Both the position numbers and the translations under genes were made by a program. A stretch of 37,663 nt of DNA from Desulfonatronovibrio sp. (GTDB taxonomy: Bacteria; Desulfobacterota; Desulfovibrionia; Desulfovibrionales; Desulfonatronovibrionaceae). The DNA lies in NCBI GenBank assembly GCA_003566455.1, contig PXDF01000093.1:1-37663 (forward strand). The letters run 5' to 3'. The notes beneath the pieces are model-generated. The model was not told where the DNA came from. It did no database searches and was given only the letters and a program-made list of their open reading frames with translations. Shown piece by piece: positions 1 through 37,663 of the stretch; within the stretch, counting starts at the first letter, position 1; the number at the start of each line of letters is the position of its first letter.

Positions 1-29
1 AGCAATCAACCTCAGCTCCGGGATAAAAT

Positions 30-815
30 ATGAAGTCCCTCAATTTTGGCGTGTGCCAGTGTCCTGTTTTGAGCAAAGTCGAAGATATTGATCCATGGCT
101 GGAAAAAATTTCAGAAGAACAAGAAAAGTGCTTCTGGGTTTTTCCTGAACTGTTCCTGGGTGGTTTTGACTACGAAAAAAAGGATATCTGGGTGGAAAAG
201 TGTCTTGAAGTCAAAGAAATAATGAACTCCTTTGCCAGGGAAAGCGGAAACATCCTGGCTGGAACCCTGTGGCAGAAAAAGGACGGAAAATACTATAACA
301 CCTTCTATCTATTCACTCCGGATCAGGGAACCCTGGAAGTTTACAGCAAGATTCATCTGTTTCTTCCCGGCAAAGAAAATGATTATTTCACCGCGGGAGA
401 GAATACCCCTGAAGCTTATCGCTGGGATGAGATAAGAATGGGTTTTGCCATATGTCATGATTTGCGCTATCCAGAACTTTTTTTATATCAGCACAGTTCA
501 GAACCTGATATCTTTATTGTCAACGCCCAATGGCCTCTGGCCAGGATTGAACACTGGCTGACCCTGCTCAAAGCCAGAGCCATTGAAAATCAGTGTTATG
601 TGCTGGCCTGCAACGGAATGGGAAATTCCGCCCTGGGAAGACTGGCCGGACATTCCTGCCTGATTACCTCCTGGGGAAAATCAGTATTCATTCTCAGTGA
701 GGAGCCTGGAATGAAAAAGGCCAGGCTGGAGGAGAAAGTGATTATTGAAGACCGCAAGATGTTCGACAGCAGGAGATCGCCTTTTTTTGACCTGGCATTT
801 AAAAGACGCCAGTAA
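30..815 (+). CDS. Carbon-nitrogen hydrolase (nitrilase superfamily, omega-amidase-like)
   Basis: A 261-residue cytoplasmic enzyme of the nitrilase superfamily, which hydrolyses amide C-N bonds of small molecules. The Glu-Lys-Cys triad is visible: Glu in FPELFLGGFDY near residue 40, Lys in YSKIHLF near 107, and Cys in FAICHDLRYPELF near 142. The length and the CHDLRYPELF motif fit the YafV/Nit2 omega-amidase branch, which acts on 2-oxoglutaramate-like compounds; substrate assignment is family inference only. The start lies 29 bases from the window edge, so upstream context is unknown. The gene ends in a hairpin terminator and faces the asparaginase/ABC operon on the other strand. Confidence 0.9.
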   Translation: MKSLNFGVCQCPVLSKVEDIDPWLEKISEEQEKCFWVFPELFLGGFDYEKKDIWVEKCLEVKEIMNSFARESGNILAGTLWQKKDGKYYNTFYLFTPDQGTLEVYSKIHLFLPGKENDYFTAGENTPEAYRWDEIRMGFAICHDLRYPELFLYQHSSEPDIFIVNAQWPLARIEHWLTLLKARAIENQCYVLACNGMGNSALGRLAGHSCLITSWGKSVFILSEEPGMKKARLEEKVIIEDRKMFDSRRSPFFDLAFKRRQ

Positions 816-832
816 TTGCCTGGCGGGTTTTT
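807..832 (+). terminator. Rho-independent terminator after the amidase gene
   Basis: CGCCAG (807-812) pairs with CTGGCG (820-825), followed by GGTTTTT. The stop codon TAA of the amidase lies in the loop, so the stem starts within the last codons. Confidence 0.75.
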
Positions 833-863
833 AAAACTTTAAACTCTTAGCCTGATCCCGCCT

Positions 864-1358
864 TTATTTTTGCTCTGTCAGCTCCTCAAAAATCCCGCTT
901 TCCCTGTTCTTTCTGACATTATCCCATTTAAATATCCGGGCATTCATGGCCACATAGACCCCGGGAGACAATGTCTGGGCAGCGGCCAGGGCAAACCCCA
1001 TGTTAAAAACCGCGTCTGAATCCCTGAAGGTGAAGGGAATCATGGACCCGAGCAGAACCACTGTCTTGTGTGCCAGTTTTGGTCCAAGCACTCTGGCGGT
1101 TTCAGTCATGGTGTCTGTTCCGTGAGTTATGACTATCCTTTGCTCATGGCATTCAAGACATTTTTCCAGAATTTTTTGCCGGTCAGAATCATCCATAAGC
1201 AGGCTGTCCTTGAGCATGATTATCTCCAGACTGATGTCAATTCCACACTTGCCCAGACTCAGGATCTCGTTGACATGAGTTTTGGTCAAAACAAGTTCCC
1301 CGTCTGTCTGCCTGTACTCCTTATCCAATGTGCCGCCTGTGATGAAGATCTTTAACAT
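864..1358 (-). CDS. Asparaginase-family protein, N-terminal domain only
   Basis: A 164-residue protein matching only the N-terminal catalytic domain of bacterial asparaginases (full enzymes are about 330 residues). It has the ITGGT motif with the nucleophilic Thr near residue 9 and the second catalytic block VITHGTDTMTETA near residues 77-89. There is no signal peptide, so it is cytoplasmic. It starts two bases after the stop of the fused permease gene, so it is probably the last gene of the amino-acid ABC operon. Short asparaginase-domain proteins like this exist in other proteobacteria, so this is not necessarily a truncation. A role in deamidating or sensing imported Asn/Asp is inference from the operon. 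Confidence 0.85.
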   Translation of the reverse strand: MLKIFITGGTLDKEYRQTDGELVLTKTHVNEILSLGKCGIDISLEIIMLKDSLLMDDSDRQKILEKCLECHEQRIVITHGTDTMTETARVLGPKLAHKTVVLLGSMIPFTFRDSDAVFNMGFALAAAQTLSPGVYVAMNARIFKWDNVRKNRESGIFEELTEQK

Positions 1359-1360
1359 GG

Positions 1361-3142
1361 CTACATCCTGAGCCTGACCTTGTCCGGGGTCAGCTTTCTT
1401 TCCAGCCTGGCCGCCAGTATACTCATGGCATAGCAGCAGACAAAGTACAATACCGCGATGGTTGTGTATATTTCAAAGGGGTAGATCATGAGACGGTTGT
1501 TCAGGATCTGGGCTACATAGGTCAATTCCATGACCCCTATGACAAAAGCCAGGGAAGTGTCCTTGAAAATGGCTATGAACTGACCCACAATGGCTGGGAT
1601 CATCTGTTTCAGGGCCTGGGGAAGGACGATGTGACGCATGGTCCTGTAATATCCCAGCCCGGTACTCATGGCCGCTTCAAACTGTCCTCTGGGAATGTTC
1701 TGTATCCCGCCGCGCACAATTTCCGCGATATACGCACCGGTGAAGATGGTCAAAGCGATGGTGGCGCTCCAGAACACGCTGATAAAGGTATTGAAGAAGA
1801 CCGGAATAAAGAAATAAACCCAGAATATTACAATAATCAAGGGGTTGCCCCGGATGAATTCAATATACATCAAGGAGGGGATTCTAAAGATATTGTTCCG
1901 GGACATGCGTCCAAGACCCACTATGAGACCGATAAAAAAGCTGATTGAAATGGCTATTACGGACATCAAAATTGAAAAGCTCAATCCCCCAAGGCCCATA
2001 AACATATCGTCCACCCTGCCCTGGGGAAAACGCCAGATAAGCAGGGTCCTTAAATTATCCCATATTACCTGCCAGTTGTAAGAGTACAGCCCGTTTCCCA
2101 AGAGATACACACCGTACACAAAAACAAGGGCAAATAAAGCCTTGGACAACAAGACCAGCATCCACCAGGACCATATTGCTGTCTGTTTGATTATGGTCTG
2201 AGTTGTGGTCAGCTTCAGTCCTGCCTGCTTTTTGGGAAACAACCCGGAAAAAATCCTTTCCATGACCAGATAGGCTTTGGTCAGGGGCCAGGTAAAGAAA
2301 TTGATCCCCAGGGACAGGATATCGTTCTGATGATAAGTAGTCCGCCTGAGCCTGGCGTTAATGGCGTTGAGAACGGCGGAAATGGACAAAGAAAGACTGA
2401 GATATATGATTGTGGCCGCTGTAGTGGCCTCAAAGCCTCTGAAGGTTAAAGACTCAATCTGCTGAGATTGCCAGGTCAGATCTGCCACGCCCACCACCAT
2501 GGCCAGGGAGGAATTTTTCATGTTGTTCAAAAATTCACTGCCCAAAGGAGGGATAATGGCCCGAAAGGCCAGGGGCAGAATGATCTTGCGCATTATTTGA
2601 AAATAATTGAGCCCGCTGGAGTAGGATGCTTCAAGAAGACCCCTGTCAATGGACTGAATCCCGGCTCTGATGACCTCGGCCATGAAAGAACCGGTGTATA
2701 TGGCCAGGCCGATGGTTGCGCACCAGAACTCATAGTTAAGGCCGAACATCCAGTGCCGCATCTCCAGCGGCAAGGCATGGGGCATGGCAAAATACCAGAA
2801 AAACAGCTGAACCAGAAGAGGGGTGTTGCGGAAAAACTCCACATAAGCTGTGGACAGCCAGTAAAAGGGCTTAAATGTGGATAGGCGGCCAAGACCGAAG
2901 AACGTGCCCAGGGCCAGGGCGACCACAGAACTGATCAGGGTTATTTTTAATGTGACCTTGAGTCCGTATACCAGATATAGACCCAGATTCTCGCCATAGG
3001 TGGGGTTAACGGTATACAGCACACTCCAGTTAAACTTGTATCCAAACTCAAATACATAACCCCAATAGTAAACCGCAGTCAGAAAGATGACTAAAAGGAT
3101 TACATTTTGTACCCAGTTTTTGGATATCCAGGTCTTGAGCAT
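1361..3142 (-). CDS. Amino-acid ABC transporter permease, two fused membrane domains
   Basis: A 593-residue inner-membrane protein containing two complete polar-amino-acid permease domains in tandem. Each has the family signature near its first helices (EFFRNTPLLVQLFFW and EFIRGNPLIIVIFWVYF) and its own EAA-type coupling loop (EASYSSGLNYFQIMRKIILP and EAAMSTGLGYYRTMRHIVLP). A basic linker around residues 260-310 joins them. Related systems (GltJ/GltK, AatM/AatQ) use two separate permeases, so this protein should form the whole membrane core alone. It follows the binding-protein gene, separated by a hairpin, and is followed immediately by the asparaginase-domain gene. The substrate is probably acidic amino acids, judged from the binding protein. 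Confidence 0.92.
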   Translation of the reverse strand: MLKTWISKNWVQNVILLVIFLTAVYYWGYVFEFGYKFNWSVLYTVNPTYGENLGLYLVYGLKVTLKITLISSVVALALGTFFGLGRLSTFKPFYWLSTAYVEFFRNTPLLVQLFFWYFAMPHALPLEMRHWMFGLNYEFWCATIGLAIYTGSFMAEVIRAGIQSIDRGLLEASYSSGLNYFQIMRKIILPLAFRAIIPPLGSEFLNNMKNSSLAMVVGVADLTWQSQQIESLTFRGFEATTAATIIYLSLSLSISAVLNAINARLRRTTYHQNDILSLGINFFTWPLTKAYLVMERIFSGLFPKKQAGLKLTTTQTIIKQTAIWSWWMLVLLSKALFALVFVYGVYLLGNGLYSYNWQVIWDNLRTLLIWRFPQGRVDDMFMGLGGLSFSILMSVIAISISFFIGLIVGLGRMSRNNIFRIPSLMYIEFIRGNPLIIVIFWVYFFIPVFFNTFISVFWSATIALTIFTGAYIAEIVRGGIQNIPRGQFEAAMSTGLGYYRTMRHIVLPQALKQMIPAIVGQFIAIFKDTSLAFVIGVMELTYVAQILNNRLMIYPFEIYTTIAVLYFVCCYAMSILAARLERKLTPDKVRLRM

Positions 3143-3154
3143 AGATTATTTATC

Positions 3155-3192
3155 CGGAAAAAGGCCCGGAAAAAAAGATTTCCCGGGCCTTT
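3155..3192 (-). terminator. Hairpin with T-tract between binding-protein and permease genes
   Basis: A perfect 10-bp stem: AAAGGCCCGG (3160-3169) pairs with CCGGGCCTTT (3183-3192). On the minus strand the stem runs into a T-tract. It lies 20 bases after the binding-protein stop. It probably lets the binding protein be made in excess over the membrane component by partial termination or by protecting the mRNA 3' end. Confidence 0.7.
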
Positions 3193-3212
3193 GGCGTGAG
3201 ATGAATTCAAGT

Positions 3213-4040
3213 CTAAGGCCAGACTTCAATTTTATCAGTCATTGGAAAATAATATGGAGTGTCCGGTCCGTACCATTTATTATAGATTTGCATATAGGTT
3301 CCATCCAGCCACATATCCTGCAGAGCGAAGTTGATGGAGTCACGCCATGCTGAATCATCCTCAGGCAGGCCGATTCCATAAGGTTCTTCGCTTATGAAGT
3401 CACCCACCAGCTCCCATTTGCCAGGCTCCTGGGCCGCGTAGCCAAGGAGAATTGTGCTGTCAGTGGACCATCCGGCAACGCTTCCCAGCTTCAGGGCCTG
3501 AAAGGCTTCTGATTCCCTCTGAAAGGAGATTACGTTTCGTTCATAGTTGGGATCACCAAGCTCTTTGAGCAGGTTTTTGATGTTGATTTCAGAAGTAGTG
3601 CCCTGCATGGTGGCGATTCTTTTGCCCACGAAATCCTCATGTTTTTTATACTGTCCCACAGGGGCCAATATTTTCTGACCATCAAAAAAGTAAGTGATGG
3701 AAAAGTCAATAACCCGGTCTCTTTCCCTGGTATGGGTCATGTTGGCCACGGACATGTCAATGCGGCCCTGCTGGACAAAAGTTATCCTTGTTCGGTTGGT
3801 GCACTGTACCCTTTCAATGTCCACGCCCAGTCTTTTAGCAACTTCCTCGGCTATGTCCACGTCAAAACCGACCCATTCGTTCTTGTCATTGAAAAAAGCT
3901 CCCGGAATGGAGTCGGTCATCATACCCACCCGGACAACTCCCGATTCCATGACCCTGTCATACGTCGGTCCGGCAACCGCCAGCTGGGTTGAAAGCATGA
4001 GCGCTGCCAGGGCCAAAGCAAAAATTTTCCAAAAACGCAT
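3213..4040 (-). CDS. Periplasmic amino-acid-binding protein of an ABC transporter
   Basis: A 275-residue secreted solute-binding protein (SBP_bac_3 family). I choose the ATG at 4040, not a longer in-frame start at 4082, because an AGGAGG (4049-4054) stands 8 bases before it and the protein then opens with a clean signal peptide (MRFWKIFALALAALMLS, cleavage after AVA). The block CTNRTRITFVQQGRIDMSVA and the following THTRERD are typical of glutamate/aspartate-binding members. It delivers its ligand to the fused permease encoded next, with the ATPase encoded just upstream. Confidence 0.92.
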   Translation of the reverse strand: MRFWKIFALALAALMLSTQLAVAGPTYDRVMESGVVRVGMMTDSIPGAFFNDKNEWVGFDVDIAEEVAKRLGVDIERVQCTNRTRITFVQQGRIDMSVANMTHTRERDRVIDFSITYFFDGQKILAPVGQYKKHEDFVGKRIATMQGTTSEINIKNLLKELGDPNYERNVISFQRESEAFQALKLGSVAGWSTDSTILLGYAAQEPGKWELVGDFISEEPYGIGLPEDDSAWRDSINFALQDMWLDGTYMQIYNKWYGPDTPYYFPMTDKIEVWP

Positions 4041-4119
4041 CTTCACTACCTCCTGAATTTTAAAAAAATAATTAAAAAGCACGCCTCAAAACTAAAACAA
4101 GAAAAAAACCAAACTGAAA

Positions 4120-4875
4120 CTAATGCGAGAGAATTTTGCTCAGAAAACTTTTGGCCCTGTCGGTCTGGGGCTGGGTGAAAAACAGGGTTGGGGTATTCTG
4201 CTCCACCAGTCTGCCTTCGTCCATAAAGATGACCCTGTCGGCCACTTCGCGGGCAAAACCCATTTCATGGCTCACCACAACCATGGTCATTCCTTCAAGG
4301 GCCAGCGCTTTCATTACGTCAAGGACTTCATTGATCATTTCCGGATCAAGGGCAGAGGTGGGCTCGTCAAAAAGCATGATCTTGGGATTCATGGCCAGCC
4401 CTCTGGCTATGGCCACCCTTTGCTGCTGACCCCCTGAAAGCTGAGAAGGGTAATGATGAGCCTTGTCCGGGATATTCACCTTATCCAGAAGGGCCATGCC
4501 TTTTGCCTGGGCTTCTTTGGTGGATATTTTGCGAACAAGCCTTGGAGCCAGGGTGATGTTCTGAAGAACTGTCATGTGGGGATAAAGATTGAACTGCTGA
4601 AAGACAAAGCCGATTTCCGCCCGGAGCCTGGTCAGGTTGATATTGGGGGCAAAAAGGTTGACTCCGTCAACAATGATTTCACCTTTCTGCACAGGTTCAA
4701 TCCTGTTTATGCAGCGAATAAGAGTGCTTTTTCCTGACCCTGACGGACCGCAGACAACCACGACCTCGCCCTTTTCAATGTGCAGGCTGATATCATTGAG
4801 CACATAAAGACTTCCAAACCATTTGTGGACATGCTTAAACTGGATCAAATAGTTCTCCGGTTTGCTGAGGATCAA
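4120..4875 (-). CDS. Amino-acid ABC transporter ATP-binding protein (GlnQ/GltL type)
   Basis: The cytoplasmic ATPase of the amino-acid importer. It has Walker [10 protein letters not shown], signature LSGGQQQR, Walker [14 protein letters not shown] and the switch His in [12 protein letters not shown]. It is the first gene of the operon ATPase - binding protein - fused permease - asparaginase domain. The start is uncertain: the frame opens with TTG at 4873-4875 with little Shine-Dalgarno, while a TTG at 4846-4848 has GGAG 6 bases upstream and would give 242 residues. Both keep all functional motifs. Confidence 0.92.
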
Positions 4876-5045
4876 AGCGTTAATCTGCTGTGGAAAGGAC
4901 CAGATCAGCTAACAAACACTGGGTGCTCAGGTCAAGAAAAAACCGAGGCACGCAAGGTATTAATTTGAGGTCCAAAGACAAGACAGGTTTTGAATTCTCA
5001 TTTGATCATTAACCACGCTATGTAATTACCATGGGTGATCATTTT

Positions 5046-5078
5046 AATAAAACGCTGGAATATTTTATTTTCAGGCGT
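5046..5078 (-). terminator. Possible terminator after the FmdE-MoCF gene
   Basis: On the minus strand ACGCCTG (5078-5072) can pair with CAGCGT (5057-5052) with one bulge, followed by TTTTATT. The stem is short and starts in the stop codon, so this is a weak call. Confidence 0.35.
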
Positions 5079-6697
5079 CACTTTCCAAAAGGACATTTGG
5101 GAAAGGTACATGATTTGCAGGCAAGACAAAGACCGCCATCCGCCATCTGGGCCAGGTTAAGCCTGGTTATCCTGATTCCGGCCAGCAATCTTGGCAACAG
5201 CAAATCAAAGCTGGTGGTTTTGAAATACAGGGCACAGGCCGGAACTCCGATCACCGGAACAGAATCAATTCTTGTGAGCATGGTCATGGCCCCCGGCAGA
5301 ATGGGCGCTCCATACAGCACATCAACCGCTCCCGCGTCTTCAATCCCTTTTCTGGTGACATCATCAGGATCAACAGACAGACCCGCGGTGGTGACAATGA
5401 TTTCAGAACCGGAGCTTAAAAGATCCAGAACCGACTCTTTGATTTTTTCCCGGTCATCAGGACAGATAATGGTCCTGATGACCTTTGAGCCTAACTTGTT
5501 GACTTTGTCGGTAATTATGGGCTCAAAACGGTCCTTGATTATTCCCTGGTAAATCTCGGTTCCTGTTATGAGCAAACCCACCTTATGTTCCGGCAGGGGC
5601 AACACATCAAATAATGGTCCGGACTCCAGAACCTGCATGGCTTTTTGATAGTTGGATCTGGAAATATAAAGGGGAATGGCCCTTGTGCCCGCAATAACAG
5701 TGTCCTTATTGACCATAACATTGCTTTGCCGGCTGGCGCACATGACCTGCGGCACAAGATTAAAGGCCACAAGGTTGTCGCGGTTTACGCGAAGCAGCCC
5801 GTCCCTGATGGCTTTGAGGTCGATTTTGCCTTCTCTGGGGGGAAGGTCCAGAGTAACTCCCTGACCAGCCATGGATTGAGCAAAACTCCTTGCCGCGTCG
5901 TCCTCGTGGATCCAGTCTTTTTCATCAGGCACATTTCCGGAATAAATGTTATTTTTCCCCACCTGCTGAAGCCTGCACATGTCTCCGATGCTTATTTCCT
6001 GGCCTCTCTTTATAACCGGGCCTTTGAATCCAGCCTCAGGATCAATGCCGGTCATATCATGAACCACTTTTTTACCCAATGAGCTTTTTAATGGGATTGT
6101 CTCCAGTACCGGGCCATCATGACAATCCGCGCGGCCAATATAGGGGCTGTCGCCGTGGCAACCCCGGCAGGCAGCTCCATCATCTCCGGGAAAGGGCTCT
6201 TGGCAGATTGGGCAGACAACTATTTTAGCCATTTTTTTGCTGGACAGCTGACGCAGATCAACCTGAATGGGCCTGGCGGAAAACATGCCATGCCCTGCTT
6301 CCTTAATCTGTGACATAAGCAGTTCGAAACTCTGCTCTTTCTTGGGTTTGAGCTTCAATAGCCAGTCATGAATTTCCGGCCATTGCTTTAACTTTTCAAG
6401 ATCAATAAAAACCCGGACGCCCTGCCCGTTATATTTGTCATACAGGGTCAGGGCGTAACGCCCCAGATTAATTACTTTAAGCCAGCCATTGCCTATGGTG
6501 CACAGAGTCAGAAGCTGGACAGAGTCGGGAAGGCATTTGGGCGTCTCGGCAATGGCATCAAATATTGTATCAGGAGGCAAATTTTCCCTGGCCATATCCA
6601 CCATCATCCCCCCAATGATAATCCCGGGAGCTGGACTGCCATGAAAATTTCTAACAAGTTCAATAAATTCATCAAAATTATAATCACCTATGCGCAT
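5078..6697 (-). CDS. FmdE-domain / molybdopterin-binding (MoCF) fusion protein
   Basis: A 539-residue protein with three parts. Residues ~10-150 match FmdE (FHGSPAPGIIIGG, then QLLTLCTIGNGWLKV), a family first found in formylmethanofuran dehydrogenase operons. Residues ~160-190 form a zinc-ribbon-like segment with CPIC and CRGC. Residues ~370-520 match the MoeA/MogA molybdopterin-binding fold (VGLLITGTEI, then TTAGLSVDPDDVTRKGI). The C-terminus adds a Cys-rich tail (CLACKSC, CPFGK). The MoCF domain points to molybdenum or tungsten cofactor binding. I infer a role in supplying cofactor to a molybdo/tungsto-oxidoreductase, but the partner enzyme is not in this window. The start is 6 bases after the preceding membrane-protein gene, so the two are probably co-transcribed. 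Confidence 0.8.
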   Translation of the reverse strand: MRIGDYNFDEFIELVRNFHGSPAPGIIIGGMMVDMARENLPPDTIFDAIAETPKCLPDSVQLLTLCTIGNGWLKVINLGRYALTLYDKYNGQGVRVFIDLEKLKQWPEIHDWLLKLKPKKEQSFELLMSQIKEAGHGMFSARPIQVDLRQLSSKKMAKIVVCPICQEPFPGDDGAACRGCHGDSPYIGRADCHDGPVLETIPLKSSLGKKVVHDMTGIDPEAGFKGPVIKRGQEISIGDMCRLQQVGKNNIYSGNVPDEKDWIHEDDAARSFAQSMAGQGVTLDLPPREGKIDLKAIRDGLLRVNRDNLVAFNLVPQVMCASRQSNVMVNKDTVIAGTRAIPLYISRSNYQKAMQVLESGPLFDVLPLPEHKVGLLITGTEIYQGIIKDRFEPIITDKVNKLGSKVIRTIICPDDREKIKESVLDLLSSGSEIIVTTAGLSVDPDDVTRKGIEDAGAVDVLYGAPILPGAMTMLTRIDSVPVIGVPACALYFKTTSFDLLLPRLLAGIRITRLNLAQMADGGLCLACKSCTFPKCPFGK

Positions 6698-6703
6698 ATG
6701 ATG

Positions 6704-7345
6704 TTACCTTTTATCTGTTTCAGGATTATCCTTGTTCTGCCAGAATCTTTCAGGCAGGCCTCGATGTTTGTTTATATCTTCCCATTGTATCATTTCTTCT
6801 TCGCCCTGGTCCAGGCCAACCCCGGGATCCATGTTAAAAAAGAAGAGATGAGGTTTAAGCTTGCCCCAGCCTATCCTGCAGAGAATATACATGGGGATCA
6901 TTACCGCGGCAAAGCCTACTGAATCTCCAATCATGGGCAAAGAAAAAAGAAGTTCAAACTCAACCTGAGAAAATCTGGTGGCCATCCAGCCCAGAGCAAA
7001 GGGGACCGGCCAGAGAAAAGCAGCGCCCTGGGTGATCATATTGAAAAAATACTTGCCAAAGGCTTCATTGGCCTGCTTATTACAGGCTCTGAAGTTTTCC
7101 TTATCCTTGAGCACAATGGCCTTGACGGAGAGATTGTGCATCTTCACCGCCTGGGACCTTAACCTGTTCATATAAGATCTGTTGACTCTTGCCGCCAGAC
7201 GAAAGGTCAGTTCGCCCAGAAGTATGCACCACAGGCAAAGAATAAAAGTCCCAAAGTAAAAGCCGACTATGGGAATTTCAAAGGCCCGGTAAGGGGCAAT
7301 CAATAACAAATCAAGCAGGATGTATAATTCCGTCCAGATATTCAT
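6704..7345 (-). CDS. Membrane protein of unknown function
   Basis: A 213-residue integral membrane protein with no family I can name with certainty. Hydrophobic segments fall near residues 8-20, 25-50, 103-125 and 130-165. Between the second and third lies a long charged helical stretch (about 50-102), and the C-terminal 45 residues are hydrophilic. This helix - cytoplasmic coiled segment - helices layout resembles the Oxa1/YidC/EMC3 (DUF106) superfamily, but I see no decisive motif. It sits 6 bases upstream of the FmdE-MoCF gene, so the two products may work together. Confidence 0.7.
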   Translation of the reverse strand: MNIWTELYILLDLLLIAPYRAFEIPIVGFYFGTFILCLWCILLGELTFRLAARVNRSYMNRLRSQAVKMHNLSVKAIVLKDKENFRACNKQANEAFGKYFFNMITQGAAFLWPVPFALGWMATRFSQVEFELLFSLPMIGDSVGFAAVMIPMYILCRIGWGKLKPHLFFFNMDPGVGLDQGEEEMIQWEDINKHRGLPERFWQNKDNPETDKR

Positions 7346-7538
7346 GTCTTTCTTGATTAATGTTTCTGACTATGGTCTGCTGGATAATTAAACAGGTTGT
7401 TTTGCTCATTGATTTTACCATGCACTATATCCTTCCGGAATAAAAGGGGCAAGTCTGAAAAATCTCTCAACCCAAATAACAAAACTACAGACAAAAAACA
7501 GCTTGTCAGATGTTCTGCCCTGTTTTAAAAAATACTTC

Positions 7539-8021
7539 ATGAAATCAGTTGGAGAATCCCTTGGTAACTGGCTGTCACGTTTTGACCCTGATGGAAGCAG
7601 GTATCTTTTTAATGTTATCTGTAAGAACTGGAAAGACATAGTTGGTGAGGAAACAGCTGGTCTGGTCAAGCCTCTGGGCCGCAAAAACACCACCATAATC
7701 CTGGGCGCCCATGACAGTATTGTGATCCAGGAAATCTCGTTTCTTTCTGATCAGATTCTTGAACTGATCAACTCCTTTTGTGGATCTGTTTTTTTTGACA
7801 AGGTTCGCGTTGAATTGCTAAAGGGCAGAACTCCCCTTGACAGTGAACTGGTTAAGAAACCAGAAATCCGGACACAGGTTAAAAAACCCATGGAGCTCGG
7901 CGGGTTGAAAAAAATTTTGCGGGAAGACTCACCTGTTGCCAGATGTTATGCCCGGTATATTGACGTGTTAGGTGAAAAACAGGCTGATTTGCCCGATAAT
8001 AAATTTACTGATTCAAAATGA
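7539..8021 (+). CDS. DUF721 / DciA-like protein
   Basis: A 160-residue protein of the DUF721 family. The core NWKDIVGEETAGLVKPLGRK, followed by a hydrophobic strand and SFLSDQILELIN, matches the KH-like fold of DciA, the ancestral loader of the replicative helicase DnaB. The family link is fairly clear; the helicase-loading role is inference. The start is uncertain: I use ATG at 7539, while a TTG at 7503 would add 12 residues. Neither has a good Shine-Dalgarno. The downstream small gene begins 21 bases after the stop. Confidence 0.75.
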   Translation: MKSVGESLGNWLSRFDPDGSRYLFNVICKNWKDIVGEETAGLVKPLGRKNTTIILGAHDSIVIQEISFLSDQILELINSFCGSVFFDKVRVELLKGRTPLDSELVKKPEIRTQVKKPMELGGLKKILREDSPVARCYARYIDVLGEKQADLPDNKFTDSK

Positions 8022-8042
8022 CGATTTAAGGAGGATTATTTA

Positions 8043-8384
8043 ATGAGCGATGATTTGAAACTGGAACTGAAAAAACCTTTGGACAAAATGACCGCCAAGG
8101 AACTTCGTCAACTGGTGATTGAAAAAATTCCCCAGATTACCGGAGCTTCAGGCATGGATAAGGAAACGCTTTTATCTTCCATAAAAAATGTTCTGGGCAT
8201 CACTGATGAGGAAGGTTCCAGCAGCAAGGCCTATAAAGAACAGATCAGCAGTCTGAAGAGAAAAATCAAAGAACTTCAGGCTCAGAAGCTTGAGCTGCCC
8301 AAGTCGGAAAAGAATATGCGCCAGACTCTTCGCAAAAAAATCCACACCCTCAAGAAACGCACCCGGCGCCTGAGCGCGCATTAA
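8043..8384 (+). CDS. Small basic coiled-coil protein, Rho-N/SAP-like start
   Basis: A 113-residue protein I cannot name. Residues ~12-52 (KPLDKMTAKELRQLVIEKIP and the KETLLSSI segment) look like the short helix-extended-helix fold of Rho N-terminal/SAP domains, which bind nucleic acid. Residues ~60-113 are a strongly basic coiled coil rich in Lys, Arg and Leu. A strong AGGAGG stands 8 bases before the ATG. A 17-bp hairpin follows. A nucleic-acid-binding role is plausible but unproven. Confidence 0.75.
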   Translation: MSDDLKLELKKPLDKMTAKELRQLVIEKIPQITGASGMDKETLLSSIKNVLGITDEEGSSSKAYKEQISSLKRKIKELQAQKLELPKSEKNMRQTLRKKIHTLKKRTRRLSAH

Positions 8385-8393
8385 GCAGCCTTG

Positions 8394-8434
8394 GGTTTTC
8401 ATCGGGAAAACATTAAATTTTCCCGATGAAAACC
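8394..8434 (+). terminator. Perfect 17-bp hairpin after the small basic protein gene
   Basis: GGTTTTCATCGGGAAAA (8394-8410) pairs perfectly with 8418-8434 around a 7-base loop. Only TTT follows, so termination may be weak. It ends 10 bases before the next start codon. Confidence 0.65.
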
Positions 8435-8444
8435 TTTATGACCA

Positions 8445-9470
8445 ATGAATAAATATTCCTTCAAAAATACAGGCCTTGGATTGCAGACCATTGGATATGT
8501 AAAGTCTTCCTTTTCAAGACTCAAGGACTGTCCTTTTCAGGGGGACGACAGTTGCCCTCTGGCCAGTATCCACATTGATCCCATGTTCTCCAGAGGACTG
8601 GAAGGCCTGAAAACAGGTCAGGAAATCATTATTATAACCTTTCTGGACAAGGCTTCCAGAAAAACTTTGAAATGCAGACCCAGAAATGATCCGGAAAAGC
8701 CCTTGCGCGGCGTGTTCGCTACCAGAAGTCCCAACCGGCCCAATCCCCTTGGCCTGCATAAGGTCAAAATCGTCAGCCAGGACAAGGACATATTGATCGT
8801 CCATCCCCTGGAGGCTTTGGACAGGACGCCTGTTATTGATATCAAGCCTGTCCTGGATACCAAGACAAATTTTCATGAACTGAACAGATACTTCTCACAA
8901 GCCGAGGTAAGCAATTTCATAGATTTTTCGCGTCAGGCCTGCGCAAAAGGTCTTTTAAACGGACTCAACGGAAACCTGAGCATAAGAAAAGAAGAAATGG
9001 TTCTTATAACAAGGTCGGGCAGCGCTAAAGGATTATTGACCATTGATGACCTGTGCGTCATGGATCTGAAATCCGGAAGAATCATCTCAGGCCTGGAAAA
9101 ACCCTCTTCAGAATCAGCCATGCATCAGGAAATATATAAAAATCAGCCTAAGGCAAGGGCAGTGGCCCATACCCACCCCACAAGCATCCTGACTCTTGAT
9201 GCAATCATGGGAGGCAGCATACTGGAAAGCGTGAATATGCCTGAAGCCAGAGCCTTAAAAAAACAGCTCTGCAAGGTCCCGGATCATGCGCCTGGATCAG
9301 TTGAACTTGCAAGGTCTGTCGGCTCCAGGGCTAAAAACCGCAAGTGCGTCATTATGCGTTCCCATGGTCTTACTTGCTGGGGGGAAAGCCTGGCTGAAGC
9401 CTTAGGCCTGTGCGACGAACTTGAAGCCCTGGCCAGGATTGAACTCAACACCTTGATGGTCAAATCATAA
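8445..9470 (+). CDS. TrmO-like methyltransferase fused to class II aldolase domain
   Basis: A 341-residue fusion. Residues ~12-150 match the TrmO/TsaA family (tRNA m6t6A37 methyltransferase in E. coli), with the signature RGVFATRSPNRPNPLGLHKV and DRTPVIDIKP. Residues ~155-335 match class II aldolase/adducin enzymes (fuculose-phosphate aldolase type): GLLNGLNGNLSIR, the zinc ligands in AHTHPTS and the third His in MRSHGLTCWG. The domains are in one uninterrupted frame. The first should act on tRNA and the second on small sugar phosphates or ketols; why they are joined is unknown. No good Shine-Dalgarno precedes the ATG. Confidence 0.88.
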   Translation: MNKYSFKNTGLGLQTIGYVKSSFSRLKDCPFQGDDSCPLASIHIDPMFSRGLEGLKTGQEIIIITFLDKASRKTLKCRPRNDPEKPLRGVFATRSPNRPNPLGLHKVKIVSQDKDILIVHPLEALDRTPVIDIKPVLDTKTNFHELNRYFSQAEVSNFIDFSRQACAKGLLNGLNGNLSIRKEEMVLITRSGSAKGLLTIDDLCVMDLKSGRIISGLEKPSSESAMHQEIYKNQPKARAVAHTHPTSILTLDAIMGGSILESVNMPEARALKKQLCKVPDHAPGSVELARSVGSRAKNRKCVIMRSHGLTCWGESLAEALGLCDELEALARIELNTLMVKS

Positions 9471-9492
9471 GCAGAGTAATTATCCCTTAAAA

Positions 9493-9738
9493 TCAGGCTG
9501 AAAGCATTGCCTTTTGGTATTCATAAATGAATGTGGCATAGCTTTCATAATTGTCAAAACTGATATCCTGCTGTCCAAAATCTCCAGTCAGGGTCAGATT
9601 GAAGATCTTTGCATTGCCTGATGATTTAATTTGCTCAGTTTTTCCCTTAATTTCAGACAGGGGAATTTTTTTAGTGAAAAATATCCATTGAGGAATAGTA
9701 ATCGCCTTGTTCTGCACGTCTAATTTAACCTGACCCAT
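9493..9738 (-). CDS. Small hypothetical protein
   Basis: An 81-residue soluble protein with no signal peptide or membrane segment. It alternates beta-like stretches (QNKAITIPQWIFFTKKIPLS, FNLTLTGDFG) with a C-terminal amphipathic helix (YESYATFIYEYQKAM), a layout resembling small PH-like folds, but I recognise no family. GGAGGT lies just upstream of the ATG, which supports a real gene. Confidence 0.65.
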   Translation of the reverse strand: MGQVKLDVQNKAITIPQWIFFTKKIPLSEIKGKTEQIKSSGNAKIFNLTLTGDFGQQDISFDNYESYATFIYEYQKAMLSA

Positions 9739-9858
9739 GTTGACCTCCAGTTGAATTTAAATCCTAAGATGGTTTATCGGGTTTGATGTGATTTCCTAAT
9801 GCCAATCTAATAAAATAACAAGAAGTTTCTGGTTCCTGGACAGTGTAGGGATTTTTTC

Positions 9859-9872
9859 GTGAACATGTTCAC
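9859..9872. other. 14-bp perfect palindrome in an intergenic gap
   Basis: GTGAACATGTTCAC is self-complementary and lies between the purL stop and the small gene at 9493-9738, about 120 bases upstream of that gene's start. It could be an operator half-site pair or chance. Confidence 0.3.
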
Positions 9873-9959
9873 CAAAACATCTTGCTTCAGTCAGCGCAAG
9901 GTTCATGTACTTTCTTGTTCTGGCCAGACGCCCCTGTTCAGCATTCATTTGACCTGGCT

Positions 9960-12947
9960 TCACCAGTCAAGGGTTTTCTTCCAGGCCGCTGTCAGCTCAT
10001 TCACGCTGGCGGTGAACAGCAGATCTGATCCTGTTTTCACTATAAGATCCGCAATGGCTGTAGTCTTGCCGATTCTGGCCAGATGCCCGCCCTTGAAAAT
10101 GTTTTCAAATTCATCCCGGCATTCTGGCCTCAGGGTGACCAGAAACCTGCTGGCTGATTCACTGTAAAAAATTTCTGACCAGTCAATGTCCTGTTCAATT
10201 ACAGGGACTTTTTTCAGGTCTATTTCAGCTCCGATCCTACCGCCAATGGCCATCTCCGAAAGAGCCACTCCCAGGCCGCCGTCAGACAGATCATGGCAGG
10301 CGTTTACCAGCCCTTTTTTTATGGCCTGGTTAAGACATCTGTATCTTTTTCCAGCTGAAACCGAGTCCACCTGCGGCACCTCACCGGCTTTGACTCCAAG
10401 CTCGGCAGAGTATTCACTTCCGCCCAGTTCTCTGGAGGTAATTCCCAGAATATATATATCCTCATCAGGAAACTTGAAATCGGAGGTAACACATAAGTTT
10501 ACATCATCAATGACGCTGATAACTGAAAAAAGTACGGTTGGAGGAATGGATATTCTGGTTTCTCCGAATACATAATCATTTTTCATGGAGTCCTTGCCTG
10601 AAACGCAAGGCACTCCAAAGACCCGGCAAAAATGAGATAAAGCCTCATTGGCCCGGACCAGCTGGGCCAGTTTGTAGCGCCCGTCAGAATTTTTGGAGGA
10701 AGCCACTGGATCGCACCAGCAGAAATTGTCAACCCCGGCCATGTGATCAATATCTCCACCCACGGCTACGTTGTTGCGAATGGCCTCATCAATGGCGTTG
10801 GCCATCATCCAGTACGCGTCGAAATCGCTGAACTTGGGACAGATGCCATTGGAAATGACCAAACCCCTTTTTTTATTCAGATCAGGCCTCACAACGGCCG
10901 CGTCAGCCGGACCGTCAGCCTGGACTCCCACCAGAGGCTTGATTACGCTTCCACCCTGGACCTCATGATCATACTGTCTGATAACGTATTCCCTGGAGCA
11001 GATATTGAGCCTGCCCAGCATTCTCCTCAGAAATCCGGAATCATCACCGGTTTGAACCAGGCTGATGTTCTTTGGAATCTCGAATTTCGGACGCTCCCAG
11101 ACAGCTTCCAGCTCCATCTGGGAAAGTCCATGGTGCAAAAAGTCCATATCCAGACAGGCAACAGTTTTTTCCCCATAGTTGACTCTGAACATTCCGTCCG
11201 ATGTGAACCTGCCCAGGACGCTGGCCTCAACATCCATTTCCCTGGCCAGATCCATAAACTCATTGATTTTTTCCTCATGCACGGCCAGGGTCATTCGCTC
11301 CTGGGCTTCGGAAAGGAGAACCTCCCAGGGGCTCAGTCCGTCATACTTCAAAGGAGCAAGGCTTAAATCCAATTCACAGCCCCCACTGTCCTGAGCCATT
11401 TCACCCACTGAGGAGGAAAGACCCCCGGCTCCGTTGTCCGTGATGGCGTTATACAAACCCATATCCCTGGCCCGCATTATGAAATCATACATCTTGCGCT
11501 GAGTGATGGGATCTCCTATCTGGACCGCGGTTGCTGGTGATCCTTCATGGAGTTCTTCAGAGGAAAATGTGGCCCCATGTATTCCATCCTTGCCGATGCG
11601 CCCTCCTGTCATAACAATCAGGTCACCCGGTAGGGCTTTCTTCTCGTGCCCTGGGCGGCCGTGAATCATGGACGGCATGGTCCCGATGGTACCGCAAAAA
11701 ACAAGAGGCTTTCCCAGATACCTTTCCTCGAAAACTATTGCTCCATTAACTGTGGGAATGCCTGATTTATTCCCCCCATGCTCGACTCCTTCCCGTACCC
11801 CTTCCATCACCCGGCGGGGGTGCAAAAGCCTGGGAGGCAGGGGTTGATCGTAAAATGGCGAGGCAAAGCAGAACACGTCAGTATTGCATAATAGATTGGC
11901 CCCAAGGCCTGTGCCCATAGGATCCCGGTTCACGCCGACTATCCCGGTCAAAGCCCCTCCGTATGGATCAAGAGCTGAAGGACTGTTATGGGTTTCAACC
12001 TTGATACACACGTCCATGTCTTCATCAAAGCTGATAACTCCCGCGTTGTCCTTGAAAACTGAACGGCAAAAATCATGCTCGCCTTTTTGTCGGCGGATGT
12101 CGGCAGTGCTCCCGGCGATACAGGTTTTGAAAAGGCTGTCAACAACACGTCTTTGTCCTGTTTCTGTATTATGATAATCAATCCTTGCGTTGAAAATCTT
12201 GTGTTTGCAATGCTCGGACCAGGTCTGGGCCAGGCATTCCAGCTCAACATCAGTGGGCTGTAAGGGCAAATTCACTTCCTGGCGCTGTTTTCTGATTTGA
12301 GGACTCTGGTAATATTCCCTAATGGTGTGCATCTCATCAAGACTCAGGGCCAGCACCTTTTCCCGGCTCAAAAGCATCAGCTCATCATCACTCAGGTTTT
12401 CCAGAATGATGATTTCAACCAGATCGCTGGACTTCCCAGTGACCCTTGGTTCCACCAGATGAAAACCTGGATCATCATCCCATTCCGGCCTGCTTTTAAT
12501 ATTGAATCTTTGAATCAGCTCATTGGCCAGAAGGTCCCTGGCAATATGAACCGCATCATCCCTGTCAAAGTCTCCATTTATGAGAAACTGGCGGCTGGTA
12601 TAAACCTGAACCCTTTCTTCATTTGAATTCAGCACCAGGCGCAGGGTCTGAGTCGCTGTTCTGCCTTCATTATCCGTTACTCCGGGCCTGAATCCCACCT
12701 CAATGATCCAGTCAAAATCTTTTGCAAGTGGGGAATAGGAAGGCTTGTGCAGAACAGGATCATGCAGTACCTGTTTCAAGATTATCTCCTGCTGCTGCAT
12801 ACCGGTTATGCCTGATATTGTGTAGCAGTTTATAATTCTGACTTCCCTGACAGGTATCCCCAGTTCATTTCTGATCTTTGCGGCGACCCTTTTTCCCTGG
12901 ACGTCCTCCACTCTGGGAAGCAGCCCAAGCTCGAGTTTAACCAGCAT
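9960..12947 (-). CDS. purL: Phosphoribosylformylglycinamidine synthase, PurS-like N-terminus plus PurL
   Basis: A 995-residue enzyme of step four of purine synthesis, converting FGAR to FGAM with ATP and ammonia. The first ~190 residues contain two PurS-like units (VKLELGLLPRVEDVQGKRV and DWIIEVGFRPGVTDNEGRTA). The rest is the PurL synthetase, with TWSEHCKHK, HGATFSSEEL and DNGAGGLSSSVGEMA. Unlike the ~1300-residue enterobacterial enzyme it stops before any glutaminase domain, so a separate PurQ must supply ammonia. No other purine genes lie nearby. It appears to be transcribed alone, with ~250 bases of featureless sequence upstream (12948-13200). Confidence 0.92.
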   Translation of the reverse strand: MLVKLELGLLPRVEDVQGKRVAAKIRNELGIPVREVRIINCYTISGITGMQQQEIILKQVLHDPVLHKPSYSPLAKDFDWIIEVGFRPGVTDNEGRTATQTLRLVLNSNEERVQVYTSRQFLINGDFDRDDAVHIARDLLANELIQRFNIKSRPEWDDDPGFHLVEPRVTGKSSDLVEIIILENLSDDELMLLSREKVLALSLDEMHTIREYYQSPQIRKQRQEVNLPLQPTDVELECLAQTWSEHCKHKIFNARIDYHNTETGQRRVVDSLFKTCIAGSTADIRRQKGEHDFCRSVFKDNAGVISFDEDMDVCIKVETHNSPSALDPYGGALTGIVGVNRDPMGTGLGANLLCNTDVFCFASPFYDQPLPPRLLHPRRVMEGVREGVEHGGNKSGIPTVNGAIVFEERYLGKPLVFCGTIGTMPSMIHGRPGHEKKALPGDLIVMTGGRIGKDGIHGATFSSEELHEGSPATAVQIGDPITQRKMYDFIMRARDMGLYNAITDNGAGGLSSSVGEMAQDSGGCELDLSLAPLKYDGLSPWEVLLSEAQERMTLAVHEEKINEFMDLAREMDVEASVLGRFTSDGMFRVNYGEKTVACLDMDFLHHGLSQMELEAVWERPKFEIPKNISLVQTGDDSGFLRRMLGRLNICSREYVIRQYDHEVQGGSVIKPLVGVQADGPADAAVVRPDLNKKRGLVISNGICPKFSDFDAYWMMANAIDEAIRNNVAVGGDIDHMAGVDNFCWCDPVASSKNSDGRYKLAQLVRANEALSHFCRVFGVPCVSGKDSMKNDYVFGETRISIPPTVLFSVISVIDDVNLCVTSDFKFPDEDIYILGITSRELGGSEYSAELGVKAGEVPQVDSVSAGKRYRCLNQAIKKGLVNACHDLSDGGLGVALSEMAIGGRIGAEIDLKKVPVIEQDIDWSEIFYSESASRFLVTLRPECRDEFENIFKGGHLARIGKTTAIADLIVKTGSDLLFTASVNELTAAWKKTLDW

Positions 12948-13200
12948 AATCCCAAGCGCTCCTGATTAGTTATGGTAAAAAATACAGCAAGACATGCAGG
13001 CTGAAAAGCCTTGCGTTTTTTAGTGTGCTTTGACCCTTTATTTAGTGAATTATTCCTGAGATCATGTCAAAAAAATCAAAGTTATTCGGCTTGTTATCTG
13101 TTATTGCTTATTTGTTGCCTGGTTTTACCTGATAACTGATAAAAGATAACTCAAAGCCCTGATGAATAACAAGCCACCCCTGATCACGGGTGCAGAAGGA

Positions 13201-14169
13201 CTAAAAATTTCTGGTTTTGACCATCTCAAGCATTTCTTCCAGTAAATCTCTTTCCCGGGATACCGGGAATGTCAGCAATGAATCCATGGCTTCTTTTAGG
13301 TAGACCTGTGCTTCATTTCTGACCTTTTGATCCAGGCCGGCTTTCTGAATGCTGCTGATGATATCCTGCGTCTGCTTTTCATCAAGGGAGTTGGCGGAAA
13401 TTTTCTCCAGAAGAACTTGTCTTTCCTGTTTGGACAAAGATTTTAGAAACAGAATCAAGGGAAGTGTGATCTTTCCTTCCCTGATGTCATTTCCATGGGG
13501 CTTGCCCAGAAGTTCCGCGTCAACGGCGTAATCCAAGGCGTCATCAACCAGTTGAAAGGCAACGCCCAGATTCATCCCAAAAGACGAAACCCGCTTTAGA
13601 ACATCTCTTGAAACCCCTGAAACCATGGCGCCGCAGGCGCAGGCCGCCTGGATCAGAAAGGCTGTCTTTCCCCTGATGATTTCAAGGTAGACTGCCTCGT
13701 CCATGAATGGATTTCTTAAATTGTCGATTTCCTCCACTTCACCGGTAACGGTTTTGAGGATAGCCTCAGCCACGCAATAATTCATGGCTGGAATATCATA
13801 TTTTGCCACCAGCATATTAGCCAGTGCCAGTAAGGCGTCACCAGCCAGAACAGCGCGTTTGATCCCAAAGACCAGGTGGGTGCATTCTCTGCCCCGCCTT
13901 AAGTCCGCGTTGTCCAGTATATCGTCGTGGATCAGGGTTGCTGAATGCAAAAACTCCAGAGAGCATGCCAGCGGATATATGTCTTCCTTGGTTTTGCCCA
14001 GACACCTGGACGTAAGAATGGTCAGTACTGGTCTGAGTCTTTTTCCCCCGGCCAAAAGAACGTGCTCGCCCACTTCCCTGACCATGGGGTTAAGGACCTG
14101 AAGCTCTTTTTTCAGAACAAAGTTGATCTTGGGAAGTTCTGTTTGGAAGAAGTCTTTTAATTTGTTCAT
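13201..14169 (-). CDS. Long-chain polyprenyl diphosphate synthase
   Basis: A 322-residue trans-prenyltransferase that builds the isoprenoid side chain of the respiratory quinone. The first Asp-rich motif is HDDILDNADLRRG and the second VDDALDYAVDAELLGK, with GKPHGNDIREGKITLP after it. The length and the context, next to mqnD and mqnB, fit a heptaprenyl/octaprenyl synthase (IspB/HepT type) for menaquinone; chain length cannot be read from sequence here. It lies 77 bases downstream of mqnD on the same strand. Confidence 0.9.
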   Translation of the reverse strand: MNKLKDFFQTELPKINFVLKKELQVLNPMVREVGEHVLLAGGKRLRPVLTILTSRCLGKTKEDIYPLACSLEFLHSATLIHDDILDNADLRRGRECTHLVFGIKRAVLAGDALLALANMLVAKYDIPAMNYCVAEAILKTVTGEVEEIDNLRNPFMDEAVYLEIIRGKTAFLIQAACACGAMVSGVSRDVLKRVSSFGMNLGVAFQLVDDALDYAVDAELLGKPHGNDIREGKITLPLILFLKSLSKQERQVLLEKISANSLDEKQTQDIISSIQKAGLDQKVRNEAQVYLKEAMDSLLTFPVSRERDLLEEMLEMVKTRNF

Positions 14170-14246
14170 TCAGATCTGATTATTGGGTTCAATGTTCAAC
14201 GTTTGGATGTCAGAAGTTTTATCCAGCAAAGCATTTCAAAGTCGTC

Positions 14247-15047
14247 TCATGAAATTGTCCTCAAAAAAGACAGTGCCCTTTTTCCTTTCTCCCCCATATC
14301 AGCGCTGTACTCATTGACATAGGCCAGAATATGTTCATTGATTGCATCATCATCGAGCTCTCTGGCCAGTTGTCTGATCAAAGGCCTGATCACTGGCTGA
14401 ACTTGCCTGGCCATACTGATACTGTCTCTTATTATTCTCTCAGTCTCAAATTTTATTGTCTGATCAAGGTTTGTTTTTATGATAATCAATCCCAGAGGAA
14501 GAGGCAGGCCAGAAGATTTTTCTTTCCACCAGGCCCCAAGGTCAAGAAACAAATCCAGACCCAATTGCTCATGAATCAGTGCTGTTTCATGGATAAGCAG
14601 ACCCGCGTCCACATGTCCGTCAAGAACGGCATCCGGAATCTGATCAAAAGGCATTGACACAGGTTCAAAATCAAAATCAACACAAGCTTTGACAAGGGCA
14701 AAGGCGGTGGTCAGCATGCCGGGTACCGCAATCCTGGACGGATCACCTTTTACTTTTTTTGAAACCACAAGCTTAGGGCCATGACCAAGTCCAAACGCAC
14801 CGCCGCAGGACAGTATTGTCCAATCCTTTTCAAGCTTCAGGGCATGAACCGCTGAAACCTTTACCAAATGCACAGTTCCGGAAGACGCCATTTCATTGAG
14901 TGTCTGAATATCTTCCCAGACAAACCTGGTTCTCAAACCACTGACATCTCCAACCATGCCCAGGACCCAGGCCCCGAAAATATAGCTGTCATTGGGGCAG
15001 GGAGAGATAGCCGCGTAATAAGCCTCTTTGTTGAGCCCGGCAATCAT
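14247..15047 (-). CDS. mqnD: 1,4-dihydroxy-6-naphthoate synthase
   Basis: A 266-residue enzyme of the futalosine route to menaquinone, which converts cyclic dehypoxanthine futalosine to 1,4-dihydroxy-6-naphthoate. The N-terminal YYAAISPCPNDSYIFGAW and the later LVKVSAVHALKL and VDAGLLIHE blocks are typical of MqnD. I choose the ATG at 15047 because it overlaps the mqnB stop as ATGA; a longer frame from 15116 would read 23 residues through the mqnB coding region. Translational coupling with mqnB is very likely. Confidence 0.92.
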   Translation of the reverse strand: MIAGLNKEAYYAAISPCPNDSYIFGAWVLGMVGDVSGLRTRFVWEDIQTLNEMASSGTVHLVKVSAVHALKLEKDWTILSCGGAFGLGHGPKLVVSKKVKGDPSRIAVPGMLTTAFALVKACVDFDFEPVSMPFDQIPDAVLDGHVDAGLLIHETALIHEQLGLDLFLDLGAWWKEKSSGLPLPLGLIIIKTNLDQTIKFETERIIRDSISMARQVQPVIRPLIRQLARELDDDAINEHILAYVNEYSADMGEKGKRALSFLRTIS

Positions 15048-15751
15048 GAAAGCTGTTTCTCCCAGAGTCCTGACCAGACAGCATTCAAGGCAGCAAAAGC
15101 TCCCTTGAAATCCCATTCACTCTTATTTCTGGAACCAGCAAGGTTGGAGATGGACCTGATCTCAATAAAGGGAATTGACCTTAGATGACAGCAGTAGGCC
15201 AGGGCAAAGCCCTCCATATTTTCCATATCCCCTTGAAAATGATCCTTAAGCTCACGAACATGGTCATGGCATGAGCTTACCCCAGCCAGGGTGACGCTTA
15301 CTCCCTCATGCCAGCCTGAATCAAAATTTAAACCAGCCTCGTTTTTGAAGGGACCAGATTCAAGGTACAAGCTGTTCCAGACAACCTCCTGAACTTTTTT
15401 ATCAAGGGGGAAGCCGAGCTTTTCCGGGTCCGCAAAATAATTCCCGGTCCTGACTCCGTATTCAGGCCAAATTTCCTTACGGGCCACGCATATAGAACCC
15501 AGGGGCAAATTCTGCAGATCATAGCTGCCGGCAATACCGATATTTATCACGTAAAGAGTATGGTTGTTGCTTTCCAGGTATCTTTCCAGAGTGATGGCCG
15601 CGTTGAGGGGACCAACACCGCATATCAGAAAACCAACATTCATTCCCCTGAACTTTTGAACAGTTCCTTTGCCCTTGAAAACACTTACCGGCAGAACCCC
15701 CTGAATAAAGCTTTCCATTTCCCTGAAAGTAGCGGCCACAAAAAGGATCAC
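15044..15751 (-). CDS. mqnB: Futalosine hydrolase
   Basis: A 235-residue nucleosidase of the MTA/SAH nucleosidase fold that removes hypoxanthine from futalosine. The GVGPLNAAITLERYL block, NIGIAGSY and the GDMENMEGFALAY substrate/ribose-binding segment support MqnB. It starts with GTG (15749-15751), which overlaps the stop of a possible 30-residue leader ORF. Its own stop overlaps the mqnD start. With mqnD, the prenyl synthase and ubiE nearby, most late menaquinone steps are clustered here, though mqnA, mqnC and mqnE are not in the window. Confidence 0.9.
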   Translation of the reverse strand: MILFVAATFREMESFIQGVLPVSVFKGKGTVQKFRGMNVGFLICGVGPLNAAITLERYLESNNHTLYVINIGIAGSYDLQNLPLGSICVARKEIWPEYGVRTGNYFADPEKLGFPLDKKVQEVVWNSLYLESGPFKNEAGLNFDSGWHEGVSVTLAGVSSCHDHVRELKDHFQGDMENMEGFALAYCCHLRSIPFIEIRSISNLAGSRNKSEWDFKGAFAALNAVWSGLWEKQLS

Positions 15752-15840
15752 TTATGCCCCGTAAACAAGGATTCAACCTTCATGATTCGATCTTCTTTTA
15801 CCTCAAGGACCTTTCTTAGAATATCAGATAAAAGCCCCAT
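15748..15840 (-). CDS. Possible 30-residue leader ORF overlapping mqnB
   Basis: An ATG at 15840 opens a 30-codon frame (begins MGLLSDILRKVLEVKEDR) ending in a TGA that overlaps the mqnB GTG start (GTGA). The frame is rich in Leu, Lys and Glu and looks helical. No clear Shine-Dalgarno precedes the ATG; the frame remains open upstream for 14 codons without a start. It could be a coupling peptide, a remnant, or chance. Confidence 0.35.
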   Translation of the reverse strand: MGLLSDILRKVLEVKEDRIMKVESLFTGHK

Positions 15841-16022
15841 GTCTTTTATTCTGTAGAAATAAGGGCACCCCTTGTGCCTGAATTACGGAATGCGAATGCC
15901 TCTGACCTTGAACCACAGAAATTGTCCCTGAAAAAGTCATTAAACAGATTCACCTGCTCATTGAATTTTGACCTGAGGTTTACCTATCTGGACTTTTTTA
16001 AATAAAAAGGGTAGTAATATTT

Positions 16023-16226
16023 ATGCAGTTTGACCTGGCTTTTTTCTTATGCGCCCTTGGTCTGGCCTTTATACTTGAAGGTATACCATATTTTATCTGG
16101 GCTGAAAAAATGCCCAGGTTTTTGGAGGTCATGTCTAAACAGCCCCCGTCCAACCTTCGGCGTCTGGGCTTTGCTGCAATAACCCTCGGAGTTCTGGCCA
16201 TATACCTTGGACAAAGTCTTTTTTAG
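16023..16226 (+). CDS. DUF2065 small membrane protein
   Basis: A 67-residue inner-membrane protein with two predicted helices, residues ~3-26 (FDLAFFLCALGLAFILEGIP) and ~47-65 (GFAAITLGVLAIYLGQ), separated by a short loop containing PPSNLRRLG. This matches the DUF2065 (YjeT-like) family, whose function is unknown. Its 3' end overlaps the ubiE stop on the opposite strand by 4 bases. Confidence 0.8.
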   Translation: MQFDLAFFLCALGLAFILEGIPYFIWAEKMPRFLEVMSKQPPSNLRRLGFAAITLGVLAIYLGQSLF

Positions 16227-16930
16227 CCGGCAACCTTCTCCCCAACATGGATATATACTATTCCCGAACTTAATGGGTAGTAAAAAACCCTTGAAAAACC
16301 TGCATTTTTCATTTCCAAAGCCAGATCAAAAGAATCAGGAAAATCTTTTATGGTGTCTGCCAAATAAGTATAAGCAGCTTTGTCTCTTGAGATCATTCGT
16401 CCAATAAATGGCAGCACCCTGGTCAGATAAAAATTATACAGGCCACCCCAAATCCTGTTTTTTCCAGTGCCGAACTCAAGAACACAAAGCCGCCCCCCAG
16501 GCTTTAATACTCTGAGAATTTCTCTATAGGCTTCAGATCTTGGAACAATATTCCTGATGCCAAAGGCAATAGTAACTGAGTCAAGGCTTGTGTCCGGGGC
16601 GGGTAGAATTCTCCCATCTGCCTGCACAGGGAGAAATCCTGATTTGGCAGACCTGATCTTATTCCTGCCTTTGTTCAACATGGGCAGAGTAAAGTCCATG
16701 GCCAGAACCTGACTGTCAGGGTAGCTCCTAAGAATTTCAATGGTCACGTCCATTGTCCCGGCTGCCAGATCAAGTACAAACCCCCTGCTGCCGGTTCTGA
16801 TATGCCTGACCAGTCTTTTCCTCCAGTAGATATCCTGGCCAAAGCTGAGGAAATGATTAAGAAAGTCATACCATCCCGCAATGCTGGAAAAGTATCCGGC
16901 CACCATCTTGCTGTGCCGGGCCTGGTTCAT
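16223..16930 (-). CDS. ubiE: Demethylmenaquinone methyltransferase (UbiE/MenG family)
   Basis: A 235-residue SAM-dependent C-methyltransferase for the last step of menaquinone synthesis. SAM motif I is FVLDLAAGTMDVTIE near residue 50, followed by VLAMDFTLPML and the family block ITIAFGIRN-type VTIAFGIRNIVPR and LKPGGRLCVLEFG. Its ATG overlaps the stop of the 63-residue upstream gene (ATGA), so the two are translationally coupled. In this window the mqn pathway, not the classical men pathway, is represented, so menG would also be an apt name. Confidence 0.92.
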   Translation of the reverse strand: MNQARHSKMVAGYFSSIAGWYDFLNHFLSFGQDIYWRKRLVRHIRTGSRGFVLDLAAGTMDVTIEILRSYPDSQVLAMDFTLPMLNKGRNKIRSAKSGFLPVQADGRILPAPDTSLDSVTIAFGIRNIVPRSEAYREILRVLKPGGRLCVLEFGTGKNRIWGGLYNFYLTRVLPFIGRMISRDKAAYTYLADTIKDFPDSFDLALEMKNAGFSRVFYYPLSSGIVYIHVGEKVAG

Positions 16931-17118
16931 TCAGTCTTCTCATCAGCCTGGATTGCTTCAAGAGTTACTTTATCTCCATTGAGTATGGTCTGTAAAACCT
17001 CATAATATATCTGGGAGAAAAACTCATGACAGTTGTTTGGGGAAATCCGGCCAACCTCTATGAACTTTACAACTATTTCCTTGGTCACCTGCAAGGCCTG
17101 CTTTTGGGCTTGATCCAT
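16927..17118 (-). CDS. Small conserved-looking protein coupled to ubiE
   Basis: A 63-residue, all-helical protein (starts MDQAQKQALQVTKEIVVKF). I use the ATG at 17118, which has AGGAGA just upstream, rather than an in-frame ATG at 17181 that would lie inside the upstream hairpin region. It overlaps the ubiE start as ATGA. I do not recognise the family; the helix - ISPNN - helix pattern slightly recalls N-termini of MucR-like regulators but there is no zinc finger. It may be a regulator or partner of UbiE. Confidence 0.7.
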   Translation of the reverse strand: MDQAQKQALQVTKEIVVKFIEVGRISPNNCHEFFSQIYYEVLQTILNGDKVTLEAIQADEKTE

Positions 17119-17135
17119 CTGATCTCCTGCATAGT

Positions 17136-17192
17136 TAAAAAAACCGCCCGATTGGGGAAATGGCTTGACCAGACAAGACATTTTCGGGCGGT
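17136..17192 (-). promoter_or_regulatory. Attenuator-like hairpin with T7 tract in the ubiE operon leader
   Basis: ACCGCCCGA (17143-17151) pairs perfectly with TCGGGCGGT (17184-17192) around a 32-base loop. On the minus strand the stem is followed at once by seven T, and the ATG of the 63-residue gene comes 25 bases after the stem. A terminator placed inside the leader of its own operon suggests attenuation or the end of a short transcript of about 90-140 bases. Confidence 0.6.
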
Positions 17193-17277
17193 AAAACGAA
17201 GAAAACCTTTAGGCCCTCCCCGTTTGTGAAAATCATTTAGCATTAAGCATATATTTAGTCGAGTATTGATCGAGTGT

Positions 17278-17307
17278 AAAAAAAGGGCGGCCATGGTTGA
17301 CCGCCCT
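17278..17307 (-). terminator. Terminator of the acidic coiled-coil gene
   Basis: AGGGCGG (17284-17290) pairs with CCGCCCT (17301-17307); on the minus strand a T-tract of at least six follows. It lies about 15 bases after the stop of the coiled-coil gene. Confidence 0.8.
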
Positions 17308-17320
17308 GCAATGATCTGAT

Positions 17321-19027
17321 TTATTTTTTTTCGCTGATAATGGCTAAAATTTCCTCCCGGATAATTCTGGCAGCCGCCTCAGGAACTTTTTTCAGAATAT
17401 ATTCCTCCAGCTCAACCTTAAGCTCTGTGGCCAGATCTGTAAATTCTTCCCTGGTTACGGCCAGCTCATTTATGGACTGAAACTTTTTCATGATCTCCAG
17501 ATCAAGCCCGGCTGTTTTTTCTCTAAGTTGAGCTATATCCTGAGTTAAATCCCCGAGCTTTTGTTCCACTGTTCCCCAGAGCTTGAGAGCATGTTCCAGC
17601 TCCTTAGCTTGTGATTGCTTTTCACTTTTCCAGGATTCAATAAAGCTGTCTATCCGGTCTTCAGCAATATCATTCATATCCTCTTTGAATTCTTCAGGAT
17701 CAGGAGTCTGGGACAAGCTGTACATTCTGTCATCAATAAGTTTTTCCAGCTCAGCCATCATATCCTCTTTGAGCTGCTCAGGGTCAGGCACAGAAATTTC
17801 AGCAATTCTGCTTTCCAGTTCCTGGATCTTCTGTCCCGACTGCGATCCGTCCACTGGCTCAATAGTTTGAATTATTTCTGAAAATTTTTCATAAATCAAT
17901 TCTTCGTTTTCTTTGATAATATTTTCCTTGAGATCCTGGATAAGTCTCAGCTCCAGGCCCTTTTCCTCAACAGCCTCCAGGGCCTTGCCCTTGATGTCCT
18001 CAGATGTCAGCTGCTCAGGCTGATCAATGGACCCAAGCCTTTCATCAATCTCAACCAGAATGCTGGATTTGACCTCATCCGCCACCTTGTCAGCAAATTC
18101 CTTGAGAAAGCCCAGCTCCAGGCCCTTTTCCTCAACAGCCTCCAGGGCCTTGCCCTTGATGTCCTCAGGTGTCAGCTGCTCAGGCTGATCAATGGCCCCA
18201 AGCCTTTCATCAATCTCAACCAGAATGCTGGATTTGACCTCATCCGCCACCTTGTCAGCAAATTCCTTGAGAAAGCCCAGCTCCAGGCCCTTTTCCTCTA
18301 TGACCTGAAGCACGCTGAACCTGAAGTCTTCCTCAGATGGTTCTCGCCTTCCCGTATCCAAGGAGTCCAATCTGTTCTCAATGGTTGAGCTTATATCCTC
18401 TTTAAATTCCCAAAGCATCTTATTCAGAAAAGCAAGTTCAGGCCCTTTTTCCTCGATGGTCTCAATGGTCTTCTCAAAAAAACTGTTTTCCATGTTGAAA
18501 ATTCTTTCCTCAAAAGAATCAAGCCTGTCAGACAAAGCTTCGAGCCGTTCTGCCAGAATGGCTGTGGCAGCATCCGGCTCAGCCTTTTCAGACGCAAAAG
18601 CTTCCACCTGGATTGAATCCTCAGGATGAGTTTCAACTTCTTCCACTCCTTCAGATTTTACTGAGGGTTCCAGCTTCTCAGGCTGGTCCTGCTCTTCAAA
18701 CATTTCATCCTGCTGATCATCCTTCAGGAAATCCTTAAGGAAATCATCCTGCTGATCATCAGGTTCTGCCGGCTTATCTCCGGGATGTATCTTATCCCTT
18801 AAAAGATCCTCAATCTCGTCACTTTCTGAAGCCCTGGAATCCTTTTCTGAATCAAGATTATCAAACAATCCGTTCAGGTCTTCTTCCAGCTCCTTGTCCT
18901 GGGTTGATTCTCTTGAATCTTGATCCCATTCTTCTTTTGAATCGACTTCCAGCCCCTCTTCAAAAACATCGGTCAGATCGATGATTTCTTCATCTTCCAA
19001 CATGTCTTTTTCTTTATCTGAAGCCAT
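17321..19027 (-). CDS. Acidic coiled-coil protein with tandem repeats
   Basis: A 568-residue, highly acidic cytoplasmic protein of unknown function. I use the ATG at 19027 (GAGG 8 bases upstream), since the longer frame adds a Phe-rich stretch read from the leader. Residues 1-160 are a low-complexity Asp/Glu segment; the rest is almost continuous coiled coil. The middle holds repeats of about 52-55 residues beginning EEKGLELGFLKEF; two are nearly identical and flanking ones are diverged. No membrane segment or known catalytic motif is seen. Such architecture suggests a scaffold, a polar organiser or a chemotaxis/cell-division adaptor, but this is only a guess. It follows the cytochrome gene and has its own terminator. 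Confidence 0.75.
   Translation of the reverse strand: MASDKEKDMLEDEEIIDLTDVFEEGLEVDSKEEWDQDSRESTQDKELEEDLNGLFDNLDSEKDSRASESDEIEDLLRDKIHPGDKPAEPDDQQDDFLKDFLKDDQQDEMFEEQDQPEKLEPSVKSEGVEEVETHPEDSIQVEAFASEKAEPDAATAILAERLEALSDRLDSFEERIFNMENSFFEKTIETIEEKGPELAFLNKMLWEFKEDISSTIENRLDSLDTGRREPSEEDFRFSVLQVIEEKGLELGFLKEFADKVADEVKSSILVEIDERLGAIDQPEQLTPEDIKGKALEAVEEKGLELGFLKEFADKVADEVKSSILVEIDERLGSIDQPEQLTSEDIKGKALEAVEEKGLELRLIQDLKENIIKENEELIYEKFSEIIQTIEPVDGSQSGQKIQELESRIAEISVPDPEQLKEDMMAELEKLIDDRMYSLSQTPDPEEFKEDMNDIAEDRIDSFIESWKSEKQSQAKELEHALKLWGTVEQKLGDLTQDIAQLREKTAGLDLEIMKKFQSINELAVTREEFTDLATELKVELEEYILKKVPEAAARIIREEILAIISEKK
17951..18303 (-). repeat. Two 165-bp tandem repeats plus partial third copy inside the coiled-coil gene
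   Basis: CTCCAGGCCC recurs at 17951, 18116 and 18281, exactly 165 bases apart, and the two full units (17951-18115 and 18116-18280) differ at only a few positions. Each encodes 55 residues in frame, so copy number can change without a frameshift. Confidence 0.9.
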
Positions 19028-19146
19028 AGCTACCACCTCGGTTAATGGATAATCAAAAAACTGATAACCATTTACTACAAAAAAAACATTATGATTGTAA
19101 AGTAAAGGCAGGGGAAAAAAGGGACGGGTATAAAAGAATATTTGGG

Positions 19147-19171
19147 AAAAAGGGGAAGTCGAAACTTCCCC
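19147..19171 (-). terminator. Terminator after the cytochrome gene
   Basis: GGGGAAGT (19152-19159) pairs with ACTTCCCC (19164-19171) around CGAA. On the minus strand TTTTT follows. It lies 13 bases past the cytochrome stop and insulates the coiled-coil gene. Confidence 0.8.
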
Positions 19172-19184
19172 CAATTCATTCTGG

Positions 19185-19652
19185 TTATTTGGGATGACAA
19201 TCCGGACAAGCTGTAGGGCCGGTTGGCTCTCCGGCCTGTGCCAGGGTGCGGTGACATCCGGTCATGCACTGATCATGATAAGCTTTGTAAAAATACCTGA
19301 TATCCCGTCTGTCCTGGGGTGTCTCGGCAACCGCCATATCGTGACAACCATCGGACATACAGCCCAGCATCTTCTGAGTTTCGTCTTTTGGTTTTCCTTC
19401 AGCGTCATGGTGACAGTCTCCGCACGCAAAAGCGCTGTGAGAACTGTGAGAGAACAGCACAGGAGCTTCCCTCATCTCACCATACTCAACCGGTGCGTAA
19501 AGAAGAATCTCGTCTGCGTATTCACCATGAGCGTAGGACTTATTTTTGTCCTTGAACTCATGCTGATAAGTCAGACCTGCATAAAGGCTGGGCAGAACCA
19601 TGAAGCCCAGGAAAAAGGCGCAAATCACCCCAATAACTACTGACTTCTTCAT
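19185..19652 (-). CDS. Class III (c3-type) tetrahaem cytochrome c, periplasmic
   Basis: A 155-residue exported cytochrome. The signal peptide covers about residues 1-25 (MKKSVVIGVICAFFLG...SLYA). Four haem-attachment motifs are visible: C77-x2-C80-H, C98-x4-C103-H, C129-x3-C133-H and C149-x2-C152-H. The block FSHSSHSAFACGDCHH is characteristic of cytochrome c3, supplying distal His ligands (H69, H72, H82; H126 is another candidate). The third motif, CMTGCH, has three residues between the cysteines, which is unusual. Function is probably periplasmic electron transfer linked to hydrogenase or formate dehydrogenase, by family. AGGAGGTG precedes the ATG. Confidence 0.9.
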   Translation of the reverse strand: MKKSVVIGVICAFFLGFMVLPSLYAGLTYQHEFKDKNKSYAHGEYADEILLYAPVEYGEMREAPVLFSHSSHSAFACGDCHHDAEGKPKDETQKMLGCMSDGCHDMAVAETPQDRRDIRYFYKAYHDQCMTGCHRTLAQAGEPTGPTACPDCHPK

Positions 19653-19705
19653 CTTTTTTCACCTCCTTAAAAAGCTTGTTAAAAAATGAACAATATGTTT
19701 CTGTA

Positions 19706-19735
19706 TATCTATGGCAGAACAATCGGCTCTGTCAA
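19706..19735 (-). promoter_or_regulatory. Likely sigma-70 promoter of the cytochrome gene
   Basis: On the minus strand TTGACA (19735-19730) is followed after 18 bases by TAGATA (19711-19706), about 55 bases upstream of the start codon. Confidence 0.5.
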
Positions 19736-19830
19736 GTAGCTAACACTTTTAAATTAACTACTTAATATTTTATACTAAAAATCTTAATTTTTTACATCAT
19801 TAACTCAAGACCTGCCCATGAGAAATAAAG

Positions 19831-21099
19831 CTAAAATCTGACTTTTCGGGCTGCGTCCAGGGTCTTTTCCCACTCTTGAGGACCGTGGGCAAAAGAATTA
19901 AAAGCGCATTCAAATCCTGAAGGAGCAAGGTAAATCCCCTGGTCCCGCATCTGGTTGTAAAAAGCTTTAAACATGCCCTGATTGGATTTTTTGGCTGAAG
20001 CAAAGTCAGTAACCGGATCAGCTGTAAAAAAAAGAGTGAAGATTGACGAAATGGTGTTCAACCTGACAGGGACTCCCTTATCCGCTAAAATTTCCTTGAG
20101 ATTGTCTGCCATTTCCAGGGTTTTGTCTGTCAACACCTGATAATCCATTTCTTTCAGAGTTTTCAGAGTATGATAGCCTGCTGTCATGGCCAGTGGATTT
20201 CCCGAAAGGGTCCCGGCCTGATATACATCTCCGCAGGGAGCAATTTTTTCCATAATTTCTTTTTTGCCGCCGTAAGCTCCCACGGGCAGGCCGCCTCCAA
20301 TAATTTTTCCAAGACAGGTTATGTCCGGGATAACTCCATAATACCCCTGCGCTCCTGAATAGGAAATTCGAAACCCTGTGATCACCTCGTCAAAGACCAG
20401 AAGAGCGCCGTATTCATCAGCCAGCTTCCTCAGACCCTGCAAAAACCCCTTTTCCGGAAGCACAAGGCCCATGTTGCCCGCCACCGGCTCAACAAAAATG
20501 GCTGCGACCTCCTGGCCATGCTGTTCAAAAAGATGTTTGACCTGCTCGAGATTATTGTAATCAGCCAGAAGGGTGTTGGCCACAACTTGCCCGGGCACCC
20601 CTGGGGTGCCTGGAATGCATAGTGTCGCGGCACCTGAACCGGCGCTGGCCAGAAAAGCGTCAACATGACCATGATAACAGCCTGTAAATTTGATGGCCAG
20701 GGAACGCCCGGTATAGCCCCTGGCCAGCCTGAGAGCGCTCATGGTGGCCTCGGTCCCGGAGTTGACCATGCGAACCATGTCTATTCCGGGCAGGGCTTCA
20801 ACTATCAGGCCGGCCAGGTCGATTTCAGGCTTGCAGGGGGCGCCGTAGCTAGTTCCCTTGTCCACTGCCTCATGCAGGGCGCTGTTCACAGCTGGATGGT
20901 TGTGTCCCAGAATCATCGGCCCCCAGGACATTACATAGTCAACCATCTTGTGACCATCCTCCGAATAAATATACGGCCCCTGCGCCCTTGAGATAAAAAG
21001 GGGATCAGCCCCTACTCCGGAACATGTCCGAACTGGACTGTTCACCCCGCCAGGCATTATTTTTTTTGCCTGATCAAAAAATTCTCTGGAAATACTCAT
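19831..21099 (-). CDS. hemL: Glutamate-1-semialdehyde 2,1-aminomutase
   Basis: A 422-residue PLP enzyme making 5-aminolevulinate from glutamate-1-semialdehyde in the C5 tetrapyrrole pathway. The start [12 protein letters not shown] region, the DEVITGFR block and the PLP Lys in [18 protein letters not shown] are all present; length is normal. GGAG lies 5 bases before the ATG. It follows ahbB by 38 bases, so first and late steps of siroheme-based haem synthesis appear to be co-expressed; the neighbouring cytochrome is a major haem consumer. Confidence 0.95.
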
Positions 21100-21137
21100 A
21101 CCTTCTCCACTGATAATTTACAAAAATATATATCCAA

Positions 21138-21608
21138 TTAAAAGTACTTCATGGAAGTTTTCTTGAGCTCCTCATTGCTGAAGAGCATTTCATACTGCAC
21201 AACGCCTGTTTCAGCCATGAGCTCTTGAACCACCCTCTGACAGTCATCCCTGGATCGTCCGTGTATCATTGTGTACAGATTATAGGGCCAGTCAAGACAG
21301 TTTTCTCTCTCATAGCAATGAGTTATCTCAGGTCGTCTGGCCATTTTATTGCCAATGGCCATAATATCCTTATCCCCATCCACATACCAGGCCACCATGG
21401 CATTAAAACCGAATCCTGCCTGCTGATGACGCAGAGTAGCCCCGAACCTCCTGACATAACCACCCGCCTTGAGGCTGGACAGCAGGGACAATACTTCATC
21501 CTCACTTACTCCTGCTTTTTCAGCAATATCGGCAAAAGGAGTGTCAGAATCAGGCAGATCAGCCTGGACAATCTGGAGTATTTTTTTCTCTTTCTCTGTA
21601 AAGTTCAT
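21138..21608 (-). CDS. ahbB: Siroheme decarboxylase subunit (AhbB-like, Lrp/AsnC fold)
   Basis: A 156-residue protein with an N-terminal winged helix (EKKILQIVQADLPDSDTPF) and a C-terminal RAM-like domain. The blocks RRFGATLRHQQAGFGFNAM and ENCLDWPYNLYTMIHGRS are typical of AhbA/AhbB, which decarboxylate siroheme to didecarboxysiroheme in sulfate reducers and methanogens. Distinguishing AhbB from AhbA is tentative; the partner subunit is not in the window. A TTG at 21621-21623 would add five residues; I prefer the ATG at 21608. The location before hemL supports the haem role over a transcription-regulator role. Confidence 0.85.
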   Translation of the reverse strand: MNFTEKEKKILQIVQADLPDSDTPFADIAEKAGVSEDEVLSLLSSLKAGGYVRRFGATLRHQQAGFGFNAMVAWYVDGDKDIMAIGNKMARRPEITHCYERENCLDWPYNLYTMIHGRSRDDCQRVVQELMAETGVVQYEMLFSNEELKKTSMKYF

Positions 21609-21749
21609 TGCTTTAATTATCAATCCTTGTTCATAAACACAGCATACCGTCGGCTGTGTTTCTTACCCACTGATCCAATGTTCCCGGATATTAGAAATTA
21701 ATCATTTTTAATATGTTATGCAAGCAAGGATTTATTCAGTCCCTGGGAT

Positions 21750-22673
21750 CTATTTCTCATCCCTGGCCCTGGGATGGGCTTTGTCATAAATCCTGGTCAC
21801 TTCATCCAGGTTGAGATGCGTGTATTTCTGGGTGGTTGAAATGCGGCTGTGTCCAAGGAGTTCCTGAACACTCCTCAGATCAGCTCCAGCCTGAAGCAGA
21901 TGTGTGGCAAAGCTGTGCCTCAAGCCATGCGGGCTGATGTTTTGAGGCAGGGAGACAATTTTGCTCAGCCTTGCAATAATTCTGGCTGCCTCGCGTCTAT
22001 TCAGCCTTTTGCCCCGTATGCCCAGGAAAAGGGCTTTCTCTCTGGGGTCAGGATCAAAAGCCTGGCGCTGGGAAACATACTTTTTTATCCGCTCACAACC
22101 AGGTCTGGTCAGGGGGGCCATGCGTTCTTTCTGTCCCTTGCCCATCACCCTGACCATCATCTGGCCCTGATCCACATCATCCAGGTCAAGGCTTACGGCC
22201 TCGCTGACCCTGAGGCCGGAGCCATAGAGAAGCTCGGCCAGTGCCATATCGCGCAGGGCTTTTGGCGAAGGTTCCAGTGATGCCTCCATGAGATTTATCG
22301 CCTGGTCAATGTTTAGAAAAATCGGCTGAGGCTTGTCCTGCTTCGGATTTCGGACACCCTGGCATGGATTTTGGCTTATAGTCTTGTTTTTGAGGAGAAA
22401 ATGAAAAAAAGAACGGAGGGAAGAGAGCTTCCTGGACATGGATGACTTGGACTGACCAAGCTTATGCAAGTTTACCAGGAATGAATGGATATCAACCCTG
22501 GCAATATTACCGGGCTGGTCACAGGATTTTGTCCTTGTGTTCAGAAAAGTTTCAAACTGAAGAAGATCCCCCCCATAAGCAGCGATAGTTGCCTGTGAGT
22601 AACCCTTTTCAATATCCAGGTAGGCCAGAAAAACCTGTATAAGTTCCGAAGTGTTTTCCAAAGTCCAGGACAT
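21750..22673 (-). CDS. xerC: Tyrosine recombinase, XerC/XerD family
   Basis: A 307-residue site-specific recombinase. All catalytic residues are visible: Arg in GSGLRVSEA, Lys in GKGQKERM, His/Arg in HGLRHSFATHLL, His in LLGHSRISTTQ and the nucleophile Tyr in KYTH. The N-terminal core-binding domain starts FLAYLDIEKGYSQATIAAY. I use the ATG at 22673; an in-frame ATG at 22727 would overlap dprA by 17 bases and add 18 basic residues. Placement after dprA and absence of phage or integron features favour a chromosome-dimer-resolution Xer protein, not a mobile integrase. XerC versus XerD is not decided. Confidence 0.88.
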   Translation of the reverse strand: MSWTLENTSELIQVFLAYLDIEKGYSQATIAAYGGDLLQFETFLNTRTKSCDQPGNIARVDIHSFLVNLHKLGQSKSSMSRKLSSLRSFFHFLLKNKTISQNPCQGVRNPKQDKPQPIFLNIDQAINLMEASLEPSPKALRDMALAELLYGSGLRVSEAVSLDLDDVDQGQMMVRVMGKGQKERMAPLTRPGCERIKKYVSQRQAFDPDPREKALFLGIRGKRLNRREAARIIARLSKIVSLPQNISPHGLRHSFATHLLQAGADLRSVQELLGHSRISTTQKYTHLNLDEVTRIYDKAHPRARDEK

Positions 22674-22710
22674 AATTTCTTTAAGCCTTGATCTTTTGAT
22701 TTTTAATGAG

Positions 22711-23871
22711 TTACGGCAGGCCTCCATGCCTGGTTTTCATAGAATAATACATTCCAGGAAACCTTCTGACCAAACCCTTTATTTCCAGCAATACCAATAC
22801 CTGACTTGCTTTCTGGCTGGACCAGTCCAGCTTTTTCGTCAAGTCATCTATATGGACCTGATCATTACAAGCCAGTTGATCTGCCATTGCCTTCTCATCC
22901 TGATCAAGGTCCGGGGGAAGAATGGGATCAAAAACTTCTTTTTGTCTTTGTCTGCCTTCATGTTCAACCAAAACAGGCCCTTTAAGCATTGGGGCCAGGA
23001 CTTCAAGGATATCATCGGCTCGCTGAACCAGATGCGCGCCCTGTCTTATCAGCTGGTTGCATCCGTCATAATTATCCATATTTACGGCACCAGGAACGGC
23101 AAATACTTCCTTATTCTGGTCCAGAGCCAGTTCAGCAGTGATCATGCTCCCGCTTTTAATGGCTGACTGAACCACCAGAACTCCCAGGGAGAGGCCGCTG
23201 ATTATCCGGTTGCGGAATGGAAAATTTCCGGAATCAGGCTTGGTTCCAGGACAAAACTCTGTCAGGACGATTCCCTTCTCAACTATTTTGACCCATAAAT
23301 CCTTATTCATGGCCGGATAGATAAGATCAATCCCGGTGCCCAGCACAGCGATGGTCCTTCCAGGATTATCCACCGCGGCCAGATGGGCCTGCCTGTCTAT
23401 GCCATAGGCAAAACCAGAAACTATGGTCATCCCGGCTGCTGAAATGTCCCGGCAGATTGTCATGGCCATTTCCTGCCCATACCTGGAGCTTTGCCTGGAT
23501 CCAACCACAGCCAGACTGTAATTTTTCAAAAGGGAAGTATCCCCTTTGTAGTACAAAATTGCTGGCGGGCTGTTTATCTGCCTGAGCCTTTCAGGATATT
23601 CAGGATCTGACCATATTATCACCCTTAAATTCTTCCTGGCAATGATCTCAAGCTCCTGATCGGTCTCCAGTTCCCATGATCTAGAGGCAAATATCTTTAA
23701 CTGGTCTTTTCTGACCAGACCCTCTTCTTTCCAGTACATGAAGTTCTCAAGGGCCTGGGCCGGTGAATCGTATTTTTCAAAAATCTTTTGCCTGGTCCTT
23801 GGCCCGATCCCTCTGGCCTTGACAAGAGCCATGCAGGCATAAAGATCTTTATCTCTTGAATAACCGGACAT
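22711..23871 (-). CDS. dprA: DNA-processing protein DprA
   Basis: A 386-residue protein that loads RecA on incoming single-stranded DNA during transformation. It has an N-terminal helix-hairpin-helix (VKARGIGPRTRQKIF), the Rossmann-like core (GSRQSSRYGQEMA, SGFAYGIDRQAHLAAV, AVLGTGIDLIYP) and a C-terminal winged helix (LDWSSQKASQVLVLLEIKGL). The start is 9 bases after the stop of the TPR protein gene. Many non-competent bacteria keep dprA, so its presence alone does not show competence. Confidence 0.93.
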   Translation of the reverse strand: MSGYSRDKDLYACMALVKARGIGPRTRQKIFEKYDSPAQALENFMYWKEEGLVRKDQLKIFASRSWELETDQELEIIARKNLRVIIWSDPEYPERLRQINSPPAILYYKGDTSLLKNYSLAVVGSRQSSRYGQEMAMTICRDISAAGMTIVSGFAYGIDRQAHLAAVDNPGRTIAVLGTGIDLIYPAMNKDLWVKIVEKGIVLTEFCPGTKPDSGNFPFRNRIISGLSLGVLVVQSAIKSGSMITAELALDQNKEVFAVPGAVNMDNYDGCNQLIRQGAHLVQRADDILEVLAPMLKGPVLVEHEGRQRQKEVFDPILPPDLDQDEKAMADQLACNDQVHIDDLTKKLDWSSQKASQVLVLLEIKGLVRRFPGMYYSMKTRHGGLP

Positions 23872-23880
23872 GGACTGCTC

Positions 23881-24444
23881 TTATCCTTTGCTTTCGAGTT
23901 CCATGACTTTGACCAATGCTTTATCTGCCGCCGATGAACCTGGGTAATCTTCTAGCAGAATTCCAAGATAGAACAGAGAGTTTGGCATATCATTCAGGCG
24001 CGCGTAAGAATAGCCGATTTTGAGAAGAGAGTCAGGGGCTTTGGGATGATCAGGAAACTTTTCCAGAACCCGCCTGAAAATTAATATGGCCTGGGGAAAC
24101 TCATCCACCATGTAGTAAGTTTCCGCCAGCCAGTAACATGCGTTGGGGATAAGGCGGCTGTGGGGATAATTATCAATAAATTTTTTAAACTCATTTCTGG
24201 CTTTTTCAGGGTGTTCGGCAAAATAATAGCCAAGGGCTCTGTCATAATGCCCTCTCTCATGGTCATCATCAGTCCGGGCCAAGGTCCCTTCTGCTGGTTC
24301 ACTTTCTTCTGATTCATCCTGAAAAACCATCCATTGAAGCTTCTCAATTGTATTATCACTGCCCCTCAGTTCATCTTGAGAATAAGCAGCACCAGCAGTC
24401 AACAAAACAATAAAAATCATTGATAGCAGCATCCTGGAATTCAT
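23881..24444 (-). CDS. Periplasmic TPR protein, CpoB/YbgF-like
   Basis: A 187-residue exported protein. The ATG at 24444 has GGAG 6 bases upstream and yields a clear signal peptide (MNSRMLLSMIFIVLLTAGAA), whereas longer starts read through non-coding sequence. Three tetratricopeptide repeats fill residues ~75-185 (EKARNEFKKFIDNYPHS, PQAILIFRRVLEKFPDHP, NSLFYLGILLEDYPGS). This is the C-terminal domain of CpoB/YbgF; the trimerising coiled coil usual at its N-terminus is replaced by an acidic linker. A role in envelope organisation is inferred. No Tol/Pal genes are adjacent. Confidence 0.82.
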   Translation of the reverse strand: MNSRMLLSMIFIVLLTAGAAYSQDELRGSDNTIEKLQWMVFQDESEESEPAEGTLARTDDDHERGHYDRALGYYFAEHPEKARNEFKKFIDNYPHSRLIPNACYWLAETYYMVDEFPQAILIFRRVLEKFPDHPKAPDSLLKIGYSYARLNDMPNSLFYLGILLEDYPGSSAADKALVKVMELESKG

Positions 24445-24666
24445 ATAAAGCTCCGTCATTTGAAAACACCCAAAAAACATCTGCTGTAAACAGTCCTTAA
24501 AGGACAATCGCTCTGTAGTCCATGAATACGTTATCACCTGATAATTTTCAAGAAACTTGCTCCGACAAGACCAACAGACTTGCCTGGCAATAGTTTTTGA
24601 GGCAAGATGGATATTAAAGGCAAACAAGGGGGCCAAGCCTTATCAAATAATAATTCGGAGGACTAA

Positions 24667-25608
24667 ATGGCTTTGGAATATTCAATATACAACGGCCTTG
24701 TCACAGCCCTTGGGGTTATGATTCTGGGAACTTCATTCGGCATCCCTGCCCTGGCTTTTTTGAGTGAGATATCCGGCATTTTAAGGCAGAGGGTATTCAT
24801 GGACAAATTTGCCAGACAGACAGCCAGACTTGGTCTTTTGTTTATTTATTCAATACTGCTTGCCGTGGCTGGGGCCTGGGCAATAATTATCCTTTACCTG
24901 AAAAATCCAGGGAGTTGGATAGAATATGACATTTTCTGGGATTTTAGTCTCTACCTTTGTCTTCTGTCCGCGGGATTATTCAGCCTGTATTATTTTTTGT
25001 GGGACAGGTTGAAAAAAATAAAATCTTTTCACCTTGCTCTGGGCGCCCTGGCTGTTCTGTCCATGAAAACATTCCTGGCTCTTCTGTTCTGGGCTGTTTA
25101 CAGGGAACTGATGGTCATCCCTGAGGTAATTCCTGAGCTGGACTCCATTTTTCTGCCCATCCTGGCCCAGATATTTATTATATCCTTATCCGGAGCTGCA
25201 GCCCTGACCCTGGCCTATCTTCTTTTAAGGCGAAACAGGGATGATTTTGGAAGGGATTACTACAGGTTTGCTTTGGGCTTTGGAGCAAAATGGGCCATTT
25301 TTTTTATATTGGCGTCGCCTGTAACCTGCATCTGGTTGTTTATGGTTGCGGGCAATGGATTTGATCTCACTTACACCGCTTTTCCCGGAGCAGTTTACGC
25401 GCTTGCTCTGATCCTCATGGTCATTGTCCTGTCTAGAATAATCAGAAGCGATCAGCCCATGAGAAACAAGGCCGCCATTGGACTTTGCCCAGTTCTGGTC
25501 TGGGTGATTATAGTTTTCAGGCTTGTTTCCTATCTGGAGTTAACCAATATGATTTCGCAAGAGCCTGTTGCGCACACTTTCATCAGAGAATGGGTTGAGC
25601 TCTTCTAA
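24667..25608 (+). CDS. Eight-helix membrane protein of unknown function
   Basis: A 313-residue inner-membrane protein with about eight hydrophobic segments (near residues 5-30, 52-76, 88-110, 118-143, 153-187, 200-222, 230-256, 265-290). The first block, GTSFGIPALAFLSE, faintly recalls the start of cytochrome bd subunit I, but the haem-ligand His residues and Q-loop are absent. I cannot assign a family. GGAGG stands 5 bases before the ATG. It is transcribed divergently from the TPR protein and stands alone. Confidence 0.75.
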   Translation: MALEYSIYNGLVTALGVMILGTSFGIPALAFLSEISGILRQRVFMDKFARQTARLGLLFIYSILLAVAGAWAIIILYLKNPGSWIEYDIFWDFSLYLCLLSAGLFSLYYFLWDRLKKIKSFHLALGALAVLSMKTFLALLFWAVYRELMVIPEVIPELDSIFLPILAQIFIISLSGAAALTLAYLLLRRNRDDFGRDYYRFALGFGAKWAIFFILASPVTCIWLFMVAGNGFDLTYTAFPGAVYALALILMVIVLSRIIRSDQPMRNKAAIGLCPVLVWVIIVFRLVSYLELTNMISQEPVAHTFIREWVELF

Positions 25609-25644
25609 CAGCAGAGCGGAAACTGGAATTATTTCAATGCCCTG

Positions 25645-26370
25645 CTAAGGCTTGAGGGGTTTCTTCCCGCAGGTGAACTTTTCCCCCTCAGGACAGTACC
25701 CAAGGCGTTCACACCTTGGTCCGGCCGTTTGAAATATTACTGGCAATTCAGTCCTGAGAATCTTCAGCATCTTCCAGGCTAATTTTCTGATTTCCCATTG
25801 GGCCCGCTCACAGCAGCGAAGTTCAAAAAAATGGATCAAAGCCCGGCAATTCATGGTCACCACGATCTTGGATTCTGAGGCCTGAGGCAAGACAAACCTG
25901 GCGTCTTCAATGGCTTTTTTACCCCGGCCGTGCTCCAGCAGGATGGCTTTTAACTCCCTGTAGTTACTGCCTGCCTGGGACATGAACTCCTCATATTTTT
26001 CCCTGGCCTCTGGTACTTTGGCAATGGACGGGGGCAGAACATATTCAAAATCGCTCTCATCCACATATCTCTGGCTTTGCTGGGAATAAGAAGCGATCCT
26101 GTGCCTGACCAGCTGATGTGTCAAGGCTCTGGAAACTCCCTGGATCGCGAAGCTGTAGCAGACGTGTTCCACAGGACTGTCGTGGCCTGATTCCAGAACT
26201 TTGGCAATAAAATCTGCCTGTTTTCCAGGTTCAATTTCACCCTGGATAAGACCTGGCCAGAGATCTCCCGCGAATCCGGGACTGTAGCACTGCCTGAACG
26301 CCGCATAAATGAGAGACATGGCGTTGGGGGTTCCAGTGAGCAGCTTAACTTCAAGCTTTGTTTCAGGCAT
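25645..26370 (-). CDS. thyX: Flavin-dependent thymidylate synthase
   Basis: A 241-residue enzyme that methylates dUMP to dTMP using methylenetetrahydrofolate and FAD. The defining RHRx7S motif is visible as RHRIASYSQQS near residue 80, and MNCRALIHFFELRCCERAQWE near residues 170-190 is the conserved C-terminal core. It lies 68 bases downstream of ruvB on the same strand. No thyA is in the window. Confidence 0.95.
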   Translation of the reverse strand: MPETKLEVKLLTGTPNAMSLIYAAFRQCYSPGFAGDLWPGLIQGEIEPGKQADFIAKVLESGHDSPVEHVCYSFAIQGVSRALTHQLVRHRIASYSQQSQRYVDESDFEYVLPPSIAKVPEAREKYEEFMSQAGSNYRELKAILLEHGRGKKAIEDARFVLPQASESKIVVTMNCRALIHFFELRCCERAQWEIRKLAWKMLKILRTELPVIFQTAGPRCERLGYCPEGEKFTCGKKPLKP

Positions 26371-26438
26371 AAGGCATTAAGTCCTTTTCATTTTTCAAGA
26401 CAGTATTTTTTATGTTTTATATTTTGATTATCAGCCTG

Positions 26439-27428
26439 TTACTCTTCCATATCTACAGAAAGCAACCCCTGCCGGATAATTCTGAGATGCTTATAAGCTC
26501 TGGGAGTGACCACCCTTCCCCTGGAGGTTCTTTTCAAAAACCCGCATTGGATTAGGTAGGGCTCATAAATATCCTCAAGTGTTCGCACTTCCTCAGAACA
26601 GGCCACAGCGAGGGTTTTAACCCCCACCGGCCCCCCGGAAAACTGCTTTATGATACATCCCAGTATCTTACGATCCATCTGATCCAGGCCCAGAGAATCA
26701 ACATCCATCCTTTCCAGGGCAGCGGAAGCGATACTGGAGTCAATTTTTTTGTTTTTTGCCATCTGGGCAAAGTCGCGAACCCTGCGCAGCAATCTGTTGG
26801 CGATGCGCGGTGTTCCTCTGGATCTTTTACCTATTTCCAGGGCACCGTCCTCTGTAATGTCCATGTTGAACACCCTGGATGAACGCAGAACAATAGTTGC
26901 CAGTTCTTCAGAAGTGTAAAAATCCAGACGGCAGATCACCCCGAACCTGTCCCGCAAAGGGGAAGTCAAAAGGCCGATCCTGGTGGAGGCACCCACCAGA
27001 GTGAAGGGTTCAAGCTCAATCTTGACAGTTCTGGCCCCAGGACCCTGGCCGATGATCAGATCAAGACAGAAATCCTCCATGGCCGGATAAAGTATTTCTT
27101 CCACACTGGCCGGCATCCTGTGGATTTCATCAATAAAGAGAAGGTCATTCTTGTTGAGATTGGTGAGGATAGCCGCCAGATCAGCGCTTCGTTCAAGAAC
27201 AGGCCCGGATGTGGACACTATATTAACCCCCAGCTCAGAAGCCATGATCTGGGCCAGAGTTGTTTTGCCCAGCCCGGGATTGCCGTATAAAAGAACGTGA
27301 TCCAGATGCTGGCCCCTTGTTTTGGCGGCATCCAGGTAGACCCTCAGATTAGCCCGCAGGTCATCCTGACCGATGAACTGGTCCAGGTTTTGGGGTCTGA
27401 TCTTTTCCTCATTGACCATTAAAGACAT
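26439..27428 (-). CDS. ruvB: Holliday junction branch-migration ATPase RuvB
   Basis: A 329-residue AAA+ motor. Walker A is [11 protein letters not shown], Walker [11 protein letters not shown], sensor 1 VGASTR, and the C-terminal winged helix ends [14 protein letters not shown]. It assembles with RuvA on Holliday junctions during recombination repair. It starts 30 bases after the ruvA stop. Confidence 0.97.
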
Positions 27429-27458
27429 GTCTTGCCTGCCGTCATAATGAAAATCATC

Positions 27459-28070
27459 CTATTTAGCCTTTTCTTTTGCCTTTTCCCTGAGCACAGCCCT
27501 GATTGCCGAGCTCACATCCAGATCAGGTTCATTTTCCAGCACATGGTCCAGGATATGAGATACCTCAACAGGGGTATAGCCGAGACTGGTAAGACCCATG
27601 AGGACATCCTCCCTCACCGGGATTGATGAAACATCCTGTTCAGGCCGGGCCTTGCCTACAATAATAAAATTCAGCCTGTCCTTGAGGTCGATCAGTATCC
27701 TCCGGGCGGATTTCATGCCTATGCCTGGAACCTGGGAAAGCATTCTTTCATCTTCCGCGGAAATAATACTTTTGAGCTTGTCCGGGGGAAAAATGCTCAG
27801 AATGGCCAGGGCTGTTTTGGGACCCAGCTTTGGAGTATTCAAAAGAACCTTGAAGGTTTCCCGCTCTTCCAAACTGGAAAATCCGTAAAGATCAAAAGAG
27901 TCCTCACGAACAACAGTGCTTATATAAAACTCAGCTATATCCCCGGTTTTCGGAATTTTCTGCATATTCCTGGAGGATAAATAGACCTCATATCCCAGCC
28001 CTGAATCTGTCAGGATTATGCATGACTTTTCGCAGACGCTCAAAAGTGAGCCCCGAATATAGGCTATCAT
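27459..28070 (-). CDS. ruvA: Holliday junction-binding protein RuvA
   Basis: A 203-residue protein. The ATG at 28070 gives the canonical MIAYIRGSL start and overlaps the ruvC stop as ATGA; a longer frame from 28154 would run through ruvC. Domain I is an OB fold, domain II carries two helix-hairpin-helix motifs (LNTPKLGPKTALAILS, QVPGIGMKSARRILIDLKDR), and domain III (VREDVLMGLTSLGYTPVEV) contacts RuvB. Confidence 0.96.
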   Translation of the reverse strand: MIAYIRGSLLSVCEKSCIILTDSGLGYEVYLSSRNMQKIPKTGDIAEFYISTVVREDSFDLYGFSSLEERETFKVLLNTPKLGPKTALAILSIFPPDKLKSIISAEDERMLSQVPGIGMKSARRILIDLKDRLNFIIVGKARPEQDVSSIPVREDVLMGLTSLGYTPVEVSHILDHVLENEPDLDVSSAIRAVLREKAKEKAK

Positions 28071-28576
28071 TTCCACCCTTTGAGCCGGGACATCCGGCGC
28101 TGGTTGAGATGAGTCACTGCCACGGCCAGAGCGTCGCTGGCATCTTTTGCCCATCCGCCCTTGCTGCCAAGAAGCCTGACCACCATAAAGGCCACCTGTT
28201 CCTTAGCTGCCCTGCCTACCCCCACCAGGGACTTTTTAATCATGGTGGGCTCGTACGAATAAACCGGAATGTTTTTATGGGCGCAGGCCACAATGGCTGC
28301 GCCCCTGGCCTGACCAAGCTTCAGGGCGGAAGAAGAGTTCTTGGCTGTGAATATTTCTTCAACAGCTGCCTCAGAAGGACTGAACTGGCTGATCAAGGCG
28401 GAAACATCCCTGAAAATTTTTGCCAGTCTCATGCTCATGTCATCTATAGACTCAAGCCTGATGGTGCCCGCCTTGATCAGAGACAGATTTCCGGAAATCT
28501 CGCTGACAATTCCATATCCTGTGCATCGTGAACCCGGATCAATTCCCAGAACAATGCTTTCTCTGGATGAACTCAC
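28067..28576 (-). CDS. ruvC: Holliday junction resolvase RuvC
   Basis: A 169-residue endonuclease of the RNase H fold. Acidic catalytic residues are in VLGIDPGSRCTGYG, AAVEEIF and the C-terminal AKDASDALAVAVTH. I prefer the GTG at 28574-28576 because GGGGA stands 5 bases before it; a GTG at 28595-28597 would add seven residues. The gene is coupled to ruvA by an ATGA overlap, giving an operon yebC-ruvC-ruvA-ruvB-thyX. Confidence 0.95.
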   Translation of the reverse strand: MSSSRESIVLGIDPGSRCTGYGIVSEISGNLSLIKAGTIRLESIDDMSMRLAKIFRDVSALISQFSPSEAAVEEIFTAKNSSSALKLGQARGAAIVACAHKNIPVYSYEPTMIKKSLVGVGRAAKEQVAFMVVRLLGSKGGWAKDASDALAVAVTHLNQRRMSRLKGWK

Positions 28577-28634
28577 AATTTCCCCGTCTCTACCCACGGT
28601 TCTGGTTTTCCTGTACCCTGGCCTTTAAAATCAG

Positions 28635-29384
28635 CTATTCCTCAAGCTCTTTCAAAAGTTCTTCAGGCAACTCAAAGTTTGAATAGACATTCTGAACGTC
28701 ATCGTGGTCATCCAAAGCCTCATAGAGTTTGAGCAGCCTGCGGCCGGTGTCCAAGTCAACATCTACGGTATTTTTGGGAACCATGGTCACCTGGGCTTCC
28801 ACATATTGAATTTCAGCTTCATCATAGGCCTTCTTGACAGGTATAAAGTTTTCAGGAGCGCACATTACCTGCCATACCTGGCCGTCATCCACAATATCTT
28901 CCACTCCGGCCTCCAGTCCGGCCTCCAGAATTTCTTCCTCGCTGTAGACCTCCTTTTCAAAAGAGAGAACGCCTTTATTATCAAACATCCAGGCAACGCA
29001 ACCCGACTCTCCCATGGATCCTCCGCCTTTGCTGAGCATATGTCTTACCTCGGCCACAGTCCTGTTCTTATTGTCTGTGACTGCTTCAACAAGTATTGCT
29101 GCTCCGCCAGGGCCGTATCCTTCATAGAAGACCTCATCCAGGCTATCCGCTGCCAGCTCGCCAGTTCCTTTTTTGATGGCTGTTTCAATTTTATCTTTGG
29201 GCAAATTGACATTCTTGGCCGATTCTATGGCGGATCTGAGACGATTGTTGGTGTTGGGGTCTCCACCTCCGGTCCTGGCAGCCAAAAAAATCTCTTTGGT
29301 CACCTTGGTGAAAATTTTGCCCCTCTTGGCGTCCTGTCTGCCTTTTCTGTGTTGAATATTATGCCATTTACTATGACCTGCCAT
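28635..29384 (-). CDS. yebC: YebC/PmpR-family protein
   Basis: A 249-residue protein beginning with the hallmark MAGHSKWHNIQHRKGRQDAK and containing PGGAAILVEAVTDNKNRT. The family acts as a DNA-binding regulator in some bacteria and, in newer work, as a ribosome-associated factor easing translation of proline stretches. GGAGGG lies before the ATG. It is the first gene of the ruvCAB operon, a common arrangement. Confidence 0.95.
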   Translation of the reverse strand: MAGHSKWHNIQHRKGRQDAKRGKIFTKVTKEIFLAARTGGGDPNTNNRLRSAIESAKNVNLPKDKIETAIKKGTGELAADSLDEVFYEGYGPGGAAILVEAVTDNKNRTVAEVRHMLSKGGGSMGESGCVAWMFDNKGVLSFEKEVYSEEEILEAGLEAGVEDIVDDGQVWQVMCAPENFIPVKKAYDEAEIQYVEAQVTMVPKNTVDVDLDTGRRLLKLYEALDDHDDVQNVYSNFELPEELLKELEE

Positions 29385-29587
29385 TTATCCCTCCATGAAT
29401 TTATTTCGACCATTACGCCATATTTTTCACGCTTTGCCATAACTTTTGAACATATTGAACCCTGGTCAGCCATCCCTGCCCGGACAGCTTTCCACATTAA
29501 AGCTGTTCACCGAGTCATGGCAAATAGTTAAGTTCCGGGGACCAACATGGCGAACACCTGGTTCTCTTTCAACTTGCTGCTCTATGC

Positions 29588-30196
29588 TCATGGCTCATCA
29601 CTCATCGCTCCCAAAAATCCCTGGCCCACCAGGAATATTTCCTTGCTCTCGGTCCTGGAGCTTTTTGGTTTAAAATGCTTAACTTTTTTGAAGACAGATC
29701 TTATTTCCTTCTGTAATTCCTGAATGTCTGGCCCTTCAAGGATCTTGACCACAAAACCACCCCTTGCCTTGAGATACCGCCTTGCCACGTGCAGGGCTTC
29801 CATAGCCAGATTGAAAGACCTGGCCTGGTCAGTGAACTTGACCCCGGTTGTTTTGGGAGCCATATCACTCAGGATCAGATCAAAAGGTGCTTTGTCCCTG
29901 ATCCTTTTTCCAGCCTCGGAATCAGGATCAAAAACATCCCCCTGGACAAAAGTGACCTGATCTGGGAAAGAAATGTCTGGCCCGTTTAGATCCACAGCCA
30001 GGACCTGTCCTTTCACCCCCACCTTGTCGGCAGCATAGAGGCTCCAGGAACCTGGAGCAGCCCCAAGGTCAAGGACATTCTGCCCAAAATCAAGAAGCTT
30101 GAACTTTTTGTCCATTTCCTTGAGTTTGTAAACGGACCTGGCTGGATAATTATCTTTTTTGGCCTTTTTGAAGAAATGATCCTGATATTTTTTCAT
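29588..30196 (-). CDS. rlmE: 23S rRNA 2'-O-methyltransferase RlmE (FtsJ/RrmJ)
   Basis: A 202-residue SAM-dependent enzyme that methylates U2552 of 23S rRNA. SAM motif I is VLDLGAAPGSWS, and the catalytic K-D-K-E set is recognisable: Lys in ARSVYKLKEMD, Asp in ILSDMAPK, Lys in GGFVVKILEG and Glu in SRTESKEIFLV. The 203 bases between it and yebC show no clear gene. Confidence 0.95.
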   Translation of the reverse strand: MKKYQDHFFKKAKKDNYPARSVYKLKEMDKKFKLLDFGQNVLDLGAAPGSWSLYAADKVGVKGQVLAVDLNGPDISFPDQVTFVQGDVFDPDSEAGKRIRDKAPFDLILSDMAPKTTGVKFTDQARSFNLAMEALHVARRYLKARGGFVVKILEGPDIQELQKEIRSVFKKVKHFKPKSSRTESKEIFLVGQGFLGAMSDEP

Positions 30197-30343
30197 GAAG
30201 AATTAACTGCCTGAGATGGCGATAATACCAGCCAGCCATGGAAATTGAAGATTGGTTATTATGCATGACCCCTGATCTGCTGTAAAGATAAAAACAGGGA
30301 TGGCACTGTCTGGATGAACATATGTCAAGTTGAGGACAACAAG

Positions 30344-30619
30344 ATGATAGTTTTTATTGGAAAAGACAAATCCGGCGGAGAAAAGATCAGAGCCGGAAAC
30401 CGGGACAAACACCTGACCATGATGAAGGAACTCAAAAAAAAGGGACTGATCTATTTCGCGGGACCTTTTATCAATGATCACGGCAAGATGTCTGGAAGCC
30501 TGATCATTTTCAATACCGAAGACATGGATTTGGTCCGGGACATCATGTCCAATGATCCCTATGTTTGCTCAGGACTTTTCTCGGCCCGGGAAATATCCAG
30601 GCTCAAAAAGGTATTGTAA
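30344..30619 (+). CDS. YciI-family protein
   Basis: A 91-residue protein of the YCII fold (ferredoxin-like, often a small enzyme or stress protein). Conserved features are the RDKHLTMMKELKKKGLIYFA block, the AGPF turn and the middle Asp/His pair. I use the ATG at 30344, which has GAGG 8 bases upstream; an in-frame ATG at 30314 would add ten residues. Substrate unknown. Confidence 0.8.
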   Translation: MIVFIGKDKSGGEKIRAGNRDKHLTMMKELKKKGLIYFAGPFINDHGKMSGSLIIFNTEDMDLVRDIMSNDPYVCSGLFSAREISRLKKVL

Positions 30620-30742
30620 CTGAATGGTTAATATTTCTTGCATTGAATTTGAACAGGGTATAGCTTGCGTGGATTGCTGCTGTGATTATGTTGCCAGATG
30701 TAACTTTTTCCCGAGTTCAGATTATCTTTTGACTGTTAAACT

Positions 30743-30818
30743 GGGGGCGTAGCTCAGCTGGGAGAGCGCAGCCTTCGCAAGGCTGAGGTAGTGGGTTCAA
30801 GTCCCATCGCCTCCACCA
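30743..30818 (+). tRNA. tRNA-Ala (anticodon CGC)
   Basis: A 76-base cloverleaf with encoded CCA. Acceptor GGGGGCG pairs with CGCCTCC and includes the G3-U70 pair that marks alanine tRNAs. D arm GCTC/GAGC, anticodon stem CAGCC/GGCTG with loop TTCGCAA (anticodon CGC), and T loop GGTTCAAGTCC are all present. Confidence 0.97.
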
Positions 30819-30876
30819 ACCCATCAATAAAAACAGTCAGTTATGATCAAAAAATATTTTTTGAGATCTGAAATTA

Positions 30877-31791
30877 TCATATATCAGACGCGATCTTGTT
30901 GCTGATGTCTACGGCCAGGGACAGGATTTCAAAAGGTTTTTTCCCTTCAATTTTAACAGCTGTGCCGGGACAGGAGTCGGTAATCCAAAAATTAGCAAAA
31001 TCCTGGCCCGCAAATCTTTGCCAGGCATCGCCGGGAAACACGCCGTGAGTAACATAGGCGCTCACTTTTGCCGCACCATTATCCAAAAGGGCTTTGCGGC
31101 ACTGAATCAGAGTGCCGCCGGTCATAACCAGGTCGTCCACTATGACAACATGCCTGCCGCACGGATCTCCCTCCCTGATAATTACCTTCCGGCCGTCTAG
31201 GTCTCTGACCTTATGAGCTGTGACCAGCTGATAACCTTCAAACATCCGGGCGAATCGCTTCCAGGCCCCTTCATCCGGAAAAGCAACAGCAATGTTTTCC
31301 ATATCTTTAATCCGATCAAGAAGAAGAGGGATGGCGGTTTCCAGCCTGGGAACTACTTTATCGGAAAAGTAAAATCTCTCCTGCAGAGCGTGTATATCAT
31401 AGATAATGATCTGAACCGGACCAGACATGGTGCCTGGAATATTGGAAAGCATCCTGGCCAGTGTGGCTGCGGTGGCTATTTCTCCTTCTTCATCCACCCG
31501 TTCCATGGTCCCGGTTGAAAAGTATGGCAATACAACCTTTAACGATTTTACAGCCAGCCTGGGAAGCTCATATATTACAGATAGTTGCCTGAATATTTCA
31601 GCAGGGCTGTCAAAGCAGGCCAGGAAAACCACATGGCTGTTTCTAAGCTCAGCCGCATCCTTGACCCTGAGATCAGGGAAACCATCATTAAAATTCTGCC
31701 ATGATATCCGCCCTGTCAAACAACTCTCTTTTTTTTCACATATCTGCCTGGCCAGGTCAGACATTTGAGGACAATACAGCACCTTGATCAT
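30877..31791 (-). CDS. Ribose-phosphate pyrophosphokinase, plant-type (class II/III-like)
   Basis: A 304-residue PRPP synthase homologue. It has the PRPP-binding loop VVIVDDLVMTGGTL and, strikingly, the blocks IIYDIHALQERFYFSD and IAVAFPDEGAWKRFARMF, which are the signatures I know from plant phosphate-independent PRPP synthases (spinach PRS3/PRS4), whereas classical bacterial PrsA has DLHAGQIQGFF. It should make PRPP from ribose 5-phosphate and a nucleoside triphosphate. I use the ATG at 31791 (GAGG 7 bases upstream); a TTG at 31797 is an alternative. It stands alone, convergent with the tRNA. Confidence 0.85.
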   Translation of the reverse strand: MIKVLYCPQMSDLARQICEKKESCLTGRISWQNFNDGFPDLRVKDAAELRNSHVVFLACFDSPAEIFRQLSVIYELPRLAVKSLKVVLPYFSTGTMERVDEEGEIATAATLARMLSNIPGTMSGPVQIIIYDIHALQERFYFSDKVVPRLETAIPLLLDRIKDMENIAVAFPDEGAWKRFARMFEGYQLVTAHKVRDLDGRKVIIREGDPCGRHVVIVDDLVMTGGTLIQCRKALLDNGAAKVSAYVTHGVFPGDAWQRFAGQDFANFWITDSCPGTAVKIEGKKPFEILSLAVDISNKIASDI

Positions 31792-31873
31792 TATCAAACC
31801 TCATGTTTGTAAATTTTGCCTGTTGAAATGGAATAAAGAATTCAGATCATAAAATAAAGAATTAATATTCGTA

Positions 31874-31901
31874 TTGACAAGTCAGTTACAGTCAAGATAA
31901 A
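31874..31901 (+). promoter_or_regulatory. Likely promoter of the Fur-family regulator gene
   Basis: TTGACA (31874-31879) and GATAAA (31896-31901), 16 bases apart, 33 bases before the start codon. I see no strong Fur-type palindrome here, unlike the downstream gaps. Confidence 0.5.
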
Positions 31902-31933
31902 GAAATTCAAAATCAACCTTAAATCCAAATAAG

Positions 31934-32365
31934 ATGCAAGCAGCACGTGAACAATTCTTTAATTATCTAGCCAAAAAAAAGTTAAAGTTTACTACACAGC
32001 GGGCTCTGATTTTTGATGTTTTCTGGCAGGTTGAGGAACACATCTCCCCGGAAGAACTTTACGGTCTGGTCAAAAAAAAGGACCCTTCCATAGGCCAGGC
32101 CACTGTATACCGCACTCTTAAGCTTCTTTCAGATTCCAAGATAGCCAGAGAAGTGGACTTTGGTGATGGTGTGACCAGATATGAGCCTTATTTCGGACAA
32201 AGCCACCATGACCATCTTATCTGCAAAGAATGCGGCAAAAGCGTTGAAGTCGTGGATGAAAGGATTGAAAAACTGCAGGAAAAACTGGCCGCGAAGCATG
32301 GTTTTATTCTGAGCGGACACAGCATGTACCTTTATGGCCACTGCAAGGAATGCTCAAAAAAATAA
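31934..32365 (+). CDS. fur: Fur-family metal-dependent repressor
   Basis: A 143-residue regulator with an N-terminal winged helix (KFTTQRALIFDVFWQ, SIGQATVYRTLKLLSDS), the metal site HHDHLICKECG and a second C-terminal CxxC (GHCKECSKK) that would hold structural zinc. With Fe(II) bound such proteins repress iron-uptake genes. Fur is favoured over PerR or Zur because the next 5 kb carries feoAB and several Fur-box-like palindromes. This is inference from context; the sequence alone does not fully separate the subfamilies. Confidence 0.88.
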   Translation: MQAAREQFFNYLAKKKLKFTTQRALIFDVFWQVEEHISPEELYGLVKKKDPSIGQATVYRTLKLLSDSKIAREVDFGDGVTRYEPYFGQSHHDHLICKECGKSVEVVDERIEKLQEKLAAKHGFILSGHSMYLYGHCKECSKK

Positions 32366-32442
32366 TTTCTTGACAAAATAAAGCTAATATGCTTGATCAA
32401 TTTTCAAAGTCAAATCTATTGACTTTTTTATTGTTTTTAAAA

Positions 32443-32463
32443 TGATATTGAAAATCAATATTC
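32443..32463. promoter_or_regulatory. Fur-box-like palindrome before the first NAS-like gene
   Basis: The core TATTGAAAATCAATA (32446-32460) is a near-perfect inverted repeat, and by my count 16 of 21 positions match the classical Fur consensus. It ends 22 bases before the ATG at 32486 and overlaps a possible -10 (TGATAT at 32443) behind TTGACT at 32419. Confidence 0.7.
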
Positions 32464-32485
32464 TAATCAAAAAAGAGAGGCTGTA

Positions 32486-33037
32486 ATGAGCTGGATCCCT
32501 TCCGCTGTAGCTGTCTGGGAAAAAATCAGCAGTTCTTCAAAGATCCTGACCTGGCTATACTCAAGGCCATATCGTGGGGTGCTTGAAAATGAGATCACTC
32601 TGGCAGGTCTTCACAAAAATGATATAATTTTAAATATCGGTTGCGGAGCCGTGCCTTTCACTGCGCTTTATCTGGCCACCCTGGTCGGAGCCAAAGTCTA
32701 TGCCGTGGATATTGATCCCATGGCCGTCAGGCTGGCCGGGAAATGCGTTGAAAAAGCAGGCTTGTCCCACAGAATAAAAGTGATCGAGAAAGACGGTGCG
32801 AAAACTTTTGATTTTCCCTTTACAGCTTCTGTCATCGCTCTGCAGGCAGCCCCAAAAAGATTGATTCTGGACGCGGTAAAAAAAGCAGCCCTGCCCGGTG
32901 CAAGGTTTATTTTCAGGCTGCCCAGTTCTCCATACAAGGATCATTACGAAAGCCTGTCCACTGACCTGCCGCCAAGAGCCATATCCCCTCAGCCCATGCG
33001 GACCTTTGATCGCTCTGTGCTTTATGTGAACGCGTAA
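32486..33037 (+). CDS. Short nicotianamine-synthase-like methyltransferase-fold protein
   Basis: A 183-residue protein with a Rossmann-like SAM-binding core: ILNIGCGAVPFTALYLA (residues ~48-64), then VYAVDIDPMAVRLAGKCV, and a distal strand-helix block GARFIFRLPSSPYKDHYE. The pattern GCGxxPxTALxLA plus xDID and a late RxP/S-Y segment resembles nicotianamine synthase (plants have VGSGPLPLTSIVLA) more than ordinary methyltransferases, but the N-terminal helical domain of NAS is missing. It may transfer an aminocarboxypropyl group from SAM, or be a plain methyltransferase; this is pattern recognition, not proof. It has AGAGG before the ATG and a Fur-box-like site in its promoter. Confidence 0.65.
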   Translation: MSWIPSAVAVWEKISSSSKILTWLYSRPYRGVLENEITLAGLHKNDIILNIGCGAVPFTALYLATLVGAKVYAVDIDPMAVRLAGKCVEKAGLSHRIKVIEKDGAKTFDFPFTASVIALQAAPKRLILDAVKKAALPGARFIFRLPSSPYKDHYESLSTDLPPRAISPQPMRTFDRSVLYVNA

Positions 33038-33058
33038 TAAGCTTTTTTGTTCAAGATT

Positions 33059-34081
33059 ATGAAAAAAATAATTCAAATAGTTCTGAGCATTGGAGTCCTG
33101 GCCGCGCTGATCATACTTTTCAATCCTGAGGAAATTACCATACTCCTTGCCGGAATCACACCCCAGTCTCTCATGATTCTGTTTTCCCTTCAGCTGCTCA
33201 CTCTGATGGCCGGGGCCTGGATATGGTATTACCTTCTCAGCCGTCAAAGCAAAATATCCTTTACCTGGGTCTTCATCATCAATCAGGCGGCTGGACTGGT
33301 GGAAAGCCTGACTCCTTCGGTAAAATTCGGTGGCGAAGCGGCCAAGATCTATCTTTTCAGAAAAATTTCAGATCAGACTTACCAAGGCCTGACCGGGACG
33401 CTCATGGTCCACAAATTTGTGACCATGTTTCCCTTTACACTGCTTTGCCTGCTGATTTTTTTCCCTTCTTTGTACTATTTTGATCTCCCTGTCTTTTCTG
33501 TTGCGGTTCTGATCATGGTTCTGGCCATGTGTTTTGTTCTTGGCTGGCTCTGCTATGGAAAATCCGGAAAAGACCCGCTTCCTGGAAAGCCCGGCAACAC
33601 TGGAAATAACAGACCGAAATCCCTGAAAAATATCTTCACATCCAGACAGTGGATTTTGAAAACAGTCAGTTTTCTGAACCAGGCAAGAAACTCTGCTTCA
33701 GGTCTGCTGACCTTTGGAGAAACCAGGAATATTCTTCTTGTTTCATTTGCAATCTGGGTCCTTTATCCCATCAAGGTTTTTCTGGTCTGCATTTTTCTGG
33801 GCATTGAAGTCAGCCCGGTCATCATCGGGCTGGCCACACTTTTTGCCTATATGGTCAGCATGGTTCCACTTCTGCCCGGTGGACTTGGAACCTACGAAGG
33901 AAGTATGGCCATGTTTTTTACCCTTGGCGGACTCAGTCCGGCTGAAGGTCTGGCCATATCCCTGGTTTCCAGGCTGACCACATTCTGGTTCCCTCTGGCC
34001 CTGTCCGCCCTGGCCTGCGCTGCCCTGTGCTGGAAAGACAATCTGATCAAAGACAGGGAGCAGGCACGGCAGGCTGCTTGA
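33059..34081 (+). CDS. Flippase-like membrane protein (UPF0104 / LPG-synthase membrane domain)
   Basis: A 340-residue integral membrane protein with about eight helices. Conserved family features are INQAAGLVESLTPSVKFGGE near residue 85, YLFRKI, and the late block MVPLLPGGLGTYEGSMAMFF followed by RLTTFWFPL. The family is the membrane part of lysylphosphatidylglycerol synthases and related YbhN/AglD proteins. I use the ATG at 33059; a TTG at 33047 is possible. It follows the first NAS-like gene by about 20 bases, so the two are probably one operon; an export role for that gene's product is speculation. Confidence 0.82.
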   Translation: MKKIIQIVLSIGVLAALIILFNPEEITILLAGITPQSLMILFSLQLLTLMAGAWIWYYLLSRQSKISFTWVFIINQAAGLVESLTPSVKFGGEAAKIYLFRKISDQTYQGLTGTLMVHKFVTMFPFTLLCLLIFFPSLYYFDLPVFSVAVLIMVLAMCFVLGWLCYGKSGKDPLPGKPGNTGNNRPKSLKNIFTSRQWILKTVSFLNQARNSASGLLTFGETRNILLVSFAIWVLYPIKVFLVCIFLGIEVSPVIIGLATLFAYMVSMVPLLPGGLGTYEGSMAMFFTLGGLSPAEGLAISLVSRLTTFWFPLALSALACAALCWKDNLIKDREQARQAA

Positions 34082-34257
34082 AAAAATTCCCTGCCGGATT
34101 TAAACTTTTATTGCTAACATCGGACAAGGTGCTTCTTGATTGGGGACCAGACCTGAAAAGGCATGATGCCAGGATCTGATATCCACCCATTTCACGTCAT
34201 GCACACTTTGAACAGGAATATGCGGGGTATATTAAATGACATGTTTTGAATAAGTTG

Positions 34258-34353
34258 TCATTGATCATCCTTTTCCGGGCCCAAGCAGGCTTTCTGCTTT
34301 CCCGGGCTGAAGCCCTGCCTGATCAGACGGATCAGCCTTGCGTACTCTTTCAT
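34258..34353 (-). CDS. Micro-ORF, 31 codons
   Basis: An ATG at 34353 opens a 31-codon frame (starts MKEYARLIRLIRQGFSPGKQ), rich in Arg and Lys with an acidic tail. AGG lies 9 bases upstream. It begins 23 bases after the stop of the neighbouring 23-codon ORF and may be co-transcribed with it. No homolog recognised. Confidence 0.4.
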   Translation of the reverse strand: MKEYARLIRLIRQGFSPGKQKACLGPEKDDQ

Positions 34354-34376
34354 TGTTTCGGACCTGCGTTGGCGGC

Positions 34377-34448
34377 CTAATAAATTTCATTTCTGAGTTT
34401 CTGGCTCTGCCTGCTGTTTAATCCACCCAAGCTGACTTTCATCACCAT
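34377..34448 (-). CDS. Micro-ORF, 23 codons, behind a Fur-box-like site
   Basis: An ATG at 34448 has a strong AGGAG (34457-34461) 8 bases upstream and encodes a 23-residue basic peptide (starts MVMKVSLGGLNSRQSQKLRN). A Fur-box-like palindrome lies 29 bases upstream, between a possible -35 (TTAACA) and the Shine-Dalgarno. It might instead be the 5' part of a decayed gene continuing into the 31-codon ORF. Confidence 0.45.
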   Translation of the reverse strand: MVMKVSLGGLNSRQSQKLRNEIY

Positions 34449-34473
34449 GTTTTTTTCTCCTTTGTTATTCTGC

Positions 34474-34497
34474 TATTGACTTTCAAAATCAATATTA
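34474..34497. promoter_or_regulatory. Fur-box-like palindrome upstream of the minus-strand micro-ORFs
   Basis: TATTGA (34474-34479) and TCAATA (34489-34494) are exact inverted repeats, with inner TGACTTT/AAAATCA forming a 7-1-7 repeat with one mismatch. It shares the run CAATATT with the site at 32443. Confidence 0.6.
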
Positions 34498-34657
34498 AGG
34501 GTGGTTCATATTGTTAAGAAAAAAATATCATTTTGTACTCATCCTTGTAAAAATTTACCCTCCATACACCTTATTTAGACCTGAACAAATTATTACATAA
34601 CTCATTGAATTTAATCATTAAGCGACCATAACAAAAGATGATGGCCTTGATTGTAAT

Positions 34658-34678
34658 TGATCTTGAAAATAAATATCA
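34658..34678. promoter_or_regulatory. Fur-box-like site upstream of the 68-residue secreted protein
   Basis: By my count 16 of 21 positions match the classical Fur consensus (TGAT at 34658-34661, TTGAAAAT at 34663-34670, TATCA at 34674-34678). It lies just before TTGACA at 34685-34690, a likely -35 element. Confidence 0.6.
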
Positions 34679-34734
34679 AAATTGTTGACAAGTCGTTTTT
34701 ATTTATTTAAACGCTTTTCAACTGTCCATGGTTT

Positions 34735-34749
34735 TGAAATTCATTTTCA
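34735..34749. promoter_or_regulatory. Second Fur-box-like site before the 68-residue secreted protein
   Basis: TGAAATT-C-ATTTTCA is a 7-1-7 inverted repeat with one mismatch, matching 12 of 15 consensus positions. It is placed downstream of the likely promoter and 55 bases before the start codon. Confidence 0.5.
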
Positions 34750-34803
34750 TTTAAACTGGTAGCCCGAATAATATACGGATTTTTCTAAAAAGGAGGTTTA
34801 ATT

Positions 34804-35010
34804 ATGAAGAAGCAGTATTTTTCAGCGACTGTGTTGTCTATGGCTCTGTTCATGCTGATTTCGGCCAAAGCCTTTGCACACTGCGTCCGGGCCAAGCTCC
34901 ATCCCCTGGGAATGAGCCTCTCCCCTTCAACAACAAATATACGCGGGGTCAAATTCAGGTTGTCATTATCAGTTCACAAAAGATTAAATGTTTCTTCAGT
35001 AACCTTATGA
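34804..35010 (+). CDS. Small exported protein coupled to the second NAS-like gene
   Basis: A 68-residue protein with a convincing signal peptide (MKKQYFSATVLSMALFML, cleavage after AKAFA) and a short mature part of about 43 residues that starts HCVRAKLHPLG and has no recognised fold. AAGGAGG stands 7 bases before the ATG. Its TGA overlaps the ATG of the next gene (ATGA). The reading frame of that next gene is open all the way back through this region, so a frameshift after HPLG would join the signal peptide to a different tail (NEPLPFNNKYTRGQ). It may be a genuine small secreted protein or the start of a decayed larger one. Confidence 0.6.
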   Translation: MKKQYFSATVLSMALFMLISAKAFAHCVRAKLHPLGMSLSPSTTNIRGVKFRLSLSVHKRLNVSSVTL

Positions 35011-35630
35011 AAATATTTCAGCAAGCCAGGACTTCAAGCTGTTCCCCATCGAACAAATTTTCTTTGCCGGTTGACCGCTCATTATTAAAGTCGGTTATAC
35101 TTCTGGAGAATCTTGGAGTGTCTATGCCCAGGCTGGGCAGAGCTTATTCAAGGCTGTTCTACGAGAACATGCTGGAAAAAGAATTCGGCCTGTCCGGCAT
35201 AGCTCCCGGAATGAAGGTCAAGCACGTGGGATGCGGCCCTTTTCCAATGACCGCCATGTTTCTGGCCCGAAAAGGAATCAGAGTGACTGCCGTGGATTTG
35301 GACCATGGCATCCTTGGCCGGGCTCAAAAAGTCATCAACAATAACGGCCTGCAAAACAGAATCAGGCTGCTTGAGTCCTGCGGCACTCAACTGGACTATT
35401 CCGGGTACAGCGCTATCTGGCTGTCACTTCATGTCAGCCCGATGAACAAGATCGTTCAACGCGCCCTGAAATTCATGGATCAAGACGCGAGAATAATTTT
35501 CCGGGCACCACGGGGTAAACTTTCCATGTTCTATAGGGAGTTAAACCCGGAAAATTTGTCCGGAAAAACTACGTGGATGCAGATTCGCCAGCCTTTTGGG
35601 AAAAAAAGTATTATGTTGAAAAAAGCTTGA
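35007..35630 (+). CDS. Second nicotianamine-synthase-like methyltransferase-fold protein
   Basis: A 207-residue protein related to the one at 32486. Motif I is VKHVGCGPFPMTAMFLA (residues ~71-87), followed by VTAVDLDHGILGRAQ and a distal DARIIFRAPRGKLSMFYRE. The order GCGPFPMTA, then acidic loop, then a C-terminal strand with R-A-x-R and Phe/Tyr closely parallels plant nicotianamine synthase (GSGPLPLT ... MLRSAHALRAFLYP). Both paralogs also share Y-S-R and an L-E-x-E block just before motif I. It starts on the stop of the signal-peptide gene (ATGA) and is followed by Fur-box-like sites and feoAB. Enzyme activity is unproven. Confidence 0.65.
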   Translation: MKIFQQARTSSCSPSNKFSLPVDRSLLKSVILLENLGVSMPRLGRAYSRLFYENMLEKEFGLSGIAPGMKVKHVGCGPFPMTAMFLARKGIRVTAVDLDHGILGRAQKVINNNGLQNRIRLLESCGTQLDYSGYSAIWLSLHVSPMNKIVQRALKFMDQDARIIFRAPRGKLSMFYRELNPENLSGKTTWMQIRQPFGKKSIMLKKA

Positions 35631-35672
35631 CATTTTTTAAAAAATACTTTTTGATAATTACATTCAAAGTCA
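35627..35672 (+). promoter_or_regulatory. feoA promoter region with Fur-box-like site
   Basis: TTGACA (35627-35632) overlaps the stop of the preceding gene. A 21-bp site at 35652-35672 begins TGATAAT and ends GTCA, with 15 of 21 matches to the Fur consensus by my count, and covers the expected -10 area. Confidence 0.55.
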
Positions 35673-35707
35673 AACCGCAAGTTTGGCTTTTTATAAAACA
35701 TCCTGGA

Positions 35708-35728
35708 TGAAATTGAAAATCAATGCTG
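35708..35728. promoter_or_regulatory. Second Fur-box-like site before feoA
   Basis: The core ATTGAAAATCAAT (35712-35724) is a near-perfect palindrome identical in its centre to the site at 32446-32460. It lies 54 bases before the feoA start. Confidence 0.6.
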
Positions 35729-35782
35729 CAATCATAGATTGCCTCTCTTTGCCCTTGATTTCTTATTTTAGGAGTTCTGAAC

Positions 35783-36094
35783 ATGTTTAGACAATGGTTT
35801 GGACGAGGCGGGCCTTGTAATAACTGCCAAAAACCTCAGTCATCTTTAAATCAGGACAGGACCCTTGATTGTCTGCAACTCAATGAAACAGGAGAAATTG
35901 AAGCTGTTCCAGCTGAGGTCCTGCTGGAAGCCCTTGGATTCAGACCTGGCAAAAGAGTATGCTTGAGATGCCGGACACGTTTCGGAGGTCCGGTCATAGC
36001 CGAAATTGAAGGCCGGCATACAGCTTTGGGAAGAGACCTGGCCCGGAGAATCCGAATCAGGAAGAACTGCTGCCCATGTCCGGAAAATGAATAA
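35783..36094 (+). CDS. feoA: FeoA-domain protein with extra Cys clusters
   Basis: A 103-residue cytoplasmic protein. Residues ~30-93 form the SH3-like FeoA domain (ALGFRPGKRVCLRCRTRFGG, IEGRHTALGRDLARRIRIR), which assists FeoB in Fe(II) uptake. Typical FeoA is about 75-85 residues; this one has an N-terminal extension with C12-N-N-C15 and a C-terminal C96-C97-P-C99, which could bind iron, zinc or an Fe-S cluster. AGGAG lies 8 bases before the ATG. Its 3' end overlaps feoB by 8 bases. Two Fur-box-like sites stand upstream. Confidence 0.88.
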   Translation: MFRQWFGRGGPCNNCQKPQSSLNQDRTLDCLQLNETGEIEAVPAEVLLEALGFRPGKRVCLRCRTRFGGPVIAEIEGRHTALGRDLARRIRIRKNCCPCPENE

Positions 36095-37663
36095 GGACCA
36101 TATACTGCTCATGGGCCCGCCCAATGTGGGCAAGAGCGTTATTTTCAACCATCTCACCGGACTCAATGTCAGCTGTGCCAACTATGCCGGAACAACAGTT
36201 GAATTTGTTGCCGGGAAGACAAAAATTGGCAAAAATATTGTACTCCTGGTTGATGTTCCAGGTACCTACACCTTAAGCGCCACAAACCAGGCCGAGCAGG
36301 TCGCGGTCGACATGCTCAGGGGCAAACACAAACCAGGCTCCAGGGCTACCTGTCCTCATTGCCGTGACGATACCCCCGTCTGCGCTGATGAACTCTCCTC
36401 TCAACCTGCTGGCGTTATCTGCGTTGTTGACGCCAACAACCTTGAAAGCAGCCTTTATCTGCTCCTTCAGGTTCTGGAATTCAAACTGCCTACTGTAGTG
36501 GCCCTGAACAGGGTAGACCTGGCCAGGGAGAAAAATCTGGAAATCAACCTGGAAAAATTATCAGCAGAGCTGAGCGTGCCCGTGGTGCCCATGGTGGCCA
36601 TTGAAAAGAAAGGGTTTCCTGAGCTGGAAAAGGCACTGGATAATATCATCAGAGACCCTTTGAGGCCCGCGTTTTCATGGGACTCCGGCCAGGATGACCT
36701 TTGGAAGGTCGCAGAAGAAATAACCGGAAGGGTCTCTGTTTCCGGAAACGGCCATCCCCATTCTCATTCCAGGCGAAGGCTATGGGGCGAAAAGCTTATC
36801 CATCCATGGCCAGGGCTTCCCCTGGCCTTTCTTATTTTGCTGGTTTCCTTTGCCCTCATCGTGGGCATTGGTATGCAGATCAGGCAGCTTATTCTATTAC
36901 CCCTGTTCAGGGGCATGATTATTCCCCAGATTGTTAACCTGGTTGAAGCACTTGTATCTCCGGGCATGATCAGAAATATCATGGTCGGGGAGTATGGATT
37001 CCTGGTCAAGGGAATCGAATGGCCATTCACCCTTGTCATGCCTTATGTATTGTCATTTTATGGTGTTATGGCCGTCCTTGAAGACAGCGGATACCTGCCG
37101 CGCCTGGGAGTTCTTCTGGACGGCCTGCTGAACAGGATCGGCCTGCAGGGCTCAAGCATTATTCCGCTGCTGCTGGGATACGGATGCGGTATACCGGGCA
37201 TTCTGGCCACAAGGGCCTTGTCTACCGGCAAAGAGAGGCTCATGATCGCCACCATGATCTGTATGGCCATCCCCTGCATCTCACAGACCGGGGCCTTTAT
37301 CGCCATGCTTTCTGAACGTTCTGTAACCGTGGTGGCGGCGGTCTTTTCTGTTTCCTTCATTGCTCTTATTCTGGCCGGACTGATCATGGACAGGGTCATG
37401 CGCGGTCCAAGGCCTCTGACCATAATGGAGATACCCGAGCTTTTGCCGCCAAGAGCTGATGTTCTAACCAAAAAAATCTGGGTCCGTCTCAAACGATACG
37501 TTACTGATGGAGCTCTGCCTATGGTAATCGCCGTGGGAATAGCCTCTGTCCTTTACGAAACCGGAATCATGGCAGCTGCAGGCAGGTTTTTAAGTCCATT
37601 GGTGGTTCACTGGCTTCGCCTGCCTGAAGAAGCATCCATTCCCCTTGTCCTGGGAATCATGCG
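36087..37663 (+). CDS. feoB: Ferrous iron transporter FeoB, divergent type, cut by the window end
   Basis: The frame stays open to the last base, giving at least 525 residues; the 3' end is missing. The N-terminal GTPase has G1 GPPNVGKS, G3 DVPGTY and G4 NRVD (residue 141). Between G3 and G4 there is an extra segment with C89-P-H-C92 and C99, absent from standard FeoB. The membrane part has a Gate-like block GYGCGIPGILATRALSTGK and AIPCISQTGAF, related to but different from the usual GCNVPA and SARLP motifs, so this is a divergent FeoB. Transport of Fe(II) into the cytoplasm is inferred from family and from coupling to feoA. Confidence 0.9.
   Translation, partial: MNKDHILLMGPPNVGKSVIFNHLTGLNVSCANYAGTTVEFVAGKTKIGKNIVLLVDVPGTYTLSATNQAEQVAVDMLRGKHKPGSRATCPHCRDDTPVCADELSSQPAGVICVVDANNLESSLYLLLQVLEFKLPTVVALNRVDLAREKNLEINLEKLSAELSVPVVPMVAIEKKGFPELEKALDNIIRDPLRPAFSWDSGQDDLWKVAEEITGRVSVSGNGHPHSHSRRRLWGEKLIHPWPGLPLAFLILLVSFALIVGIGMQIRQLILLPLFRGMIIPQIVNLVEALVSPGMIRNIMVGEYGFLVKGIEWPFTLVMPYVLSFYGVMAVLEDSGYLPRLGVLLDGLLNRIGLQGSSIIPLLLGYGCGIPGILATRALSTGKERLMIATMICMAIPCISQTGAFIAMLSERSVTVVAAVFSVSFIALILAGLIMDRVMRGPRPLTIMEIPELLPPRADVLTKKIWVRLKRYVTDGALPMVIAVGIASVLYETGIMAAAGRFLSPLVVHWLRLPEEASIPLVLGIM

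Follow-up and report, generated by a model that had tools for sequence, protein, structure and literature searches.

Two very short open reading frames follow one another on the minus strand of the window (the whole stretch of 37,663 nucleotides analysed here), behind a promoter-like element, a Fur-box-like palindrome and a ribosome-binding site. An earlier note on this DNA, made without database searches, had suggested that they could encode small peptides of the iron response, likely iron-responsive, or be frames carried by accident on an iron-repressed small RNA. The question is what these two frames are and where they come from.

Two micro-ORFs in an iron locus

On one side of the locus is fur (31934-32365, PF01475) and on the other feoA (35783-36094, PF04023), both assigned to their families by Pfam. 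A feoB-like frame containing GPPNVGKS, recognized by eye, begins at about 36087. The order of elements proposed earlier, from TTAACA through the Fur-like palindrome and an AGGAG at 8 bases to a 23-codon ORF and, 23 bases further, a 31-codon ORF, was confirmed at the following coordinates.

34512..34517, minus strand: -35-like hexamer TTAACA; the aligned place reads TTGACA in G001, G002, G004 and G016
34494-34489, minus strand: -10-like TATTGA, 17 bases from TTAACA
34476..34492, minus strand: Fur-box-like 17-bp near-palindrome TTGATTTTGAAAGTCAA, overlapping TATTGA; an aligned element is present in relatives
34457..34461, minus strand: ribosome-binding site AGGAG, 8 bases ahead of the ATG; relatives have GGAG-type counterparts
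34377..34448, minus strand: micro-ORF 1, 23 aa, very probably the N-terminal part of a broken small gene, closed by an in-frame TAG at 34379-34377
34258..34353, minus strand: micro-ORF 2, 31 aa, very probably the C-terminal part of the same broken gene, in a different frame

The gap between the two ORFs measures 23 bases, and both deduced peptides are indeed basic, with a calculated pI of 10.3 for ORF 1 and 9.5 for ORF 2.

Also located between fur and feoA are two SAM-methyltransferase-like genes (32486-33037 and 35007-35630), one on either side of an LPG-synthase-like membrane gene (33047-34081), and the same methyltransferase / LPG-synthase-like / methyltransferase arrangement is found in G001 and G002. 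The similarity of the two methyltransferase-like genes to nicotianamine synthase (PF03059) amounts to 23.7 bits in one case, below the family's cut-off of 27.1, and to 33.4 bits in the other, above it. A nicotianamine-like metallophore route involving these genes is conceivable.

One small gene in relatives, two probable fragments in the window

Genomes are designated here by number: G000 is the source genome of the window, G001, G002 and G004 belong to the same genus (g1), and G009 and G016 to a second genus of the same family (g2). When the ORF region was searched as DNA against 41 genomes, it matched G004 with 69% identity over 181 bases (E = 5.4e-11) and G001 with E = 7.9e-5. In these two genomes, and also in G002, G009 and G016, the matching gene is a single intact ORF of 58-61 residues (58 in G001 and G004, 61 in G002), along which the micro-ORFs match end to end, ORF 1 covering the N-terminal half and ORF 2 the C-terminal half. 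The copies of G009 and G016, distant from that of G004 (21% and 19% identity), were first noticed through their position ahead of a DUF2325 gene; a profile made of the three same-genus copies recovers them with 27.3 and 21.9 bits, respectively.

The reverse searches lead to the same two places. With the G004 protein alone as query, the two halves were recovered at E = 9.2e-5 and 4.9e-4. A profile of all five copies finds in G000 only two abutting matches, 34448-34365 (profile positions 1-28, E = 4.8e-6, with one TAG inside) and 34365-34270 (positions 29-57 of 58, E = 6.7e-7). Within the window, this profile scores 33.5 and 28.6 bits on the two halves, the next match reaching 5.3 bits and the best of 50 random windows 10.9, and the three-copy profile scores 33.3 and 32.6 bits. 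DNA alignments located two lesions in the window copy: a TAG in place of a sense codon of the intact copies and, shortly past it, a one-base frame change. The ATG of ORF 2 aligns with an internal Met codon of the intact copies of G002 and G004. With no single open reading frame left, the window copy is a relic and not a working member of this small-gene family.

When the two halves are read apart and compared with G004, the 39 codons show 8, 6 and 15 differences at codon positions 1, 2 and 3; dN and dS are 0.20 and 0.93 for the first half, and for the second half dN is 0.14 and dS saturated (G016 was not part of this comparison). This pattern points to a gene that has probably stopped coding only recently, and it would also fit continued translation of both halves. 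Taking these results together, we are confident that the micro-ORFs are what is left of a single gene, now decayed, which encoded a basic protein of about 58 residues, one half in each frame; this gene appears to have lost its DUF2325 partner, and its counterparts in relatives are probably controlled by Fur.

The partner is a constant feature of the intact copies. In all five, the distance from the small gene to the start of a DUF2325 gene (PF10087) downstream is -1 to 12 bp. Such a gene is absent directly downstream of the window copy and was not found elsewhere on this contig (best E = 0.45) or in the G000 assembly. Four of the five intact copies (G001, G002, G004 and G016) are also preceded by a promoter layout of TTGACA, 17-18 bases and TATTGA or similar, with an overlapping palindrome; a pattern scan for this layout was negative in G009. 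In the family, 18 genomes were compared: five carry DUF2325 and an intact small gene, and two, G000 and G015, have a broken small gene and no DUF2325 match; G007 has a DUF2325 lacking the IGGMDRL motif and no small gene, and the remaining ten have neither. As these genomes are incomplete and related to each other, the co-occurrence is suggestive only. The second broken copy (G015, L135:333-497) matches the family over about 37 residues, where the match ends. It sits behind a split frame that looks DUF4198-like by eye and gave no Pfam match.

A profile search of 348 genomes of the class returned nine with a match, namely the seven already mentioned and two weak ones (G205, E = 2.3e-4; G259, E = 0.001). 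The intact small protein is a lineage-restricted and unnamed protein, paired with DUF2325 and probably under Fur control. In family f4 (L029, L030, L039 and L044), a different small ORF, cysteine-rich and with an RIYFKGKNG start and a CKC-type end, lies upstream of DUF2325.

The proposal that the window encodes two basic peptides of the iron response, each translated on its own and ORF 2 by re-initiation, agrees with the ribosome-binding site ahead of ORF 1, the AGG ahead of ORF 2, the Fur-like box and the codon-position bias retained in both halves. However, relatives encode one protein of 58-61 residues across both frames in all five intact copies, of the 348 genomes searched, none of the others that match clearly has the two-ORF form, and the start of ORF 2 corresponds to an internal codon in G002 and G004. 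Nor did the conservation upstream of feo loci that the earlier note proposed to look for appear: the feo loci fetched from G001, G002 and G009 gave no profile match to the small gene, and the intact gene of these genomes is located away from feo, beside DUF2325. Together with the stop and the shift of frame that interrupt the window copy, this leaves the proposal hardly any credit. Another reading is that the Fur-boxed promoter drives an iron-repressed small RNA whose ORFs are incidental; this would account for the promoter layout and the Fur-like box, and transcription of the relic is possible. Against it, a covariance-model search of 34080-34810 gave no match to an Rfam family up to E = 1, the folding is no better than that of shuffled sequences (z = 0.57), and what relatives conserve is a protein with codon-position bias. 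We regard a small RNA as very improbable.

A more mundane explanation is that the organism has an intact gene and that errors of sequencing or assembly produced the stop and the frame change. The assembly is a draft of 245 contigs (96.5% complete, 4.4% contamination), so that a base error could have caused a lesion and the absence of DUF2325 outside this contig is less than certain; moreover, both halves are still coding-like, and the promoter layout and the ribosome-binding site are retained. Nevertheless, an error would have to explain two lesions of different kinds at a place where DUF2325 is missing downstream and not found in the assembly, with the tail of a PIN-domain gene close behind. 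We consider this explanation improbable and, on the grounds of the two different lesions and the loss of the partner, infer that the lesions in the assembly are biological. Decay of a single gene is thus the reading retained below.

Fur-like sites and the interval that holds the relic

Rodionov et al. (2004, PMC545781) give the delta-proteobacterial Fur box as the 17-bp sequence WTGAAAATNATTTTCAW and, for Desulfovibrio, describe tandem boxes in which two boxes are shifted by 6 bp. We built a matrix from 36 published delta-proteobacterial sites chosen from part of Table 3 of that paper; several weak overlapping sites were left out, and three weak sites resembling the palindrome of our locus were kept in. 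With this matrix, the palindrome scores 14.3 bits, for a training minimum of 13.9, and is the sixth best site in the 37,663 bases. In first-order random windows, sites of at least 14.3 bits number 0.55 on average, with no more than 4 in any of the 40 windows; within 70 nt of local composition, the score of the palindrome is reached with p = 0.0017 (0.0019 in a repeat). When the three weak look-alike sites are removed from the matrix, the palindrome falls to 12.0 bits and to the eighth rank (p = 0.0047), and the training minimum, now 14.6, is no longer reached. Because the score depends on the choice of training sites, we regard the palindrome as a plausible but weak Fur box, for which control by Fur is predicted with moderate support. 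The equivalent site of G001 scores 11.5 bits, and in both G001 and G004 the two best Fur-like sites are 6 bp apart.

Five Fur-like sites of the window score higher, from 16.2 to 23.7 bits (34734, 34663, 35651, 35707 and 32442). Four of them lie within 34663-35723, in the same iron locus, and the fifth, at 32442, is behind fur; they are probably the control sites of the fur-feo cluster. The iron response suggested for the micro-ORFs is upheld in part: the Fur-like site detected by the matrix, the layout common to four of the five intact copies and the fur/feoA locus speak for it, whereas the site itself falls below the training minimum once the three look-alikes are left out.

Fur-like sites are also frequent ahead of the partner gene. 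Thirty DUF2325 loci were fetched from relatives, of which 21 contain the IGGMDRL motif and nine lack it. A Fur-box-like site is present within 330 bp upstream in 17 of the 21 IGGMDRL loci vs 46 of 773 control windows from the same loci, at a threshold of 13.9, which is the training minimum obtained with the window composition and the matrix including the three weak sites. If the flat-composition training minimum of 14.7 is used instead, the count becomes 16 of 21 (G002 drops), the control figure of 46/773 belonging to the threshold of 13.9. The four loci below threshold score 12.3 (G001, which has the intact pair), 10.9, 10.7 and 2.5. With boxes upstream of 17/21 loci against 46/773 controls, an iron role for the DUF2325 domain becomes testable.

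The relic itself is placed in an interval that is far shorter in the feo loci of two same-genus relatives, G001 and G002. The features of this interval are the following.

34082..35006: interval holding the relics, 925 bp, from the LPG-synthase-like gene to the second methyltransferase gene
34102..34179, plus strand: relic of a PIN-domain gene, its C-terminal tail, lying downstream of the broken small gene
34804..35010, plus strand: 68-aa ORF with a signal-peptide-like start and an AHC motif, candidate truncated DUF4198 gene

Measured between the starts of the longest ORFs, the same interval is 38 bp in the feo locus of G001 and 27 bp in that of G002, which thus lack the stretch of ~0.9 kb. 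Positions 34112-34199 are 91% identical over 88 bases to a sequence of G012, where the ORF encodes a PF01850 protein. The 68-aa ORF resembles by eye the PF10670 protein of G001, in which a DUF4198 gene (PF10670) lies at most 5 kb from the small gene; in addition, it gave a weak match of 23 residues (E = 0.06) to an ORF of G009 that has no Pfam match itself. ORFs with an AHCIW-type start are found near the small gene in G009 and G015, likewise with no Pfam match. Judged by these sequences, the 68-aa ORF is possibly the start of a truncated DUF4198 gene; it is preceded by the Fur-like boxes at 34734 (23.7 bits) and 34663 (19.6 bits). The interval would then hold three remnants, the PIN tail, the broken small gene and the possible DUF4198 start.

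The simplest account of these remnants would be a relocation into the fur-feo cluster followed by ongoing decay. A fragment of a small-gene locus would have come to lie inside the cluster, between two of its genes; the small gene would then have acquired the in-frame TAG and the one-base frame change, and DUF2325 would have been lost; the PIN-domain tail is now seen downstream. The order of these events is our reconstruction.

Beside the intact pair of G001, and on the same strand (L013:6910-9774), is a group of genes encoding a PHA_gran_rgn-like protein, an HMA_2 protein and a P-type ATPase of 699 aa, which we take to resemble parts of ferrosome fez-type clusters. This lead was dropped, as the best G000 match to the ATPase is 33% identical and the insert contains no clear trace of the group (best match HMA, E = 0.023). 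In G006, a P-type ATPase (C311:281-2305) with 36% identity to the G001 enzyme is encoded some 1 kb ahead of a FeoA-like match (3278-3517).

Proposed role of the intact pair and comparison with known systems

In the intact unit, the small gene comes first and DUF2325 second, behind a sigma-70-like promoter whose -10 region is overlapped by the Fur-like palindrome. Given this overlap, Fur-Fe(II) would probably repress the unit, which would be expressed when iron is short, and the frequency of Fur-like sites ahead of the IGGMDRL-bearing DUF2325 genes adds support to this; the relic may still yield a non-productive transcript. The pairing with DUF2325 suggests that the small protein could act as a helper of the DUF2325 protein.

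Comparisons with known families say little about the small protein. There was no Pfam or NCBIfam match up to E = 1 for the two of five copies tried, nor any PHROGs match up to E = 0.1 for all five; among PDB sequences, only the GCN4 coiled coil was returned (E = 0.11). ORF 2 alone gave DUF7688 at E = 0.13, under that family's cut-off. The structural model of the small protein has two helices and a mean pLDDT of 65, which is too weak for a fold search. The DUF2325 protein (pLDDT 85) models as a Rossmann-like fold, its best matches being a designed Rossmann protein, CpaE and a PTS IIB domain, with E just under 1e-3. Matches of the DUF2325 profile to three RecA fusion chains (E = 5.5e-6 to 1.8e-4) were set aside as chance from repeats, as no single stretch passes.

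A bolder proposal, which we put forward only tentatively and hold to be somewhat doubtful, is that the pair forms an undescribed iron-starvation module controlled by Fur. In this module, the lineage-restricted basic protein of 58 residues, predicted with low confidence to be a helical hairpin, would bind and tune the Rossmann-like DUF2325 protein, the two genes would be kept or lost together, and the window would preserve a fossil of the module moved into the fur-feo cluster.

The locus provides a clean example of adjacent micro-ORFs which, in spite of their promoter-like element and ribosome-binding site, are very probably fragments of one broken gene, and surveys of small ORFs are exposed to misreading broken genes as micro-ORF pairs. 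A literature search on split ORFs found no paper. Our results also draw attention to the small protein, as yet unnamed, that is encoded with DUF2325 behind Fur-like boxes; some related soda-lake bacteria keep it intact, and in the window genome it is a relic.

We had initially presumed that the small gene and DUF2325 correspond to genY and genZ of D. vulgaris. This name was abandoned because the descriptions of these genes in the parts of PMC545781 consulted are those of different proteins, genY being a two-domain protein and genZ a TPR protein of 100 aa. The two cases have in common that they are uncharacterised Fur-boxed delta-proteobacterial genes, and a literature search for DVU0303/DVU0304 found no papers. 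The palindrome of the window, a plausible but weak Fur box, resembles the 17-bp box of the delta-proteobacterial Fur regulon of PMC545781, whose parts considered here describe no small gene beside DUF2325; within the limited literature searched, the pair appears undescribed.

A further comparison is offered by Cj1384 of Campylobacter jejuni, an uncharacterised DUF2325 protein of 104 aa which, according to the sections of PMC9426514 drawn on here, is regulated by PerR and RacRS and strongly induced by violet-blue light. Cj1384 has the same domain as the partner of the intact copies, a domain that was not found in the window or in G000. The regulators are different: PerR and RacRS are those reported for Cj1384, whereas the probable regulator of the intact pair is Fur.

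Follow-up and report, generated by a model that had tools for sequence, protein, structure and literature searches.

A gene set joining a GDI-less FeoB to nicotianamine-synthase-like enzymes in bacteria and archaea, mostly of soda lakes

FeoB and nicotianamine-synthase (NAS)-like enzymes together make up a new gene set that is common to bacteria and archaea and comes mostly from soda lakes. It is seen here in a window of 37,663 nucleotides from Desulfonatronovibrio sp. (contig PXDF01000093.1, the whole stretch analysed), where the genes lie on the forward strand in the order Fur, NAS1, a flippase-like PF03706 protein, NAS2, FeoA and FeoB. How anaerobes acquire iron at pH 9–11 in the presence of sulfide is poorly understood, and Feo is thought to carry free Fe(II). 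We read the module as a whole, with a probability of roughly 0.55, as coupling an NAS-made Fe(II) ligand to a GDI-less FeoAB for iron uptake at high pH. If this is true, a five-gene set with a Feo–NAS fusion, moved between soda-lake bacteria and archaea, would be a new kind of metal uptake in which Feo gains a dedicated ligand, with specific predictions that enzymology, metabolomics and lipidomics could address. We found no description of the NAS–FeoB pairing in the open-access literature, which does not exclude publication elsewhere.

The association was established in a scan of 85,000 genomes that gave 165 relatives, of which 80 were kept. The FeoB subfamily was surveyed in 66 loci, and 56 of its FeoBs entered the loop count given below. 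At least one NAS gene adjoins FeoB in 61 of the 66 subfamily loci and both NAS1 and NAS2 are present in 39, while FeoA (65/66) and a PF03706 gene (40/66) also lie beside FeoB. Among 16 control FeoB loci, including the nearest outgroups, standard FeoB and two paralogs, NAS is nearby in none. NAS2 and FeoA form a single chain in 32 loci, and in two of these, Alkalispirochaeta and another spirochaete, the chain runs PF03706–NAS2–FeoA. Five subfamily loci (L060, L078, L081, L112 and L113) lack NAS, one of them (L081) being cut by a contig end. That contig, which bears the label Loktanella, nearly duplicates a soda-lake Halanaerobiaceae contig (L080) and is probably misbinned. In Desulfonatronospira, NAS1 lies outside the operon; the four most complete genomes that have the operon still encode it, and two fragmentary genomes showed no copy. 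Anaerobic-digester Bacillota (L106–L117) show the order FeoA–FeoB–NAS2–PF03706 and have no NAS1. In seven of nine loci of this branch a CDP-alcohol phosphatidyltransferase, closest to phosphatidyl- and archaetidylserine synthases, is found near the flippase gene, after PF03706. A DtxR-like regulator reads nearby in one digester locus (L115), and a YibE/F-family membrane protein occurs near the module in only seven loci (L056:8613-9734 and six others). In a sample of 395 genomes of the phylum, any NAS2-like gene is found in just five, the window's genome and four others in which the matches are weak. Weak NAS-like genes of about 270–325 aa (family f54 of the phylum: L181, L182, L183, L184, L186 and L187), with tandem pairs in two genomes (G129 and G417), are possibly another metallophore system that lacks this type of FeoB.

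Subfamily members are found in Desulfobacterota, Bacillota, Spirochaetota, Bipolaricaulota and Thermoplasmatota, in Methanocrinis natronophilus and in one haloarchaeon, many of the loci being metagenome bins. The module has spread horizontally between bacteria and archaea: in a quick tree of the subfamily FeoBs, with SH-aLRT support only, the archaeal proteins nest inside the bacterial ones, Methanocrinis with Clostridia and Thermoplasmatota among Halanaerobiales. A mobile element was considered as the route and dropped, a plasmid search having yielded one weak methyltransferase match only. Soda-lake sample codes or alkaliphile names, which we take to denote such habitats, are, as a raw share, attached to nearly all members; the digester Bacillota branch is the exception and is not obviously alkaliphilic.

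Both NAS proteins resemble nicotianamine and staphylopine synthases, and their predicted activity as aminobutyrate transferases follows from that homology. NAS2 (35007–35630, + strand, 207 aa, invariant E34, Y52 and E59) matches the Pfam NAS family PF03059 with 33.4 bits (E 4e-8), above the cut-off of 27.1, whereas the CntL-like NAS1 (32486–33037, + strand, 183 aa, invariant E12, Y29 and E36) scores 23.7 bits, below it, and as a single sequence is ambiguous in Pfam, generic methyltransferase families appearing at similar E-values. In profile searches against the PDB, both proteins match MtNAS and CntL far better than any other methyltransferase. NAS2 finds MtNAS (3o31) at 2.9e-24 and CntL at 1.5e-16, with other methyltransferases at 5e-8, and NAS1 finds CntL at 4.5e-17 and MtNAS at 1.4e-15, with the next other methyltransferases at 3e-7. 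In a Foldseek search with an AlphaFold model of NAS2, the one of the pair that was modelled, MtNAS structures rank first. The invariant Y52 of NAS2 aligns in the profile with the catalytic tyrosine, presumably Y107 in MtNAS and Y106 in AtNAS1 (the chain or native numbering of the former and the sequence position of the latter are partly our assumption). The invariant Y29 of NAS1 is equated with it through the same seven-residue spacing to an invariant glutamate. Y106 of AtNAS1 is essential (PMC10248798). The counterpart of the catalytic glutamate (MtNAS E81, AtNAS1 E77) is an uncertain match, as NAS2 E34 and NAS1 E12 lie N-terminal of the tyrosine yet about 8 residues nearer to it than the glutamate of MtNAS. 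The N-terminal domain of both proteins is shorter than in MtNAS.

The first gene of the locus encodes a Fur-family regulator (31934–32365, + strand, PF01475 E 3e-35), which also precedes the module in relatives from the same family. A motif scan placed a candidate Fur box, TGAAATTCATTTTCA, at 34735–34749 (+ strand), with a 13/14 match to TGAAAATnATTTTCA; none of 500 shuffled versions of the region reached its score, a result uncorrected for the roughly 19 regions and two motifs tried. Fur boxes at all promoters were considered and rejected, this being the single strong site and the remaining ones weak. The flippase-like membrane protein (33047–34081, + strand; PF03706 E 6e-36, TIGR00374 E 4e-31) is kin to the MprF flippase and HpnL. 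It is followed, between 34082 and 35010, by about 0.7 kb that holds no clear gene and then by a secreted-looking 68-aa ORF (34804–35010, + strand) with a signal-peptide-like start, which lies between the Fur box and NAS2 and has no family match. This ORF has AHC after its signal-like start and is perhaps a gene remnant, its sequence being reminiscent of how a DUF4198 protein (L045:4344-5072) begins. In one genome (G001) the DNA downstream of FeoB (L039:8169-12518) carries UPF0182, DUF1007 and a NicO nickel-transport-like gene. An opine dehydrogenase or racemase partner was sought among the recurrent neighbors within 6 kb and dropped when none was there; within the same distance of the subfamily loci, neither an opine dehydrogenase, a His racemase, an ABC importer nor a TonB receptor is conserved.

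FeoB starts at 36087 (+ strand) and its frame is still open at the contig end, 37663, leaving 525 of about 600 residues; since full-length orthologs have 598–601 residues, some 75 are missing. Domain hits and the subfamily tree assign it to the NAS-linked, GDI-less subfamily, and from its family membership it is predicted to carry Fe(II). It matches FeoB_N (E 2.5e-44), two Gate stretches and, weakly, FeoB_C, with no match to FeoB_Cyto in Pfam. The alignment shows the GTPase motifs G1 (GxxNVGKS), G3 (DxPG, here DVPG) and G4 (NxxD, here NRVD). Its TIGR00437 equivalog score is 277.9 bits against a cut-off of 315.65, the window copy being truncated at the contig end. The helical GDI domain (PF17910) is absent from the window FeoB and from L057, L058, L065, L106 and L164, that is, from every subfamily member scanned; it is found in the standard-type FeoB that the same genome encodes on another contig (C102). 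The sequence-only reading had called the membrane motifs GYGCGIPGI and AIPCISQTGAF divergent. They do differ from standard FeoB, but in the forms GYGC(A/G)IP and PC(I/V)(S/A)QTGA they run through the whole subfamily, and the pore cysteines C367 and C397, together with that of the C-terminal FYVPC, are conserved in the rows that reach those positions. C429 and C675 of PaFeoB are pore cysteines (PMC4847171) whose equivalents are kept. The N-to-A/G change in GxGCNxP was tried as a marker of NAS linkage; it separates the clade from the outgroups, yet is not diagnostic because the genome's own standard FeoB has Ala too.

Between G3 and G4, the window FeoB carries a Cys/His-rich loop (residues ~80–106, 36324–36404, + strand), with C89 at 36351–36353, C92 at 36360–36362 and C99 at 36381–36383 (+ strand). 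The sequence-only reading had placed these cysteines (CPHC, then C) exactly; the insertion makes the G3–G4 stretch 25 residues longer than in the genome's own standard FeoB. The cysteines are not the property of a single strain, all three being kept in nine orthologs from the same genus and its sister genus Desulfonatronospira, both in the window's family. Cys and His make up 13.7% of the loops at this site and 1.9% of whole proteins, about a sevenfold difference, and the cluster is therefore not due to chance. A loop of 24–36 residues is present in 16 of the 56 subfamily FeoBs, all but one of them Cys-bearing and usually with an H–C pair (GHCS, SHCS, SHCR). The remaining 40, among them every archaeal and Halanaerobiales member, lack it and keep the same operon, and the trait needs two changes on a tree built without the loop columns. 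Stand-alone FeoB paralogs in two genomes (G001, L044; G002, L045) retain the loop length and have lost C89; the second of these (L045:5463-7307, contig C122) is split over three overlapping frames, through either gene decay or faulty assembly. In an AlphaFold model of an ortholog (L057, pLDDT 83), the loop follows the switch II helix and precedes the next strand, and residues 83–93 have pLDDT under 50 and are disordered. We conclude that the loop is a dispensable, disordered, lineage-specific decoration that probably binds metal, a redox role also being possible.

FeoA (35783–36094, + strand, 103 aa, PF04023 E 5e-12) lies directly upstream of FeoB. It too had been credited with added cysteine clusters, and in part this holds: C30, C59, C62 and one C-terminal cysteine are common to the orthologs in the alignment, while the N-terminal CxxC and the CCxC of the window protein are not conserved. 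The cysteine content of FeoA does not go with the FeoB loop: at least three cysteines are present in 10 of 14 FeoAs with the loop and in 28 of 39 without it. A phylogenetic pair test had just one or two independent pairs and hence no power, and cysteine coupling between FeoB and FeoA was dropped as a candidate.

On the reading that we favor, the Fur-linked locus would be an iron-acquisition module in which FeoA and a GDI-less FeoB are tied to two minimal NAS-type enzymes and a PF03706 protein. NAS1 and NAS2 would move 2-aminobutyrate from SAM onto an acceptor, giving an Fe(II) ligand of nicotianamine type, either small or linked to a lipid, that the PF03706 protein may carry across the membrane. 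This ligand would keep Fe(II) available in the high-pH, sulfide-rich brine of soda lakes, and FeoAB would import the iron so supplied, with FeoA, in many lineages fused to NAS2, keeping the synthase next to the transporter. The Cys/His loop of the G domain would then be an optional metal-binding addition found in some lineages. In a lipid-anchored variant, which we judge unlikely as a specific proposal, NAS would add 2-aminobutyrate to an aminophospholipid (e.g., phosphatidylserine), the flippase would expose the headgroup and FeoB would receive Fe(II), so that the outward nicotianamine-like headgroup could catch the ion with no loss by diffusion. This variant stays on the table because PF03706 proteins are lipid-flippase kin, because a phosphatidyltransferase lies near the flippase gene in the digester branch, and because PF03706 is fused to NAS2–FeoA in two lineages.

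Several other explanations bear on the same observations. Nicotianamine, the metal carrier of plants, acts as an acceptor inside their cells, and the NAS product might likewise stay intracellular: NAS2, held through FeoA at the cytoplasmic mouth of FeoB, would make an acceptor to which Fe(II) binds on entry, and this capture would pull uptake and prevent toxicity or precipitation, the flippase-like protein acting at another step. The NAS2–FeoA fusions, which put the synthase on the cytoplasmic face, speak for such an arrangement, as do the lack of a nearby metallophore importer (within 6 kb) and the contact that FeoA makes, in one fused FeoAB protein (PMC8980893), with the G domain of FeoB. 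It leaves unexplained, however, why a flippase-like protein belongs to the operon and is fused to NAS2–FeoA in two lineages, and we regard it as unlikely. It is distinctly unlikely, in our view, that NAS1 and NAS2 are ordinary SAM methyltransferases, or modifiers of FeoA, FeoB or lipids, that share only a Rossmann fold with NAS and sit in a Feo operon that has no metallophore. The ambiguous Pfam result for NAS1 and the shortened N-terminal domain would fit this, but the profile matches to MtNAS and CntL surpass those to other methyltransferases by 8 to 16 orders of magnitude, the catalytic Tyr is retained at its distance of seven residues from a Glu, and MtNAS is the top fold match of NAS2.

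The proposal made from the window's sequence, that the FeoB loop and the FeoA cysteines form an iron- or redox-sensing contact gating GTP hydrolysis, now appears very improbable. The invariance of C89, C92 and C99 in nine orthologs, whose genomes also retain four cysteines in FeoA, agrees with it; the lack of the loop in most relatives with the same operon, the absence of any association with FeoA cysteines, the loss of C89 in the stand-alone paralogs and the disorder in the model all argue the other way. Because AlphaFold leaves it disordered, the insertion is more plausibly a loose loop that binds metal than a redox contact between FeoA and FeoB. The accompanying view of FeoA and FeoB as an unusual unit was right, the distinguishing partners being the two NAS-like enzymes and the flippase-like protein. 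The sequence-only reading had overlooked the lack of the GDI domain, the genome's second, standard FeoB and the NAS-like character of the upstream genes.

Compared with known Feo systems (PF02421, PF07670, PF04023), the window type is alike in G1–G4, the gates, the pore cysteines and the upstream FeoA. It differs in having no GDI domain (PF17910), in its own membrane motifs and in its linkage or fusion to NAS-like enzymes and a flippase-like protein; the 25-residue Cys loop is a feature of the window's family. MtNAS, the thermonicotianamine synthase of Methanothermobacter, is the closest structure to NAS2 by profile and fold and shares the tyrosine, whereas NAS2 has 20% identity to it, a shorter N-terminal domain, a second copy in each system and a position next to, or fused to, FeoA. 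Membership of the flippase-like protein in PF03706/TIGR00374 (MprF flippase domain, HpnL) is well above the cut-off, and to our knowledge such proteins have not been reported with NAS or Feo. The opine metallophore systems (staphylopine, pseudopaline) likewise have a CntL-like enzyme beside metal-transport genes. In the loci described here, by contrast, no CntM, His racemase or ABC/TonB importer is conserved nearby and the transporter is FeoB; CntM is reported from four bacterial phyla only (PMC7438024), whereas the NAS–FeoB module also occurs in Archaea and Spirochaetota. The Bacteroides FeoAB fusions, finally, also join FeoA covalently to a Feo partner, which there is FeoB and here is the NAS-like enzyme.
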